The notes under the pieces: model-generated | Seen by the model: the letters and a program-made list of their open reading frames with translations, nothing else | Database searches by the model: none | What the model was told of the DNA's origin: nothing | Translations under genes and position numbers: made by a program | Assembly: GCF_000617925.1 (NCBI RefSeq) | Contig: NZ_BAMT01000011.1 | Span: 1 to 64,000, forward strand | DNA length: 64,000 bases | Direction of reading: 5' to 3' | Source of the DNA: Methylobacillus glycogenes JCM 2850 | GTDB taxonomy: Bacteria > Pseudomonadota > Gammaproteobacteria > Burkholderiales > Methylophilaceae | Shown: piece by piece, positions 1 to 64,000 of the stretch | Layout of the letters: the number at the start of each line of letters is the position of its first letter | Position numbering within the stretch: the first letter of the stretch is position 1

Positions 1-1
1 G

Positions 2-157
2 CTGCCGGCTGGTACCGAAATGGTGATGCCAGGTGACAACGTCTCCATCACTGTTGCGCTGATTGCGCCAATCGCGATGGAAGAAGGTCTGCGTTTCGCG
101 ATTCGTGAAGGCGGCCGTACCGTTGGTGCTGGTGTTGTTGCTAAGATCATTGAGTAA
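2..157 (+). CDS. tuf: Elongation factor Tu, C-terminal end (partial)
   Basis: Only the last 51 codons are in the window. They read as the end of EF-Tu domain 3, including [10 protein letters not shown] and the terminal [13 protein letters not shown] motif. EF-Tu delivers aminoacyl-tRNA to the ribosome as a GTP complex. It lies directly before rpsJ, the usual str-S10 arrangement of proteobacteria. The 5' part lies off the window. Confidence 0.97.
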
Positions 158-169
158 TTAAAAACCGTC

Positions 170-200
170 AGCCCGCAGGCAGAAATGCTTGCGGGCTTTT
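170..200 (+). terminator. Hairpin after tuf
   Basis: An 8-bp stem (AGCCCGCA at 170-177 with TGCGGGCT at 190-197) and a 12-nt loop are followed by TTTT. It separates tuf from rpsJ. The T run is short, so it may be only a partial terminator with read-through into the S10 operon. Confidence 0.65.
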
Positions 201-236
201 CGCTCTTTGGAAGTATCGCTCTTTAAGGAAATTAAC

Positions 237-545
237 ATGGCAGCACAAAAAATTCGTATCCGCCTCAAGGCTTTTGATTACCGTCTGATTGATCAATCCG
301 CACTTGAGATTGTTGAAACTGCCAAGCGTACCGGTGCAGTTGTTAAGGGTCCAGTACCACTGCCAACACGTATCGAACGTTTTGATATTCTGCGTTCCCC
401 ACACGTTAACAAGACATCCCGCGATCAGTTCGAAATTCGTACTCATCAGCGTCTGATGGACATTGTTGACCCAACTGACAAGACAGTCGATGCATTGATG
501 AAGCTGGATCTGCCAGCTGGTGTCGATGTAGAGATCAAGCTGTAA
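237..545 (+). CDS. rpsJ: 30S ribosomal protein S10
   Basis: 102 aa, the normal length for S10, starting [19 protein letters not shown]. The start at 237 has AAGGAAAT just upstream; longer frames from upstream alternative starts do not match the family. S10 is part of the 30S head and also acts with NusB in antitermination. It is the first gene of the S10 operon here and is separated from rplC by an unusual 97-bp gap. Confidence 0.97.
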
Positions 546-546
546 C

Positions 547-575
547 TTGTGTTTATGAAGTGGGTCGGATATAAT
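547..575 (+). promoter_or_regulatory. Candidate sigma-70 promoter between rpsJ and rplC, with -10 in a hairpin loop
   Basis: TTGTGT (547-552) lies 17 bp before a perfect TATAAT (570-575). The -10 sits in the loop of an 8-bp hairpin (GGGTCGGA 562-569 with TCCGACCC 575-582) followed by TTT. A second weak hairpin with TTTTT follows at 595-621. It could be a promoter, an attenuator or an L4-type regulatory site; none is proven. Confidence 0.4.
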
Positions 576-642
576 CCGACCCTTTCGCGTACCGGGTCGG
601 TCAATTGTAATCGGCCTTTTTAATTATTATAAGGAATCGATC

Positions 643-1287
643 ATGAGCTTAGGGCTTATTGGTCGCAAGGTGGGCATGACCCGCATTTTTACCGAAGAAG
701 GCGAAAGCATTCCGGTAACAGTGCTGGAAGTCGTACCTAACCGTGTGACACAGATCAAGACTGTCGCAAGTGATGGCTATACTGGCCTTCAAGTCGCTTA
801 CGGCGAACGTCGTGCAAGCCGTATCGGCAAGGCGCTGTCTGGGCATTATGCCAAGGCTGGCGTTGCTGCTGGTTCTGGTATCAAAGAATTCCCAGTTGCT
901 GATGACGTGCTGGCCAACTACACCGTTGGTGGCAATGTCACTGTAGAACTTTTCCAAGCTGGTCAGCTGGTTGATGTAACCGGCACCTCTCTTGGTAAGG
1001 GTTTTGCTGGCGCTATCAAGCGTCACAACTTCTCCTCCAATCGTGCATCCCACGGTAACTCCAGGTCCCATAACGTTCCTGGTTCTATCGGTATGGCGCA
1101 GGATCCAGGTCGTGTATTCCCTGGTAAGCGTATGCCTGGTCATCTGGGTGCTGCGAAGACTACCGTGCAAAACCTTGAGGTTGTACGTGTAGATGCTGAG
1201 CGCAACCTGTTGTTGATTAAGGGTGCGATTCCTGGCTCTAAAGGCGGCGACGTTGTAGTCCGCCCTAGCGTGAAGGTGAAGGCATAA
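643..1287 (+). CDS. rplC: 50S ribosomal protein L3
   Basis: 214 aa. It begins [20 protein letters not shown] and carries the conserved central region around residues 125-170 ([28 protein letters not shown]) that reaches towards the peptidyl-transferase centre. The ATAAGGAA ribosome-binding site is clear. The stop overlaps the rplD start (TAATG), so translation is probably coupled. Confidence 0.98.
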
Positions 1288-1913
1288 TGGAAATCAAGTT
1301 AATCGACAAGAATGGCAAGCCTGCTAAGGCTGGCTTGGCTGTTTCCGAGGCTACTTTCGGCCGCGAATTCAACGAGGCACTGGTGCACCAAGTTGTGGTT
1401 GCTTACCAGGCTAATGCCCGTACAGCTACTCGTGCTCAACTGGGTCGTGGCAATGTTAGCCACACCACTCATAAGCCATGGAATCAAAAGGGCACCGGTC
1501 GTGCTCGTTCCGGTATGAGCTCCAGCCCTATCTGGCGTGGAGGCGGTCGTGCATTCCCTAATAGTCCTGATGAAAACTTCAGCCACAAGCTGAACCGTAA
1601 GGTTTACCGTGCTGGCGTGCGTTCCATTCTCTCTGAGTTGGTGCGTCAAGAGCGTCTTAGCGCAGTTGAAGAATTTGTTGTGGACAGCCCCAAGACTAAG
1701 CAATTGGTCGATAAGATCAAGAACCTCGGTTACAACGATGGTTTGCTGGTATTGGTGGACAAGTTCGATGAGAACCTCTACCTATCTGCTCGTAACCTGC
1801 CACACGTGCTGGTTATTGAAGCTCAGTATGTAGATCCTGTTAGTTTGGTGCGTTTCCCTAACGTGCTGGCAACCAAGGGTGCGGTTCAGAAACTTGAGGA
1901 GATGCTGGCATGA
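1287..1913 (+). CDS. rplD: 50S ribosomal protein L4
   Basis: 208 aa, normal for L4. The loop that lines the exit tunnel is visible around residues 45-100 ([22 protein letters not shown]). In E. coli L4 also represses its own operon; no classical S10 leader is visible here upstream of rpsJ. It overlaps rplC by one base and rplW by four bases (ATGA). Confidence 0.98.
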
Positions 1914-2218
1914 GTGCATTGAGTATTCAAGAGCGTTTGCTGCAAGTCATTCTTGCACCGCAAATCACAGAAAAAGCTACTCGCATTGCTGATAAGAATC
2001 AGCAAATCGCTTTCCGCGTACGCACTGATGCTACCAAGCCTGAAATCAAGGCTGCGGTTGAACTGGTGTTCAAGGTGGAAGTGGCAGCGGTTACCGTTGC
2101 TAATGTGGGTGGTAAGGTTAAGCGCGCTGGCCGTACTACTGGTCGCCGCAAGGACTGGAAGAAGGCTTATGTTAGCCTGAAGCCAGGTCAAGAAATCAAC
2201 TTCGCAGCGGGCGAATAG
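1910..2218 (+). CDS. rplW: 50S ribosomal protein L23
   Basis: 102 aa. It has the N-terminal [20 protein letters not shown] motif of L23, and the basic [20 protein letters not shown] segment near residues 68-88. L23 sits at the exit tunnel and is the docking site for trigger factor and SRP. The start overlaps the rplD stop. Confidence 0.98.
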
Positions 2219-2226
2219 GAGAAATC

Positions 2227-3059
<833 letters not shown>

Positions 3060-3064
3060 TCAAT

Positions 3065-3340
3065 ATGGCACGTTCTATTAAAAAAGGTCCATTCATTGAT
3101 GGCCATCTGGCAAAGAAAGTGGAAGCTGCTGCAGCTACCCGTGACAGAAAGCCAATTAAGACTTGGTCCCGTCGCTCCACCATTCTGCCTGATTTCATTG
3201 GGTTGACCATCGCGGTTCACAACGGCAGGCAGCATGTGCCGGTGTTGATTTCTGAAAACATGGTAGGTCACAAGCTCGGCGAATTTGCGCTGACCCGTAC
3301 ATTCAAGGGTCATGCTGCCGACAAGAAGGCCAAGAGGTAG
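3065..3340 (+). CDS. rpsS: 30S ribosomal protein S19
   Basis: 91 aa starting [20 protein letters not shown], typical of S19 in the 30S head. It is 5 bp after rplB. The conserved [20 protein letters not shown] stretch lies near residues 36-55. Confidence 0.98.
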
Positions 3341-3349
3341 GAGAAGACG

Positions 3350-3679
3350 ATGGAAGTTTCCGCAATATTAAGAGGTGTTCATCTGTCCCCGCAAAAGGCT
3401 CGCTTGGTGGCTGACCTGATTCGTGGCAAGAAGGTCGACAATGCCTTGAACATCTTGGCTTTTACCCCAAAAAAGGGTGCCGAGATCATCAAGAAGGTAG
3501 TTGAGTCTGCCATTGCCAACGCCGAACACAATGAAGGCGCCGATATCGATGAGTTGAAGGTAACTTCGATCTATGTCGACAAGGGCTTGGTACTGAAGCG
3601 CATCCGTGCGCGTGCCAAGGGTCGCGCTGGACGGATTATCAAGCCAACTTGTCACATCACTGTGACAGTCGGTAACTAA
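3350..3679 (+). CDS. rplV: 50S ribosomal protein L22
   Basis: 109 aa. It shows the L22 core ([20 protein letters not shown]) and the C-terminal tunnel-loop segment ([17 protein letters not shown], residues 84-100) where macrolide-resistance mutations occur in other bacteria. It lies between rpsS and rpsC in the standard order. Confidence 0.98.
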
Positions 3680-3689
3680 AGGAATCGCT

Positions 3690-4400
3690 ATGGGTCAGAA
3701 AATTCATCCGTTTGGTTTCCGTCTGAGTGTCCAGAAAAACTGGTCTTCTCGTTGGTATTCCAATAGCAAAAACTTCCCTGCGATGCTGAACAGCGACGTT
3801 AAGGTGCGCGACTTCTTGAAGAAGAAGCTCTCCCACGCAGCTGTGAGCAAGATCGTGATTGAGCGTCCTGCAAAGAACGCCAAGATCACCATCTACAGCG
3901 CTCGTCCAGGTATCGTCATTGGTAAGAAGGGTGAGGACATTGAGTCCTTGCGCTCTAGCCTGCAGGGTTTGATGGGTGTGCCTGTACACCTCAATATCGA
4001 AGAAGTGCGCAAGCCTGAAATCGATGCCACCCTGATTGCTGAAAGCATTGCTCAGCAGTTGGAAAAGCGTGTCATGTTCCGTCGTGCAATGAAGCGCGCG
4101 ATGCAAAACGCGATGCGTCTGGGTGCTCAAGGCATCAAGATCATGAGCTCGGGTCGTCTGAATGGTATCGAAATCGCACGTACTGAATGGTACCGCGAAG
4201 GTCGTGTGCCACTTCATACACTGCGTGCTGATATCGATTACGGCGTGGCTGAAGCACAAACCACTTACGGCATCATCGGTATCAAGGTGTGGGTATTCAA
4301 GGGCGAAGTATTCGGCAACAAGCTGGATCAAGCCGCTCAACCTGCAGAGCCAGAAAAGAAAGTAAGAAAGTCGGGGGCAAAAAATGCTGCAACCAGCTAG
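3690..4400 (+). CDS. rpsC: 30S ribosomal protein S3
   Basis: 236 aa beginning [20 protein letters not shown]. The type II KH domain is seen near residues 60-90 ([14 protein letters not shown]), and the C-terminal domain has [21 protein letters not shown]. The end overlaps rplP by 17 bp. The last 30 residues are a charged, family-variable tail. Confidence 0.98.
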
Positions 4401-4800
4401 ACAGAAATTCCGCAAAATGCAGAAGGGCCGTAACAAAGGCATCGCTACCACCGGTAACAAGGTGAGCTTTGGTGAGTTCGGTCTGAAAGCGGTCGGTCGT
4501 GGTCGTTTGACTGCACGCCAAATTGAAGCAGCGCGTCGTGTGATGACACGTCATATCAAGCGTGGTGGCCGCGTATGGATTCGCATCTTCCCAGATCAGC
4601 CGATTTCTAAGAAGCCTGCTGAAGTACGTATGGGTAATGGTAAGGGTAGTACCGAGTACTACGTAGCCCAGATCCAACCTGGAAAGATGTTGTACGAAAT
4701 GGACGGCGTTAGTGAAGAACTGGCGCGTGAAGCGTTCCGTCTGGCAGCGGCTAAGTTGCCAATCGAGACTACCTTCATTACACGTCATATTGGGAGCTAG
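4384..4800 (+). CDS. rplP: 50S ribosomal protein L16
   Basis: 138 aa. It starts inside the rpsC end with [19 protein letters not shown], matching L16, so the 17-bp overlap is real. L16 helps place tRNA in the A site. The conserved [25 protein letters not shown] region lies at residues 59-83. Confidence 0.98.
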
Positions 4801-4802
4801 TC

Positions 4803-5012
4803 ATGAAAGCGTCCGAATTGAGGAACAAGACTGTTGATGAGTTGAATGGTGAGCTGATCGAATTGCGCCGCGCGCAATTCTCTCTGCGCATGCAATTGGC
4901 AACTCAACAGTTGAACAAGGTTGACCAGCTAGGTAAGGTGCGTCGCGATATCGCTCGCGTTCGCCTCGTGCTTGCTGAAAAAGCCAAATCGGCTAATGCA
5001 AGCCAAGCTTAA
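4803..5012 (+). CDS. rpmC: 50S ribosomal protein L29
   Basis: 69 aa, a helical hairpin protein of the tunnel exit. It starts [20 protein letters not shown] and has the conserved [21 protein letters not shown] segment near residues 28-48. It starts two bases after rplP ends. Confidence 0.97.
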
Positions 5013-5023
5013 GCGGAGTCATT

Positions 5024-5296
5024 ATGAGCGAAAATCAAACTGAAAAACTGGTTCGCACTTTAAGTGGCCGTGTAGTGAGTGACAAGATGGACAAGACTGT
5101 TACAGTTCTGGTCGAGCGCAAGGTGAAGCATCCCTTGATCGGCAAGGTTGTACGTCGCTCCAACAAGTTCCACGCACACGACGAAAACAATGAGTGCAAA
5201 GAAGGTGATCTGGTTGTAATCGAAGAAAGCCGTCCGCTTTCCAAGACCAAGACCTGGCGTGTTAGCAAGATTGTAGAAAAAGCACGTATTGTCTAA
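5024..5296 (+). CDS. rpsQ: 30S ribosomal protein S17
   Basis: 90 aa. It reads [20 protein letters not shown] early and ends [21 protein letters not shown], the OB-fold signature of S17. It is the last gene of the S10 operon; an independent promoter follows. Confidence 0.97.
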
Positions 5297-5314
5297 TTAA
5301 TATTGCCCTCCTAC

Positions 5315-5343
5315 TTGCAAGAGTTTCGGAGGCAATATATAAT
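5315..5343 (+). promoter_or_regulatory. Sigma-70 promoter of the spc operon
   Basis: TTGCAA (5315-5320) and TATAAT (5338-5343) are separated by exactly 17 bp. The site lies in the 163-bp rpsQ-rplN gap, where E. coli also has its spc promoter. A GGCGCC...GGCGCC hairpin (5357-5377) follows in the untranslated leader. Confidence 0.75.
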
Positions 5344-5458
5344 GTCGGACTCTTTGGCGCCCAACAAGCTGGCGCCCCAATACTGACCGTAGTGTTGTCG
5401 GCCGTTTTTTGACAAGCGGCTGGTGTTGGTTTAACGGATTAAGTTGGAGATTATTCTC

Positions 5459-5827
5459 ATGATTCAAATGCAGTCTCGGCTGGATGTTGCCGATAACACT
5501 GGTGCGCGCTCCGTAATGTGCATCAAGGTGTTGGGTGGTTCTAAGCGTCGTTATGCTGGTATTGGTGACATCATCAAGGTCAGTATCAAGGATGCAGCTC
5601 CACGCGGTCGCGTCAAAAAAGGCGAAGTTTATAGCGCGGTTGTTGTTCGCACAGCCAAGGGTGTTCGTCGTCCAGACGGTTCCCTGGTTAAGTTCGACAG
5701 CAATGCCGCAGTATTGTTGAACAACAAGCTGGAACCGATTGGTACCCGTATTTTTGGGCCGGTGACACGTGAGCTGCGTGGCGAGCGTTTCATGAAGATC
5801 GTTTCTCTGGCACCCGAAGTTCTGTAA
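5459..5827 (+). CDS. rplN: 50S ribosomal protein L14
   Basis: 122 aa starting [20 protein letters not shown]. An upstream in-frame start would add MEIIL, which is not part of the family, so 5459 is chosen. L14 contacts 16S rRNA through bridge B8 and is the first gene of the spc operon. Confidence 0.98.
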
Positions 5828-5838
5828 GGAGTTGCTAG

Positions 5839-6156
5839 ATGAGTAAGATTCGCAAGGGTGATGAAGTCATCCTGAATACAGGTAAAGACAAGGGTAAGCA
5901 CGGTACTGTTCTGCGCGTGCTCGAGTCCGGCCAAGTACTGGTCGAAGGTATCAACATTGTGAAGAAGCATGCCAAGCCAAACCCAATGCGCGGTGTAACT
6001 GGCGGCATCATCAGCAAGGAGATGCCTGTTGACATCTCTAATGTTGCTTTATTTAACCGTGCCACCCAAAAGGGTGACCGCGTTGGCTACAAGACATTGG
6101 ACGATGGTCGCAAGGTTCGTGTGTTCAAGTCCAGCGGCGAAGTTGTAGACGCATAA
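5839..6156 (+). CDS. rplX: 50S ribosomal protein L24
   Basis: 105 aa with the KOW motif at the N-terminus ([24 protein letters not shown]). L24 starts 50S assembly. It lies 11 bp after rplN behind an AAGGAG ribosome-binding site. Confidence 0.98.
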
Positions 6157-6165
6157 GGGTAGATC

Positions 6166-6705
6166 ATGGCTCGTTTAAAAGATTTTTACAAAGACACCGT
6201 GGTTAAGCAGCTGACTGAACAGTTCGGCTACAAGTCTGTGATGGAAGTGCCTCGCATCGAAAAAATCAGCATCAATATGGGTGTTGGTGAGGCAGTTGCA
6301 GACAAGAAGATCATGGAAAATGCAGTAGGTGACCTCGAGAAGATCGCCGGTCAAAAGGCAGTTGTTACCAAGGCTAAGAAGTCCATCGCTGGCTTCAAGA
6401 TCCGTGATGGCTACCCAGTAGGCTGCAAGGTAACTCTGCGTCGTGAACACATGTACGAATTCCTGGATCGCCTGATTACAGTTGCGATTCCACGTATTCG
6501 TGACTTCCGTGGTATTTCCGCTAAGTCCTTTGATGGTCGCGGAAACTACAACCTTGGTGTACGTGAGCAGATTATTTTCCCAGAAATTGAATACGACAAG
6601 ATCGATGCGTTGCGCGGGATGAATATCACCATCACTACAACTGCAAAGACTGATGAAGAAGCGCGTGCGCTCCTTACTGCATTCAGTTTCCCATTTAGGA
6701 ACTAA
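6166..6705 (+). CDS. rplE: 50S ribosomal protein L5
   Basis: 179 aa, standard length. Conserved motifs include [16 protein letters not shown] near residue 28 and [20 protein letters not shown] near residues 110-129. L5 binds 5S rRNA. Confidence 0.98.
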
Positions 6706-6707
6706 TC

Positions 6708-7013
6708 ATGGCAAAAACCTGCTTGATCGAACGCGAACAAAAGCGTCGCGACACAGTAAAGAAATACGCAGCTAAGCGTGCTGAGTTGACTGCGGTTGCT
6801 AACGATGTAAATGCATCTGTTGAAGACCGTCGTGCTGCTCGCAACAAGCTGCAAAGTCTGCCACGTAACTCCAGCCCAGTTCGTCTGCGCAATCGTTGTG
6901 CACTGACTGGTCGCCCACGTGGTGTATTTAGTAAATTCGGCATTGCGCGCAGCAAACTGCGCGAGTTGATGATGCGTGGCGAAGTGCCAGGTGTCACCAA
7001 GGCTAGCTGGTAA
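6708..7013 (+). CDS. rpsN: 30S ribosomal protein S14 (zinc-free type)
   Basis: 101 aa, the long form. It lacks the CxxC...CxxC zinc ribbon of the short form and keeps only one Cys, in [17 protein letters not shown]. It belongs to the 30S head. Confidence 0.97.
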
Positions 7014-7028
7014 CGGAGGAATTTAGTT

Positions 7029-7424
7029 ATGAGTATGAGTGATCCGATTGCCGATATGCTGACCCGCATTCGCAATGCGCAAAGCACCAACAAGCCTGCA
7101 GTTTCTATGCCAGCATCCAAGGTTAAGCGTTCTATCGCTGTGGTACTGAAGGATGAAGGTTATATCGATGACTTCGCAGTGCAAGATGTTGACGGTAAGC
7201 CACAACTGAATATCAGCCTGAAGTACTACGCTGGTCGCCCTGTTATTGAGAAGATTGAGCGTGTGAGCCGTCCAGGCCTGCGTATCTATCGTGGCAACCA
7301 GGATATCCCTGTTGTGATGAATGGCTTGGGCGTGACCATAGTGTCCACCTCCAAGGGTGTAATGACTGATCGTAAAGCACGTGACGCCGGTATCGGTGGC
7401 GAAGTGCTGTGCGTAGTGGCTTAA
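7029..7424 (+). CDS. rpsH: 30S ribosomal protein S8
   Basis: 131 aa starting [19 protein letters not shown]8 binds helix 21 of 16S rRNA and in E. coli represses the spc mRNA. The [23 protein letters not shown]-terminus is typical. Confidence 0.98.
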
Positions 7425-7434
7425 GGAGAAAATA

Positions 7435-7967
7435 ATGTCTCGTGTAGCTAAAAACCCAGTCGCTATTCCTGCCAAGGTAGAAGTCGTTCTCAGCGCAGCT
7501 AATATTGCTGTCAGCGGTCCTCTGGGCAAGCTTTCCCTGCCTTTGACTGGTGACGTTGCGCTTGAGCGTGATGGTGACAATATTACTTTCGCGGTTGCCC
7601 GTGATACTCAGCATGCTCGTGCCATGTCCGGCACCCTGCGCGCTTTGGTATTCAATATGGTAACCGGCGTGTCCACAGGCTTCACCCGTAAGCTCAACCT
7701 GGTTGGCGTGGGTTACAAGGCTCAGGCGCAGGTACTACCCTGAATCTGGACCTGGGTTTCTCTCATCCAGTTAACCACAAGATGCCAGAGGGTGTGACTG
7801 TTCAGACTCCGACTCCTACCGAGATCGTGCTGACAGGTCCAGACAAGCAAGTTGTGGGTCAGGTTGCCGCGCAGATTCGTGCGTATCGTTCGCCAGAGCC
7901 TTATAAGGGCAAGGGTGTACGTTACTCCGATGAAGTGGTGATTATCAAAGAAACCAAGAAGAAGTAA
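7435..7967 (+). CDS. rplF: 50S ribosomal protein L6 (one base missing)
   Basis: Residues 1-99 read in one frame to [14 protein letters not shown]; the sequence then meets TGA at 7741. One missing G near 7732 (CAG-GGT expected) restores [21 protein letters not shown] and the C-terminal half in the next frame, for 177 aa. The end has [16 protein letters not shown], the strongest L6 signature. Both halves are needed for 23S binding, so I call a sequence error. Confidence 0.95.
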
Positions 7968-7976
7968 GGTTTAGCC

Positions 7977-8330
7977 ATGAATAATGTAAATTCACGTCTG
8001 CGTCGTGCACGTAAAACCCGTGCCAAGATCGCCGAGTTGAAAGTCACCCGCTTGAGCGTGCACCGTAGCAACAATCACATCTACGCTCAGATCATTGCGG
8101 AAACTGGTGACACGGTCCTGGCAAGTGCTTCCACCCTTGAGGTTGAAGTGCGCAAGGAACTCCAGAATGGCGGCAATATTGCTGCTGCCGTAATTATCGG
8201 TAAGCGTATTGCGGAAAAGGCCAAGGCTGCAGGTATCACTACTGTTGCGTTTGATCGTTCTGGCTACAAATACCACGGTCGTATCAAGGCGCTGGCTGAC
8301 GCTGCGCGTGAAAACGGCTTGTCCTTCTAA
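7977..8330 (+). CDS. rplR: 50S ribosomal protein L18
   Basis: 117 aa. The family core [16 protein letters not shown] and the C-terminal [20 protein letters not shown] are present. L18 binds 5S rRNA together with L5. Spacing to rplF is 9 bp. Confidence 0.98.
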
Positions 8331-8345
8331 AGACTGAGGTTGATG

Positions 8346-8854
8346 ATGGCAAAAGTTGAAATTGAACAGCAGCAGACCGACGGTCTGCGCGAGAAAATGA
8401 TAGGCGTCAACCGCGTCACCAAAGTGGTGAAGGGTGGCCGTATCATGAGTTTTGCAGCACTGTCCGTAGTTGGTGATGGTGATGGTGGTGTAGGCATGGG
8501 CAAGGGCAAGGCGCGTGAAGTGCCTGTCGCAGTGCAAAAGGCCATGGACGAAGCACGTCGCGGTATGGTTAAGGTGAGCCTGAATAATGGCACCCTGTTC
8601 CACGCTGTAACTGGTGTTCACGCGCTGCCAAGGTGTTCATACAGCCAGCTTCCGAAGGTACCGGTATTATCGCCGGCGGCGCAATGCGCGCTATCTTCGA
8701 AGTGATGGGTGTGACTAACGTACTGGCGAAATGTATCGGTTCTACCAACCCTTACAACGTTGTACGTGCCACTCTGAACGGTCTGCAATCCATGAATACT
8801 CCTGCTGAAATTGCTGCTAAGCGTGGCAAGAGCATTGAAGAAATCAGAGGTTAA
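8346..8854 (+). CDS. rpsE: 30S ribosomal protein S5 (one base missing)
   Basis: The N-terminal part runs to [14 protein letters not shown] and then the frame changes. One missing G near 8621 (CAC-GGC-GCT expected) joins it to [20 protein letters not shown]. The restored protein is 169 aa. The S5 dsRNA-binding motif with the [14 protein letters not shown] loop is at about residues 45-60. Two ATGs at 8343 and 8346 are possible; 8346 has better spacing to GAGG. Confidence 0.95.
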
Positions 8855-8856
8855 TG

Positions 8857-9054
8857 ATGGCTAAGGCTAAAAAAGCAACTGATCTGATCAAGGTTACCTT
8901 GGTTAAGAGCACCATCGGACGAATCCAGTCTCACCGTGCAAGCGTCGCAGGCCTGGGCTTGCGTCGCCTGAACCAGACTGTCGAAGTGCAAGACACTCCG
9001 GCAAATCGCGGCATGATCAATGCGGTGAGCTATCTGTTAAAGGTAGAAGCATAA
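8857..9054 (+). CDS. rpmD: 50S ribosomal protein L30
   Basis: 65 aa, short as usual. It has [27 protein letters not shown]. An ATG three bases earlier overlaps the rpsE stop and could also be used. The stop overlaps the rplO start. Confidence 0.96.
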
Positions 9055-9488
9055 TGAAACTGAACACCATCAAGCCTGCAGAAGGCGCTAAGCACGCTAA
9101 ACGTCGTGTTGGCCGTGGTATCGGCTCCGGCCTGGGCAAGACTGCTGGTCGCGGTCACAAGGGTCAAAAGTCCCGTACTGGTGGTTTCCACAAGGTTGGT
9201 TTCGAAGGCGGTCAAATGCCTTTGCAACGTCGTTTGCCTAAGCGTGGTTTCAATTCCTTGACTGCAGCTGATACCGCTCACGTTCGTACCAGCGAACTGG
9301 CTAAGGTTGAAGCCGAAGTGATTGATTTGCTGACCCTGAAGCAAGCAAACCTGATTTCCGGTACTGCTCGTTCCGTTAAAGTATTCTTGTCCGGTGATAT
9401 CGGTCGCGCTGTGACTGTTCAAGGTCTGCTGTTGACCAAGGGCGCTCGTGCTGCTGTTGAAGCTGCTGGCGGCAAGATCGTAGAGTAA
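9054..9488 (+). CDS. rplO: 50S ribosomal protein L15
   Basis: 144 aa. It starts [22 protein letters not shown] and contains the glycine-rich [13 protein letters not shown] and [17 protein letters not shown] segments that thread into 23S rRNA. Confidence 0.98.
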
Positions 9489-9495
9489 TTGATTC

Positions 9496-10818
9496 GTGGC
9501 TAACGATAGTATTTTAGGTGCAGTAGGAAAAGCCAGCGAGTTGAAAAACCGCTTGCTTTTCGTATTGGGAGCCCTGATCGTTTTCCGCCTGGGTGCGCAT
9601 ATCCCAGTGCCAGGTATAGATCCAGACGTATTGGCTCGTTTGTTTGAGTCTCAAAGCAACGGCATCCTGGGCATGTTCAACATGTTCTCGGGTGGTGCGC
9701 TGGAGCGTTTTACTATCTTTGCGCTGGGTATCATGCCTTACATCTCAGCTTCCATCATCATGCAACTCCTGACCGTGGTTTCACCACAGATGGAGCAGCT
9801 GAAGAAGGAAGGTGAAGCTGGCCGCAGGACGATTACCAAGTACACACGTTATGGCACAGTATTTCTTGCCACTTTCCAGGCTCTTGGCATTGCCATTGCA
9901 CTGGAAGGTCAATCTGGTCTGGTGCTAGACCCCGGTCTGATGTTCCGCTTTACCACGGTCATTACCCTGGTAGGTGGCACCATGTTCCTGATGTGGTTGG
10001 GTGAGCAGATTACAGAACGTGGCATAGGTAATGGTATTTCCATCATCATCTTTGCCGGTATTGTTGCTGGTCTGCCGCATGCAATCGGCGGTACTTTGGA
10101 ATTGGCTACAACGGGTGCGTTCTCTGTGCCTTTGGTGTTGTTCCTGTTTGTTGCTGCGGTTCTGGTTACAGCGTTTGTTGTATTTGTAGAACGCGGCCAA
10201 CGCAAGATCACAGTGAATTACGCCAAGCGTCAGGTCGGCCGTAAAGTATTTGGTGGTCAAACTAGCCATCTGCCATTGAAGTTGAATATGGCTGGTGTGA
10301 TTCCTCCAATCTTTGCCTCGAGCATTATCTTGTTCCCGGCAACATTGGCAGGCTGGTTTGGTAGCCATGAAAGCATGACCTGGCTTAAGGATATTGGGAA
10401 TACCCTGTCTCCTGGCCAACCGCTGTACATTATTTTCTTTGCAACAGCGATTATCTTCTTCTGTTTCTTCTATACGGCGTTGGTATTCAACCCCAAAGAA
10501 ACAGCGGATAACCTGAAAAAGAGTGGTGCCTTCGTTCCTGGAATTCGTCCTGGTGAACAGACAGCTCGATATATAGATCGCATCATGGGTCGTCTGACTC
10601 TGGCTGGTGCCCTGTATATCACGGCTGTGTGCTTATTGCCTGAGTTCCTGATTCTGAAGTTCAACGTTCCGTTCTATTTTGGCGGAACCTCCTTGCTGAT
10701 TATCGTGGTCGTGACCATGGACTTTATGGCTCAAGTGCAATCTCATTTGATGTCACATCAGTACGAAGGGCTGTTGAAGAAGGCCAATTTCAAGGGTGGT
10801 GCGGGTCTCCCGCGGTGA
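9496..10818 (+). CDS. secY: Protein translocase subunit SecY
   Basis: 440 aa, ten predicted transmembrane helices, the channel of the Sec translocon working with SecE, SecG and SecA. It starts at GTG 9496 ([20 protein letters not shown]). Visible motifs are the plug-region [21 protein letters not shown], and the cytosolic loop [18 protein letters not shown] near residue 230. It sits in the spc operon between rplO and infA, as in most bacteria. Confidence 0.97.
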
Positions 10819-10825
10819 TTGCAGT

Positions 10826-11044
10826 ATGGCTAAGGAAGATCGCATTGAAATGCAAGGCGAGGTTCTTGAGAACCTTCCCAATGCAACATTCAGGGTCAAG
10901 CTGGAAAATGGTCATATAGTCCTTGGTTATATTTCCGGCAAGATGCGTATGCACTACATCCGCATCCTGCCAGGTGACAAAGTCACCGTGGAAATGACGC
11001 CATATGATTTGTCGCGTGCGCGGATTATTTTCCGCGCCAAGTAG
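10826..11044 (+). CDS. infA: Translation initiation factor IF-1
   Basis: 72 aa, a single S1/OB-fold domain: [20 protein letters not shown], then [21 protein letters not shown]-1 covers the A site during initiation. Its position between secY and rpmJ is normal for betaproteobacteria. Confidence 0.97.
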
Positions 11045-11065
11045 ATTTTAGCGAAGAGGTGAAAG

Positions 11066-11179
11066 ATGAGAGTTCGTGCATCAGTAAAGACATTGTGCCG
11101 TAATTGCAAGGTGGTTCGCCGTCGTGGCGTGGTGCGTATTATCTGCACCGATCCGCGTCATAAGCAACGCCAGGGTTAA
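11066..11179 (+). CDS. rpmJ: 50S ribosomal protein L36 (zinc-binding type)
   Basis: 37 codons starting at 11066 ([14 protein letters not shown]) after GAAGAGGTGAAAG. Cys11, Cys14 and Cys27, with a His in PRHKQRQG, form the zinc site of the C+ form. It is the last gene of the spc operon here. Confidence 0.96.
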
Positions 11180-11219
11180 TGCGGTAACGTGGTGATAAAT
11201 GGGGCTGGTTTTTAATTAT

Positions 11220-11248
11220 TTGTTAAAAATCAGCCAAGCTGTTAAAAT
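11220..11248 (+). promoter_or_regulatory. Sigma-70 promoter of the alpha operon
   Basis: TTGTTA (11220-11225) and TAAAAT (11243-11248) are 17 bp apart in the 123-bp rpmJ-rpsM gap, which is locally AT-rich. This gives a transcript starting about 48 bp before rpsM. Confidence 0.65.
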
Positions 11249-11302
11249 TTTGGGCTTTTTTGGCGATTTGAAACGATGCGCCATTAATTTTGGAGTAGCT
11301 AC

Positions 11303-11664
11303 ATGGCTCGTATTGCAGGGGTGAACATCCCAAATCATAAACATACTGAAATCGCATTGACTTCGATTTACGGTGTGGGCCGTACTACGGCAAAACAAAT
11401 TTGTCTGGCTGCAGGCGTTTCTGCGACAGCGAAGATCAAAGATCTGAACGACGCTGAAGTTGACAAGCTGCGTGATGAAGTCGGCAAGTTGCAAGTTGAA
11501 GGTGACCTTCGCCGCGAAGTAACCATGAACATCAAGCGTTTGATGGACCTGGGCTGCTATCGTGGTATCCGCCATCGTCGCGGCTTGCCTGTCCGTGGTC
11601 AACGTACAAAGACCAATGCGCGCACTCGCAAGGTCCAATCAAGCCTATCAAGGCATCCAAGTAA
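11303..11664 (+). CDS. rpsM: 30S ribosomal protein S13 (one base missing near the end)
   Basis: It starts [20 protein letters not shown]. After NARTRK the reading goes out of frame: one G is missing near 11632 (AAG-GGT expected). Restoring it gives the family C-terminus [12 protein letters not shown] and a TAA at 11662, 120 aa in all. S13 contacts the P-site tRNA through this basic tail. Essential gene, so a sequence error is the best reading. Confidence 0.95.
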
Positions 11665-11677
11665 GGAATAGCAAATA

Positions 11678-12067
11678 ATGGCTAAAGCTAACGTACGCGT
11701 ACGCAAGAAAGTCAAAAAGAATATTGCCGAGGGCATCGCCCACGTGCACGCTTCTTTTAACAACACGATCATTACCATCACGGATCGCCAAGGGAATGCA
11801 CTTTCCTGGGCAACTTCCGGCGGTGCTGGTTTCAAGGGTTCCCGTAAGAGTACTCCTTTCGCTGCCCAGGTTGCTGCTGAAGCTGCCGGCAAGGCTGCGC
11901 AAGAGTGCGGTGTTAAGAACCTTGAAGTTCGCATCAAGGGCCCAGGCCCAGGTCGTGAATCTGCTGTGCGTGCATTGAATGCAGTAGGTTTCAAGATCAC
12001 CAGCATTTCTGACGTAACCCCTGTGCCACACAACGGTTGCCGTCCACCAAAGAAACGCCGTATCTAA
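11678..12067 (+). CDS. rpsK: 30S ribosomal protein S11
   Basis: 129 aa. It shows [22 protein letters not shown] and the C-terminal [18 protein letters not shown], both hallmarks of S11 (mRNA exit path). rpsD would normally follow; it does not. Confidence 0.98.
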
Positions 12068-12083
12068 ACCGGATACATGGTCT

Positions 12084-12121
12084 CAGCCACGATAACCTGG
12101 TTGTCGTGGTTGATTTTATTT
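12084..12121 (+). terminator. Strong hairpin between rpsK and rpoA
   Basis: A 13-bp stem (12084-12096 with 12100-12112, two G-U pairs) has a 3-nt loop and is followed by ATTTTATTT. It resembles an intrinsic terminator or regulatory hairpin and occupies the place where rpsD is usually found. rpoA starts 29 bp later with AAGGATAG as its binding site. Confidence 0.6.
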
Positions 12122-12149
12122 AAAGAAATCGAGGACCGTAAGGATAGCT

Positions 12150-13136
12150 ATGCAAAACAGTCCGACTGAATATTTAAAGCCACGTGTTGTTGATGTTGAA
12201 GTGATCTCACCAGTGCGTGCACGTGTGACTCTGGAGCCCATGGAGCGTGGTTTTGGTTACACACTGGGCAACGCATTGCGTCGTGTACTGCTGTCTTCCA
12301 TTCCTGGCTTTGCGATTACCGAAGTCAAGATTGATGGCGTTGTGCATGAATACTCAACACTGGATGGTGTGCAGGAAGACGTTGTAGATATCCTGCTGAA
12401 CCTCAAGGGTGTTGCACTTAAGCTCAATAGCAAGAGTGAAACCACTTTAATCCTCAACAAGAGCGTTGAGGGTGTAGTGACTGCCGGTGATTTTGAAACT
12501 GGTCACGATGCTGAAATCGCTAACCCTGATCATGTGATTGCTCACCTGACCAAGGGCGGCAAGATCAATCTTGAAGTCAAGGTTGAAATGGGTCGTGGTT
12601 ATCAGCCCGTACCTCAGCGCCAGAAGTCTGAAGATGAAGATCGTATCCTGGGCTTTATCCAGGTTGATGCTTCCTTCAGCCCAATCAGCAAGGTTAGTTA
12701 CCACGTTGAGAGCGCTCGTGTTGAGCAGCGTACCGATCTGGACAAGCTGATCATGGACGTTGAGACCAATGGTGTGGTTGAGCCTGAGCAAGCTATCCGT
12801 GATGCAGCACGCATCCTGATGGGCCAGTTGTCCGTGTTTGCCGACTTGGAAGGCGCGCCTTCTGAAGTTGAAGTTAAGCATGCACCACAAGTTGATCCTA
12901 TCTTGCTGCGTCCGGTGGATGATCTGGAACTGACAGTACGTTCGGCAAACTGCCTCAAGGCGGAAAACATTTATTACATTGGTGACCTGATTCAGCGTAC
13001 TGAAAACGAGCTGTTGAAAGCACCAAATCTGGGCCGTAAATCTTTGAATGAGATTAATGATGTACTGGCCTCTAAGGGCCTGACATTAGGCATGAAACTG
13101 GAAAATTGGCCACCAGCGGGCCTGGAAAAGGTGTGA
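12150..13136 (+). CDS. rpoA: DNA-directed RNA polymerase subunit alpha
   Basis: 328 aa. The N-terminal assembly domain ([23 protein letters not shown] near residues 30-50) and the C-terminal domain ([22 protein letters not shown] near 250-271, then [10 protein letters not shown]) are complete. Here it follows rpsK directly across an 82-bp gap with a hairpin, without rpsD. Confidence 0.98.
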
Positions 13137-13146
13137 GGAAATCACT

Positions 13147-13542
13147 ATGCGTCATCGCAACAGCAATCGTAAATTAAACCGCACCAGCAGCCATCGTCTG
13201 GCTATGCTGCGCAACATGGCCAACTCTTTGCTGCGTCATGAAGTTATCAAGACCACTTTGCCTAAGGCCAAGGAACTGCGTCGTGTTGCAGAGCCTTTGA
13301 TCACTCTGGGCAAGGAAGCTACTCTGGCTAACCGCCGTCTGGCTTTCAACCGTCTGCGTGACCGTGATATCGTTGGCAAGCTCTTCAATGAACTGGGCCC
13401 ACGCTACCAAACACGTAACGGTGGTTACCTGCGTATCCTGAAGTGCGGTTTCCGCCAAGGTGACAATGCCCCTATGGCACTGGTTGAACTGGTTGACCGT
13501 CCAGAACTCGCAGTTGATGGTGAAGTAGTTAGCGCAGAATAA
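13147..13542 (+). CDS. rplQ: 50S ribosomal protein L17
   Basis: 131 aa starting [20 protein letters not shown], the usual last gene of the alpha operon. The start is 10 bp after rpoA. A strong terminator follows. Confidence 0.98.
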
Positions 13543-13567
13543 ATCTGATGCGGCAGTAGCCAAATCC

Positions 13568-13598
13568 AAAAAAGCTGGTTTTTTAACCAGCTTTTTTA
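13568..13598 (+). terminator. Intrinsic terminator of the alpha operon
   Basis: GCTGGTT (13574-13580) pairs with AACCAGC (13585-13591) over a TTTT loop, extended by flanking A/T runs, and is followed by TTTTTT. Confidence 0.9.
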
Positions 13599-13710
13599 TT
13601 GCGCCTTTGCCATGCATGCCAACGTTGCTGCGCCTGCATTGCAGCGCATTATGGCTTATGGGTGTGTGCAGGTTCACAGCAGCAGTACTAGCAAAGAGGG
13701 TTGCATCCCG

Positions 13711-13738
13711 TTGCTTAATTAAAGCATTTGCATATAAT
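13711..13738 (+). promoter_or_regulatory. Candidate sigma-70 promoter
   Basis: TTGCTT (13711-13716) and TATAAT (13733-13738) are 16 bp apart, 56 bp before the glycosyltransferase start. The surrounding stretch is AT-rich. Confidence 0.55.
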
Positions 13739-13793
13739 TTTGCTTTTAATTTTAAGTCATGGCTGCGCCGTTTGAAGGCGGCCATTCCACCAG

Positions 13794-14540
13794 ATGGCTG
13801 CTACCCTAGATATTCCCTGTTTCGTCATTAACATGGCCAAGGAGCTGACGCGCTGGCATGCGTTGCAGGCCCAGTGTCCGCCTGAGCTTAAATTCACACG
13901 TTTTGACGCAGTGGATGGCCGCTGTGCCGCAGAGCATAGCGTTAGCCAGATTCAGGATTTGGGACAACTCACCGCGCCAGAGCTGGGCTGCTTGCTGAGC
14001 CATATTGGTGTTTGGCAGCATGTTCTGCAGCAAGATCTTCCCTTGGCTGTCGTGCTGGAAGACGATGTCATGTTTGGCAAAAACTTTGCGGCCAGATTGC
14101 AAGGTTTTTTACAGCGCTTACCGCAGAATTTTGAGCTGGCTTATTTAGGTTTTAATGCTAATGCGCATGTGAAGTTTGCTATTCCCGGCGTCGGTAAGGT
14201 GGTTGTCATCGTGGATGGGGAGCACTACGACCTCAATACTGAAGAAACCGCCTGCTATCGTCTTTATCGGGCCTGGGGAACATGTGCTTATGTGATTTCA
14301 CAGCAGGGTGCAGCGCGTTTACTTGATCTTGTCATGAACAAGACCTACCCTGGCTACCACCATTTTGATTTTACCAACGGTTTGGGTGGGCTACTTAATT
14401 GTGCTTTCCCAACATCTCCCATCGATATGCGTATCATGTCATTGATGGAGCAGTTGCAGGCTTATGTCGCTTTTCCGCCCATCTGCCAGCCTCATCCTCA
14501 GCTTGATAGCACCATTACACAGCGCGCGTGGGATGCTTGA
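13794..14540 (+). CDS. Glycosyltransferase family 25 (LPS biosynthesis type)
   Basis: 248 aa. The opening IPCFVINMAKELTRWHALQAQ, the TAPELGCLLSHIGVWQHVLQ motif and the acidic LAVVLEDDVMFGKNF (residues 82-96) match family 25 enzymes that add sugars to lipopolysaccharide. EDD is the likely metal/nucleotide-sugar site. It has no signal peptide and would act on the inner face of the membrane. It stands alone with its own promoter. The sugar and acceptor cannot be read from sequence. Confidence 0.82.
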   Translation: MAATLDIPCFVINMAKELTRWHALQAQCPPELKFTRFDAVDGRCAAEHSVSQIQDLGQLTAPELGCLLSHIGVWQHVLQQDLPLAVVLEDDVMFGKNFAARLQGFLQRLPQNFELAYLGFNANAHVKFAIPGVGKVVVIVDGEHYDLNTEETACYRLYRAWGTCAYVISQQGAARLLDLVMNKTYPGYHHFDFTNGLGGLLNCAFPTSPIDMRIMSLMEQLQAYVAFPPICQPHPQLDSTITQRAWDA

Positions 14541-14730
14541 ACCTGCTTTATGCCCATCTGTCGCAAAATATATCTGTGCCGCAGGGCGGTAAGTGGGGCA
14601 CAAATGATAGGCACAATACCAGCGGCATAATAAAATCTGTCTGTTGGTGCCAAGTCATCATTCGGCATCGCGTCACCCAGCACCAGGGTTGTTATTACTT
14701 CAACGTACCATCATAAGCTTGCAAGGCGAT

Positions 14731-16170
14731 ATGGCAGATAGACAAGAATCAAAAGAAAGTTTGCAGGAGAGCTTGCAACAGGTCATCAGCTTGCTGAGCA
14801 AGCACAAGCTGGTTGAAGAGCTATTGCACAAGCAGGACATGCCTAAGCAGGCGCTGGTGCAGAACCTGGTACACAAGCAAAACCTGGTAGAACTGCAGAA
14901 AAAGCTGGATACCCTGCATCCCGCTGACGTTGCCTATATTCTTGAGGCCTTGCCTTTAGAGCAGCGTCTTGACGTTTGGGATCTGGTCAAGGCCGAGCGC
15001 GACGGTGAAATCCTGCTGGAAGTATCGGATGCGGTGCGCCAGACGCTGATTGCGGACATGGATTCCGATGAGTTGCTGGCGGCCGCAGAGCAACTGGATA
15101 CCGATGAGCTGGCCGACCTGGCGCCAGACCTTCCCAAAGATGTGCTGCAAGAGCTGCTGGAGAGCCTGGATAGCCGCAACCGCGAACGGCTGCAATCGGC
15201 TCTGGCCTATATGGATGATGCCGTGGGCGCGCTCATGGATTTCGATATCATCACCATACGTGAAGACATCACACTGGAAGTGGCGCTACGTTATCTGCGC
15301 CGTATAGGCAGCCTGCCTGACCATACCGATAAATTGTTTGTGGTAGACCGCAATGATGTCCTGCGAGGTGTGTTGCCGCTCAAGCGTCTGGTGGTGAATG
15401 ATCTGGATTCTGGTGTTGCGGAAATCATGGCCGATGATGCGGTGGTATTCCACCCCCAGGATAAAGCCGACGAGGCCGCCAAGGCCTTTGAACGCTATGA
15501 CTTGGTGACAGCCCCGGTAGTAGACGAAAACAATCGCCTGGTAGGCCGACTGACGGTGGATACGGTGATGGACTATATCCGCGAAGAAGCCGAAAGCGAT
15601 ATGTTGTCCATGGCGGGTCTGCGCGAAGAAGAAGATATATTCTCTTCGGTCTGGAAATCGGTGCAAAACCGCTGGACCTGGTTGGCGATCAATCTGGTAA
15701 CCGCCTTTGTTGCCTCGCGCGTTATCGGCATGTTTGAAGGCTCGATTGAAAAAATTGTCGCTTTGGCGGCCTTGATGCCTATTGTCGCTGGCATAGGCGG
15801 TAACTCCGGCAATCAGACCACCACCATGATTGTGCGTGGGTTAGCGCTGGGGCAAATCTCCTATTACAACACCCGCTCCCTGCTAATCAAGGAAACCGGA
15901 GTTGGGCTGTTGAATGGCCTGATCTGGGGTAGCGTGCTGGGGATTATTGCCTACCTGCTGTATGACAATGTGGCCCTGGGCCTGGTCATGACAGCTGCGA
16001 TGACGCTGAATCTATTACTGGCTGCGGTGATGGGGGTGATGATTCCTTTAATCATGTCCAGTCGCTTCAATCGTGATCCTGCGGTTGGCTCCAGCGTATT
16101 GATCACCGCGGTCACCGATAGCGGTGGCTTCTTTATCTTCCTGGGTCTGGCGACCATCTTCCTGCTATGA
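14731..16170 (+). CDS. mgtE: Magnesium transporter MgtE
   Basis: 479 aa from the ATG at 14731, which has AAGG upstream; the longer frame adds 29 unlikely residues. Order: N-terminal superhelical domain (about 20-140), two CBS domains (about 145-275), then five transmembrane helices. The pore signature PIVAGIGGNSGNQTTTMIVRGLALG is near residues 349-373. MgtE is a Mg2+-gated Mg2+ channel. Its stop overlaps the MscS start (ATGA), so the two are co-translated. Confidence 0.95.
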   Translation: MADRQESKESLQESLQQVISLLSKHKLVEELLHKQDMPKQALVQNLVHKQNLVELQKKLDTLHPADVAYILEALPLEQRLDVWDLVKAERDGEILLEVSDAVRQTLIADMDSDELLAAAEQLDTDELADLAPDLPKDVLQELLESLDSRNRERLQSALAYMDDAVGALMDFDIITIREDITLEVALRYLRRIGSLPDHTDKLFVVDRNDVLRGVLPLKRLVVNDLDSGVAEIMADDAVVFHPQDKADEAAKAFERYDLVTAPVVDENNRLVGRLTVDTVMDYIREEAESDMLSMAGLREEEDIFSSVWKSVQNRWTWLAINLVTAFVASRVIGMFEGSIEKIVALAALMPIVAGIGGNSGNQTTTMIVRGLALGQISYYNTRSLLIKETGVGLLNGLIWGSVLGIIAYLLYDNVALGLVMTAAMTLNLLLAAVMGVMIPLIMSSRFNRDPAVGSSVLITAVTDSGGFFIFLGLATIFLL

Positions 16171-17447
16171 ACAACACTATCTTCACTGTCTGGCAAGACC
16201 TGCAGGCAGATTTCTCCTCCGCTGCAGTGGTGTGGCAAGTTGGCATCATTGTCAGCAGCCTGGTGATTGCCTGGTCTCTCAATAGCCTGCAACGTGCCCG
16301 TCTGGCCAGTAGCAATGTGCATCAGGCGGCTATTGATGGGCTGACCCGTATTCTCTTCCCCATCTCATCGCTGGTGATGATCTGGATTGGCCAGCTGGTA
16401 CTGGCCAACTGGTATAGCCCCAGCCTGCTGGAGTTGGCTTCCAGGCTCTTAATTGCCATGGCCGTCATCCGCCTTGCCGTCTATGTACTGCGCTTTGTGT
16501 TTTCCCCCAGTGGCTGGCTCAAGACCACAGAAAACATCCTATCCAGCACCGTCTGGGTAGTGCTGGCGCTGCATGTCACTGGTGTGCTGCCAGATATACT
16601 TGAAGCGCTGGATGGCGTGCGCTTTACCGTGGGCAAGAGCCCGGTGAGCTTGCTGCTGGTGATACAAGGCTTGTTGACCGTGCTGGTCACCTTGTTTATT
16701 GCGCTGTGGTTAAGCCGTTTGATTGAGAACCGCCTGATGCAGGCGCAAAACATCAATATCAATATGCGTGTGGTCATCAACAAAGTCATACGCATCGCCT
16801 TTATCTTTGTGGCCGTCATGGTGGCCTTGTCGGCGGTGGGGCTGGATCTCACATTGCTATCGGTGTTTGGTGGCGCCTTGGGTGTGGGTCTGGGCTTTGG
16901 CTTGCAGAAGATTGCCAGCAACTATGTCAGCGGCTTTATCATCCTGCTCGATGAATCCATGAATCTGGGAGATATCGTCACCATAGGTTCCTACTACGGC
17001 ATAGTGCAAGAACTGCGCTCACGCTATATGGTGCTACGTCAGCTGGATGGCACGGATGTCATTATCCCCAATGAAACCCTGATCACCAGCGCGGCCATCA
17101 ACCATACGGCCATCAGGCGTAGGGTTCCTATCAAGCTGCCTATACAGGTGGCGTATGAAACCGATATTCGTGAAGCGCTGGCCTTGATGGTAGAGATAGG
17201 CAAGAAACAGCCACGGGTGATGCAAGAGCCACCACCAGATGCCAAGCTGGTAGGCTTTGCCGAAAGCGGCATAGACCTCAACCTGACCGTCTGGGTGCCA
17301 GACCCTGAAAATGGGGCGGGCAGTATTCCGCACGATATTTATATGGCACTCTGGGACGAGTTCAAGAAGCGCGGTATATCCATCCCTTACCCGCAACGCG
17401 AAGTGCGCATCTTGCAGCAGGAAACACCTGCTACGCCTGGTCAATAA
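16167..17447 (+). CDS. MscS-family mechanosensitive ion channel
   Basis: 426 aa, with several N-terminal membrane helices (residues 20-220) before the MscS core. The pore-lining helix reads LLSVFGGALGVGLGFGLQKIAS (about 228-249), followed by SGFIILLDESMNLGDIVTIG. These channels release solutes on hypo-osmotic shock. The gene overlaps mgtE by four bases. Confidence 0.92.
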   Translation: MNNTIFTVWQDLQADFSSAAVVWQVGIIVSSLVIAWSLNSLQRARLASSNVHQAAIDGLTRILFPISSLVMIWIGQLVLANWYSPSLLELASRLLIAMAVIRLAVYVLRFVFSPSGWLKTTENILSSTVWVVLALHVTGVLPDILEALDGVRFTVGKSPVSLLLVIQGLLTVLVTLFIALWLSRLIENRLMQAQNININMRVVINKVIRIAFIFVAVMVALSAVGLDLTLLSVFGGALGVGLGFGLQKIASNYVSGFIILLDESMNLGDIVTIGSYYGIVQELRSRYMVLRQLDGTDVIIPNETLITSAAINHTAIRRRVPIKLPIQVAYETDIREALALMVEIGKKQPRVMQEPPPDAKLVGFAESGIDLNLTVWVPDPENGAGSIPHDIYMALWDEFKKRGISIPYPQREVRILQQETPATPGQ

Positions 17448-17523
17448 TTGGCCTGCAAGCCAGCAGGCCTATCTTGATGCAATCCAAATTCGATCAAATT
17501 AGCATCACTTGAGCTTAGGCAAT

Positions 17524-17551
17524 AAAAAAGCCCGCATATGCGGGCTTTTTC
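17524..17551. terminator. Bidirectional terminator
   Basis: A perfect 18-nt palindrome AGCCCGCATATGCGGGCT (17529-17546) is flanked by A6 on the left and T5 on the right. It lies between the convergent MscS gene and rpmG and can serve both. Confidence 0.88.
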
Positions 17552-17566
17552 TTGGGAGCAACAAGC

Positions 17567-17722
17567 TTATTTCAGCTTGGTTTCCTTGTACAGTACATGC
17601 TTGCGAGCAACGGGATCAAACTTCTTGATCTCCATTTTTTCTGGCATGGTGCGCTTGTTCTTGGTCGTGGTGTAGAAGTGACCAGTACCAGCGCTGGATT
17701 CCAGTTTGATTTTTTCACGCAT
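17567..17722 (-). CDS. rpmG: 50S ribosomal protein L33
   Basis: 51 aa, read on the minus strand: [20 protein letters not shown] then [17 protein letters not shown] and [13 protein letters not shown]. It is the zinc-free form (no CxxC). It lies 11 bp after rpmB in the usual rpmB-rpmG pair. Confidence 0.97.
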
Positions 17723-17733
17723 GATTTAAGTCC

Positions 17734-17970
17734 TTAAATGTTTTCGCCGCTGGCACGCAGATCAGCCAGAACAGCATCAATACCGTTCTTGTCGATTGTG
17801 CGCAGTGCAGCATTGGTGATACGTAGGCTGATCCAGCGGTTTTCGCTCTCTACCCAGAACTTGCGGTTTTGCAGGTTAGGAAGGAAACGACGCTTGGTCT
17901 TGTTGTTTGCGTGGGAAACGTTATTCCCAACCATCGGCTTTTTGCCGGTTACCTGACATACGCGTGCCAT
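17734..17970 (-). CDS. rpmB: 50S ribosomal protein L28
   Basis: 78 aa. [20 protein letters not shown], then [19 protein letters not shown] identify L28. It is transcribed with rpmG from the promoter upstream. Confidence 0.97.
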
Positions 17971-17998
17971 GGTTGACTCCGAAATTCGAAAGACCGCA

Positions 17999-18028
17999 TT
18001 TATACCATGAAAAACTAAATGTTTTCAA
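17999..18028 (-). promoter_or_regulatory. Sigma-70 promoter of rpmB-rpmG
   Basis: On the minus strand TTGAAA (18028-18023) precedes TATAAA (18004-17999) by 18 bp. The -10 ends 28 bp before the rpmB start. Confidence 0.65.
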
Positions 18029-18075
18029 GTGTATTGGAAGATTTTTAATTAGCAGCTAAAGCTGCAATCCCAGGC

Positions 18076-18543
18076 TTAATGCTTGCCAGTGCTGCCAAAA
18101 CCGCCTTCACCACGCGAACTTTCGGTGAATTCAGCGACAATATTAAAGCTGGCTTGTACCACAGGCACAATCACCAGCTGCGCAATGCGCTCCATGGGGT
18201 TGATGATGAAACTATCCTTGCCGCGGTTCCAGCACGATACCAGCAGTTGGCCCTGATAATCTGAATCGATCAGGCCCACCAGATTGCCCAGCACAATGCC
18301 ATGCTTATGGCCCAGGCCAGAGCGCGGCAAAATCAGTGCCGCATACTGTGGGTCTGCCAGATGGATAGCCAGGCCTGTGGGGATCATGATGGTGTCGCCG
18401 GGGTGCAGCGTCTGGGTGTGCTCCAGACAGGCGCGCAAATCCAGGCCAGCAGAGCCAGGCGTGGCGTAGGCGGGCAGCATGTGCTGCAGGCGTGGGTCTA
18501 AAATCTTGATATCAATATTGAGGCTCATGTTAGGTATGCTCAT
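18076..18543 (-). CDS. dut: Deoxyuridine 5'-triphosphate nucleotidohydrolase (dUTPase)
   Basis: 155 aa from the ATG at 18543, which overlaps the coaBC stop (ATGA); an internal ATG at 18528 ([13 protein letters not shown]) also fits the family. Five dUTPase motifs can be seen: [42 protein letters not shown] and [12 protein letters not shown]. The enzyme hydrolyses dUTP to dUMP and PPi, keeping uracil out of DNA. coaBC-dut is a common gene pair. Confidence 0.95.
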
Positions 18544-19780
18544 TTCTGCTTGTCGGTATGGGTGAACATGGTGGCAATATGTTGCAGCAGCCCATGCGCC
18601 AGTTCAATCTTGGGGCCGTGTGGCAGCGGGTGGCTGCCAGCGTCATCTATCAGCACCAGGCTGCTTTCATCCTGTCCCAACGCCTCACTGGCAATATTGG
18701 CCGCGATTAATGGAATATGTTTGCGGCGACGTTTTTCTTCGGCGTATTGCAGTAAATTCTCGGTTTCAGCCGCAAAGCCAACGCAGAAAGGCGGATTAGG
18801 GCGCGCTGCCACTGTAGCCAGGATATCGGGGTTGGGTTCCAGCGTAATGGTCAGGCTTTGCTGACTTTTCTTCAGCTTATGCTGACTGCTTTGCTGTGGT
18901 CTGTAATCTGCCACTGCCGCAACTGCAATGAAAATATCCTGACCCGGGAGTTGTGACTCCACCGCGTCCAGCATTTCCAGCGCACTGGTGACTTTAATGG
19001 TGCGGGCAGCTGCGGGGGGCTGCAAAGCAACCGGGCCACTGACCAGGGTGACGGTTGCCCCTAATTCTATGGCAGCTTGCGCCACGCTGTAACCCATCTT
19101 GCCCGAGCTATGATTGCTGAGCGCACGTACCGGGTCTAGCGCTTCTACCGTGGGGCCAGCCGTAATCAAGATGCGCTTGCCCGCAAGTAATGCGTTTGCA
19201 GCGGAAGGTCTTGCAGAGGCAGGGTTTGACGCACTGGCGCTGGCGGCCAATATCTCTGCCAACAAGGCCTCGGCTTCCAGCATGCGGCCCATCCCGGTCT
19301 CGCCACAGGCTTGTGCGCCGCTCTCCGGGCCAAATAGCCGTACACCATCCTGTTGCAGTTGCACGATATTGCGCTGGGTAGCAGCCTGCTGCCACATCTG
19401 GCGATTCATGGCCGGTGCCACATAAAGTGGACAGTCACGCGCCAGGCAAAGCGTACTCAGCAAATCATCCGCATGGCCGTGTACCAGCTTGGCAATAAAA
19501 TCTGCACTGGCGGGGGCGACGAGAATGGCATCTACTTGGCGGGAAAGATCGATATGCGCCATGCCGCGGCTACTACTATCATCCAGAGGCCAGTGTGCAC
19601 AGGGTTGCCTGATAGCGCCTGAAAAGTCAGCGGCGTCACAAAACGCGTGGCAGACTCCGTCATCACCACATGCACATTAATGTCTTGTTTTACAAGCAGT
19701 CTCACCAGCTCTGCGGATTTGTAGGCGGCAATGCCTCCGCTAATGCCGAGCAAGAGGTTTTTTATGGAATAATCACTCAT
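18540..19780 (-). CDS. coaBC: Bifunctional phosphopantothenoylcysteine decarboxylase / phosphopantothenate-cysteine ligase (one base missing)
   Basis: It starts at 19780 with [21 protein letters not shown] (flavin-binding CoaC domain). The frame breaks near 19583, where a GGG has become GG; adding one G gives [16 protein letters not shown] and a 413-aa protein. The CoaC part ends near residue 190, with PAMNRQMW conserved. The CoaB part begins [32 protein letters not shown]. Together they make 4'-phosphopantetheine for CoA. Divergent from radC. Confidence 0.93.
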
Positions 19781-19847
19781 CAGGATGGTAGGCAGGCGTA
19801 GAAACACCGCTGGAAATTTCACCCGATTCTATATGAAAGGCTGAAGC

Positions 19848-20522
19848 GTGGCGATTACTGATTGGCCGGACAATGAGCGCCCCAGAGAGAAACTACTGGG
19901 CAGAGGAGCGGCGGCATTGTCTGATGCCGAGCTATTGGCAATTTTTCTGCGTACTGGCGTGATGGGCAAATCCGCCGTAGATCTGGCGCGTGATCTGCTG
20001 GCGCACTTTTCCAGCCTCAACGGCATATTTGCTGCCAGCGCTCAGGAAATCACAGGCGTGCATGGCATGGGCCGCAGCAAGTTTGTGCAGTTGCAGGCCA
20101 TCTTTGAAATGAGTCGCCGCGCCTTGCTGGAGCAAATGCATGAGCGCGATGTCCTGACTTCACCGCAAGCGGTGCGCCAATACCTCAATATGAAAATAGG
20201 TGGCCAGCCCCATGAAGTGTTTATGGCCTTGTTTCTTGATGCCCAACATAGAGTGGTGGCAGTTGAGGAATTATTCCGCGACACCTTGACCCAAGCCAGA
20301 GTCTATCCGCGAGAAGTGGTCAAGCGGGCGCTGTACCATAATGCTGCTGCCGTGATATTTGCCCACAATCACCCCTCAGGCGAGGCAAAGCCAAGCGAGG
20401 CAGACAAATTACTCACCGAAGCGCTTAAAGCCGGATTGCAGTTGGTGGATATACGCGTGCTGGACCACTTTGTGGTTGCCGGAAACAAGATCTGCTCGTT
20501 TAGCGAACTTGGGCTGCTTTAG
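19848..20522 (+). CDS. radC: RadC family JAB/MPN-domain protein
   Basis: 224 aa from a GTG start. N-terminal helix-hairpin-helix region ([20 protein letters not shown], then [18 protein letters not shown]) and a C-terminal JAMM metal site [19 protein letters not shown] near residues 165-184. Despite the name a direct role in DNA repair is not established. It is next to coaBC-dut in many betaproteobacteria. Confidence 0.92.
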
Positions 20523-20626
20523 GCGCTACCCTTAATATCGCGCTGCCATGAGGCAGCGCTCTCAATGTCCAGTGCTCTCAAAGTACAAACCCCGCCGAGG
20601 GTATGCAAGCGCAATGCAGGGAGTGA

Positions 20627-20893
20627 TTAACGGCCTTTACCGCTCAGTGAGCCGCGATTGAAATGCTTGTCGCCAGGCGGGATGCAACGCGTACCAAAGT
20701 AACCACCTTGTGACTTGGGTGGGCATTCACCATTGATGCGTTGACCCGGCTCCGCATATTGCCAGCTACCATCCGGCTGCAACACCACAGATTCACCTTC
20801 ACTGGTAGTCGCGTTAATCTCACGGCCTTCTTCGGCCATCACGGGTAGTGCCAGCCAGCCACCGAGGGCAGCGGCAAATAGGGTATGTCTCAT
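20627..20893 (-). CDS. Small secreted protein with conserved CIPPGDK C-terminus, paralogue A
   Basis: 88 aa with a clear signal peptide (MRHTLFAAALGGWLALPVMA). The mature part has TTSEGESVVLQPDGSWQYAE, a short beta-rich repeat reminiscent of small domains ending in a DGTWxY motif. Then come two Cys 13 residues apart and RCIPPGDKHFNRGSLSGKGR at the extreme C-terminus. A second gene at 41203-41508 has the same plan and tail. Function unknown; a periplasmic location and a disulfide between the two Cys are inferred. Confidence 0.75.
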   Translation of the reverse strand: MRHTLFAAALGGWLALPVMAEEGREINATTSEGESVVLQPDGSWQYAEPGQRINGECPPKSQGGYFGTRCIPPGDKHFNRGSLSGKGR

Positions 20894-21113
20894 GCGATCT
20901 CATCCTTATCTCTGTTGTCAGCCTGGTCATATTGCACAGCCTAGCCAGTTTTTTGCTGCCGATATTGCCACGCATGGTCATGAAGAGCTAGCGCAATTAG
21001 TGACAAGTTCGCGCTATCTGGTTGGTGACTAGTAGCAATATCCGGCAGTGATATAAGGAAAGACCGGAAATTAAAGCTTAAGGTTCCTGCCTTCAAGTCT
21101 CACGCGTATTCCC

Positions 21114-24100
21114 TTAATACACGTCACGCACATAGCGTTTATCGCGACTCATATTGCTGACATACTCAGCAGCCGCTGCCGCGCTCATCCCGCCATGCAC
21201 CTCAATAATTGTCTTCAACGCCTGATCCACATCTTTAGCCATGCGGCTGGCATCACCGCACACGCGGAAGTGCGCGCCTTGTTGCAACCATTGCCACAGC
21301 TCAGCCCCATGTTCCAGCATGCGTTGCTGCACATAAATCTTCTCTGCCTGGTCACGAGAGAAAGCGGTATCAAGACGCGTCAGAATGCCATGCGCCTGAA
21401 ATGCCTGTAATTCATCCTGGTAATAAAAGTCCGTGGCGGCATGCTGCTCGCCAAAGAACAGCCAGTTCTTGCCTTTAGCCATGCTGGCTTGACGCTCCTG
21501 CAAAAAGCCAATAAATGGCGCGATACCTGTGCCCGGCCCCACCATAATCATGGGCGTATCCGGATTGCTGGGCACGCGGAAGTGTGCGGATTTTTGGACA
21601 AAAATAGGCACATCAACATCAGTCGCTCTATCAGCCAGGAAAGTCGAGCACACACCGCCACGCGCTTGCCCAGCATCACCATAACGCACTACCGATACCG
21701 TCAAATGCACCTGATGCGGGAAAAGCTTGGGACTGGAGGATATGGAATACAACCGCGGTTGCAGCGGCTTAAGCACGCCCAGCCATTCACTGGCACTGGC
21801 CACCACAGGGAAGGCTTGCACCAGGTCTATCAACTGCTTGCCCCAGAGCCAGGTTTGCAGTTCGGCCTGCTGTTCTGCGGCCAGCAGGGCCTGCAATTGA
21901 GGGTGCTGGCTGCGCGATGCGCAGAATTTGAGTATATCGGGCGTGATGCGCGCAATATCGTAATAGTGTGACAGCGCCTGTACCAAGGGCACCTGCTTTT
22001 CTTCCTGCCCTTGCTTGATAGCCACCATGGTAGTGGCCGTGAGCTTGAGCGTGGCCAGTATATTGCCCACCAGCTCCGCGCAATTGGTTGGCCAAACACC
22101 TAATGCATCTCCGGCTTCATAGCTAAAGCCGCTATCACCCAGCTCAAAGCCAAACTGGCGTATTTCCTTGCTTGAGCCGCTAGCATTGAGGCGCTTATTG
22201 ATAAGTAGCCTGGTGCGCAGAGGGTGCTGGCGGGTATAGCTAGGCGCAGAGCTGCCCGTTGTTGCTTCGCTTTCCAGGGCAGTGTCCACCCCGGCATAAG
22301 CTGCTTGTGCCGGGCTGCGTACGTTGGCTTGCTGGGTATTTTCCTGCTTGAGGCTCACGACTACGGCTTCCAGCCAACCTAGTGCCACTTCCTCAAAGTC
22401 CGGCTCGCAGTCCACCCGCGCATGCAGGCTCTTGGCACCCAGTGCAGTGAGCCGGGCTTCCAGTTTGCGGCCAAAACCACAGAACTGGTCATAGTTGGAA
22501 TCGCCAAAGGCCAGCACGGCAAAGCGTGTCTGTTCCAGCCTGCTGGCGCTCTCGGCCTGCAAGGCCTGCCAGAGTGCGTTGGCATTATCAGGCGGATCAC
22601 CATCACCAAAGGTGCTGGTCAGCAATAGTAGTTGGCGGCTTTCTGCAACGTAGAAGGGCTGGTGCTATCCATGCTGGCCAGGGTGACGGCATAACCTTCA
22701 GCCTGTAGGCGCTGTGCGCACTTGGTGGCAAAGGCCTCGGCATTACCAGTTTGCGAGGCCCAGAGTACGGTGACTTGGGGCTGTTCGGTTGCTGAGGAAT
22801 GGCTGGCTGCGCTGGATTCACTGACAAAAGTACGAGAGAAAATGCCCGCCAGAATGCCATCCAGCAGCACACGCTTGGCTGGCTCTAGCGGCGCGGTGCT
22901 GGGCAACACGGGCACACCGCCGCGCTGGCGTGATTCTTCTGTACCCAGGCCTGTGAGATAGCCTTGCATATAGCGCTGTTCATTAGCATCAAGATTGATC
23001 TCGGGTACGCGGTCCAGGCCTAGCAGTTTTGCCAAGGCGTTGATGTCTGTCATGGCAAGTTCCTTTACATGAGTCTGGGTGGATGCAGAGATAGCGGCGC
23101 TTGCGAGTGCGGATGCTTGATCGTCATTTTGCGATGCATGTTGCGATGCATATTGTGGTGACTGCACCTCAAGCGCTGTGGCGGCTGCCACGCGTTGCAG
23201 GCTGACGGCACACACTTTGAACTCTGGCTGTTGCGAGAGTGGGTCTATCGCATCATTGGTCACCGCATTGATGGCCAACTGGTCACCAAAGCAGTCATTC
23301 CAATGGAAAGGCGCAAAACTATTGCCTGGAAGTACACGCTCGCTCACCACAGCAGGTAGCACCGCCACGCCGCGGCGTGAGCGCACCGCTACCTGGTCTC
23401 TATCCTTGATATCCAGCGCTGCGGCATCGTCCGGGTGCAGTTCTATAAACGGGCCGGGGTTGAGTTTGTTCAGGGTGGCAATCTTCCCGGTCTTGGTCAT
23501 GGTGTGCCATTGATGCTGCAAGCGGCCTGTATTCAAAATCAGTGGGTATTCAGCATCCGGCAGCTCGGCCGCAGGCATATGCGGACGCGCAAAGAACACG
23601 CCCTTACCGCTCTTGGTGGCAAAGGCCAGGCGCGGGGCGCTGCCATCCGCATTGATTTTGCGTTCCTGGTGTATGCCATCGTTGAGGTAACGGATAGGCT
23701 GGCGCTGGGTCTGGCTATTTGCCGCACGCGGCCATTGCAGCGGTTGGCTGCGCAGTTGTTCATGCTGATGCCACGAATTTCATAGCCTGTCTTGCGGTTG
23801 GAGGTTTGGGTAATCTCGGCAAACACCTCGGCCGCAGATGCGTAAGTAAAGCCTTCGGCAAAGCCCATCTCACAAGCCACGCTGGCGATAATCTGCCAAT
23901 CGGCCATGGCCTCGCCAGGTGCAGCCACCGCTTGCTGCATCAACGTCATATTGCGCTCGGAGTTGATCATCACCCCTTCAGCTTCGGCCCAGAGCGCGCC
24001 CGGCAGCAGGATATCTGCATAGCGATTTGTTTCCGTGTCCAGGAAGGCATCCTGGGTAATCACCAGCTCGGCGGCTTCCAGCCCGGCAATCACCTGCTTG

Positions 24101-25340
24101 CGATTGGCCACACTGGCCACCGGTTGGTGCAGATAATCCAGCAGGCTTTGATCTTGCCTGCCGCCATTTGCTCAAACATGGCCACGGTGCCGCCTAGCTG
24201 GCGGGTGTGCAGAGTATTGGCTGGGATATTCCACAGCTGTTCCATGAATGCACGGTCTTCTTCTACCAGCACCGAGCGCTGACCGGGTAAGCCTGGGCCC
24301 ATATAACCCATCTCGCGCCCGCCCATGGCATTGGGTTGGCCCGTCAGTGAGAAAGGCCCACTGCCTGGACGGCAAATGGCACCTGTGGCCAGGTGCAGAT
24401 TGCAGATGGCATTGGTGTTCCAGGTGCCATGGGTGCTTTGGTTCAGGCCCATGGTCCAGCAGCTCATCCAGTTCTTGGCTGTGCCTATCAAGGCTGCTGC
24501 CTGCGCAAGGTCAGCCTCGGCAATGCCTGTGATCTCCTCCACTTTTTGCGGGCTGTAGTCTTGCAGGAAGGCAGGCATGGCTTCCCAGCCTTCGGTGAAT
24601 TCAGCAATAAATGCGGGGTCGGTGTGACCGTTCTTCAGCAGCAGATGCAGCAGGCCATTGAGCAGGGCCAGGTCGGTGCCCGGCTTGATCTGCATGAAAA
24701 GATCGGCCTTGTCTGCGGTGGTGTTGCGCCTGGGGTCAACGACGATGAGTTTGGCCCCGGCCTTGACCCTGTCCATCATGCGCAGGAACAGAATTGGGTG
24801 GCAGTCCGCCATATTGGCCCCGATGACAAAAAACACATCGGCCTGGTCGAAATCTTCATAAGAACCCGGTGGGCCATCTGCCCCCAGAGAGAGCTTATAG
24901 CCGCTGCCAGCACTGGCCATGCACAGGCGCGAGTTGGATTCTATGTTATTGCTGCCCAGATAACCCTTGACCAGCTTGTTAGCGAGATACTGCGATTCTA
25001 TGGACATCTGGCCAGAGACATACAGCGCAATGGCTTCCGGGCCGTGGCTGTCCAGTATCTCGCGCAGGCGGCGCGCGGTTTCCTTGATGGCGCTATTGAT
25101 CTCGACGCGCTTGGGTTCCTGCTTGCGCTCGTGGCGCATATAAGCATGTTCCAGCCTGCCTGTGCCCACCAAGGCCTGGGCGCAGGTATTGCCCTTGGTG
25201 CAGAGGCGGCCACGGTTGGTGGGGTGTTCCTTGTCGCCGACTACTTTGATAATGCGTTGGTCGGCAACTTCCATGACAATGCCGCAACCTACGCCGCAGT
25301 AGGGGCACACGGATTTGATGGCGGTGGTGGGGCTGGTCAT
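21114..25340 (-). CDS. Assimilatory nitrate reductase fused to a CysJ-like flavoprotein (three bases missing)
   Basis: Restored length is 1409 aa. The N-terminal part (to about residue 740) is a molybdopterin nitrate reductase of the NasA type: Cys12, Cys15, Cys19 and Cys47 form a [4Fe-4S] site, and SRLCMASAGSGYKLSLG gives the likely Mo ligand. The C-terminal part is a diflavin reductase: FMN flavodoxin domain (VTVLWASQTGNAEAFATK, about residue 850), FAD domain, and an NADPH domain with MIMVGPGTGIAPFIGFLQE, ending RDVY as in CysJ. NADPH electrons would pass FAD-FMN-FeS-Mo to nitrate in one chain. Breaks near 24122, 23758 and 22630 are each cured by one base. It follows nirD by 52 bp. Confidence 0.88.
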
Positions 25341-25392
25341 GATGGCTGCTCTGCCTAGTGTTGAGTGCTCAGTGAATAAACTCAGTACGGCA

Positions 25393-25755
25393 TCAAGCCT
25401 GTACCCAGACATTGCGCTCGCGCAGTTCCACCGCGTAGGTGTTGAGCGCGGTGGCTGCATCTTCAACGCAACAGCCAGTGCGCAGCTGGTAGTGGTGCTT
25501 ATAGATAGGCGAAGCCACTACAGGCTCGCCCGCAAGATCGCCCACCAGACCGCGAGACAGCACATTGGCACCGCTGTGCGGGTCGTGGTTATCCAGCGCG
25601 TATAGCTGATCATCCTGCAGACGGAAGATGGCGATCTGCTTGCCATTCACCAGCGCGCAGACGCCAGTGTTTGGCCAGATATCGTCCAGCTTGCAGATGG
25701 CTTCCCAACGTTCAGCGGCTGCGGTGTTTTCTGAATTTGCGCTTAACTGACTCAT
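25393..25755 (-). CDS. nirD: Nitrite reductase (NADH) small subunit
   Basis: 120 aa with a Rieske-like fold. The usual Rieske CxH and CxxH ligands are replaced (NHDPHSGANV and PIYKHHYQL), as known for NirD, so it probably holds no cluster. It pairs with NirB to reduce nitrite to ammonia. It is between nirB and the nitrate reductase, with a TAGGAG binding site. Confidence 0.93.
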   Translation of the reverse strand: MSQLSANSENTAAAERWEAICKLDDIWPNTGVCALVNGKQIAIFRLQDDQLYALDNHDPHSGANVLSRGLVGDLAGEPVVASPIYKHHYQLRTGCCVEDAATALNTYAVELRERNVWVQA

Positions 25756-25822
25756 ATCAACTCCTAAACTTAATGCTTAATTTTTAATCAATTTTTGTAA
25801 TCAACCTGGTCAAGCAACCCGG

Positions 25823-28386
25823 TTAATCAACGAGCGCCAGAATGGGGATCACCTTGTCCTGGCGTTTTTCTTCCAGGGTGGCAGGGCGCATCTGATCACG
25901 CTCAGGCACAAAGACGATATTGCTGTCGCCTGCGCTGCTGTTGATAAAGCTGCGGAAGCGTTGGCGTACTTCTGGGTTGGTGACGGCCGTCTTCCATTCA
26001 TCCTGATAGTTGTCCACCACGTGCTGCATCTGCGCTTCCAGTTCCGCGCCCAGGCCCAGGCTATCGTTAAGAATGACGTCCTTGAGGTAATCCAGGCCGC
26101 CTTCCAGGTTGTCGCGCCAGGTGCTGGTGCGTTGCAGGCGGTCAGCAGTGCGGATATAGAACATCAGGAATCGATCTATCATCTGTACCAGTTGATCGCG
26201 GCTGAGGTCGCTGGCCAGCAGTTCGGCATGGCGTGGCTTCATGCCGCCATTGCCGCAGACATAGAGGTTCCAGCCGTTTTCAGTGGCAATTACGCCCACA
26301 TCCTTGCCCTGAGCTTCCGCGCATTCACGGGTGCAGCCAGAAACGCCAAACTTGATCTTGTGCGGCGCACGCAGGCCCTTGTAGCGGTTTTCCAGCGCCA
26401 CAGCCAAGCCCACGCTGTCATCCACGCCATAGCGGCACCAGGTAGAGCCGACGCAGCTTTTGACGGTACGCAAGGACTTGCCATAGGCATGGCCGGATTC
26501 AAAGCCAGCCGTAATCAACTCTTCCCAGATATTGGGCAATTGCTCGACGCGGGCGCCAAACATATCCACGCGCGCCCCGCCAGTCACCTTGGTATACAAA
26601 CCGTATTTCTTGGCAATCTGACCGATGGCAATCAGGCCGTCAGGCGTGACTTCACCACCGGGCATACGCGGTACTACCGAGTAGCTGCCATCCTTCTGGA
26701 TGTTGCCCAGGAAGTAATCGTTGGAATCCTGCAGTGAGGCCAGGTCTTTCTTTAGAATGAAATCGTTCCAGCATGAAGCCAGCACACTGGCGACAGTAGG
26801 CTTGCAGATATCGCAACCCATGCCCTTGCCGTGCTTGTGCAACAGCTCGTCAAAGCTCTTGATCTGTTCCACACGCACCATGTGGTAAAGCTCCTGGCGC
26901 GAGTAGGGGAAGTGTTCGCACAGATGGTTGTTCACCGCCATGCCGTGCTTGCGCATCTCGGCTTTCATGACTTGTGTCACCAGTGGCACGCAGCCGCCGC
27001 AGGCTGTACCTGCTTGGTGCAAGCCTTGATCTCGCCTATGCTGCAGGCACCGCCTGCCACGGCTTCGCCTATGGCTGCCTTGCTGACGTTGTTGCATGAG
27101 CAAAGTACCGCAGTGTCTGGCAGCGCATCCACGCCCAGGCCGGGTTTGGCCTGGCCATCGCTGGCTGGCAGGATAAGAAATTCAGGGTTTTCCGGCAGTG
27201 GCATGGCGTTGAGGGCCATTTGCTGCAAAGTGCCAAACTCATCGGCATTGCCAATCAGCACTGCGCCCAGCAAGGTCTTGCCATCTTCGCTGACCACAAT
27301 CTTCTTGTAGATCTGACGCAACTGGTCGAGGTAGTGGAAGCTGCGGCTACCGTGGGTCTTGCAATGAGCATCACCTACGCTGGCCACATCCACGCCCATG
27401 AGCTTGAGCTTGGTGCTCATGTCTGCACCCTCAAAGGTGAGGTTGTGATCACCAAACAGATGCGCACAAGCCACGCGTGCCATGTCATAGCCAGGCGCTA
27501 CCAGGCCGAACATTTCATTGTTCCAGCTGGCGCACTCGCCTATGGCATAGATATTGTGGTCGCTGGAGCGCGAGAACTGATCAATGGCAATGCCGCCACG
27601 CGCACCTATCGCCAGGCCGGATTCACGTGCCAGTTCATCGCGTGGGCGTATACCTGCCGAGAACACAATCATGTCGGTTTCCAGCCAGGTGTCATCAAAG
27701 AACATCATGCGATGACGCGCGGTAGCGCCTTCAACAATCGCCGTGGTGTTGCGGTTGGTGTGCACATGCACGCCCAGTTCTTCAATCTTGGCGCGCAATA
27801 CTTCTCCACCTGCTTCATCCACCTGCACCGCCATCAGGCGTGGGGCAAATTCCACCACATGGGTATTCAGGCCCATATCGCGCAAGGCCTTGGCACATTC
27901 CAGGCCCAGCAGGCCGCCACCCACTACCACGCCACTCTTGGCTTGCTTGCCAGCGGCTGTCATGGCTTCCAGATCTTCTATGGTGCGGTAGACAAAGCAG
28001 TTTTCACGGTCACGCCCGGCTACCCCTGGGACAAAAGGCACAGAGCCTGTGGCCAGTACCAGCTTGTCATAAGGCAGGGTGCTGCCATCATCCAGGGTAA
28101 TGATGTGCTTGTGGCGGTCTATGCCAGTAGCCTTGGCGTTAAGGCGCAGGCTGAGCCCGGGTCTGTCATAGAAGCCTGGCTCTACCAGGGAAAGATCCTC
28201 GGCGCTGCTGCCAGAGAAGAAGCTGGAGAGGTGCACGCGGTCATAAGCGGCACGTGGCTCTTCGCCCAATACCGTCACCTGCAGATTGGCAGCGGCGAGA
28301 TCAGGGTGGCGCTTCACCAGCTCCTGCACAAAATAGTGGCCTACCATGCCGTTGCCAACTACCACCAAGCGTGTGTATTCATTCAT
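25823..28386 (-). CDS. nirB: Nitrite reductase (NADH) large subunit (one base missing)
   Basis: Restored length 854 aa from MNEYTRLVVVGNGMVGHYFV at 28386. Order: FAD/NADH domain (GNGMVG, then VVVGGGLLGLECAKAL), a BFD-like [2Fe-2S] domain (LCSCNNVSKAAIGEAVAGG, about 420-475), then the sulfite/nitrite reductase domain with siroheme-[4Fe-4S] ligands in CVGSTWC and CTREC (about 640-690). The frame breaks near 27013, where AAGGCAGG reads AAGCAGG. It reduces nitrite to ammonium with NADH. Expression is predicted to depend on sigma-54, NtrC and NasR through the leader at 28387-28555. Confidence 0.94.
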
Positions 28387-28421
28387 CGTCGTGTTCCCTT
28401 GCACATAAACCTTAAACGCAA

Positions 28422-28519
28422 AACGGCGTCCATCGCCTGCCCAGCAGCTGCCTTGGGCAGTGCTCAACAAACAATGGACGCCGTTGTCCAGATCAGGATT
28501 TTCCCCGCAGGAAAATCCC
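28422..28519 (-). promoter_or_regulatory. ANTAR-type antitermination leader of nirB
   Basis: In the RNA (minus) direction there is a 10-bp hairpin (28519-28495), then TGGAC-AACGGC-GTCCA (28490-28475), a 5-bp stem with a hexaloop having A1 and G4. The loop and 3' arm form part of the 5' arm of a 12-bp terminator stem (28485-28474 with 28433-28422) that has an inner hairpin and is followed by TTTTGCGTTT. Only one of the two folds can form at once. The same geometry occurs before nrtA. Confidence 0.72.
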
Positions 28520-28564
28520 TAAAATTTTTTCTCGCCACATCAGGACGAGTTCAATAGCTATAAA

Positions 28565-28579
28565 GCAATGTCCGTACCA
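28565..28579 (-). promoter_or_regulatory. Sigma-54 promoter of nirB
   Basis: Minus-strand TGGTACGGACATTGC has GG and GC separated by exactly 10 bp, close to TGGCAC-N5-TTGC. Predicted start is about 28553, giving a leader of about 167 nt. Confidence 0.7.
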
Positions 28580-28654
28580 GATTCCTGGATTAAGCATTCA
28601 CGCGCCTATGCAGCAGGTTTTGCTGCTGTGCTGGAGCTATAAAATTTCGCGTTA

Positions 28655-28671
28655 TGCACCAAAAAGGCACA
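28655..28671. promoter_or_regulatory. NtrC-like site upstream of nirB
   Basis: TGCACC-AAAAA-GGCACA matches the NtrC dyad TGCACC-N5-GGTGCA at 10 of 12 positions. It lies about 85 bp upstream of the -24 element, a normal distance for an enhancer. Confidence 0.6.
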
Positions 28672-28752
28672 CTCGCGCAAAAGCAGTGCGCGGCAGTGAA
28701 GGGCTGGGGGGTGATGGATTTTGCTTGCTGAAAATGAGCTAAGTGAAGAGCT

Positions 28753-30445
28753 TCAGGAAATAAACATCAGATAGATCAAGACCAAATTGACCAGGATGGA
28801 ACAAACCGCCAGCCATTGCCATTGCTGCAAGCCTGCGCGCGAAATCAAAGGGGTGCGTTGCATGGGCAGCAAGGGGCGTGATTCGCCCAGTTCCAGTGCC
28901 AGCAACATTTCCTCCGCAGTCTCAAAGCGCGATTCAGGATTCTTGCAACGGCCTTCAAAATAATGTTTTCCAGCCAGCCCGGGATATCTGGGCGGTAGCG
29001 CGTGGGTGGCACGGGCTCACCAAAGCGCGGATGCTGGAAAGGCTCAATCTCGCCATAGGGATATTTGCGTGTCAGCAAGTGATACAAGGTGACGCCTGCC
29101 GCATAGAGATCGCTACGCACCGAGCTTGCCCATGTTCAAACAATTCCGGTGCCATAAAGCTGGGCGTGCCCGGATTGGGCATGACTTCATCCTGTTGGTG
29201 CAGGCCGCTGGTGGCAACGCCGAGGTCAAGAATGCGCAGGCGGTTATCCTTGCCCATATGCAGGTTGGCGGGCTTGATGTCTCTATGTAGGATATGCAGG
29301 CGGTGCAGTGCACCCAGGCCGCGCAGCATTTCTATGCCTATGCGCGTGCACCCGGCCATAGTGAAGTGATGGCCGTGTTCCAGCCTATGTTGCAGCGTGG
29401 CACCCTCATGCCAGCTCATAACGTAATACAGCTTGCTGCGCTGCTCGGCATCCAGCGGCAATACCTGGGGCAGATATTGCGACATGATGCGTTTGGCCAG
29501 CCACTCTTCATTGAGCAGGGCCTGACAACTTTCTTTGTCATCGGCCAACAGTGCTTGCAGGGTTTTTAGCACCCAGATTTGCCCGCTTTGCCTGTGCTGC
29601 ACCTTGTAGACCATGCTGGCGCGGGACTGGTGCAACAGCTCCAGCACAGTGAAACTGTCAATGTCTTCTCCCGCCTTGAGCTTGGCGGGTGGGCTGAGTT
29701 CGCGGCCAGAAGCCAAGTGGTCGGTAAGTGTTTCCTCACCTGTGGCAGTCACCCGCACTACCACTGCGGTGGCGTTGTCATTGCCACCTGCGGCCATGGC
29801 TTGGCGCGTGAGTTCGTCACAGGCTTTTTGCGGGTTGTCGTACAAGCCCAGAATATGGTGTATCACGCTTTGGCCCAGCGTGCCCCAGACACCATCGGTC
29901 AACAACGCATAAACATCACCTACCTGCGTGTTGCCCTCGGCATAGTCCACACTAAGTTGATTATCCAGACCCACGGCACGTTTGAGCACATGGCGCATAT
30001 CTGGCCTGTCCCAGACGTGATCGGTGGTGAGTATGTCCAGCTGGCCTGCACGCAGGCGATAAAGCCGACTATCACCGACATGGCCGACGTAATAGCGTTG
30101 GCCGCGCAGCACCAATAGCGAGAGCGTGGTGGCCATGCCTGCCATCTCCCGGTGTTGCAACGCCTGCGACAATATCCAGCGATTGGCCGCAACCAACACC
30201 TTATCCAGGGCCACCGGGATTTCCCAGGTATCTGGCGTGGCATAGTAATCGGTCAACAGCGTGCGCACGGTCATTTCTGCGGCCTCGCGGCCCCCGGCAT
30301 TGCCACTGACGCCATCCGCCACCGCAAAGATGGCACCTTTGAGGTTGGGGGTGGCGCCTGTGGGCGTGACCAGCCCGGCAAAATCTTCATTGCGTTCGCG
30401 CTGGCCGATAACGCTGCTGCTGCCGGTGAGAAATTCCAGTGACAT
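28753..30445 (-). CDS. Bifunctional PP2C phosphatase / Ser-Thr protein kinase (two bases missing)
   Basis: Restored length 564 aa. N-terminal PP2C domain (residues 1-235): ERNEDFAG, ADGVSGNAGG, HVGDSRLYRL and GGNDNATAVVV give the metal-binding aspartates. The kinase domain (about 260-520) has Lys in VLKTLQ, catalytic HRDIKPAN, DLG in place of DFG, and FMAPELFE. The C-terminus is one membrane helix (about residues 541-564: LAVCSILVNLVLIYLMF). Breaks near 29120 (G lost) and 28945 (A lost). Fused phosphatase-kinases of this type occur beside nirB/nasA genes in pseudomonads; substrates are unknown. Confidence 0.9.
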
Positions 30446-30469
30446 GCTAAGTAACTCGCTAGGCTGGCA

Positions 30470-31680
30470 TTAGATACGGGCGCTGGTAACCGCCGCTGAG
30501 CCCCAGGTGGTGCGCCAGCGTTTTTTCACCAGAGACAAGCCTATCAAGGCAATCAGCGCCAGGCCAGCAAACATGGCCAGACCTACCTGGTAGTTACCTG
30601 TCAGTTGCTTGGAGTACCCCATGCTGGAAGCCAGGTAGAAGCCGCCTATGCCGCCCGCCATGCCAATCAGCCCGGTCATCACGCCTATTTCCTTGCGGAA
30701 GCGTTGCGGCACCAGCTGGAACACCGCGCCGTTACCCATGCCCAGCGAGGCCATGGCCAATACCACCACGGCCAGGCCCGCCCATTGCTGCTGCAAACCA
30801 AAACTCAAAATGAACAGGAAGCTGGCCGCGAGTATATACATGGCGCTCAGCGTGCGTATGCCACCTATGCGGTCAGCCAGATTGCCGCCTATAGGGCGCA
30901 CAAAGGAACCGGCAAACACGCAGGCGGCGGTGAAGTAACCCGCATGTACCGGGTCCAGACCATATTGATCGTTGAAGTAGATCGTCAGCGAAGAAGCCAT
31001 GCCAACAAAACCACCGAAAGTGACGCTGTAGAAGAACATAAACCACCAGGCGTCCTTATCCTTGAGCACGGCCAAATACTGGCCCAAGGATTTGCCTGCT
31101 GGTGGGTTGGGCGCATCCTTGGCAAACAGCATATACACCACCAGGGCGATGCTGAGCGGAATCAAGCCAGGCCAAATACATTGTTCCAGCCAAAGGCCAA
31201 AGCCAGGCCAGGGGCAAACAGCGCCGCCAGGGCCGTGCCGGAGTTACCCGCCCCGGCAATCCCCAAGGCTGTACCCTGGTGCTCGGGCGGATACCAGCGT
31301 GAAGCCAGCGGCAGTGCTACCGCAAATGAAGCACCCGCAAACCCGAGGAAAACGCCCAGCAACAAAGCCTGCTGATAGGAGTGCACACCATTGACCCAGG
31401 CGAAAGCCAGGGCAGCCAGCACAATCAATTGGCCAATCAGGCCCGCTTTCTTGGGCTGAATCTGATCCACCAACACGCCCATAACCAGACGTAGCAAAGC
31501 CCCGGTCAGCACCGGGGTGGCTACCATCATGCCTTTTTGCGCTGGGCTGAGCTGCAGGTCGCCTGCGATTTGCACCGCCAGCGGGCCTAGTAACACCCAG
31601 ACCATAAAGCTGAGGTCGAAATAGAGAAACGCGGAAAACAGGGTCGGTTTGTGGCCCGCCTGCCAGAAACTGGTCTTCAT
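30470..31680 (-). CDS. Nitrate/nitrite transporter, NarK/NasA-type MFS (one base missing)
   Basis: Restored length 403 aa with about 12 helices. It starts at 31680 (MKTSFWQAGHKPTLFSAFLY) after AAGGAC. Conserved nitrate signatures are seen in GFAGASFAVALPLASRWYPP with GAGNSGTALAA and in the second half GMGNGAVFQLVPQRF. The frame breaks near 31165 (FGLAL expected). It imports nitrate beside the ABC system and lies between cobA and the kinase/phosphatase. Confidence 0.92.
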
Positions 31681-31780
31681 AAAAGTCCTTGAGTAGTCAA
31701 TTTGCCAATGTGTCTGCAGGTGTGTGCTGCAGGCTGTGATTTTTGATAGTGAGAAATCTGTTGTGTATTCCCGCCCAGGT

Positions 31781-32548
31781 TTAAGCCGCGATGGACAAGG
31801 AAGCCAGCAAATCCTGACTCTGCGCCAGGCGTACCACATCGCCCACCACGATAATTGCCGGGCTAGCCAGGCCTGCCTGTTTTACCGCGGCAGGCAGCTC
31901 AGCCAGTGTGCTGGTGACATGCTGTTGCTGCGGCAAACTGCCATTCTGGATTGCTGCCACTGGCGTATCCGGGCGCATGCCAGCAGCGAGCAGTTCGCGG
32001 CTGATGGTCGCCAGATGTTTCATGCCCATGTAGATCACCAGGGTAGTGCCGGATTGCGCCAGGGCCTGCCAGTTTTGGCCGCATTCGCCATCTTGCAGAT
32101 GGCCAGTGACAAAGCTGACGCCATGGCTGTAGCGCCTGTGGGTGACCGGAATGCCTAGCATGGTCGGCGCGGCGATACCGCTGGTAATGCCAGGAACCAC
32201 CACGCACTCCAGGCCTGCTGCACGCAGTTCCAGCATTTCCTCGCCACCACGCCCAAAGAGGAAAGGGTCACCACCCTTGAGCCTGACCACGGTTTGGCCT
32301 TGTTCGGCCAGGGCCACCATCATGCGGTTGATAAAATGCTGGGGCGTGGATTTGCAGCCGCCGCGCTTGCCTACTTCAATCACACGCGCTTGCGGTGCAT
32401 GCTGCAATAGCTCGCGATTCACCAGATCATCCAGCAGCACGACATCGGCCGCTTGTAATGCCTTGACGGCTTTGAGTGTCAGTAGCTCAGGGTCGCCCGG
32501 GCCTGCGCCTATGAGGTAAACCTTGCCTTTATTCGTACTTGACATCAT
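31781..32548 (-). CDS. cobA: Uroporphyrinogen-III C-methyltransferase
   Basis: 255 aa. GKVYLIGAGPGDPELLTLKA at the N-terminus, VVRLKGGDPFLFGRGGEE and VVPGITSGIAAP are the SAM and substrate motifs of SUMT enzymes. It makes precorrin-2, the precursor of siroheme needed by NirB, which explains its place in the cluster. It has its own sigma-54 promoter. No CysG dehydrogenase/ferrochelatase domain is attached, so that step must be encoded elsewhere. Confidence 0.94.
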   Translation of the reverse strand: MMSSTNKGKVYLIGAGPGDPELLTLKAVKALQAADVVLLDDLVNRELLQHAPQARVIEVGKRGGCKSTPQHFINRMMVALAEQGQTVVRLKGGDPFLFGRGGEEMLELRAAGLECVVVPGITSGIAAPTMLGIPVTHRRYSHGVSFVTGHLQDGECGQNWQALAQSGTTLVIYMGMKHLATISRELLAAGMRPDTPVAAIQNGSLPQQQHVTSTLAELPAAVKQAGLASPAIIVVGDVVRLAQSQDLLASLSIAA

Positions 32549-32580
32549 TTGGTGCCTATCTGGTGATTGATGCTGGTATT

Positions 32581-32597
32581 TAGCAAAATATGTTCCA
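32581..32597 (-). promoter_or_regulatory. Sigma-54 promoter of cobA
   Basis: Minus-strand TGGAACATATTTTGCTA has GG and GC separated by 10 bp. Predicted start is near 32571, 23 bp before the coding start, so no attenuator leader fits here. A TGGTTAAACCA palindrome lies just upstream (32600-32610). Confidence 0.62.
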
Positions 32598-32680
32598 TTT
32601 GGTTAAACCATTTTATTTCAGTGGCTTGCGTAGTTTTTGCGTCAAACTTTCAATGGCGACGCGCCCCATTTTCATGCGTG

Positions 32681-32720
32681 TGCACCAATGTGGAATCTGA
32701 CTGTTTCCCTTAATGGTGCA
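32681..32720. promoter_or_regulatory. NtrC-like half-sites upstream of cobA
   Basis: TGCACCA (32681-32687) and TGGTGCA (32714-32720) are inverted good half-sites, each with a weaker partner five bases away. They are 85-125 bp upstream of the -24 element. Confidence 0.5.
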
Positions 32721-32783
32721 TAAAGTGTTTAAGTAGCCAAGCCGCCTTGTGGGCGGCCTGGCAGTCCCGTCTGATGATCAAGC

Positions 32784-34201
32784 TCAGAAGGTGTACATCA
32801 TGGTCAGCCACAGCTTCTCGGTATCACGCACCCGCCCGGCAGCATTGTTGCCTGGCAGCAGGGTGTACTGATCTTTCTCGCTGTATTTGCCATATTCAAG
32901 TTTGGTCCACAGGTGCGGGTTGACGTTGTAGGTCACGGCCGCATTCCACTCAGTACCAAATTTATCGCCAAAGCCGCCACCCACGGTGTTGAAGTGCGTA
33001 TCGGACTTCAGCACGTGGTAATCGGCAAAGAAGAGGAAATCACCCCATTTGTAATTGGCGGTCACAAAGCTGTCTTTGAGACCTTCAACCGGAGTGGTAA
33101 GGAATTTATCCACCCAGCCCTGGAACAAGTGGTTGGTGCCAAACGGGGTCTGGAAAGCATATTGGCCGCTGTTGCTGGATAACAGCTCTTGATCCACGCG
33201 CAGACTGAAATTGCCATATGCGGCACCACCGCCCAGCTTGTAGTAGTGCGCATCTATGCGCGCATCGCCACCGCTGAAGTCGGTCTGCTTGGCATATTCG
33301 GCGGTGTAGAGCGCCTTCCAGTCCGGGGTGTAGGGGTGCACGCCATCCAGACGCAGACCTATGATTTTGTTGCCCTGGTCTGCACCCTGGTTGAGATTGC
33401 CATTCTTGCCTGCGGCTAGGCCGCCGTTGGCAGCAGCGTTGCCAAACCAGGCGCGGCCATAGCCCAGGTCATCAAAGCTAGAGAAATAGCCATAGCCCAC
33501 CAGGGATTCAGTGGGAGATAAACGGTATTTGAGATTGACGATTTCCAGCGCGCCGTCACTGCGCAGCTTGGAGGTGATTTGCTGCACGCGCTCAAGATGG
33601 CCGAGGAAGATTTCGGTATCCGGTACGCTCTTGTTGAGCAGGGTGGCACCGTCGAATACCTGCATCAACTGGCGGAAGGCGATATCACCGACAAAACGCA
33701 CATTATCCAGATTGATCTGCTGGCGGCCCAGGCGCAGGCGGTTGTTCTTGATGCCAGTCCAGTCCACATACAGTTGGTTGATGCCGGTATAGTCCGGGTC
33801 CACAATCTTGGCGTATTCCAACTTGTCCGGCTGGTTGGAAACGCTGTTGATCAGGCTGCCATTGGTGCTGTCGTTGTAATCATCCTTGAATTTGCTCACG
33901 TCTATCAGTTGCGCGCCAAAGCTGAAGTTGTGGAAGGGCGCGGTCTGCCAGCCAGCAGGGTGCGCAGGGTGACGGCATTGGCGTCCTTGAGTGGTGCACC
34001 CGCAGGCGAGTTGCCATCCTGTTCCACATGTTCATAGCGCAGGCGCAGGCTGCTGAGATTTTTGCCCGTTTTCACTGCATCCATAAAGGTGTATTCCGGC
34101 AGCACTTCCTCGGCCTGGGCGCTGTAGGCTGTCCCCAGCGCCAGCAGCATAAGCGTGCGCCAACAAGCTTGACGCAGGCTGAAACTCGAATTACTTTGCA
34201 T
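32784..34201 (-). CDS. Outer-membrane porin, alginate-export family (one base missing)
   Basis: Restored length 472 aa. Starts at 34201 behind AAGGAGCAACAC, with a signal peptide (MQSNSSFSLRQACWRTLMLL then ALGTAYSAQA). The rest shows alternating beta strands and ends with aromatic MYTF, as in beta-barrels (KLWLTMMYTF). The frame breaks near 33953 (CTGGGCTGG reads CTGGCTGG). Similar porins accompany nitrate genes in related bacteria and may pass nitrate through the outer membrane; the substrate is inferred from context only. Confidence 0.85.
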
Positions 34202-34241
34202 GTGTTGCTCCTTGTTCTTGAGATGAGGGTGATGTAGTAGG

Positions 34242-34268
34242 GGCCCGTCCTGACCGACGGGCCTTTTT
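34242..34268 (+). terminator. Hairpin with a T run facing against the operon
   Basis: GGCCCGTC (34242-34249) pairs with GACGGGCC (34256-34263) over a 6-nt loop, followed by TTTTT on the + strand. It lies between nrtD and the porin gene, both on the minus strand. On the minus strand it is a hairpin without a T run. Confidence 0.6.
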
Positions 34269-34271
34269 GCT

Positions 34272-35077
34272 TTATGCCGCCATATGCGCATGGCGCTCGT
34301 AAAGAAACTTCAACACTTCGCTGCGCAAATGGTTGTAGTGGCTGTTTTCGGCAAGCTCCAGGCGGAGGCGTGGTCGCGGCAGATCCACAGGCAAGATATC
34401 GCCTATGGTTGCGCCCGGGCCGTTGGTCATCATGACGATGCGGTCTGATAGCAGCACGGCTTCATCCACATCGTGCGTCACCATCACTGCGGTGCAGCCG
34501 CGCTTGGCCATAATGCCCATGAGCTCATCCTGCAAATGCGCGCGTGTCAGTGCATCCAACGCACCAAAAGGCTCGTCTAGCAGCAAAACCTTGGGTTCCA
34601 TCGCCAGCGCACGGGCAATGCCCACGCGCTGCTTCATGCCGCCGGAGATTTCATTGGGGCGCTTGTCTGCTGCGTGCGCCAGACCTACCAGTCAATGGCC
34701 GCCTGGGTGCGTTTGGCCAGCTGGGCCTTGCTTTCTTCTGCGCCAAACACGCGCTCTACCGCCAGATAGACATTCTGGAAGCAGCTGAGCCAGGGCAGCA
34801 GCGAGTGGTTTTGAAACACCACTGCGCGTTCCGGGCCTGGGCCTGCAATTTCACGCCCGGCGCAGAACAGATTGCCCGCGCTTGGTTGCAACAGCCCGGC
34901 AATCAGATTGAGCACGGTAGATTTGCCGCAACCGGAGTGACCGATGATGGAAATGAACTCACCTTCACGGATGTTGAGGTTGACGTGTTTCAGGGCCTCA
35001 AAGCGGCCTTTCTTGGTGTGGAAGGTCATATTGACGTCTTCCAGCTGTACGTATCTTTCCTGCAGAATTTTTTCCAT
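34272..35077 (-). CDS. nrtD: Nitrate ABC transporter ATP-binding protein (one base missing)
   Basis: Restored length 268 aa. Walker A is GHSGCGKST (about residues 47-55), the signature region reads ISGGMKQRVGIARAL, and Walker B is VLLLDEPFGALD. Start 35077 is preferred to 35083 because AAGGA is six bases upstream of it. The frame breaks near 34688 (GGG read as GG; DWVGLAHAADKRP expected). It powers nitrate uptake with NrtA and NrtB. Only one ATPase is present; there is no NrtC-type fusion. Confidence 0.92.
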
Positions 35078-35102
35078 GATCATTCCTTATGTTCTGAGGT
35101 GA

Positions 35103-35989
35103 CTATTCATAACTGAAGCGGTTTGCCAGAGAAGTGAGCATAAGCTCCAGCAGCAGGCCGACGATGCCAACCACGAAGATGGCGATGATGATGTGCTCTA
35201 CGTTGAGGTTGTTCCATTCATCCCACACCCAGAAGCCTATGCCTACGCCGCCAGTCAGCATTTCAGCCGCCACAATCACCAGCCAGGCCACGCCTATGGA
35301 CAGGCGCACGCCTGTCATCATGTAGGGCAGCACAAAGGGGAAGAGAATGCGGGTGACGATCTTCCACTCCGAGAGATTGAGTACCTTGGCCACATTCATA
35401 TAGTCCTGAGGAACCTTGCTGACACCGACGGCGGTGTTGATAATCATGGGCCAGATGGCGAGATGAAGATCACCCAGATGGCGGCCGGGTTGGCGGCCTT
35501 GAACACCAGCAGACCTATAGGCAGCCAGGCCAGTGGCGACACCGGGCGCAGAATGCCGATGATGGGCGCTGCCATGCGCGACATAAACTGAAAGCGGCCG
35601 ATGATAAAGCCCAGCGGAATGCCTATCAGCGCTGCCAAACCAAAGCCCAGGCCCACGCGCTCTAGCGAGGCGAGGATATTCCAGCCTATGCCTAGGTCAT
35701 TGGGGCTGTTGCGGTAGAACGGGTCGCTGAATAGCTCAGTGGCGGCATGCCAGGTACTGAGCGGGCCGGGCAGGCTGGCGTTCTGGTGCGAAATCAGCGT
35801 CCAGATTGCCAGCATGAATAACAGCCCAGCTACAGGTGGCAACAGCCATTGCAGAAAGGCGCGCACACGCAGGGCAAATGGCGTGCTGGGCAAGCGTGAT
35901 GGCGTGGGGCTGGTGGCCTTGCTTTGAGTCTGGCTTTGCGACTCGGCCATTGCCCCTGAGCTATCCTTGGTGATGCTGGCGGTGGTCAT
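35103..35989 (-). CDS. nrtB: Nitrate ABC transporter permease (one base missing)
   Basis: Restored length 295 aa with about six membrane helices. The BPD-transport motif lies in LNLSEWKIVTRILFPFVLPY. N-terminal 40 residues are polar and variable. The frame breaks near 35459 (ATC-TCG-GCC read as TCGCC). AAGGGAG precedes the start. It belongs to the NrtB/SsuC/TauC permease group and is placed by its neighbours. Confidence 0.92.
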
Positions 35990-36042
35990 CGTGGTGCTCC
36001 CTTATAGTTAGATATAAATGCTGCTGCCTAGTGAGTGATATT

Positions 36043-37349
36043 TCAGGTCTTGATCTTGAAACCGTTGGCATAAGCTTGGGGTCTTTGCCATCCCATACCA
36101 CGCCATCAATCAGCTTGCTGCTGCGCATGGGGTCTGTGGGTACAGCGACCCCCAGTGATTTGGCAGCCTCGGTATAGATATCGATGCGGTTGACCTTTTT
36201 GGCCACAGCTAGGTAATCAGGGTCGGTCTTGAGCAGGCCCCAGCGCTTGTGCTGGGTGAGGAACCACATGCCGTCTGAGAGGTAAGGGAAGGTCACCTTG
36301 CCGTCATTGAAAAACTTCATGAAGTTGGGGTCTTCCCACTTCTTGCCTATGCCGTTGTCGTAATGACCCAGGAAGCGGCCTTCAATCACTTCTTCCGGTG
36401 CATTGACGTAAGCCTTGCCAGCAATCAACTTGGCAACCGCAGGGCGGTTGGCGGTGGCGTCTATATAACGGCAGGCCTCGAGTATGGCCTTGGTCATGGC
36501 TAGCGCCGTATTCGGATATTTGCTGACAAATTCAGCAGTCGTGCCCAGCACTTTTTCCGGGTGGTCTACCCAGATATCCTGCGTGGTGGCCACGGTGTAG
36601 CCAACCTTGTCGTAAATCGCACGTGCATTCCAGGGCTCACCCACGCAATAGCCATCCATATTGCCTATGCGCATATTGGCCACCATTTGCGGCGGCGGCA
36701 CGACGATGGTTTTGACGTCCTTGAGCGGGTGTATGCCGTAGCTTGCCAGCCAGTAGTACAGCCACATGGCGTGGGTGCCAGTGGGGAAAGTCTGGGCAAA
36801 GGTGAAATCGCGGTTTTCGTTATCCAGCAGGCGCTTCAGGGTAGCGCCGCTGGTGACGCCCTTGTCCTTGAGCTGGTTGGCCAGTGTGATGCCCTGACCG
36901 TTGTTGTTGAGCGTCAGCAGAATATTCATATCCTTCTGCTGGCCGCCTATGCCCATCTGCACGCCGTAAACCATGCCGTAAAGCATATGCGCGGCATGCA
37001 GCTCGCCATTCACCACCTTGTCGCGCACCCCGGCCCAGGAGGCTTCCTTGGAAGGCACTATCTTGATGCCGTATTTCTTGTCAAAACCCATCTGCGCCGC
37101 CACAACGATAGGCGCACAGTCAGTCAATGGAATAAAGCCTATCTTCACTTCGGGCAGCTCGGGCGCATCACTGCCTGCCGCCGAGGTTTGCGTTTGCATG
37201 GCGCCGGGCAAGATATTCAGCATGGCGGCAGCCCCCAGGGTGCTGGCCATGGCCTGGCGGAAAAACTGTCGCCGACTCTGGTCGGTGGTGAGTTCCGGGC
37301 TTGCCGTGCTGACCATCGCTTCTGATGGTGTGGTGTCGGTTTTATTCAT
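36043..37349 (-). CDS. nrtA: Nitrate ABC transporter substrate-binding protein (one base missing near the end)
   Basis: Restored length 435 aa. It has a twin-arginine signal (SRRQFFRQAMASTLGAAAM, residues 25-43), so it is probably exported folded by Tat. The mature part has VKIGFIPLTDCAPIVVAAQM and VPPPQMVANMRIGNMDGYCVGEPW, typical of NrtA. One G is missing near 36075; with it the end reads KAYANGFKIKT and stops at 36043. It is the first gene after a long regulated leader. Confidence 0.93.
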
Positions 37350-37394
37350 CGTGGCTCCTGCAGTCAGTGATTGAAGTTCAAAGCGCCAAAACAA

Positions 37395-37446
37395 AAAGGC
37401 GTCCTGATGACAGACGTTTTGTCTGTCATCAGGACGCCTTTGTCCT
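37395..37446 (-). promoter_or_regulatory. ANTAR-type antitermination leader of nrtA with very strong terminator
   Basis: In the RNA direction AGGAC-AAAGGC-GTCCT (37446-37431) forms a 5-bp stem with a hexaloop having A1 and G4. Its loop and 3' arm are also the start of a perfect 21-bp terminator stem (37441-37421 with 37415-37395, loop AAAAC) followed by TTTTGTTTT. The nirB leader has the same layout. Two further hairpins lie upstream (37530-37502, an 11-bp stem; 37494-37470). Confidence 0.8.
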
Positions 37447-37593
37447 TGGTCTCTAGCCCTATGTTGTTTTAAAGCGGAAAAATCCAGCTTTAAGTTGCTT
37501 CAAGCATCTGGTGGTATGCCAGATGCTTGAATACTGCTGATGCTGTGCAAATCATGTTACCCGCCGTTGGATAACAGGACTTAACAAGGTATT

Positions 37594-37610
37594 AGCAAAG
37601 GCTGTGCCAA
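37594..37610 (-). promoter_or_regulatory. Sigma-54 promoter of nrtABD
   Basis: Minus-strand TTGGCACAGCCTTTGCT is a near-perfect -24/-12 element with GG-N10-GC. The predicted start near 37582 gives a leader of about 230 nt that contains the ANTAR-type hairpin and terminator. Confidence 0.78.
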
Positions 37611-37697
37611 GCAGGGTTTTAGCGATTAATGCTATGTTTTTAATGGATATTTTTGGTTAAACTTGCAGATCGGTGATTGTGTGATGCCATGGCGCAT

Positions 37698-37722
37698 TGC
37701 ACTACCCGTGTGCGATTGCACC
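37698..37722. promoter_or_regulatory. NtrC-like sites upstream of nrtA
   Basis: TGCACT-ACCCG-TGTGCG (37698-37714) and a TGCACC half-site (37717-37722) lie about 90-110 bp above the -24 element. The first matches the NtrC dyad at 9 of 12 positions. Confidence 0.5.
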
Positions 37723-37749
37723 ATTAATTTGCCGGAATGGTGCCTGCTG

Positions 37750-39006
37750 TTACTTGGCGAGAATGTTGTCTGCTACATCAATAATCTTGCGATTTTGTTC
37801 CATGGCGGTACTGCGCATGATCTTATAGGCCTCCACTTCGCTGATGCCCAGCTTGCTCATGAGTTGACCCTTGGCACGCTCTATCTGCTTGCGCTCGGTG
37901 AGGGCTTTTTTGGTCTCGGATAACTCGTTTTCAATTTCGGCAATCTGTTGCGACTGTTGCTGCAATAAAGAAACGATAGATTCCATGGGGTAGGGATGCA
38001 GCGGATCGTGCGCCTGGAAGGTATAGGCGTTTTCCACTGGAATGGAGAGGTTGAAGAAGGCATTGTCCATGGTTGGCGAGGGTGCAGGTTGCTGGCGCAA
38101 CTGCTGTAGATATTGTCGCGTGCGCTCCAGATCGGCCTTGGCATCACTGACCAGGGTTTCCAGCGTGTCGTGCATATCCTTGATCAACTGGCATTGAATC
38201 TGCCAGATATCTGCCAGACGTTGGCTGCACAGCTCAAACCAGGGCTTGCCATCCTGCGCCTGTAGCGCTTGACCATCCTTGGCCTGGGTGAGCTTGTGCC
38301 TGAACTGCTGATGCTTGTGGGCATGTGGACTCGCCATGGCGCTTGCCCAGGCTTGTCGCATGGGGTCGCCGCCAAACTGGCAGAACGATTCAAAGTGCCT
38401 GTCCTGCAAGGCGACCAGTTCCAGCAGTTTGTGCTGATGTTCCTGCTGCGCCGTGCCCGAGCCAAATAAATAAGACCCCACCGCACGCTCCTGCCCGGCA
38501 AACTCCTTGCCTTGCACCAGGTTATAGAGTGCGAGCATATAAGTGGATATGCGGCTATTCACGGCATTGTCGGTAATGTCGAAAATCAGCGAGATCAGGC
38601 TGCCGATAAAACGATTGTAGGACTGTATACAGTCATGGAAAGAAATACGCTGCAAAGTGATCTGGTGGCGTAGCGAAGTGAGCTGGTCAAAGCCGAGCAG
38701 CGTCCAGGCCAGCAGGGTGAGTTGCTTGGCAGGCACTTGCGCATGATCGGCTAGGTGACGTTGCAGGGCTGCGCGGAATTGCACTTCCAGGTTTTGGTTC
38801 TCGGCAATGATGTCACCACGTTCATTGCCAAAGCGCTGGCCGGAAGAGGCCAGAAACAGGCAGCTGGCACCACGCTCTGCCTGCAATTGATGAATTACCA
38901 GGCTGATGGTTTCGATCAGGCCTGTGCAGGTTGATAAACCTTCCAGCTCTTCGATATGGCGTTGCTTGGCCAGGAGTATGGTGTGGTCAGGCGTTAATTC
39001 ATTCAT
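37750..39006 (-). CDS. nasR: Nitrate-sensing antitermination regulator (NIT and ANTAR domains)
   Basis: 418 aa. The N-terminal 300 residues form a helical nitrate/nitrite-sensing NIT domain (LVIHQLQAERGASCLFLASS near 36-55; ISTYMLALYNLVQGKEFAGQERA near 155-177). The C-terminal 60 residues are an ANTAR RNA-binding domain (RKQIERAKGQLMSKLGISEV then EAYKIMRSTAMEQNRKI). In Klebsiella NasR binds a leader hairpin pair and prevents termination when nitrate is present. The gene lies directly upstream of nrtA in the same direction, and two candidate target leaders are in this window. Confidence 0.93.
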   Translation of the reverse strand: MNELTPDHTILLAKQRHIEELEGLSTCTGLIETISLVIHQLQAERGASCLFLASSGQRFGNERGDIIAENQNLEVQFRAALQRHLADHAQVPAKQLTLLAWTLLGFDQLTSLRHQITLQRISFHDCIQSYNRFIGSLISLIFDITDNAVNSRISTYMLALYNLVQGKEFAGQERAVGSYLFGSGTAQQEHQHKLLELVALQDRHFESFCQFGGDPMRQAWASAMASPHAHKHQQFRHKLTQAKDGQALQAQDGKPWFELCSQRLADIWQIQCQLIKDMHDTLETLVSDAKADLERTRQYLQQLRQQPAPSPTMDNAFFNLSIPVENAYTFQAHDPLHPYPMESIVSLLQQQSQQIAEIENELSETKKALTERKQIERAKGQLMSKLGISEVEAYKIMRSTAMEQNRKIIDVADNILAK

Positions 39007-39083
39007 GATGTGGGTTGGGTAGCAAAAACCATGCGCAGGATGAGGTCAAGGGCTAGAGGATACCGCATTAGCCTAGCCATGCA

Positions 39084-39108
39084 TGATTGATATGATTTTC
39101 ATCAATGA
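39084..39108. promoter_or_regulatory. Inverted repeat upstream of nasR
   Basis: ATTGAT (39086-39091) and ATCAAT (39101-39106) are separated by 9 bp, 80-100 bp before the nasR start. The spacing is wrong for a standard FNR box. Operator identity unknown. Confidence 0.3.
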
Positions 39109-39209
39109 CATGGGGTGGATGATCTGAGGCTGCGATTTTTACAAGCAAGCCAATATTCAGTGCGTGGCCGCTAGCGCAAGTAGGTTTTTGCACCAAGTTG
39201 GGTCATTTT

Positions 39210-41005
39210 TCAGCGCCTGATGTCAGATTGTGGTGCATGGTGGTGGTCTGCCCCCAGGCCGTGCAGGCCAAACTGCTGGCTGGCTAGGCGGCTATATAGC
39301 CCACCCTTGCGGCTCAGCTCTGCAGGCGTGCCGTGCTCAACAATACGGCCCTGATCCAGCACTAAGATACGGTCTGCATTCTGTACTGTTGCCAAGCGGT
39401 GAGCGATCACCAGCGTGGTGCGTCCCTGCATGGCGGCTTCCAGCCCGCGTTGCACCAGGGTCTCAGCTTCTGTATCCAGTGCGCTGGTGGCTTCATCCAG
39501 CAGCAGTATGGGCGCGTTTTTGAGCATGGCACGCGCAATGGCAATGCGCTGGCGCTCGCCGCCAGACAAGCGTGTACCGCGCTCACCGAGGAAGGTCTGG
39601 TAGCCTTCAGGCAAACGCTCAATAAACGGCGCTACCAGCGCGGCACGGGCGGCGGCAATCACCTCTGCATCGCTGGCATCTGGCCGACCATAACGTATAT
39701 TTTCCAGCGCATTGGCAGAGAAAATCACGGGCTCCTGCGGCACGATAGCCATCATGCCGCGCAACTCCGCCAGACTTAGCGCACGGATATCCACACCATT
39801 GATCTTGAGGCTACCGGAGGTGATGTCATAAAAGCGCAGCAAGAGCTGGAACATGGTGCTTTTGCCCGCGCCTGAAGGGCCAACCAGGGCCACAGTTTCA
39901 CCGGGCAGTATCTCAATGCTAAGTTGATCAATCGCTGTTCTGCCTGGGTTGGCAGGATAGTGAAAGCTTACATTTTCAAACTGTATGCTGGCCTGTTCAG
40001 CTTGGGGGATATGGCTGGGCTGGGCCGGGTCTTCAATCTGTGCTTCGGCTTGCAATAGCTCCAGCAAACGTCCGGCCGCCCCGGCAGCGCGCATGATATC
40101 GCCCCAGACTTCTGCCATGGTGCTGACACTGCTGGCTACCAGGCCTGCATAAAGAATAAAGGAGGCAAACTCGCCACTGCTCAAGCTACCCTGGCTGACC
40201 TGACGTGCGCCTACCCACAGCACAAAAACAATGGCGCTGCTGATGCCCGCAATCACCACCGCCGCCATCAGCGCACGTATGCGTATGCGTGCGACCGCAG
40301 TTTTAAAACTCACTTCTATGCGCTGCTTGAAGCGCGCGGCCTCATTGCTTCCTGCGTATAGGATTGCACGGTAGGCATGGCGTTGAGAATTTCCCCAGCC
40401 ATGGCCGAGCTATCGGCAATGCGATCCTGAGATTCACGCGACAGGCGCTTGACCTTGCGGCCTATGATCATGACAGGCAGTGTCACCAGCAGCATCAGGC
40501 CGAGGTTGAGCGCAAACAGGCTCCAGCTGGTCACCGCCAGCATCACCATGCCGCCTATAAACTGGATCAGGCTGCGCAGCCCCATGGAGGCGGAACTGCC
40601 TACCACGGTCTGTATTAGCGTGGTGTCTCCGGTCAGTCTGGACAGCACTTCTCCGGTTTTCAGCGTCTCGAAAAATTGCGGCGATTGCTGAATCACGCGC
40701 TGATAGACCTGGCTGCGCAGATCAGCCGTGACGCGATCTCCCACCCAGGAGACGGTGTAATAACGTGCAGCCACAGTGAAGGCCCAGAACAGCGCCAGCA
40801 CAATCAGCCAGAGAAAATGCTGGTTGAGCTGCTCGCCCGCGCTGCCCATGCCCTCATCAATCAAATCCCTGAACGCCAGAGGCACCAGCAGCAGTGCGGT
40901 GGAGGCAAGCAGCAGCAAGCCCAGCGCCAACGCAATGCGCCAGCGATAGGTATGTAACAGTGGGGTCAGGGTGCTGAGTAAACGGGCTGGGCGAGATGAG
41001 GGCAT
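39210..41005 (-). CDS. ABC exporter, fused membrane and ATPase domains (one base missing)
   Basis: Restored length 598 aa. Six membrane helices (residues 20-310) then an ATPase domain with GPSGAGKST, LSGGERQRIAIARAML and ILLLDEATSALD. This is the half-transporter form seen in MsbA/BmrA-type exporters, acting as a dimer. The frame breaks near 40345 (QEANEAARFKQRIEVSF expected). Substrate not predictable; it is not clearly linked to nitrate genes. Confidence 0.88.
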
Positions 41006-41202
41006 AGCCAGTATGTAAGGCGATTTTGCTCAGTCTGGCAAGTCTAAATTGGCTGACAGATAGCAGGAAGACTGCACTGCCGAGCTTGCAGGCGCTGCTT
41101 GATAATGGCCAGCATTGCCCTTCTCAGGACTAGGTAAAATTGGGCTAGTGTCAGGCCAAGCCAGGCTCGCTACCGCGAGCCCTGGTCAATCTAAATTGTG
41201 CC

Positions 41203-41508
41203 TTAACGGCCTTTGCCGCTGATGGAGCCGCGGTTGAAGTCTTTATCACCCGGCGGAATGCAACGGCCTATGCCAAGTACGCCACCCTGGGTGCCATGCG
41301 GGCAGCCCTGGTTTTCTGGGTATTGCTTGGCAATCTTGTCTGCCTCGGCTTTTTTCACTTTATCCACATACTCCCATTTGCCATTCGGGTGCAGCAGAAT
41401 CTTCTCGCCACTGGCGGTGGTGGTTTCTATGGGCTTGGCACTTTCATCGGCCCAGGCGGGCAGGGTGAAGATCAGGGCAGCCAGCAGGCTGATGTAGCGC
41501 AGTTTCAT
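41203..41508 (-). CDS. Small secreted protein with conserved CIPPGDK C-terminus, paralogue B
   Basis: 101 aa from 41508 with a signal peptide (MKLRYISLLAALIFTLPAWA). The middle TTTASGEKILLHPNGKWEYV parallels paralogue A at 20627. Then a Lys/Glu-rich helix (KVKKAEADKIAK), two Cys 14 residues apart, and CIPPGDKDFNRGSISGKGR at the end. The last 20 residues are nearly identical to paralogue A while the rest has diverged. Divergent from cstA. Function unknown. Confidence 0.75.
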   Translation of the reverse strand: MKLRYISLLAALIFTLPAWADESAKPIETTTASGEKILLHPNGKWEYVDKVKKAEADKIAKQYPENQGCPHGTQGGVLGIGRCIPPGDKDFNRGSISGKGR

Positions 41509-41615
41509 GCTTATCTCACTAGAGTTATAGGTTGGATGCAATGTCTAGCAATATCCGTTCCGGCCGAGTTTGGTTTTATACTGGCGGACATTCGAAAACA
41601 CATGTTAAACCCAAA

Positions 41616-43670
41616 ATGAATAAAACCTTGAAATATGTCGCCTGGCTGGCAGTCGCGGTCATAGGGGCCGCCGCAGTAGGCGGCATTGCCCTGCACCGGG
41701 GTGAAAGCATCAATGCGCTGTGGTTTGTGGCGGCTGCCGTCTGTGTGTTTGCGCTGGCTTACCGTTTTTATGCCGCCTGGATAGCCGCGCGCGTCTTGAT
41801 GGTGGACGCCACACGTGCTACCCCGGCCGAGCGCCTGGATAATGGCCGCGATTATGTGCCCACCAATAAGTGGGTGGTATTCGGCCATCATTTTGCCGCG
41901 ATTGCCGGGCCTGGCCCCTTGGTTGGCCCTACGCTGGCAGCACAGTTTGGCTATTTGCCCGGCACTTTGTGGATATTGGTGGGCGCGGTGCTCGGTGGCG
42001 CAGTGCAGGATATGGTGACGCTATTTCTCTCCACGCGGCGCAATGGCCGCAGCCTGGGGCAGATTGCACGTGAGGAGCTGGGGCCTATAGGCGGTTTTGC
42101 CGCGCTGATAGGCACATTCACCATCATGATCATTCTGATTGCGGTGCTGGGGCTGGTGGTGGTCAATGCCATGAAACACAGCCCCTGGGCTACTTCCACC
42201 GTGGCAGCCACCATCCCGATTGCCATGATAGTGGGTCTTTATATGCGCTTGTTCCGCCCCGGCCGGGTGCTGGAAGCCTCGGTGCTGGGGGTGGCGCTAT
42301 TGCTGTTGTCAGTGTTTGGTGGCGGATGGATAGATCATCACCCATGCTGCGCGGGCTGTTTGATCATGAAGCCTGTATCTGGCCTGGTGGGTGATTGCCT
42401 ATGGTTTTGCGGCGGCCATTTTGCCAGTCTGGCTGTTGCTGGCACCGCGTGATTATCTTTCTACCTTTATGAAACTGGGCACCATCTTCCTGCTGGCGAT
42501 TGCCATTGTGCTGTTGCAGCCTGAGGTGAAGATGCCTGCATTGACCCAGTTTATTGATGGCACTGGCCCCATCTTTGGGGGCACGCTATTCCCGTTTGTC
42601 TTTATCACCATTGCCTGCGGTGCCGTGTCTGGCTTCCACGCCTGATAGCATCGGGAACCACGCCCAAGCTGCTTTCCAGCGAATCCGATATCCGCATGAT
42701 AGGGTACGGTGCGATGTTGCTGGAGTCCTTTGTGGCCATCATGGCGATGATAGCGGCCACCGTGTTGGACCCTGGCGTGTTCTTTGCCATTAACAGCCCG
42801 GCCGGGCTGGTGGGCAAGGAAGCCGCAGATGCGGTGGCAACGATATCTGCCTGGGGCTTCCCGGTGACGGTAGAACAAATGCAGGTGCTGGCACGCGATA
42901 TGGGTGAAGCCACGCTGTTTGCGCGCACAGGTGGCGCGCCCTCGCTGGCGGTGGGCATGGCCAGCATCTTTGGCAGTGCCTTTGGCAATCAGTTGCTCGC
43001 CTTGTGGTATCACTTCGCCATCATGTTCGAGGCTATCTTTATCCTTACCACACTAGATGCAGGGACCCGGGTTGCACGCTTTATGCTGCAAGACATGCTG
43101 GGTAATTTTGCGCCCAAGCTGGGCCAGACCTCCTGGTATCCCTCGGTGCTGCTCACCAGTGCCACCGTGGTCGCAGGTTGGGGTTATTTCCTTTATATAG
43201 GCGTGATAGACCCCAATGGCGGCGTCAATATTCTCTGGCCGCTGTTTGGCATTTCCAACCAGATGCTGGCGGCGATTGCCTTATCGGTGGGCACTGGGGT
43301 GCTGATCAAGACTGGTCGATTGAAGTTTGCCTGGGTGACGGCCTTGCCTTTGTCCTGGCTGGTGCTGGTGACCACAGCCGCCGCCTGGGAAAAAATCACC
43401 AGCAGCGATGTACGCGTAGGTTTCCTCGCCGCTGCCAATGATATGTCGGCCAAGCTGGCAGCAGGCGTGCTGCCACCTGAAAAAGCCGCAGTAGCGCCGC
43501 AACTGATCTTCAATCAGCAACTCGATGCCGCTTTGACCCTGTTCTTTGTCAGCGTGCTCTGGATTGTGATTCTGGATATGTTGCGCGTGAGTTATCGCAG
43601 CCTGAGTGGCAAGCCCGTGCGTCCCTTGATGGAAGCGCCCTATGTCAAAACCAAGCTAGACGCTGCATGA
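41616..43670 (+). CDS. cstA: Carbon starvation protein CstA-type transporter (three bases missing)
   Basis: Restored length 685 aa, close to E. coli CstA. Family motifs: [37 protein letters not shown] (residues 87-107) and [21 protein letters not shown]. Breaks near 42343, 42373 and 42641 each lack one C in CCC/CCCC contexts; adding them gives [20 protein letters not shown] and [20 protein letters not shown]. CstA-family proteins import peptides or pyruvate. The small partner gene overlaps its stop. Confidence 0.92.
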
Positions 43671-43888
43671 GCAGGCTTAAATCCATGCTGCTGCGTTTGA
43701 GGGGGCGTATTGCCAGCGCCTGGCGCTTGTTGCGCCAGATGTCTGGGGATGATGCTTATGAGCGTTATCTGCGCTTGTATGCCGCCAATCAGCAGCAACA
43801 TCAGCATGCCTCCCCGCCGCTCAGCCGGGAGGACTTCTGCAAGGCCTGGCAGGAAGACAAGTGGAACGGCGTCAAACGTTGCTGCTAG
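43667..43888 (+). CDS. YbdD/YjiX family protein, CstA partner
   Basis: 73 aa. The end KAWQEDKWNGVKRCC and the centre MSGDDAYERYLRLYAA match the YbdD/YjiX family encoded next to CstA/BtsT transporters. Its start overlaps the cstA stop (ATGA), so the two are co-translated. Role unknown, probably linked to the transporter. Confidence 0.85.
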   Translation: MSRLKSMLLRLRGRIASAWRLLRQMSGDDAYERYLRLYAANQQQHQHASPPLSREDFCKAWQEDKWNGVKRCC

Positions 43889-43912
43889 CTGCTATATAGC
43901 GTTTTTTCTGAT

Positions 43913-45376
43913 CTAGCTTGCGCTGTCTGCTGTGGCCAGCATGCTGCAGGCCAGCGCACCTACATCGCGCACTGCCTGCTCTATGGCCACCGTCCACAGG
44001 TGGCTGAAATTGAGACGGATATAGTGGGTGAGGTCTTTCTTGCGCGAGAAAATGCTGCCCGGAGCCACGGTAATGCCGTTATCCAGCGCAGCGCGGTACA
44101 GCTTCAAGGTATCCAGCGCTGCGGGTAGCTGAATCCAGATCACATAACCACCCTTGGGCACGGAGAGCGTGGTGCCTGGCGGAAAACTTTCTTCAATCAC
44201 ATTACGTATCAGCACATATTGCGAGCGCAGTGTGTGGCGCAACTGCTTGAGGTGCTGCTCAAAACCATCGCGCTGCATATATTTGGCTATGGCTATCTGC
44301 GGGGCCGAAGGTAGCGACAGACTATTGAGAAACATCAGGCGCTCCACCTCCTGGCGGTAACGCCCAGCCGCGGTCCAGCCTACGCGGTAACCCGGTGCCA
44401 GCGATTTCGAGAATGAGGCGCAGTGCAGCACCAGCCCCTCGCGGTCAAAGGCCTTGGCCGGGCGCGGCGCTTGTTCGGAAAAATACAGCTCTTGATAGAC
44501 ATCATCTTCAATCAGCGGAATCTGCAAGCTGGCCAAAAGCGTCACCAAATCCTGCTTTTTAGCATCCGGCATCACAAAACCCAGCGGGTTTTGGAAATTG
44601 GTGGTCAAAATCACGGCAGCAATGCGGGTTTTGCTGGCGGCCTGCTGCAAGGCGATCAGGTCTATACCTGCATCAGGGTCGGTAGGCAGTTCTGCCACTT
44701 GCATGCCCAGGCGCTCCACCGTGTGGGCCAGTGCGTAATAGCCAGGCGCTTCTATGGCGATGGTATCGCCCGCCTTGGCCACCGCTTGCAGGCATAAAGT
44801 GATGGCCTCGGTAGCACCGTGGGTGATGACTATATCCTCGGGCGAGATATCCATGCCACTGGCCAGATAGCGCCGCGCAATCTGCTGGCGCAGCAATGCA
44901 TTGCCGGGCGGCAGGTCTGAGAGCACGCCCCATTCGCCCTCATCATCGGTGAGGGCTTTTTCATATTGGTGGATTTTTTTCAGCGGAAACAGCTGCGGGT
45001 CAGGGAAGGGCGAACCCAGTGGCACCGTGCCGAATTCCCGTATGGATTTGAGGGTGGTAAGGACTAACTTGCTGGCATCAACATCGGCCAGATTAATATC
45101 CTGGGCCAGCGGCGAACCGCGCTTTTGCAGGCGCTTGCGTGGCGTGACGTAATAGCCCGATTGCGGATGGCTGCTGATCACGCCCTCTTGTTCCAGCAGC
45201 AGATACGCACGTAAGACGGTGCTGATGCTGAGGCTGTATTTCTGGCTTGCCTGGCGCACGGAAAAAATCTTGTCGCCTGGCCGCAATACGCCTTCATCTA
45301 TCATCGCGCGTATGCGGGCAGCAAACGAGACGTAAAGCTTCATGGTCGCCGGAGGTGAGGTTTTGATGACACGCAT
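43913..45376 (-). CDS. MocR-family (GntR HTH / aminotransferase) regulator
   Basis: 487 aa. GntR-type winged helix (residues 12-80; FSVRQASQKYSLSISTVLRAY) followed by a fold-type I PLP domain. The PLP Lys is likely in HCASFSKSLAPGYRVGW. These regulators bind PLP and control B6 or amino-acid genes; target here unknown. Start 45376 has GGAG five bases upstream. It converges on the cstA pair, so it is not obviously their regulator. Confidence 0.88.
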   Translation of the reverse strand: MRVIKTSPPATMKLYVSFAARIRAMIDEGVLRPGDKIFSVRQASQKYSLSISTVLRAYLLLEQEGVISSHPQSGYYVTPRKRLQKRGSPLAQDINLADVDASKLVLTTLKSIREFGTVPLGSPFPDPQLFPLKKIHQYEKALTDDEGEWGVLSDLPPGNALLRQQIARRYLASGMDISPEDIVITHGATEAITLCLQAVAKAGDTIAIEAPGYYALAHTVERLGMQVAELPTDPDAGIDLIALQQAASKTRIAAVILTTNFQNPLGFVMPDAKKQDLVTLLASLQIPLIEDDVYQELYFSEQAPRPAKAFDREGLVLHCASFSKSLAPGYRVGWTAAGRYRQEVERLMFLNSLSLPSAPQIAIAKYMQRDGFEQHLKQLRHTLRSQYVLIRNVIEESFPPGTTLSVPKGGYVIWIQLPAALDTLKLYRAALDNGITVAPGSIFSRKKDLTHYIRLNFSHLWTVAIEQAVRDVGALACSMLATADSAS

Positions 45377-45471
45377 TGTACTCCAGCGTGCATAGAGTAC
45401 GGTTAATGGCGCTTGCTAGGCTTAGGAGTTTTCCAGCGGGGTTGCCTTATGCGCTTTGCAGCGAGTTTAAA

Positions 45472-45771
45472 TTACGCGCTTTGCAGCGCTTGGGACAGCT
45501 CAGTGCCTGCAGGCGTAAGCCTAGCCACCAATCTGTCCTTTTCGTCGCTCACTTCAACCAGCGCCTGCTCGCCCAGCGCCGTCATCAGGCGCTGTAGCGT
45601 GCTCATGCGCAGGCCCAAACGCTTGCAGATGGCGGCCAGTGGCATGCGCGCACGGCCGCTATCATGCTCGGCATGCAGCAATTCAATAATCCCCAGCATC
45701 AGCACCGCGCTTTGATCCAGCTCTTGCGTGACCAGTGCTTCATCTTGCTGGGCATTATGTTCATGCAGCAT
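45472..45771 (-). CDS. Small winged-helix protein downstream of the YdeP-type oxidoreductase
   Basis: 99 aa. MPLAAICKRLGLRMSTLQRLMTAL reads as a helix-turn-helix and LVEVSDEKDRLVARLTPAG as a wing, like MarR or ArsR-type DNA-binding domains. The start overlaps the upstream gene's end by about 10 bp, so it is translated with it. It could be the operon's regulator or an accessory subunit; no closer family recognised. Confidence 0.65.
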   Translation of the reverse strand: MLHEHNAQQDEALVTQELDQSAVLMLGIIELLHAEHDSGRARMPLAAICKRLGLRMSTLQRLMTALGEQALVEVSDEKDRLVARLTPAGTELSQALQSA

Positions 45772-48085
45772 GCGATACCTCTTTGGCGCCTACCTTCTCG
45801 ATAATCACCGGGATGGATTTGGAGGTAGGGGTGTGGGAGAAATCAGCAACGCTATCCAGCGGCACCAGATTATTGGTCTCGGGATAGTAACCGCCCAGGC
45901 AACCGCTAGGGATATCGTAAGAAACCACCAAGAAGTTATCAGCGCGGCGGGTCACACCATCGGCCCAGACGCTGACCAGATTGACCCAATCGCCTGCCTT
46001 GAGGCCTTTACGCTTGATATCCTCAGGGTTCATGAACACCACGCGGCGCTGGCCGAACACACCACGGTATCTGTCATCCAGACCGTAGATAGTGGTGTTG
46101 TACTGGTCGTGTGAGCGGGTGGTCATCAGCACAAACATATCGTCGCCATATTGCTGGCGTGCCTGATGGATAGGCGAATCCTGCGGAATAGGCAGCACAG
46201 TGAATTCAGCCTTGCCAGAAGCAGTCATCCAGACGCGGTCGCTGGAAGGCACAGGCATGCGGAAGCCACCGGGTTTCTTGATGCGCTCGTTGTAGTTCTT
46301 GAACATGGCGGGCATGGTCTGCTCAATCACGTCGCGAATCTTGCTGTAATCCTTGACGTATTCCAGCCAGGGAGTCTTGCTGTGTTTCAGCGTGGCATGG
46401 GCCATGCGCGCCACAATGTCCGGCTCGGAAAGGATGTGGGGAGAGGCTGGTTTGTTCATACCGTAAGAGATATGCACCATGCTCATTGAATCTTCAACGG
46501 TCACGCCTTGCGGGCCGCTTTCCTGGGTGTCTATCTCGGTACGGCCCAGGCAAGGCAGTATCAGGGCTTCCTTACCGTGTACCAAATGGCTGCGGTTGAG
46601 CTTGGTGGTGACATGCGCGGTCAGGTCGCAATTGCGCAGGCCATCCCAGGTACGGTCGGTGTCTGGCGTGGCAATGGCAAAGTTGCCGCCCAGGCCAAAG
46701 AAGAACTTGGCCTTTTTATCTATCATGGCCTGAATGGCGGCCACGGCGTCATAGCCTGGCTCCTTGGGCACCTTGATATTGAATACTTGCTCCAGGCTTT
46801 CTAGGAACTTGAGCGGCATTTTTTCGTAAATGCCCACCGTGCGGTTGCCCTGCACATTGCTATGGCCGCGCACTGGGCACAGGCCTGCGCCTTCCTTGCC
46901 GATATTGCCGCGCAGCAGCATGAGGTTTACCAGGGTCTTGATGGTGGCAACGCCATGCTTGTGCTGGGTGATGCCCATGCCCCAGGTAGAAATCACGCGT
47001 TGGCCGGAAACATAAATGCGCGAGATTTGTTCAATCTGCTCCAGCGGCACGCCGGATTCTTCCAGAATGATGTCCCAGCTTTCCTGACGCGCATCGGCGG
47101 CAATTGCTTCAAAGCCATTGGTGTGTTCGTTGATAAAGGCCAGGTCAACCACGCGCTCGGTGCCATTGCGCACGGCTTCGTCATCCCACTGGATCACAAA
47201 CTTGATCATGCCCTTGATCAGGGCCAGGTCACCGCCCAGCTTGGGTTGCAAGAACAGTTCACTGATCTTGCTGCCCTTGAACGACAGCATGTCAAACGGG
47301 CTTTGCGGATCGGCAAAGCGTTCCAGGCCGCGTTCTTTTAATGGGTTAATCGCCACAATGCGCGCGCCGCGCTTGGCGGCTTCACGTAGCTCACCCAGCA
47401 TGCGTGGGTGATTGGTGGCCGGGTTCTGACCAAAAATCAGCAGGGTGTCAGCGTGTTCAAAGTCATGCAGCGTCACCGAGCCCTTGCCTATGCCCACGGT
47501 AGGCGGCAAGGCCATGCTGGTGGACTCATGGCAGAGGTTGGAACAATCAGGGAAGTTATTGGTGCCAAATTCGCGCACAAACAACTGGTACAAGAAAGCA
47601 GCCTCATTGCTGGCGCGGCCCGAGGTGTAGAAAATCGCCTCGTTGGGGTCTGCCAGGGCATTGAGGTGCTCGGCAATCACGGCAAAAGCCTGATCCCAGG
47701 AGACTTCCTCGTATTTATCGGTGCTGGCGTTGTAGCGCATGGGGTGGGTCAAGCGGCCTTCACCTTCCAGGGCAAAGTCGCTCCACTCCATAAGCTCGGT
47801 CACGGTGTGCTTGGCAAAGAAGGCGGGCGGCACGCGCTTGGCGGTGGCTTCAGCGGCGACAGCCTTAACGCCGTTCTCGCAGAACTCAAAAGTGGAAGTG
47901 TGTTCCTTGTCGGGCCAGGCGCAACCTGGGCAGTCAAAGCCATCCGGCTGGTTTTGCGAGAGCAGAGTGACGATGCCCTTGACCGGAATCTTCTGCAAAG
48001 CGAGTTGGGCGGCCACCTGCTTGATGGCACCCCAGCCTGCGGCAGGGTGGTGATAGGGCTTGATTGAACCTTGTTGTTCCGACAT
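45761..48085 (-). CDS. FdhF/YdeP-family molybdopterin oxidoreductase (formate dehydrogenase-like)
   Basis: 774 aa from MSEQQGSIKPYHHPAAGWGA at 48085. The N-terminal Cys set FDCPGCAWP and FEFCENG is that of the YdeP family and probably binds [4Fe-4S]. Molybdopterin motifs follow: YTSGRASNEAAFLYQLFVRE, CHESTSMAL and CPVRGHSNVQGNRTVGI. A related enzyme (FDH4) is a major formate dehydrogenase of methylotrophs, so formate oxidation is a fair guess. No NAD-binding subunit or other iron-sulfur protein is adjacent. Confidence 0.85.
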   Translation of the reverse strand: MSEQQGSIKPYHHPAAGWGAIKQVAAQLALQKIPVKGIVTLLSQNQPDGFDCPGCAWPDKEHTSTFEFCENGVKAVAAEATAKRVPPAFFAKHTVTELMEWSDFALEGEGRLTHPMRYNASTDKYEEVSWDQAFAVIAEHLNALADPNEAIFYTSGRASNEAAFLYQLFVREFGTNNFPDCSNLCHESTSMALPPTVGIGKGSVTLHDFEHADTLLIFGQNPATNHPRMLGELREAAKRGARIVAINPLKERGLERFADPQSPFDMLSFKGSKISELFLQPKLGGDLALIKGMIKFVIQWDDEAVRNGTERVVDLAFINEHTNGFEAIAADARQESWDIILEESGVPLEQIEQISRIYVSGQRVISTWGMGITQHKHGVATIKTLVNLMLLRGNIGKEGAGLCPVRGHSNVQGNRTVGIYEKMPLKFLESLEQVFNIKVPKEPGYDAVAAIQAMIDKKAKFFFGLGGNFAIATPDTDRTWDGLRNCDLTAHVTTKLNRSHLVHGKEALILPCLGRTEIDTQESGPQGVTVEDSMSMVHISYGMNKPASPHILSEPDIVARMAHATLKHSKTPWLEYVKDYSKIRDVIEQTMPAMFKNYNERIKKPGGFRMPVPSSDRVWMTASGKAEFTVLPIPQDSPIHQARQQYGDDMFVLMTTRSHDQYNTTIYGLDDRYRGVFGQRRVVFMNPEDIKRKGLKAGDWVNLVSVWADGVTRRADNFLVVSYDIPSGCLGGYYPETNNLVPLDSVADFSHTPTSKSIPVIIEKVGAKEVSHAA

Positions 48086-48279
48086 GCGCTGAATGATCCT
48101 GAAAAAAAGGGTGTAATGCACACCATGACGATTGGACCATCATAAGCGCGCAAAATGCGCAAAACCAGATACAGAACAGGGGATATTTTTAGAGTACAGT
48201 TTGCTAGCTGATCCGCAGCTATGCCCCGTATTTACTACAAGGTAGCTGCTGATCAGTGGCAGAAAAAAGCAGGGATTAA

Positions 48280-49077
48280 TTAAGCATTTGTCTTTGTTTC
48301 AGCGCGGCGTGAGCTGACGATAAACAGCCAGATGCCCGCAATTACCATGGGCAGGCTCAGCCATTGGCCCATGCTCAGGCCCAGGGACAGCAGGCCGAGG
48401 AAGTCATCAGGCTGGCGCGTGAACTCCACCAAAAAGCGGAAACTGCCATAACCAATCAGGAACAGCGCTGAAACTGTACCCCTGGCGCGTGGCTTGCTGG
48501 AATACCACCATAGCAGCACAAACAACACCACGCCTTCTAGCAAAAACTCATATAGCTGCGAGGGGTGACGTGCCACATTATCTATTTGTGGAAACACCAT
48601 GGCCCAGGGCACATCGCTGGGGCGGCCCCAGAGTTCACCGTTGATGAAATTGCCCATGCGGCCAGCACCCAGGCCCAGCGGCACCAAGGGGGCAACAAAA
48701 TCCATAATGCCAAAGAAAGTCAGGCCACGGCTGCGCGCAAATAGCAGCATGGCCACTAACACACCTAAAAAGCCACCGTGGAAGGACATGCCGCCCTGCC
48801 AGAGAAAAAGAATTTCCAGCGGGTGCGCCAGATAATATTCCGCCTGATAAAACAGCGCATAACCCAGCCTGCCACCGAGGATAACCCCCAGCGCGCCGTA
48901 GAACAGCGCATCGTCCAGCATCTTGTGGCTCCAGCCCTGCCAGGGCTGGTGGGCAATACGCCAACGGCCCAGCCAGAGGAAACCAAGAAAGCCTGTCAGG
49001 TACATCAGGCCATACCAGTGGATGCCAAAACTGCCGAGGTGAATGGCGACTGGATCAAATTGTGGGTGCACAAGCAT
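48280..49077 (-). CDS. lgt: Prolipoprotein diacylglyceryl transferase
   Basis: 265 aa, seven membrane helices. Motifs: [20 protein letters not shown] near residue 20, [14 protein letters not shown] near 95 and the signature [20 protein letters not shown] (about 137-156) with the essential Arg. It transfers diacylglycerol from phosphatidylglycerol to prolipoprotein Cys. Divergent from ilvD. Confidence 0.96.
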
Positions 49078-49149
49078 TGGACGACTCTATTGGGATGGTT
49101 CTAGGATTGGAGTAAAATCCAATAATTATACGTTTAGTTTAGGGTTTTT

Positions 49150-51000
49150 ATGCCGCAATATCGCTCCAGAACATCCACTCACGGCCGCAACATGGCAGGC
49201 GCACGCGCCTTGTGGCGGGCCACGGGGATGAAGGATGACGACTTCCAGAAGCCTATCATCGCCATTGCCAACTCCTTTACCCAATTCGTGCCCGGACACG
49301 TCCACCTCAAGGACCTGGGCCAATTGGTTGCGCGTGAGATTGAGCGTGCGGGCGGTGTAGCCAAGGAATTCAACACCATTGCCGTGGATGACGGTATCGC
49401 CATGGGTCACTCCGGCATGCTCTACAGCCTGCCCAGCCGTGACCTGATTGCCGACAGTGTGGAATACATGGTCAATGCCCACTGTGCCGATGCGCTGGTG
49501 TGTATCTCCAATTGCGACAAAATTACCCCAGGCATGCTGATGGCGGCCTTGCGCCTCAACATCCCGGTTGTGTTTGTTTCTGGCGGCCCTATGGAAGCGG
49601 GCAAGGTCAACTGGCAAGGCACCTTCCACAAGCTGGATCTGGTGGATGCCATGGTGGCTGGCGCCAGCAGCGAAGTGTCTGATGAAGAGTCAGAGGCGAT
49701 TGAACGCTCGGCTTGCCCCACCTGCGGCTCCTGCTCTGGCATGTTCACCGCCAACTCCATGAACTGCCTGACCGAAGCGCTGGGCCTCAGCCTGCCAGGC
49801 AATGGCTCTACCCTTGCCACACATGGCGCACGCAAGGAATTGTTCCTCAAGGCGGGCCGTTTGATTGTGGAAATCACCAAGCGTTATTACGAAGGTGATG
49901 ATGAATCCGTATTGCCACGTAACGTTGCCAACCTGCATGCGTTTGAAAACGCCATGAGCCTGGATGTGGCCATGGGCGGCTCAACCAATACCGTGCTGCA
50001 CCTCTTGGCAGCCGCGCATGAGGCAGGTGTTGATTTCACCATGGCCGATATAGACCGTATCTCGCGTGGTGTGCCTTGCGTGTGCAAGGTAGCGCCTGCC
50101 ACGGCCAAATATCATATGGAAGACGTACACCGTGCGGGTGGCGTCATGGGCATCCTGAGTGAGTTGAGCCGCGCTGGCCTGATACACCGTGACAGCCCTA
50201 CCGTGCACAGCCCAACCTTGGGCGAGGCGCTAGATAAGTGGGATATCACCACCACCACCGACGAAGACGTGAAAAAGTTCTACCGTGCAGCCCCAGGCGG
50301 CATTGCCACCACCATCGCCTTCAGCCAGTCCATGCTCTGGCCCGAGCTGGATACCGATAGACAAGAAGGCTGCATACGCGATAAAGAACACGCGTATTCA
50401 CAAGATGGCGGCCTGGCCGTGCTTTACGGCAACATCGCGCTGGATGGCTGCATCGTCAAAACCGCAGGTGTGGATGACAGCATCCTCAAATTCACTGGGC
50501 GTGCACGCATCTTTGAAAGCCAGGACGCTGCGGTTGAAGGCATCCTGGGCGATAAAATCGTCGCAGGCGATATAGTTGTGATTCGCTATGAAGGCCCACG
50601 TGGCGGCCCAGGCATGCAGGAAATGCTTTATCCCACCACCTACCTCAAGTCCAAGGGCCTGGGTAAGGCTTGCGCCCTGCTCACCGATGGCCGCTTCTCT
50701 GGGGGTACATCCGGCCTCAGCATAGGCCATGCTTCACCCGAAGCAGCAGAAGGCGGTGCCATAGGCCTGGTAGAAGAAAACGACATCATAGAAATCGATA
50801 TTCCGAACCGAACCATACACCTTGCGGTCACTGATGGAGTATTGGCACACAGGCGTGCCGCCATGGAAGCGCGTGGCAAGGCAGCCTGGAAGCCACAAAG
50901 CCGCGAGCGCCATGTTTCACCCGCCTTGCGCGCCTATGCTGCCATGAGCACCTCGGCAGCCAAGGGTGCGGTGCGCGATGTCAGTCAGATAGAAAAATAA
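49150..51000 (+). CDS. ilvD: Dihydroxy-acid dehydratase
   Basis: 616 aa. Iron-sulfur and catalytic motifs CDKITPGM (near 122) and [19 protein letters not shown] (about 192-210), and the C-terminal [21 protein letters not shown]. It dehydrates dihydroxyvalerate and dihydroxymethylvalerate in Val/Leu/Ile synthesis. It begins in a Leu-poor leader so no attenuator is seen. Confidence 0.97.
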
Positions 51001-51049
51001 TAAAAACTCTGCCGCGTTGATATTCATCCATCAAAATTAATAAGAGCTT

Positions 51050-51960
51050 ATGCAATCTGTACACGAGTTGAATTCCCGATATGGGGTGGGGCACAAAATT
51101 CACTTTTCCTCTGACCAGAATGGTCTGGTCACGCTGGAAATTGAAAATCCGCATGCCAGTGCCAAAGTGGCGTTGCAAGGTGGTCATGTAATGCAGTGGA
51201 ACCCGCGGCATGCCGAAGTTCCAGTGCTGTGGTTATCAGATCAGGCCAGATTTGTTGCCGGGCGTTCCATCCGTGGTGGCGTGCCCGTATGCTGGCCCTG
51301 GTTTGGCCCGCACCCTACGGATGAAACCCTGTGTCCACACGGTTTTGCGCGTGTGGTGCCCTGGGAAGTGGTCGATGCCACCCCCATGCCGGACAACACC
51401 ACCAGCCTGGTGTTGCGCCTGGTGGAAAGCAAACAGGTAGAAAAACAGTGGCCTTATGACTGCGAGCTAAGCCTCACCATCAACATAGGCCCAGTGCTGA
51501 AAATGTCCCTAACCACCACCAACAAGGGCGATGAGCCGTTTGTGATTGGTGAAGCCCTGCATACCTACTTCCAGGTCAGTGATATTGAAGTAGTGAAAAT
51601 ACACGGCCTGGACCATAGCGAATATGAAGACAAGGTGGAGGATTATGCCTGCACCACCAGACAGGTGAGATCACCTTCTCGCAAGAAGTGGATAGGGTAT
51701 ACCTCAACACCGAGTCTACCTGCGTGCTGGAAGACCCAGGCCTGCGCCGCAAAATCATCATAGAGAAAAGCGGCAGCCAATCCACCGTGGTGTGGACTCC
51801 CTGGGAGCGCAAGGCCGCAGAAATCGGCGATCTGGGCAGTCATTACGGCTGGCGTCAGATGGTGTGTGTAGAGTCTTCCAATGTCAGAAGCAATGTAGTC
51901 ACCGTGGCACCAGGCAGCTCACACACCCTGAGCGTGCAGTACAGTACCGAAAGCCTGTAG
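51050..51960 (+). CDS. D-hexose-6-phosphate mutarotase, YeaD family (one base missing)
   Basis: Restored length 303 aa. Motifs: GGHVMQWNPR, SIRGGVPVCWPWFGPH, HGFARVVPWEV and, after the break, CVLEDPGLRRKIIIEKSGSQ with TVVWTPW. The frame breaks near 51649 (GCC-CTG read as GCCTG; ALHHQTGEITFSQEVDRVYL expected). It interconverts alpha and beta hexose-6-phosphates, useful for the ribulose monophosphate cycle where fructose-6-phosphate and glucose-6-phosphate are central. Confidence 0.9.
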
Positions 51961-52061
51961 TTTTGCTAGTCGGTCAACCCGGTGCCGGGTTGGCTCGTTA
52001 CAAACAGAATCTGCTGGCATGAGAAATACCGTCATGCTGTGAAACTCGTCAAGGAAAGCGA

Positions 52062-52388
52062 ATGAAAACATTAGCGCATGTCATCATGGGCGCTTTCGCA
52101 TTACTGCTGACCAGCCAGGCTTACGCGGTGGATGCCAAGGCTGCCGAAAGCCTGGCGCAAAGAAACGGCTGCCTGGCTTGCCATACGGTCAATGAAAAAG
52201 TCGTCGGCCCTGCCCTTAAAGATGTAGCTGCCAAATATCGCGGTGAAAAAGGCGCAGAAGTCAAACTCATAGGCCGTGTCAAAAGCGGCTCCAATGGTGT
52301 CTGGGGGCCAGTGCCCATGTGGCCCAACAGCCCACAGGTCAAGGATGAAGATATCCGCGTAATTGTGCAGTGGATATTGACCTTATAG
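52062..52388 (+). CDS. Class I c-type cytochrome (c551/c552-like)
   Basis: 108 aa with a signal peptide (MKTLAHVIMGAFALLLTSQA). One heme site CLACH at residues 37-41 and a Met ligand in VPMWPN near residue 85. Mature size about 85 residues, as in c551/c552. A small periplasmic electron carrier; it may serve methanol oxidation or respiration, but it is not recognisably the xoxG cytochrome. Confidence 0.88.
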   Translation: MKTLAHVIMGAFALLLTSQAYAVDAKAAESLAQRNGCLACHTVNEKVVGPALKDVAAKYRGEKGAEVKLIGRVKSGSNGVWGPVPMWPNSPQVKDEDIRVIVQWILTL

Positions 52389-52400
52389 GCTGGCGCAGAA

Positions 52401-52643
52401 GTGAGTACTTCAGCCATCAAGTTGGATGCTCACGTAGTAGACGTCAGTTTTGGCAATGAAGCCCTGCATCTAGTGCTTGCTGATGGCCGGGAGATTTCTG
52501 CACCATTAGAGTGGTTTCCTAGGCTGAGAGATGCGAATGACGCGCAGCGTCGCAACTGGCGCTTGATAGGTAAGGGCGTAGGTATACACTGGCCTGAAAT
52601 TGATGAAGATATTGCGGTGAATACCTTGATGCGGCATAGCTAA
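52401..52643 (+). CDS. DUF2442 domain protein
   Basis: 80 aa from a GTG start. GREISAPLEWFPRLRDANDAQR and GIHWPEIDEDI are the family core. DUF2442 proteins often accompany DUF4160 in toxin-antitoxin-like pairs, but no such partner is adjacent here. It follows the cytochrome by 12 bp. Confidence 0.82.
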   Translation: MSTSAIKLDAHVVDVSFGNEALHLVLADGREISAPLEWFPRLRDANDAQRRNWRLIGKGVGIHWPEIDEDIAVNTLMRHS

Positions 52644-52669
52644 GATTTCCAAGCCAAATGATCATCTAG

Positions 52670-52702
52670 TAAAAAAGCCAGGCAGTTTGCCTGGCTTTTT
52701 TT
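52670..52702. terminator. Bidirectional terminator
   Basis: AGCCAGGCA (52676-52684) pairs with TGCCTGGCT (52688-52696) over a GTT loop, with A6 before and T7 after. It serves the DUF2442 gene and the converging activator gene. Confidence 0.9.
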
Positions 52703-52732
52703 ACGTCTGTGGTTTGATTCAGATCAGAGCAC

Positions 52733-54610
52733 TCAACCCAAACCCAAGGCCTTCAACTTCCGATAAAAGCGATTACGGCTCATGCCCAGTTCACGCGCGG
52801 CGGCGGAGATGTTGCCGTTGTGCTGTTGCAGTGCCAGCCTTACGGCTTCGTTGGTGATATCGGTGATGGAGCCTGCTGCCAAGGCAGTCATCGCAGTTTG
52901 TTCTGCCGCTGCAGCACCCAGCTCCTCCATAAAGCCTGGAGGCAGGTGTTTGCGTTGCAAGGGCTGGCCTGCGGCCAGAGCCAGCATGGTTTTCAGCACA
53001 TTATGTAGTTGGCGGATATTGCCAGGCCAGGGGTGGCGCTGAAACAGCGCCAGCAAATCATCATTGAGCGTGGTGTTGGTGGCTTGTTCAGCGGTAAGCA
53101 GGCTTTGCACCAGCGCGGGCAAATCTTGACGGCTGCGCAGCGGTGGCAGCGTCAGGCTCAAGCCGTTCAGGCGGTAATACAAATCGCGGCGGAAAGTCCC
53201 GGCGGCCACTTTATCTTGCAGCGGCTGGTTGGTGGCGCTAATCAGGGCAAACTCCAGCTTTTTGGCCTTGCTGCCCCCCAGTGGGGTAATGCTGCGCTCT
53301 TGTAGCACACGCAATAGCCGGGCTTGCAGCAACAGGGGCATATCGCCAATTTCATCCAAGAAGAGCGTGCCGCCGTTGGCTTGCTCTATCTTGCCCTGGC
53401 TGCCTTTTTGCCTGGCTCCGGTAAACGCGCCTTCTTCATAGCCAAACAACTCTGCTTCTATCAGCCCTTCCGGCAGGGCGGCGCAGTTCACCGCAATCAT
53501 GGGGCCATCGGCACGGCTGCTGCTGTTGTGTATGGCGCTGGTAAGCAATTCCTTGCCCACTCCGGTTTCACCCTGAATCAGAATCGGGATGTCCTGATCC
53601 ATCACCAGCCTGGCTTGCTCCAGCACTTCGGCAATATGGCGGTCTGCGCTGGCCAGGTCTTCCAGCGTAATGCCGCGGCGCACTACAGGCCGCAGCGCGC
53701 TGGCTTTGCTGGCGGCAGTGATGGTTAGCCTGGCTTTAATGACGTGGCCCAGGCTGGTGCTGAGGTTGAGCACGGCTGGCTCAGCCTGCAAGGGCAGGGG
53801 CTGGCCAAATAATTGTTGGTAATCTTGCGGCAGCGTGTTGCAGCCCAGTTGCTGCAAACCATTATGGTTGATGGCCACCACGCGGCCGTCACGCTCAAAC
53901 ACGGCCACGCCTGCCCACTCGGTATCTATGAATTCAGCGCGTTCATGAAACTTCAGTGTCACCGGGCCTTGGTAACTGGCGCGGAACACGCGGTTTTCTA
54001 TCAATTGCGCGGCCATTTTCACCAGCGCCAGCGTGTGTTGCTGGTGGGCAGAGAAGGCATTGGTGACATTCAGCGTGCCCAGCAGCTCGTAATTGGCACC
54101 AAAGATAGGGACGGCATAGCAACTAAATGTGTGCAGTTGCTCAACAAAGTGTTCTGCGCCCTGCACCGCCACCGCCTGGCGTTCTATGATCGCCGTCCCA
54201 ATTGCATTGGTGCCGCGTTCTTGCTCGCGCCAGGAATAGCCCGGGCTTAATAGCTCAGCCGGGGCTAGGCCCATCAATTGATGCTCGCCGCGCGTGTGCA
54301 AAATCACGCCCTCGGCATCAGTGAGCGCAATCATGCTGTAAGAGTGCGCGATTTGCTCATAAAGCGAGGAAATTTCTGCCTTGGCCTGGGTCAGCAGCAA
54401 GTGGTTCTGGCTGCGTTTTTGCGCAAGTGCGGTGCTGTCCAGGGTTTCGGTGCTGAGTGGCTGGCAGGCTGGCACGCCGTTTTCACGGCTGCGCAACCAG
54501 GATTGGGCAATGGTGGCGTTGACAACCCCTCCTTGCATCTCGCCTTCAGCGAGAAATTGCTGCCGCGCGTGCTCAATCGCGCGCGGAGGTGTGGTCAATC
54601 TGTGAGTCAT
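52733..54610 (-). CDS. AcoR-like sigma-54-dependent activator
   Basis: 625 aa from MTHRLTTPPRAIEHARQQF at 54610. A GAF-type sensor region (about 50-300: SWREQERGTNAIGTAIIERQ is typical of AcoR relatives), AAA+ domain with Walker A GETGVGKE, the sigma-54-contact GAFTGA loop and NGGTLFLDEIGD, and a Fis-type HTH at the end (NISAAARELGMSRNRFYRKL). Members of this group answer to small metabolites such as acetoin or alcohols. It is divergent from xoxF, which has a sigma-54 promoter, so xoxF is the most likely target. Confidence 0.9.
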   Translation of the reverse strand: MTHRLTTPPRAIEHARQQFLAEGEMQGGVVNATIAQSWLRSRENGVPACQPLSTETLDSTALAQKRSQNHLLLTQAKAEISSLYEQIAHSYSMIALTDAEGVILHTRGEHQLMGLAPAELLSPGYSWREQERGTNAIGTAIIERQAVAVQGAEHFVEQLHTFSCYAVPIFGANYELLGTLNVTNAFSAHQQHTLALVKMAAQLIENRVFRASYQGPVTLKFHERAEFIDTEWAGVAVFERDGRVVAINHNGLQQLGCNTLPQDYQQLFGQPLPLQAEPAVLNLSTSLGHVIKARLTITAASKASALRPVVRRGITLEDLASADRHIAEVLEQARLVMDQDIPILIQGETGVGKELLTSAIHNSSSRADGPMIAVNCAALPEGLIEAELFGYEEGAFTGARQKGSQGKIEQANGGTLFLDEIGDMPLLLQARLLRVLQERSITPLGGSKAKKLEFALISATNQPLQDKVAAGTFRRDLYYRLNGLSLTLPPLRSRQDLPALVQSLLTAEQATNTTLNDDLLALFQRHPWPGNIRQLHNVLKTMLALAAGQPLQRKHLPPGFMEELGAAAAEQTAMTALAAGSITDITNEAVRLALQQHNGNISAAARELGMSRNRFYRKLKALGLG

Positions 54611-54637
54611 GATACGGAAGCTAACGAAATGAAACGA

Positions 54638-54677
54638 GTTGTACCCGAATGTAGCACTTGTGCTATTTCGATACAAC
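54638..54677. promoter_or_regulatory. Large inverted repeat, likely activator binding site
   Basis: A perfect 14-bp palindrome TAGCACTTGTGCTA (54652-54665) is nested within partial outer repeats: CGAA/TTCG and GTTGTA/TACAAC. It lies 28-67 bp upstream of the activator gene and its centre about 120 bp above the xoxF -24 element. Confidence 0.62.
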
Positions 54678-54777
54678 CTGTTTGACCGTAGGGTTGCTGT
54701 GCAAAGACAGGCTTCCCCATCTGTAAGGCATTCTTTCCTTTATTGATTTGGGAATTATTCCCGTTAATTGCCAGGAG

Positions 54778-54793
54778 TGGCACAGGGATTGCT
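54778..54793 (+). promoter_or_regulatory. Sigma-54 promoter of xoxF
   Basis: TGGCACAGGGATTGCT: GG (54779-54780) and GC (54791-54792) are 10 bp apart and the match to TGGCAC-N5-TTGC is exact. Predicted start about 54804, leaving a 5' leader of about 120 nt. A GGGAATTATTCCC palindrome lies just upstream at 54750-54762. Confidence 0.78.
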
Positions 54794-54886
54794 GAATAGG
54801 GCTGCACGTGAAAGATCGGCTCGCGTTGTAGCGACTGGTCATTACAGCCGTTCCGGTGGAGCTTGGGCGGCAGTCATAAAAAGCAA

Positions 54887-54910
54887 TTTAAGAATCTATT
54901 TAAGAATCTA
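54887..54910 (+). repeat. Tandem 12-bp repeat in the xoxF leader
   Basis: TTTAAGAATCTA occurs twice, head to tail, immediately before the GGAG ribosome-binding site (54912-54915). Confidence 0.9.
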
Positions 54911-54923
54911 TGGAGAACTACTT

Positions 54924-56795
54924 TTGAAAGCTAAGCATTTGAAACTGGCACTCGTGGCCAGCCTGCTGGGCGCGGTATCTGCCCCGGCATTGGCAGTGGA
55001 CAACCTGGAAAAACTCACCAAGGATGACAACCAGTGGGTAGCGCAGCGTAAGGATTACGCCAACACGGGTTACAGCGGCCTGTCGCAAATCAACAAGTCC
55101 AACATCAAAAACCTCAAGGCTGCCTGGAGCTTTGCCACTGGTGTTAACCGTGGTCACGAAGGTGCACCACTGGTAGTGGGCGATATCATGTACATCGCCA
55201 CCGCCTTCCCCAACAACGTATACGCGCTGGATCTCAGCAATGGCGAAAAGATCAAATGGTCTTACTTCCCCAAGCAAGACCCTTCCGTGCAATCGCTGCT
55301 GTGCTGCGATAACGTCACCCGTGGCCTGGGCTACGGCGATAACAAAATCTTCCTGCAACAGAATGATGGCATTCTGGTAGCCCTGGATGCCAAGACAGGC
55401 AACAAGGTGTGGGAAACCAAAGTGGTAGACGTCAAGCAAGGTGCCACCACCACCAACGCCCCGCATGTGTTCAAGGACAAAGTCATCACCGGTTGCTCGG
55501 GTGGTGAATACGGCGTGCGCTGCTACATCACCGCCTACAACATCAAGGATGGCTCGCTGGCATGGCGTGCCTACAGCACAGGCTCTGACGCCGACGTGCT
55601 GATAGGCAAGGACTTCAACAAGGAGGTGCCTGTACACAGCGCGCTCTCCGTATATGAAGACGTCAATGGCGGCAACAAAGAAGGCGGCTCCTTCAAGCCT
55701 GTTCCTGCCGATAAACTCAAATTCCCTGAAACTGACCTGGGCCTCAAAACCTGGCTCAAGCCACAAGCCTCCAAAAACGGCTGGGAACAAGGCGGCGGCG
55801 CTACCTGGGGTTGGTACTCCTACGATTCAGCTTTGAATCTGCTGTACTACTCCACTGGTAACCCATCGGTATGGAACCCGGATGTACGTCCAGGCGACAA
55901 CAAATGGTCCATGACCATCTTTGCGCGTGACCTCGACACTGGTCTCGCCAAATGGGGTTACCAGCTGACACCGCATGACGAGTGGGATTACGACGCCGTC
56001 AACGAAACTATCCTTTGGGATGCCGATGGCAAAAAACTGGCAACCCACTTTGACCGTAACGGCTTTGGCTACACCCTCAACCGTGAAACTGGCAAAGTGC
56101 TGGTGGCTGAGAAAATCCATCCTTTCGTCAACTGGGCTAGCAGCATAGACCTCAAGACTGGCGTGCCAGTGAAGGACCCCAAGTTCTCCACCCACCAGGA
56201 TGTAAACAGCAAAAACGTCTGCCCAGCATCTCTGGGTGTGAAGGATCAGCAGCCTGCGGCTTACTCACCCAAGAGCAAACTGTTCTATGTACCGCTTAAC
56301 CACGTCTGCATGGACTACGAGCCAGTAGAAGTGAAATATGTAGCGGGCCAACCTTGGGTAGGCGCAACCCTGAGCATGTTCCCCGGCCCTGACGGCGTCA
56401 TGGGCGGCTTCATGGCTTGGGATGGCCTCAAGGGCAAGCAAGTCTGGTACAACAAAGAGAAATTCTCTGTCTGGAGCGGTGCGCTGGTAACAGGTAGCGA
56501 TCTGGTCTTCTACGGCACCCTTGAGCGCTGGTTCAAGGCGGTAGATGGCAAAACAGGCAAAGAGCTGTGGAAATTCCGCGTGGGTTCTGGCGTGATTGGT
56601 AATGCCATCACCTACACCCACAAGGGTAAGCAATATGTAGGCGTATTGTCCGGCATTGGTGGCTGGGCGGGCGTCGCCATGAACCTGGGCCTGACCAACG
56701 AGAACGATGGTCTGGGCGCAGCAGGTGGTTACAAAGAACTGAAGGAGTGGAATGCAGCGCCAGGCGGCGGTGCACTCAACGTCTTCAGCCTGTAA
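54924..56795 (+). CDS. xoxF: Lanthanide-dependent methanol dehydrogenase XoxF
   Basis: 623 aa PQQ eight-bladed propeller. TTG at 54924 is chosen as start: GGAG lies eight bases upstream and it gives a clean signal peptide (MKAKHLKLALVASLLGAVSA). The vicinal Cys127-Cys128 pair, Glu195, Asn313 and catalytic Asp355 are present. Asp357, two residues after the catalytic Asp (DEWDYDAVNE), is the XoxF hallmark for lanthanide binding; Ca-type MxaF has Ala there. It oxidises methanol in the periplasm. xoxG and xoxJ are not adjacent. By overall sequence probably the XoxF4 clade of Methylophilaceae (inference). Confidence 0.94.
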   Translation: MKAKHLKLALVASLLGAVSAPALAVDNLEKLTKDDNQWVAQRKDYANTGYSGLSQINKSNIKNLKAAWSFATGVNRGHEGAPLVVGDIMYIATAFPNNVYALDLSNGEKIKWSYFPKQDPSVQSLLCCDNVTRGLGYGDNKIFLQQNDGILVALDAKTGNKVWETKVVDVKQGATTTNAPHVFKDKVITGCSGGEYGVRCYITAYNIKDGSLAWRAYSTGSDADVLIGKDFNKEVPVHSALSVYEDVNGGNKEGGSFKPVPADKLKFPETDLGLKTWLKPQASKNGWEQGGGATWGWYSYDSALNLLYYSTGNPSVWNPDVRPGDNKWSMTIFARDLDTGLAKWGYQLTPHDEWDYDAVNETILWDADGKKLATHFDRNGFGYTLNRETGKVLVAEKIHPFVNWASSIDLKTGVPVKDPKFSTHQDVNSKNVCPASLGVKDQQPAAYSPKSKLFYVPLNHVCMDYEPVEVKYVAGQPWVGATLSMFPGPDGVMGGFMAWDGLKGKQVWYNKEKFSVWSGALVTGSDLVFYGTLERWFKAVDGKTGKELWKFRVGSGVIGNAITYTHKGKQYVGVLSGIGGWAGVAMNLGLTNENDGLGAAGGYKELKEWNAAPGGGALNVFSL

Positions 56796-56855
56796 TTCAC
56801 CTAAGCACTACCCCTGCCTTAGGGCAGGGCTCATCTCCATTTTAGAAGTCTCTTC

Positions 56856-56885
56856 AACCAGCCCAAGCGGGCTGGTTTTTTTTTC
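56856..56885 (+). terminator. Intrinsic terminator of xoxF
   Basis: AACCAGCCC (56856-56864) pairs with GGGCTGGTT (56869-56877) over AAGC and is followed by a run of eight further T. A second hairpin-like AGGGCAGGG/CCCTGCCTT segment lies just after the stop (56811-56830). Confidence 0.9.
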
Positions 56886-56889
56886 CTCT

Positions 56890-57229
56890 ATAGCCCTGCC
56901 GCATAACAGTCAGTCTCGTGGCAGCTTGAGCTACAGGGGCGGCCCGCGCTAAAAACCGTTCACCACATCTCTCTTAGCCACTGCGCTCTTCCGCCTAAAT
57001 ACTGTGCAGGCTTTACTCATAACAAGTCATTAATATAAGCAAATTAAAAGCAAATAAATTTGTCAATAAGGCCCAGTAAAAAGTAAAATCATCCCGGTAA
57101 TCTTCTGGTGACATACCTCTAAAGCCCGCCAGCACGCCCTCACAAGCTGGCGGGTTTGTTTATGTATCACCACTGAACAAGCTATTGAAATTCGCTTTGG
57201 CACATAAGCCAAACAACTGGGAGCCTCAC
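56890..57229. other. Gene-free stretch with one terminator-like hairpin
   Basis: No coding frame is convincing between the xoxF terminator and 57230. The stretch 57000-57110 is AT-rich. CCCGCCAGC (57125-57133) pairs with GCTGGCGGG (57146-57154) followed by TTTGTTT, a terminator-like hairpin with no matching gene upstream on the + strand. Confidence 0.6.
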
Positions 57230-57490
57230 ATGAAACGCCTTAACATCGCCCGCAAGTTTTACCCACGCCTGCGCTACATCCGCATCAACATCTCCAAATT
57301 ACTGGCGGCTTTGCTGCAAGTGGGGGTGTTGCAAAGCAGCCTGGTGCAGAGCACGGGCCTGCCGGTGGTGATGGCGAGCCTGGTGGGGGCGGCAGGCACT
57401 GCGCATGCCGCCAGAGAAGAGACACTTCAACCCAGAAACTTCAACCCAGGAATTTCCAACCAGGAACTTCAAACACCCAGGCCCCGCTGA
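57230..57490 (+). CDS. Hypothetical small exported protein or gene remnant
   Basis: 86 aa from an ATG at 57230 (MKRLNIARKFYPRLRYIRIN) with a GGGAGCC binding site. A basic start, a long hydrophobic part (LLAALLQVGVLQSSLVQSTG to LVGAAGTAHA) and AHA-A resemble a signal peptide for secretion. Only about 20 polar residues follow before the stop. This may be the 5' end of a lost larger surface-protein gene. No family recognised. Confidence 0.35.
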   Translation: MKRLNIARKFYPRLRYIRINISKLLAALLQVGVLQSSLVQSTGLPVVMASLVGAAGTAHAAREETLQPRNFNPGISNQELQTPRPR

Positions 57491-57499
57491 TGCGGGGTT

Positions 57500-57945
57500 T
57501 GGTGTTTTTGGTGGGGTGAGAAGGAGAGGTTGGGGCTCCCGCTACGGTTGCTATTGCGAGAGACTGCGTTTCGCCTGGATGGCGAGTCACTCTCTTTTGC
57601 TTCGCCAAAAGAGAGTAACCAGAGAAAAGGCGACCCGGATATCCCCGCCCCGGCTTACAGCCGGGTAACCTGCGTTGCTCGGCTTTATCGGGGTCACGCT
57701 CAAACTCGCTGCGCTCAGACAGTCGCGCGCCCTGATCCGATAAACCCTGCGCTACTCGGCGGGTCTATACGGGAGGGAAAGTCAAAGACTCCGGATCAAG
57801 TTGCCACACTGGTAAATAAGCTCGATTACTTTTGTCTGCATCGCCCGGCAAGGCGAAACAAGATCTCTCGTCAGCGGGGGCAGGGGTCAAGACAACCACA
57901 CCTCCCGCGAAAGCAAATACAGCGGCCAAGCAATGAAAGTAGTTA
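57500..57945. repeat. Conserved non-coding repeat-like element
   Basis: About 440 bp without a real gene. It contains an 11-bp hairpin ACTCTCTTTTG/CAAAAGAGAGT (57589-57616), CCCGGCT/AGCCGGG (57651-57664) and a GGCGAC..GATATCC..CCCGGC pattern. From memory, similar blocks recur in intergenic regions of many beta- and gammaproteobacteria, where they are often mis-annotated as short proteins. Copy number here cannot be checked from one window. Confidence 0.5.
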
Positions 57946-59343
57946 GGCCGATTTCAATTTGCTGTGATGCATGGAGTAAGCAAAATACACCACCACCCCT
58001 ATCCCTACCCAAATCAAAAATCGATGCCAGGTCTCTGCTGGCAGAAACGCCATCAACGCGCCGCAGGAGAGTATGCCCAACACCGGAATCAGCGGGTTCC
58101 AGGGATTCTTGAACGGACGTGGCAAGTTTGGCTGGCGTATGCGCAGCACCATCACACCAAAGCACACCATGACAAAGCTGGCCAAGGTGCCTATGTTGAC
58201 GGTTTCAGCCAGGGTGCCGAGTGGGAAGAAGCCAGCGACTACTGAGATGACGCTGCCGCAGAGCAGGATCAAGCGGGTAGGGGTTTGGCGTTCTGGGTTG
58301 ACCTTGGAGAAGAAGGCGGGGATTAAACCATCGCGGCTCATGGCGTAGAGGATGCGGGTGAGGCCGTATAGCAATACCAGCAATACGGTGAGTAAACCTG
58401 CTATCACGCCTGTGGCCACCAGGGTGGATGACCAGGAATAGCCCAGGCGGCTCAGGGCATAGGCAACTGGGGAAGAGACGTTGAGGTCGGTGTAGTGCAC
58501 CACGCCTGTGAGTACGCCGGAGACCAGGATGTAGATGAGGGTGCAGAAGCTGAGCGCCACGATCAGGCCTATGGGCAGGTCGCGCTGCGGGTTGCGGGCT
58601 TCATCGGCGGCGGTGGAGACGGCGTCGAAGCCGAAGTAGGCAAAGAACACCAGAGATGCGCCAGCGAGTATGCCGGTGTTGCTGCCATCAGAGTGGGCGC
58701 TGAACCAGCCGAAGGGGGTGAAGGGTTGCCAGTTGTCGGTGTTGATATGGCCGATGGCGATGGCGAGGAAGATGGCGATGGTGCCTAGTTTGATGGCGAC
58801 CATGAGGTTGTTGACGGTGGAGCTTTGTTTGACGCCGCTGATGAGTACCAGTGTCAGTAGCCAGATAATGCCAAAGGCGGGGAGGTTGATGATGCCGCCC
58901 TGGCTGGGGGCTTTGGTCCATATTTCGGGGATGGTGATATGGAAGTTGGCCAGGGTGTTGATAAAGTAGCCTGACCAGCCGTTGGCAACGGCGGCGGCGC
59001 CTACGCCATACTCCAGCAACAAAATCCAGGCGATGACCCAGGCAAAGAATTCGCCAAATGCCACATAGGTGTAGCCATAGGCGCTGCCCGAGCCGCCCAC
59101 TGAGGCGGCCAGCTCGGCATAGGCAAAGCCTGCAAAGCCAGCGGCCAGGCCAGCCAGCACAAAGGAGATGACAACGGCAGGGCCGGAATAGGTGGCGGCG
59201 GCGATGCCAGTGAGGACGAAGATGCCCGTGCCTATGGCGCAGCCTATGCCTAGCAGTGCGAGGTCAAATGCACTCAGACAGCGCTTGAGTCCGCTGTCTT
59301 TATGGTGCTCTACGGCTTTGGTACGGAATAACTGTGCAAACAT
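57943..59343 (-). CDS. APC-superfamily amino-acid permease
   Basis: 466 aa from 59343 (MFAQLFRTKAVEHHKDSGLK) with GGGAG upstream. About 12 helices. GIGCAIGTGIFVLTGIAAA is the first-helix signature of the cationic amino-acid transporter branch, and LVFFAYFGFDAVSTAADEARNPQRDLP that of helix 6 and its loop. Substrate not determined. It follows hemF by 76 bp. Confidence 0.9.
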   Translation of the reverse strand: MFAQLFRTKAVEHHKDSGLKRCLSAFDLALLGIGCAIGTGIFVLTGIAAATYSGPAVVISFVLAGLAAGFAGFAYAELAASVGGSGSAYGYTYVAFGEFFAWVIAWILLLEYGVGAAAVANGWSGYFINTLANFHITIPEIWTKAPSQGGIINLPAFGIIWLLTLVLISGVKQSSTVNNLMVAIKLGTIAIFLAIAIGHINTDNWQPFTPFGWFSAHSDGSNTGILAGASLVFFAYFGFDAVSTAADEARNPQRDLPIGLIVALSFCTLIYILVSGVLTGVVHYTDLNVSSPVAYALSRLGYSWSSTLVATGVIAGLLTVLLVLLYGLTRILYAMSRDGLIPAFFSKVNPERQTPTRLILLCGSVISVVAGFFPLGTLAETVNIGTLASFVMVCFGVMVLRIRQPNLPRPFKNPWNPLIPVLGILSCGALMAFLPAETWHRFLIWVGIGVVVYFAYSMHHSKLKSA

Positions 59344-59418
59344 GTGGGCTCCCTGAATTGTATTTTTAGTATGCACGAATTATGCCCGGCACTGCGCCAT
59401 GCGTGCCGGGATGGGGGT

Positions 59419-60333
59419 TTAAGCCGTAGGTTGCAGCTTGAGCCAGTCACGCCCGGTGATGAAGTCGGTATATAGCTTGGCTTCCTGTGAGCCTGGCTCT
59501 GGGTGCCAGTCGTAGCGCCATTTGACGATGGGCGGCATGGAAAGCAGTATCGATTCGGTACGGCCATTGGATTGCAGGCCGAAGATGGTGCCTCTGTCGT
59601 AGATCAGGTTGAACTCGACATAGCGGCCACGTCTATAGGCCTGGAAATCACGCTCACGCTCGCCATAGGGGGTGTCTTTGCGGCGTTGGACTATGGGCAG
59701 GTAGGCCTGGATAAAGGCATCACCCACGCTGCGTTGCAGCGCAAAGCTTTGCTCCAGCCCCAGCTCGCTGAAGTCGTCAAAGAAGATGCCGCCTATGCCG
59801 CGGGCTTCTTTGCGGTGCTTGAGGTAGAAGTAATCGTCGCATTCCTGCTTGAACTGCGGATAGTACTGGTCACCAAATGGTTGCAGGGCATCACGGCAGC
59901 TGCGGTGGAAGTGCACAGCATCTTCTTCAAAACCATAGTAGGGCGTGAGGTCCATGCCGCCGCCAAACCACCAGATAGGCGCTTCACCAGGTTTTTCTGC
60001 CACAAAGAAGCGCACGTTCATATGCACGGTAGGCACATAGGGGTTGCGTGGGTGAAACACCAGGGAAACGCCCATGGCCTGCCAGCTACGGCCTGCTGCC
60101 TCGGGATGTGCCACGCTGGCAGAGGGAGGGAGTTTGTTGCCCAGCACATGGGAGAAGCCTATGCCAGCACGCTCAAATACATTGCCGTCTTCCAATAGGC
60201 AGGAAGTGCCTCCACCGCCTTCCGCTCGCTGCCAGCTATCGTGCAGGAAGCGTTTGCCATCGACCAGCTCTATGGCCTCAACAATGCGGCCCTGCAGGCC
60301 TTGAAGGTAGTCGAAAATTGCGGTGGTGTTCAT
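59419..60333 (-). CDS. hemF: Oxygen-dependent coproporphyrinogen III oxidase
   Basis: 304 aa. Signature segments: [37 protein letters not shown] and [20 protein letters not shown] near the C-terminus. It converts coproporphyrinogen III to protoporphyrinogen IX in haem synthesis. It follows tsaC by 30 bp, a common pairing. Confidence 0.97.
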
Positions 60334-60363
60334 GAAGCTCTCCAGTTGGCACCGGACTCTGGT

Positions 60364-60905
60364 TCACGGACGCACAATTCTGCCCGTGAGGAGATCCTGT
60401 ATGGTCGAAGGTTTACGCGCACCGCCAGTTCTGCCCGGCAGCACTCTGACTTGAGAGCCAAACAGACGATAGCAGTCGCGTGTGGTTTTGGCCGGAACCC
60501 GGCCATTATGGTTTGCACTGGTGGAGACCAGCGCCATGCCGCTGTTGTGACACAAGGCAGCGGCAAAGGGGTGGGCGGTGACGCGCACCGCCAGTGTGGT
60601 GTGCCTGCCTTGAGCCAGGCCGGGCAATGCTGGGCGGTAGGCACCAGCCAGGTATGCGGCCCTGGCCAGCGCGCAAACATTTGTTGCTGCTGGCTGGCAG
60701 TGGGTGGGGCAATCAGGGATTTAAGCTGCTTGAAGCGGCTGGCGATGATGATCAGGCCTTTGCGCTGCGGCCTGCCCTTGATGCGCAGCAGGCGCTGCAC
60801 CGCCAGGCGGTTTTTAGGGTCGCAACCCAGGCCAAAGCAGGACTCGGTGGGGTAAGCAATGACACCACCGCTACGCAAATAATGCTGTAGTGCGCGTGCC
60901 TGCAT
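60364..60905 (-). CDS. tsaC: Threonylcarbamoyl-AMP synthase, YrdC/TsaC type (one base missing)
   Basis: Restored length 180 aa. Start MQARALQHYLRSGGVIAYPT, then CFGLGCDPKN, KGRPQRKGLIIIAS. The frame breaks near 60603; one base restores HTTLAVRVTAHPFAAAL and LVSTSANHNGRVPAKT. It makes threonylcarbamoyl-AMP for t6A37 in ANN-decoding tRNAs. Between purD and hemF. Confidence 0.92.
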
Positions 60906-60922
60906 AAGTTTGGGTTCCTGAC

Positions 60923-62190
60923 CTAGGACTTTACGGCGCGGTAGCCGATGTCACGGCGCAGCTGTAGGCCGTCAAACTGGATGGCATCGGCAATTTTGTA
61001 TGCCTGTAATTGCGCATACTTCACGGTTTCGCCTAGCGCGGCAACGCAGAGTACGCGGCCACCGCTGGTGACTACCTTGCCATCTTTCATGGTGGTGCCC
61101 GCATGGAACACATGCGCGTCTTCCAGATCTTTCGGTAAACCTGTGATTTCATCACCCAGGCGTGGGGTGTCAGGGTAGTTGGCCGAGGCCAACACCACGC
61201 CCAGCGCACTGCGCCAGTCCCAGTCTGCCTGTGCTTCATTGAGTGTGCCATTGACCGCATGCTCGGCCAGGGTGACCAAATCACTCTTGAGGCGCAGCAT
61301 AATGGGCTGGGTTTCCGGATCACCCATGCGGCAATTGAATTCCAGCGTCTTGACGTTGCCATCTGGCTGATCATCAGGCCCGCGTAAAGGAAGCCAGTGT
61401 AAGGAATGCCATCCTTGGCCATGCCTTCCACGGTGGGGGTAATGATCTCGCGCATGACCTTCGCGTGTATGTCTGGCGTCACCACCGGGGCTGGGGAATA
61501 CGCACCCATGCCGCCAGTATTGGGGCCTTGGTCGCCATCCAGCAGGCGCTTGTGATCCTGGCTAGTTGCCAGGGCCAGGATATTCTTGCCATCGACCATG
61601 ACAATAAAGCTGGCTTCTTCGCCAGTGAGAAACTCTTCAATCACCACGCGCGCACCTGCTGCGCCCAGCTTGTTGTCGGCCAGCATGGCATCAATTGCCT
61701 CATGCGCTTCAGTCTCAGTCATGGCGACAACAACGCCCTTGCCAGCGGCCAGGCCATCGGCCTTGATGACGATAGGCGCACCTTGCTGCTTGACGTAGTC
61801 ATGCGCAGCAACGGCATCGGTAAAGGTTGCGTAGGCGGCGGTAGGGATGTTGTGGCGCACCATGAAAGCCTTGGCAAAGTCCTTGGAGCTTTCCAGTTGT
61901 GCTGCCGCCTGAGTGGGGCCAAAGATTTTCAGCTTGGCGGCGCGGAAGGCATCTACCACGCCTTGCGAAAGCGGTGCTTCAGGGCCAACGATGGTAAGGC
62001 CGATGTGCTCTTTTTCGGCAAACTCAACCAGTTCCTGCACCTTGGTGATGGGCACGTTAACCATGTCCGGGTCCAGCGCTGTCCCTGCATTGCCAGGAGC
62101 TACATAAACACGGCTGATACGCTCACTTTGAGCCAGTTTCCATGCAAGTGCGTGCTCACGCCCGCCGCCACCGATGACTAGAACTTTCAT
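60923..62190 (-). CDS. purD: Phosphoribosylamine-glycine ligase (one base missing)
   Basis: Restored length 422 aa from MKVLVIGGGGREHALAWKLA at 62190 (an ATG three bases earlier is also possible). ATP-grasp motifs: IKADGLAAGKGVVVAMTE, DHKRLLDGDQGPNTGGMGAY and, after the break, TLEFNCRMGDPETQPIM. The frame breaks near 61366 (AGC-CCA read as AGCCA). It makes glycinamide ribonucleotide in purine synthesis. Confidence 0.95.
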
Positions 62191-62280
62191 CATTAATCCT
62201 TTTGTATTTCTTACCCTGGGTATTTCGCTGGTCTGGATAATTTCCAGACCTTGGTACTTCAAATTGTAGTATCACGCTAA

Positions 62281-62306
62281 AAGGCCCATGCACTTGCACG
62301 GGCCTT
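62281..62306 (-). terminator. Hairpin between purH and purD
   Basis: AAGGCCC/GGGCCTT arms with an inner TGCA/TGCA pairing give a 12-bp stem, followed by TTTT on the minus strand. Probably partial termination, because purD continues the operon. Confidence 0.55.
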
Positions 62307-62310
62307 GAGC

Positions 62311-63897
62311 TTAATGACGGAAATGACGCACGCCAGTGAAAATCATCACCAGGCCATGCTCATCTGCCGCCGCAATCACTTCATCATCACGGATGCTACC
62401 ACCCGGCTGAATAACGCAGCTGGCACCAGCCTCAGCCAGTACATCCACACCATCACGGAACGGGAAGAAGGCATCAGAGGCCACGGCAGAACCTTGCAGA
62501 GACAAGCCTGCATTTTGTGCCTTGATGGCGGCAATCTTGGTGCTATCCACGCGGCTCATCTGGCCCGCGCCCACGCCCAGGGTGGTGCCATTGCCGCAGA
62601 AGACAATGGCGTTGGACTTAACGTACTTGGCCACACGCCAGGCAAACAGCAGGTCTTGCAATTGCTCAGGTGTAGGCTGCTTCTTGGTCACTACCTTGAT
62701 GTCGTCCAGGCTGATTTCGTGGTTATCCGCGGTCTGGATCAGCAAGCCGGAACCCACGCGCTTGGTGTCGTGGGAGTTGCGGCCATGGCTCCAGGCGCTG
62801 TCGCCACCTGTAGGCAGGGCAATTTTCAGCACGCGTACATTGGCCTTGGCCTTGAATACGGCCAGCGCTTCTTCGGTGTAATCAGGTGCTATCAGCACTT
62901 CAACAAACTGCTTGGAAACCGCTTCAGCCGCGGCAAGGTCTAGCGTCTGGTTGAAGGCGATGATGCCGCCAAAGGCCGAGGTCGTGTCAGTCTTGAAGGC
63001 TTTGTCATAGGCTTCCAGCGGGTTAGCACCTGTGGCCACGCCGCAGGGGTTGGCATGCTTGACGATAACGCAGGCGGTGGTGTCAAAGCTCTTGACGCAC
63101 TCCCAGGCCGCATCGGCATCGGCGATGTTGTTATAAGACAGTTCCTTGCCCTGCAACTGCTGGGCAGTCACCAGGGAGCCTGGGGCCGGATACAAATCGC
63201 GGTAGAAGGCAGCCTGCTGGTGCGGATTTTCGCCGTAGCGCAGGTCTTGCACCTTCACCAGCCTGCCATTGGCCTGACCGGGGAAGGGGTTGCGTGTGCC
63301 ATCGGCATTGAAGGAGGACAGGTAATCGCTGATCGCGCCATCATAGTTGCTGATGCGGTTGAACGCGGCGACAGACAGGTTGAAACGTGTAGCTTGGCTG
63401 GTAGCACCGCCAGTGCGCTGCATTTCAGCCAGCACTTCTGCATATTGGCTGGCATCGGTCAGCACGGCGACATCGCGCCAGTTCTTGGCGGCGGAGCGCA
63501 CCATGGCTGGGCCACCAATGTCGATGTTCTCAATGGCATCTTCCAGAGTGGCGTCAGGGCGCGCCACTGTGGCTTCAAACGGATACAGGTTAACGACCAG
63601 CAGATCGATATTCGGGATATCTGCGGCTTGCATGGCAGCGACATGCTCTGGCAGTTCACGACGACCGAGCAAACCACCGTGCACCTTGGGGTGCAAAGTC
63701 TTGACGCGGCCATCCAGCATTTCCGGGAAACCAGTGTAGTCACTGACTTCAATCACGGGGATGTTGTTGTCGCGGAACAGTTTAGCCGTGCCGCCAGTGG
63801 AGAGAATTTCGACGCCAAAGCCAAGCAGGGCCTGGGCCAGTTCAAGAATTCCGTTTTTATCGGAAACGCTGATAAGAGCTCGTTTGATGACAGCCAT
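62311..63897 (-). CDS. purH: Bifunctional AICAR formyltransferase / IMP cyclohydrolase
   Basis: 528 aa. N-terminal IMP cyclohydrolase ([20 protein letters not shown], then [22 protein letters not shown]) and C-terminal formyltransferase with KHANPCGVA (catalytic Lys-His) and [14 protein letters not shown]-like [20 protein letters not shown]. It completes the last two steps to IMP. Intact frame. Behind fis by 26 bp. Confidence 0.97.
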
Positions 63898-63923
63898 AGG
63901 TGAGAGAACTTAAGGACAAGAGG

Positions 63924-64000
63924 TTATTGAAGATTGTGCTGCTGGAGTTTCTTGCGCAGGGTATTGCGGTTCAACCCCAGAATTTCTGCGGCCTTGCTCT
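63924..64000 (-). CDS. fis: DNA-binding protein Fis, C-terminal end (partial)
   Basis: The last 25 codons read KAAEILGLNRNTLRKKLQQH, the helix-turn-helix of Fis, and stop at TAA (63926-63924). The N-terminus lies beyond the window. fis before purH is the usual betaproteobacterial order. Confidence 0.9.
   Translation of the reverse strand, partial: SKAAEILGLNRNTLRKKLQQHNLQ

Follow-up and report, generated by a model that had tools for sequence, protein, structure and literature searches.

The xoxF gene analysed here is faced by a divergently transcribed activator gene and preceded by a conserved -24/-12 promoter, with a conserved TGT-N11-ACA element further upstream: together, these parts form a module at the level of sequence. 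We consider it likely (probability roughly 0.8, judged from sequence comparison) that they amount to a self-contained sigma-54 module controlling a subset of the lanthanide-dependent methanol dehydrogenase genes in Methylophilaceae; such a module is ordinary in mechanism for sigma-54. The locus lies in a 64,000-nucleotide stretch of DNA from Methylobacillus glycogenes JCM 2850 (the window), which sits in contig C18 of the 3.25-Mb genome G000, and its features are collected in Table 1. An earlier note on this DNA had read xoxF as being under the control of sigma-54 and a divergent AcoR-like activator, and this reading is supported on sequence by the conserved gene pair, by the presence of rpoN in the same genome (PF04552 at C23:87081-87554, 227 bits) and by a simple consensus scan, in which no sigma-70-like site was seen on the plus strand in front of xoxF.

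The activator gene, xoxF and the elements between them

Table 1. Features of the xoxF locus (positions in the window).
Feature	Position	Strand	Basis
Small c-type cytochrome gene, beyond the activator gene	52062..52388	+	Pfam, neighbourhood comparison
Sigma-54-dependent activator (bEBP)	52733..54610	-	Pfam, NCBIfam (below cut-offs), 19-sequence alignment, PDB sequence/fold matches
Interrupted inverted repeat TAGCAC-TT-GTGCTA	54652..54665	+	Sequence, genus comparison
Predicted activator-binding site (UAS)	54656..54677	+	Motif search, other-genera matrix, two-part pattern, count
Weak IHF-like site, 2 mismatches, tentative	54724..54736	-	Consensus search
GGGAATTATTCCC palindrome	54750..54762	+	By eye and genome search
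Sigma-54 -24/-12 element TGGCAC-N5-TTGC	54778..54792	+	Exact match; conserved in 42/42 gaps
xoxF, PQQ-/lanthanide-type methanol dehydrogenase large subunit	54924..56795	+	TIGR03075, best solved relative 6oc5 XoxF, DEWDYD

The activator gene encodes a protein of 625 amino acids, the likely start being the ATG at 54610. Pfam identifies a GAF domain (residues 82-207) behind an N-terminal region, a sigma-54 activation domain (322-486; PF00158, 220.4 bits) and a Fis-type helix-turn-helix (592-621; PF02954, 38.5 bits): this is the GAF-AAA-Fis order of AcoR, the activator of acetoin operons, and no receiver domain was found by Pfam. The GAFTGA motif is present in the protein (GAFTGA or GAYTGA in 19/19 aligned relatives), which confirms the GAF, GAFTGA and Fis assignments of the earlier note and, with an AAA+ sigma-54 activation domain carrying GAFTGA and a DNA-binding helix-turn-helix, identifies the protein as a bEBP. 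Of 25 NCBIfam models listed for the protein, none reaches its cut-off, the best E-value being that of DhaR (NF008485: 294.5 bits against a curated cut-off of 551), and its N-terminal half matches the N-terminal half of E. coli DhaR in fold at 16% identity. The predicted structure exhibits a mean pLDDT of 67 with a poor AAA+ domain, and the ligand pocket was not read from this model. The activator is classed as AcoR-like only.

Across an intergenic gap of 313 bp, xoxF likely starts at a TTG with GGAGA upstream. Its product is a PQQ alcohol dehydrogenase of TIGR03075 (639.5 bits; cut-off 480.05) and possesses the second aspartate of XoxF-type enzymes, two residues past the catalytic one (DEWDYD in the window, DEWDFD in 6oc5, as compared to DEWDYA in the MxaF-type 4tqo); by family and by this additional residue, it is assigned as a XoxF methanol dehydrogenase. 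Along with xoxF, the neighbours identified in the window are the cytochrome c gene and an aldose epimerase-like gene. The latter (51050-51960, Pfam) reads as two overlapping ORFs in different frames, as does a gene at 60923-62262 that we take to be purD, and since both are split in this way the assembly of this genome may contain frame errors. Elsewhere in the genome, a second activator copy (L055) lies in broken frames and two xoxF-like copies are broken, all of which may be assembly errors rather than pseudogenes.

The promoter reads TGGCAC-AGGGA-TTGC, an exact match as the earlier note had claimed, with GG at -24, GC at -12 and 10 bp between them. The exact TGGCAC-N5-TTGC occurs at one other place in the window (37595-37609, minus strand) and at 41 places in the genome, as compared to 5 for the pattern read backwards. 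TGGYAY-N5-TTGC was found in all 42 gaps between an activator gene and a facing xoxF (delimited by protein alignments), against 16 of 4200 dinucleotide shuffles. Conservation extends beyond this pattern in the 35 nonredundant gaps: the fourth promoter base is always C, the base preceding TGG is T or C in 33, the base following TGGCAY is A or G in 35/35, and TTGC is mostly followed by AAT. The extended YTGGCAY-N5-TTGC is far commoner than its reversed form (55 vs 2 in the same genome; 35-45 vs 1-5 in five congeners), and sigma-54 is therefore probably in wide use in these genomes; many single matches may be due to chance.

A motif search in the 260 bp upstream of the -24 element in the 35 nonredundant gaps returned AaCTGTtCAATTtTGACACA, with a log-likelihood of 398.9 (width 20); five shuffled sets, searched with fewer restarts and iterations than the real set, gave 61.5-69.5. 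TGT-N11-ACA is the core of this site; its copy in the window occupies 54659-54675 and is 102 bp away from the -24 element on the upstream side. A search up to 175 bp from -24 finds TGT-N11-ACA in 41 of the 42 gaps, at distances of 101-143 bp, and in 80 of 2100 simple shuffles: the one gap without an exact copy is L025, a second copy is seen in L009, L011, L060 and L061, the element lies away from the motif-search site in L030 and L036, and the site of L060 was misplaced by the motif search. Constant phasing between this site and the promoter was rejected, as the distances show no single clear helical phase.

A matrix of counts from 25 sites outside the genus, with L060 left out, gives 54656-54675 the top score in the window, both strands considered (13.2 bits vs 8.3 for the next match); these sites were initially located using a matrix trained on all genera, which makes a little leakage possible. 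The two-part pattern of promoter and TGT-N11-ACA occurs twice in the genome of the window, each time in front of an activator-linked xoxF; the six genomes of the genus hold 10 matches, 9 of them before activator-linked xoxFs, with 0 for the reversed control. It is found in 53/150 genomes of the family, at some places away from xoxF, and some true loci, those of G006 and G139 among them, escape it; five matches were observed in G021:C4, a genome without an activator relative above 500 bits. The UAS half alone shows no excess in the genome of the window with up to 2 mismatches (23 vs 34 for the reversed control), and a UAS before the cytochrome gene is absent from the ten best matches of the window, with best scores below 0 in four relatives within the genus.

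The earlier note had placed an enhancer-like site between the two genes in the form of a 14-bp perfect palindrome with outer repeats. A conserved element does lie there upstream of the promoter, in the form of TGT-N11-ACA and not of the palindrome. The supposed palindrome is an interrupted inverted repeat, in which a TT, not self-complementary, separates two arms of 6 bp, and its right arm GTGCTA is not kept in the other four loci of the same type in the genus (GTGCAA in three, GTGCGG in one): it was thus ruled out as the core operator. It overlaps the left part of the TGT-N11-ACA element. As for the outer repeats, GTTGTA is not kept in the genus loci, whereas TACAAC falls within the conserved element and its ACAAC is kept.

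Two further elements lie closer to the promoter. Lying 15 bp before the -24 element, the GGGAATTATTCCC palindrome is also seen (by eye) in the four genus loci of the same type, with 0-2 differences, and is found exactly at one further place in the genome; a GGGAAYTGTTCCC-like sequence, similar to GGGAATTATTCCC, was noticed by eye beside the UAS in four relatives within the genus and is absent from the window. Many loci of genera g7 and g19 have IHF-like sequences stronger than that of the window, at a distance of 53-80 bp upstream of -24, with exact matches in 8 of the 35 gaps tested, a tentative count made without a chance control.

Conservation of the gene pair and comparison with unlinked xoxF genes

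Relatives of the activator were searched in 150 Methylophilaceae genomes, from which we took 55 places: 53 listed matches above 500 bits and two that were read in pieces (L054 in G045 and the second copy L055 in the genome of the window), nine loci present twice in the set being counted once. At 42 of these the activator gene faces a divergent xoxF, across 39 genomes and 7 of 24 genera. The earlier note had asked for such a comparison and had named an unconserved pair as evidence against its reading: the arrangement is conserved, and the promoter is present wherever the activator faces xoxF.

The remaining 13 places lack a facing xoxF. Eleven of them (L044-L054) exhibit a divergent aldehyde dehydrogenase gene, which adjoins the activator gene in ten and lies one ORF further in L046. 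The other two, L033 and L034, are duplicate activators 143 kb apart in G062 with no xoxF beside them; both face a metallophosphoesterase-like ORF, and as the relative of this ORF in G010 sits behind xoxF, it is probable that xoxF was lost at L033 and L034. A promoter of the TGGYAY-N5-TTGC type was not found at either place. Both were seen by eye to keep TGT-N11-ACA.

As controls served xoxF-like genes without an activator, a subset of the matches from 30 hand-picked genomes; after leaving out L093 and L094, which are fragments at contig ends, 44 were usable (40 xoxF-like genes and 4 more distant PQQ dehydrogenases). Within 400 bp upstream, TGGYAY-N5-TTGC was found in 0 of these 44 regions. A weaker look-alike, TGGCGTGNCCNTTGC, is present in L073 and L074, and a match in L101 of the canonical clade (see below) was discarded, since it lies inside coding sequence. 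Control of xoxF by sigma-54 in general is thus ruled out by the canonical xoxF genes without the site; judged by sequence, the pairing is limited to some xoxFs, with other xoxFs of the same genomes lacking it. Many of the canonical upstream regions (L070-L110, for example L073, L079 and L107) have in common, by eye, a TGTAANNAAATTGTAAC block of repeats, a TTGACT...TATATT stretch that is sigma-70-like and a TTAACCCTTAGTA leader, and are candidates for holding the site of another regulator.

xoxF subtypes and the origin of the activator

Two trees of XoxF proteins were calculated: a quick one with 88 proteins (42 linked and 46 unlinked rows) and a careful one with 42 rows, 18 of them linked. The quick tree contains a canonical clade of 40 rows (SH-aLRT 100), which holds 40 of the 46 unlinked rows and includes, for four small genomes, the only xoxF that was matched. 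All 42 linked xoxFs fall outside this clade, as do the 18 in the careful tree. The five Methylobacillus xoxFs of the window type branch apart from the other linked xoxFs, and these others fall together with the canonical clade (support 89 in the quick tree, 91/79 in the careful tree). Neither best tree unites the linked xoxFs in a single clade, although such a clade is not rejected (p-AU 0.294); the pairing with the activator may thus predate the canonical group and have been lost in that group later.

The surroundings of 16 linked loci were also examined. A small cytochrome gene lies directly behind xoxF in six of them (genera g7 and g19), and a different cytochrome gene is found there in two (g16 and g17); in the four Methylobacillus loci of the same type, the small-cytochrome homologue lies beyond the activator gene, as in the window, and L031, L032, L055 and L064 possess neither in the stretch examined. 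The arrangement with a cytochrome gene behind xoxF resembles the layout of mmol_1770/mmol_1769 and msip34_0016/0015, as excerpted from PMC3728764. In excerpts of PMC6028718, mmol_1770 is named XoxF4-2, further XoxF4 subtypes are mentioned and small planktonic genomes are said to carry only XoxF4-1. On the basis of this cytochrome neighbourhood and of the naming in the published mmol_1770 accounts, many linked xoxFs are probably XoxF4-2; the xoxF of the window itself may represent a neighbouring subtype. Published transcript levels differ between the copies: the excerpted data of PMC3728764 show msip34_0016 raised 100-fold in situ relative to laboratory cultures but still low, mmol_1770 raised 4- to 6-fold in situ and a third homologue very low throughout, and a 2017 study (PMC5723320, in part) describes multiple xoxF copies in one genome as not all regulated alike.

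The activator tree comprised 67 activators, including 40 of the 42 that face xoxF; L025 (internal stop), L055 (broken frames), L034 (second copy of L033) and L054 were left out. The 40 xoxF-facing activators and one orphan form one clade (100/96), which is adjoined by L044 and then by nine more activators that face aldehyde dehydrogenase genes. L044 itself faces an aldehyde dehydrogenase gene, yet has TGGCACACCGCTTGC and (by eye) TGT-N11-ACA. L045-L054 show GTCTCA/TGAGAC-like repeats, and several of them an AGGCAC-N5-TCTGC-like promoter (by eye). Outgroup branches in this tree are very long, leaving the root and the outgroup order unsure. Since the activators facing aldehyde dehydrogenase genes are the nearest relatives, the simplest reading, given this unsure root, is that the activator appears to have been recruited within the family from aldehyde dehydrogenase control.

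Outside the family, strong activator relatives were found in 16 of 274 class-level genomes (that of the window included), and within 1.5-kb flanks of class-level relatives xoxF was found in the genome of the window only. Among 99 loci (L115-L214 without that of the window), there are 11 in which the activator relative has an aldehyde dehydrogenase gene next to it in divergent orientation. In Nevskia (L139), a xoxF lies ~2.7 kb from the activator relative, on the same strand and with other ORFs between, and is probably unrelated to it. A wider contig scan for activator relatives gave none titled Methylophilaceae among the matches listed. Three xoxF-like loci in two non-family genomes, out of 369 class-level genomes, lack TGGYAY-N5-TTGC in the 500 bp upstream.

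Proposed mechanism, alternatives and significance

Within the proposed sigma-54 module, an activator dimer would bind TGT-N11-ACA via its Fis domain and the N-terminal GAF region would respond to an effector; the AAA+ ring would then assemble and contact the RpoN holoenzyme through GAFTGA, with the promoter being opened by ATP hydrolysis. In this way, a cell could switch its activator-linked xoxF independently of its canonical one. The effector would most likely be a small alcohol or aldehyde from C1/C2 metabolism, by analogy with the nearest activator relatives, which face aldehyde dehydrogenase genes; as against this, the likeness of the N-terminal half to DhaR is distant, and the solved partners of DhaR are proteins (DhaK, DhaL). 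Plain methanol is not obviously the signal, given that the probable counterpart in related species shows low levels in the laboratory and higher ones in situ (PMC3728764, in part). Somewhat beyond an even chance, in our estimate, the diversity of XoxF4 would also split the transcription machinery: canonical genes without a sigma-54 site on the one hand, and on the other hand the remaining XoxF4 genes, gated by RpoN together with a cytoplasmic sensor of their own that was taken over from the control of aldehyde dehydrogenase.

The module could also work as described and merely permit transcription, with the level of xoxF being set by a lanthanide two-component system or by a factor binding the GGGAATTATTCCC palindrome. 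Excerpts of PMC11845868 place lanthanide-type dehydrogenases of other bacteria under two-component systems, and the palindrome is similar by eye in five genus loci of the same type; however, it was noticed only in these Methylobacillus loci, whereas promoter and UAS are present in seven genera, and Pfam identifies no receiver domain in the activator itself, such that we regard this alternative as improbable. Transcription of the window xoxF from a sigma-70 promoter, as may be the case for canonical xoxF genes given the stretch that many of their upstream regions share, was the other outcome that the earlier note had named as speaking against it: a simple consensus scan of 54560-54960 identified no sigma-70-like site on the plus strand, the only match being on the minus strand, and this explanation is accordingly very improbable. 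We give equally little credence to the activator having its real target elsewhere, or only in itself, with an incidental -24/-12 element before xoxF. The two activator copies of G062 without xoxF and the two-part matches away from xoxF in some family genomes would fit such a target, yet the promoter at those two copies was not found either, the frequency of the promoter in the xoxF-facing gaps far exceeds that in shuffles, and within the genus nine of ten two-part matches belong to activator-linked xoxFs.

Amongst known systems, the AcoR/DhaR-type activators that face aldehyde dehydrogenase genes (L044-L054) are closest to the sigma-54 module proposed here: they show the same domain order, are divergent from their target and are nearest in the tree, and differ in that the target in the window is a PQQ/lanthanide-type dehydrogenase and the DNA site TGT-N11-ACA instead of the repeats of L045-L054. 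By description only, and from parts of the sources, two further systems are alike: BmoR of Thauera butanivorans is an alcohol-responsive sigma-54 activator controlling an oxidation enzyme, albeit an alkane monooxygenase (PMC6366067), and SigL/AdhR of Clostridium beijerinckii combines sigma-54 and a dedicated activator on alcohol dehydrogenase genes, which there encode solvent-producing enzymes (PMC7017808). The exaA gene of Azospirillum brasilense, as cited in an excerpt of PMC6115532, encodes a sigma-54-dependent PQQ alcohol dehydrogenase that is not a XoxF and has a LuxR-type regulator, with no divergent GAF/AAA+ activator. MxcQE, MxbDM, MxaY/MxaB and PedS2/PedR2 help to control lanthanide-/calcium-type alcohol dehydrogenases and are, in the same excerpts of PMC11845868, two-component systems or response regulators and not GAF/AAA+ sigma-54 activators. 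The neighbourhood of xoxF and a regulator is already known as annotation, the regulator being included in the cluster map of a 2024 review (in part). The open-access literature searched gave no account of the promoter, of the upstream site or of xoxF being controlled by sigma-54, and prior work may exist in subscription papers; as far as searched, the module is undescribed as a regulatory unit for lanthanide methanol dehydrogenase.

Methylophilaceae carry several xoxF copies that are differently regulated in published transcriptomes (PMC3728764, PMC5723320), the mechanism of which was not found in the excerpts of these studies, and a set of activator, site and promoter for some copies would help to explain how copies in one cell come to be regulated differently. 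The conservation of all three parts makes this mechanism directly testable, and the activator might find use as a sensor of C1 or C2 compounds. If the proposed reading is true, RpoN and an effector-responsive activator would join the known regulators of lanthanide-type methanol dehydrogenases, and a lanthanide enzyme would be switched by a signal derived from an alcohol or aldehyde, replacing or adding to the two-component lanthanide switch.
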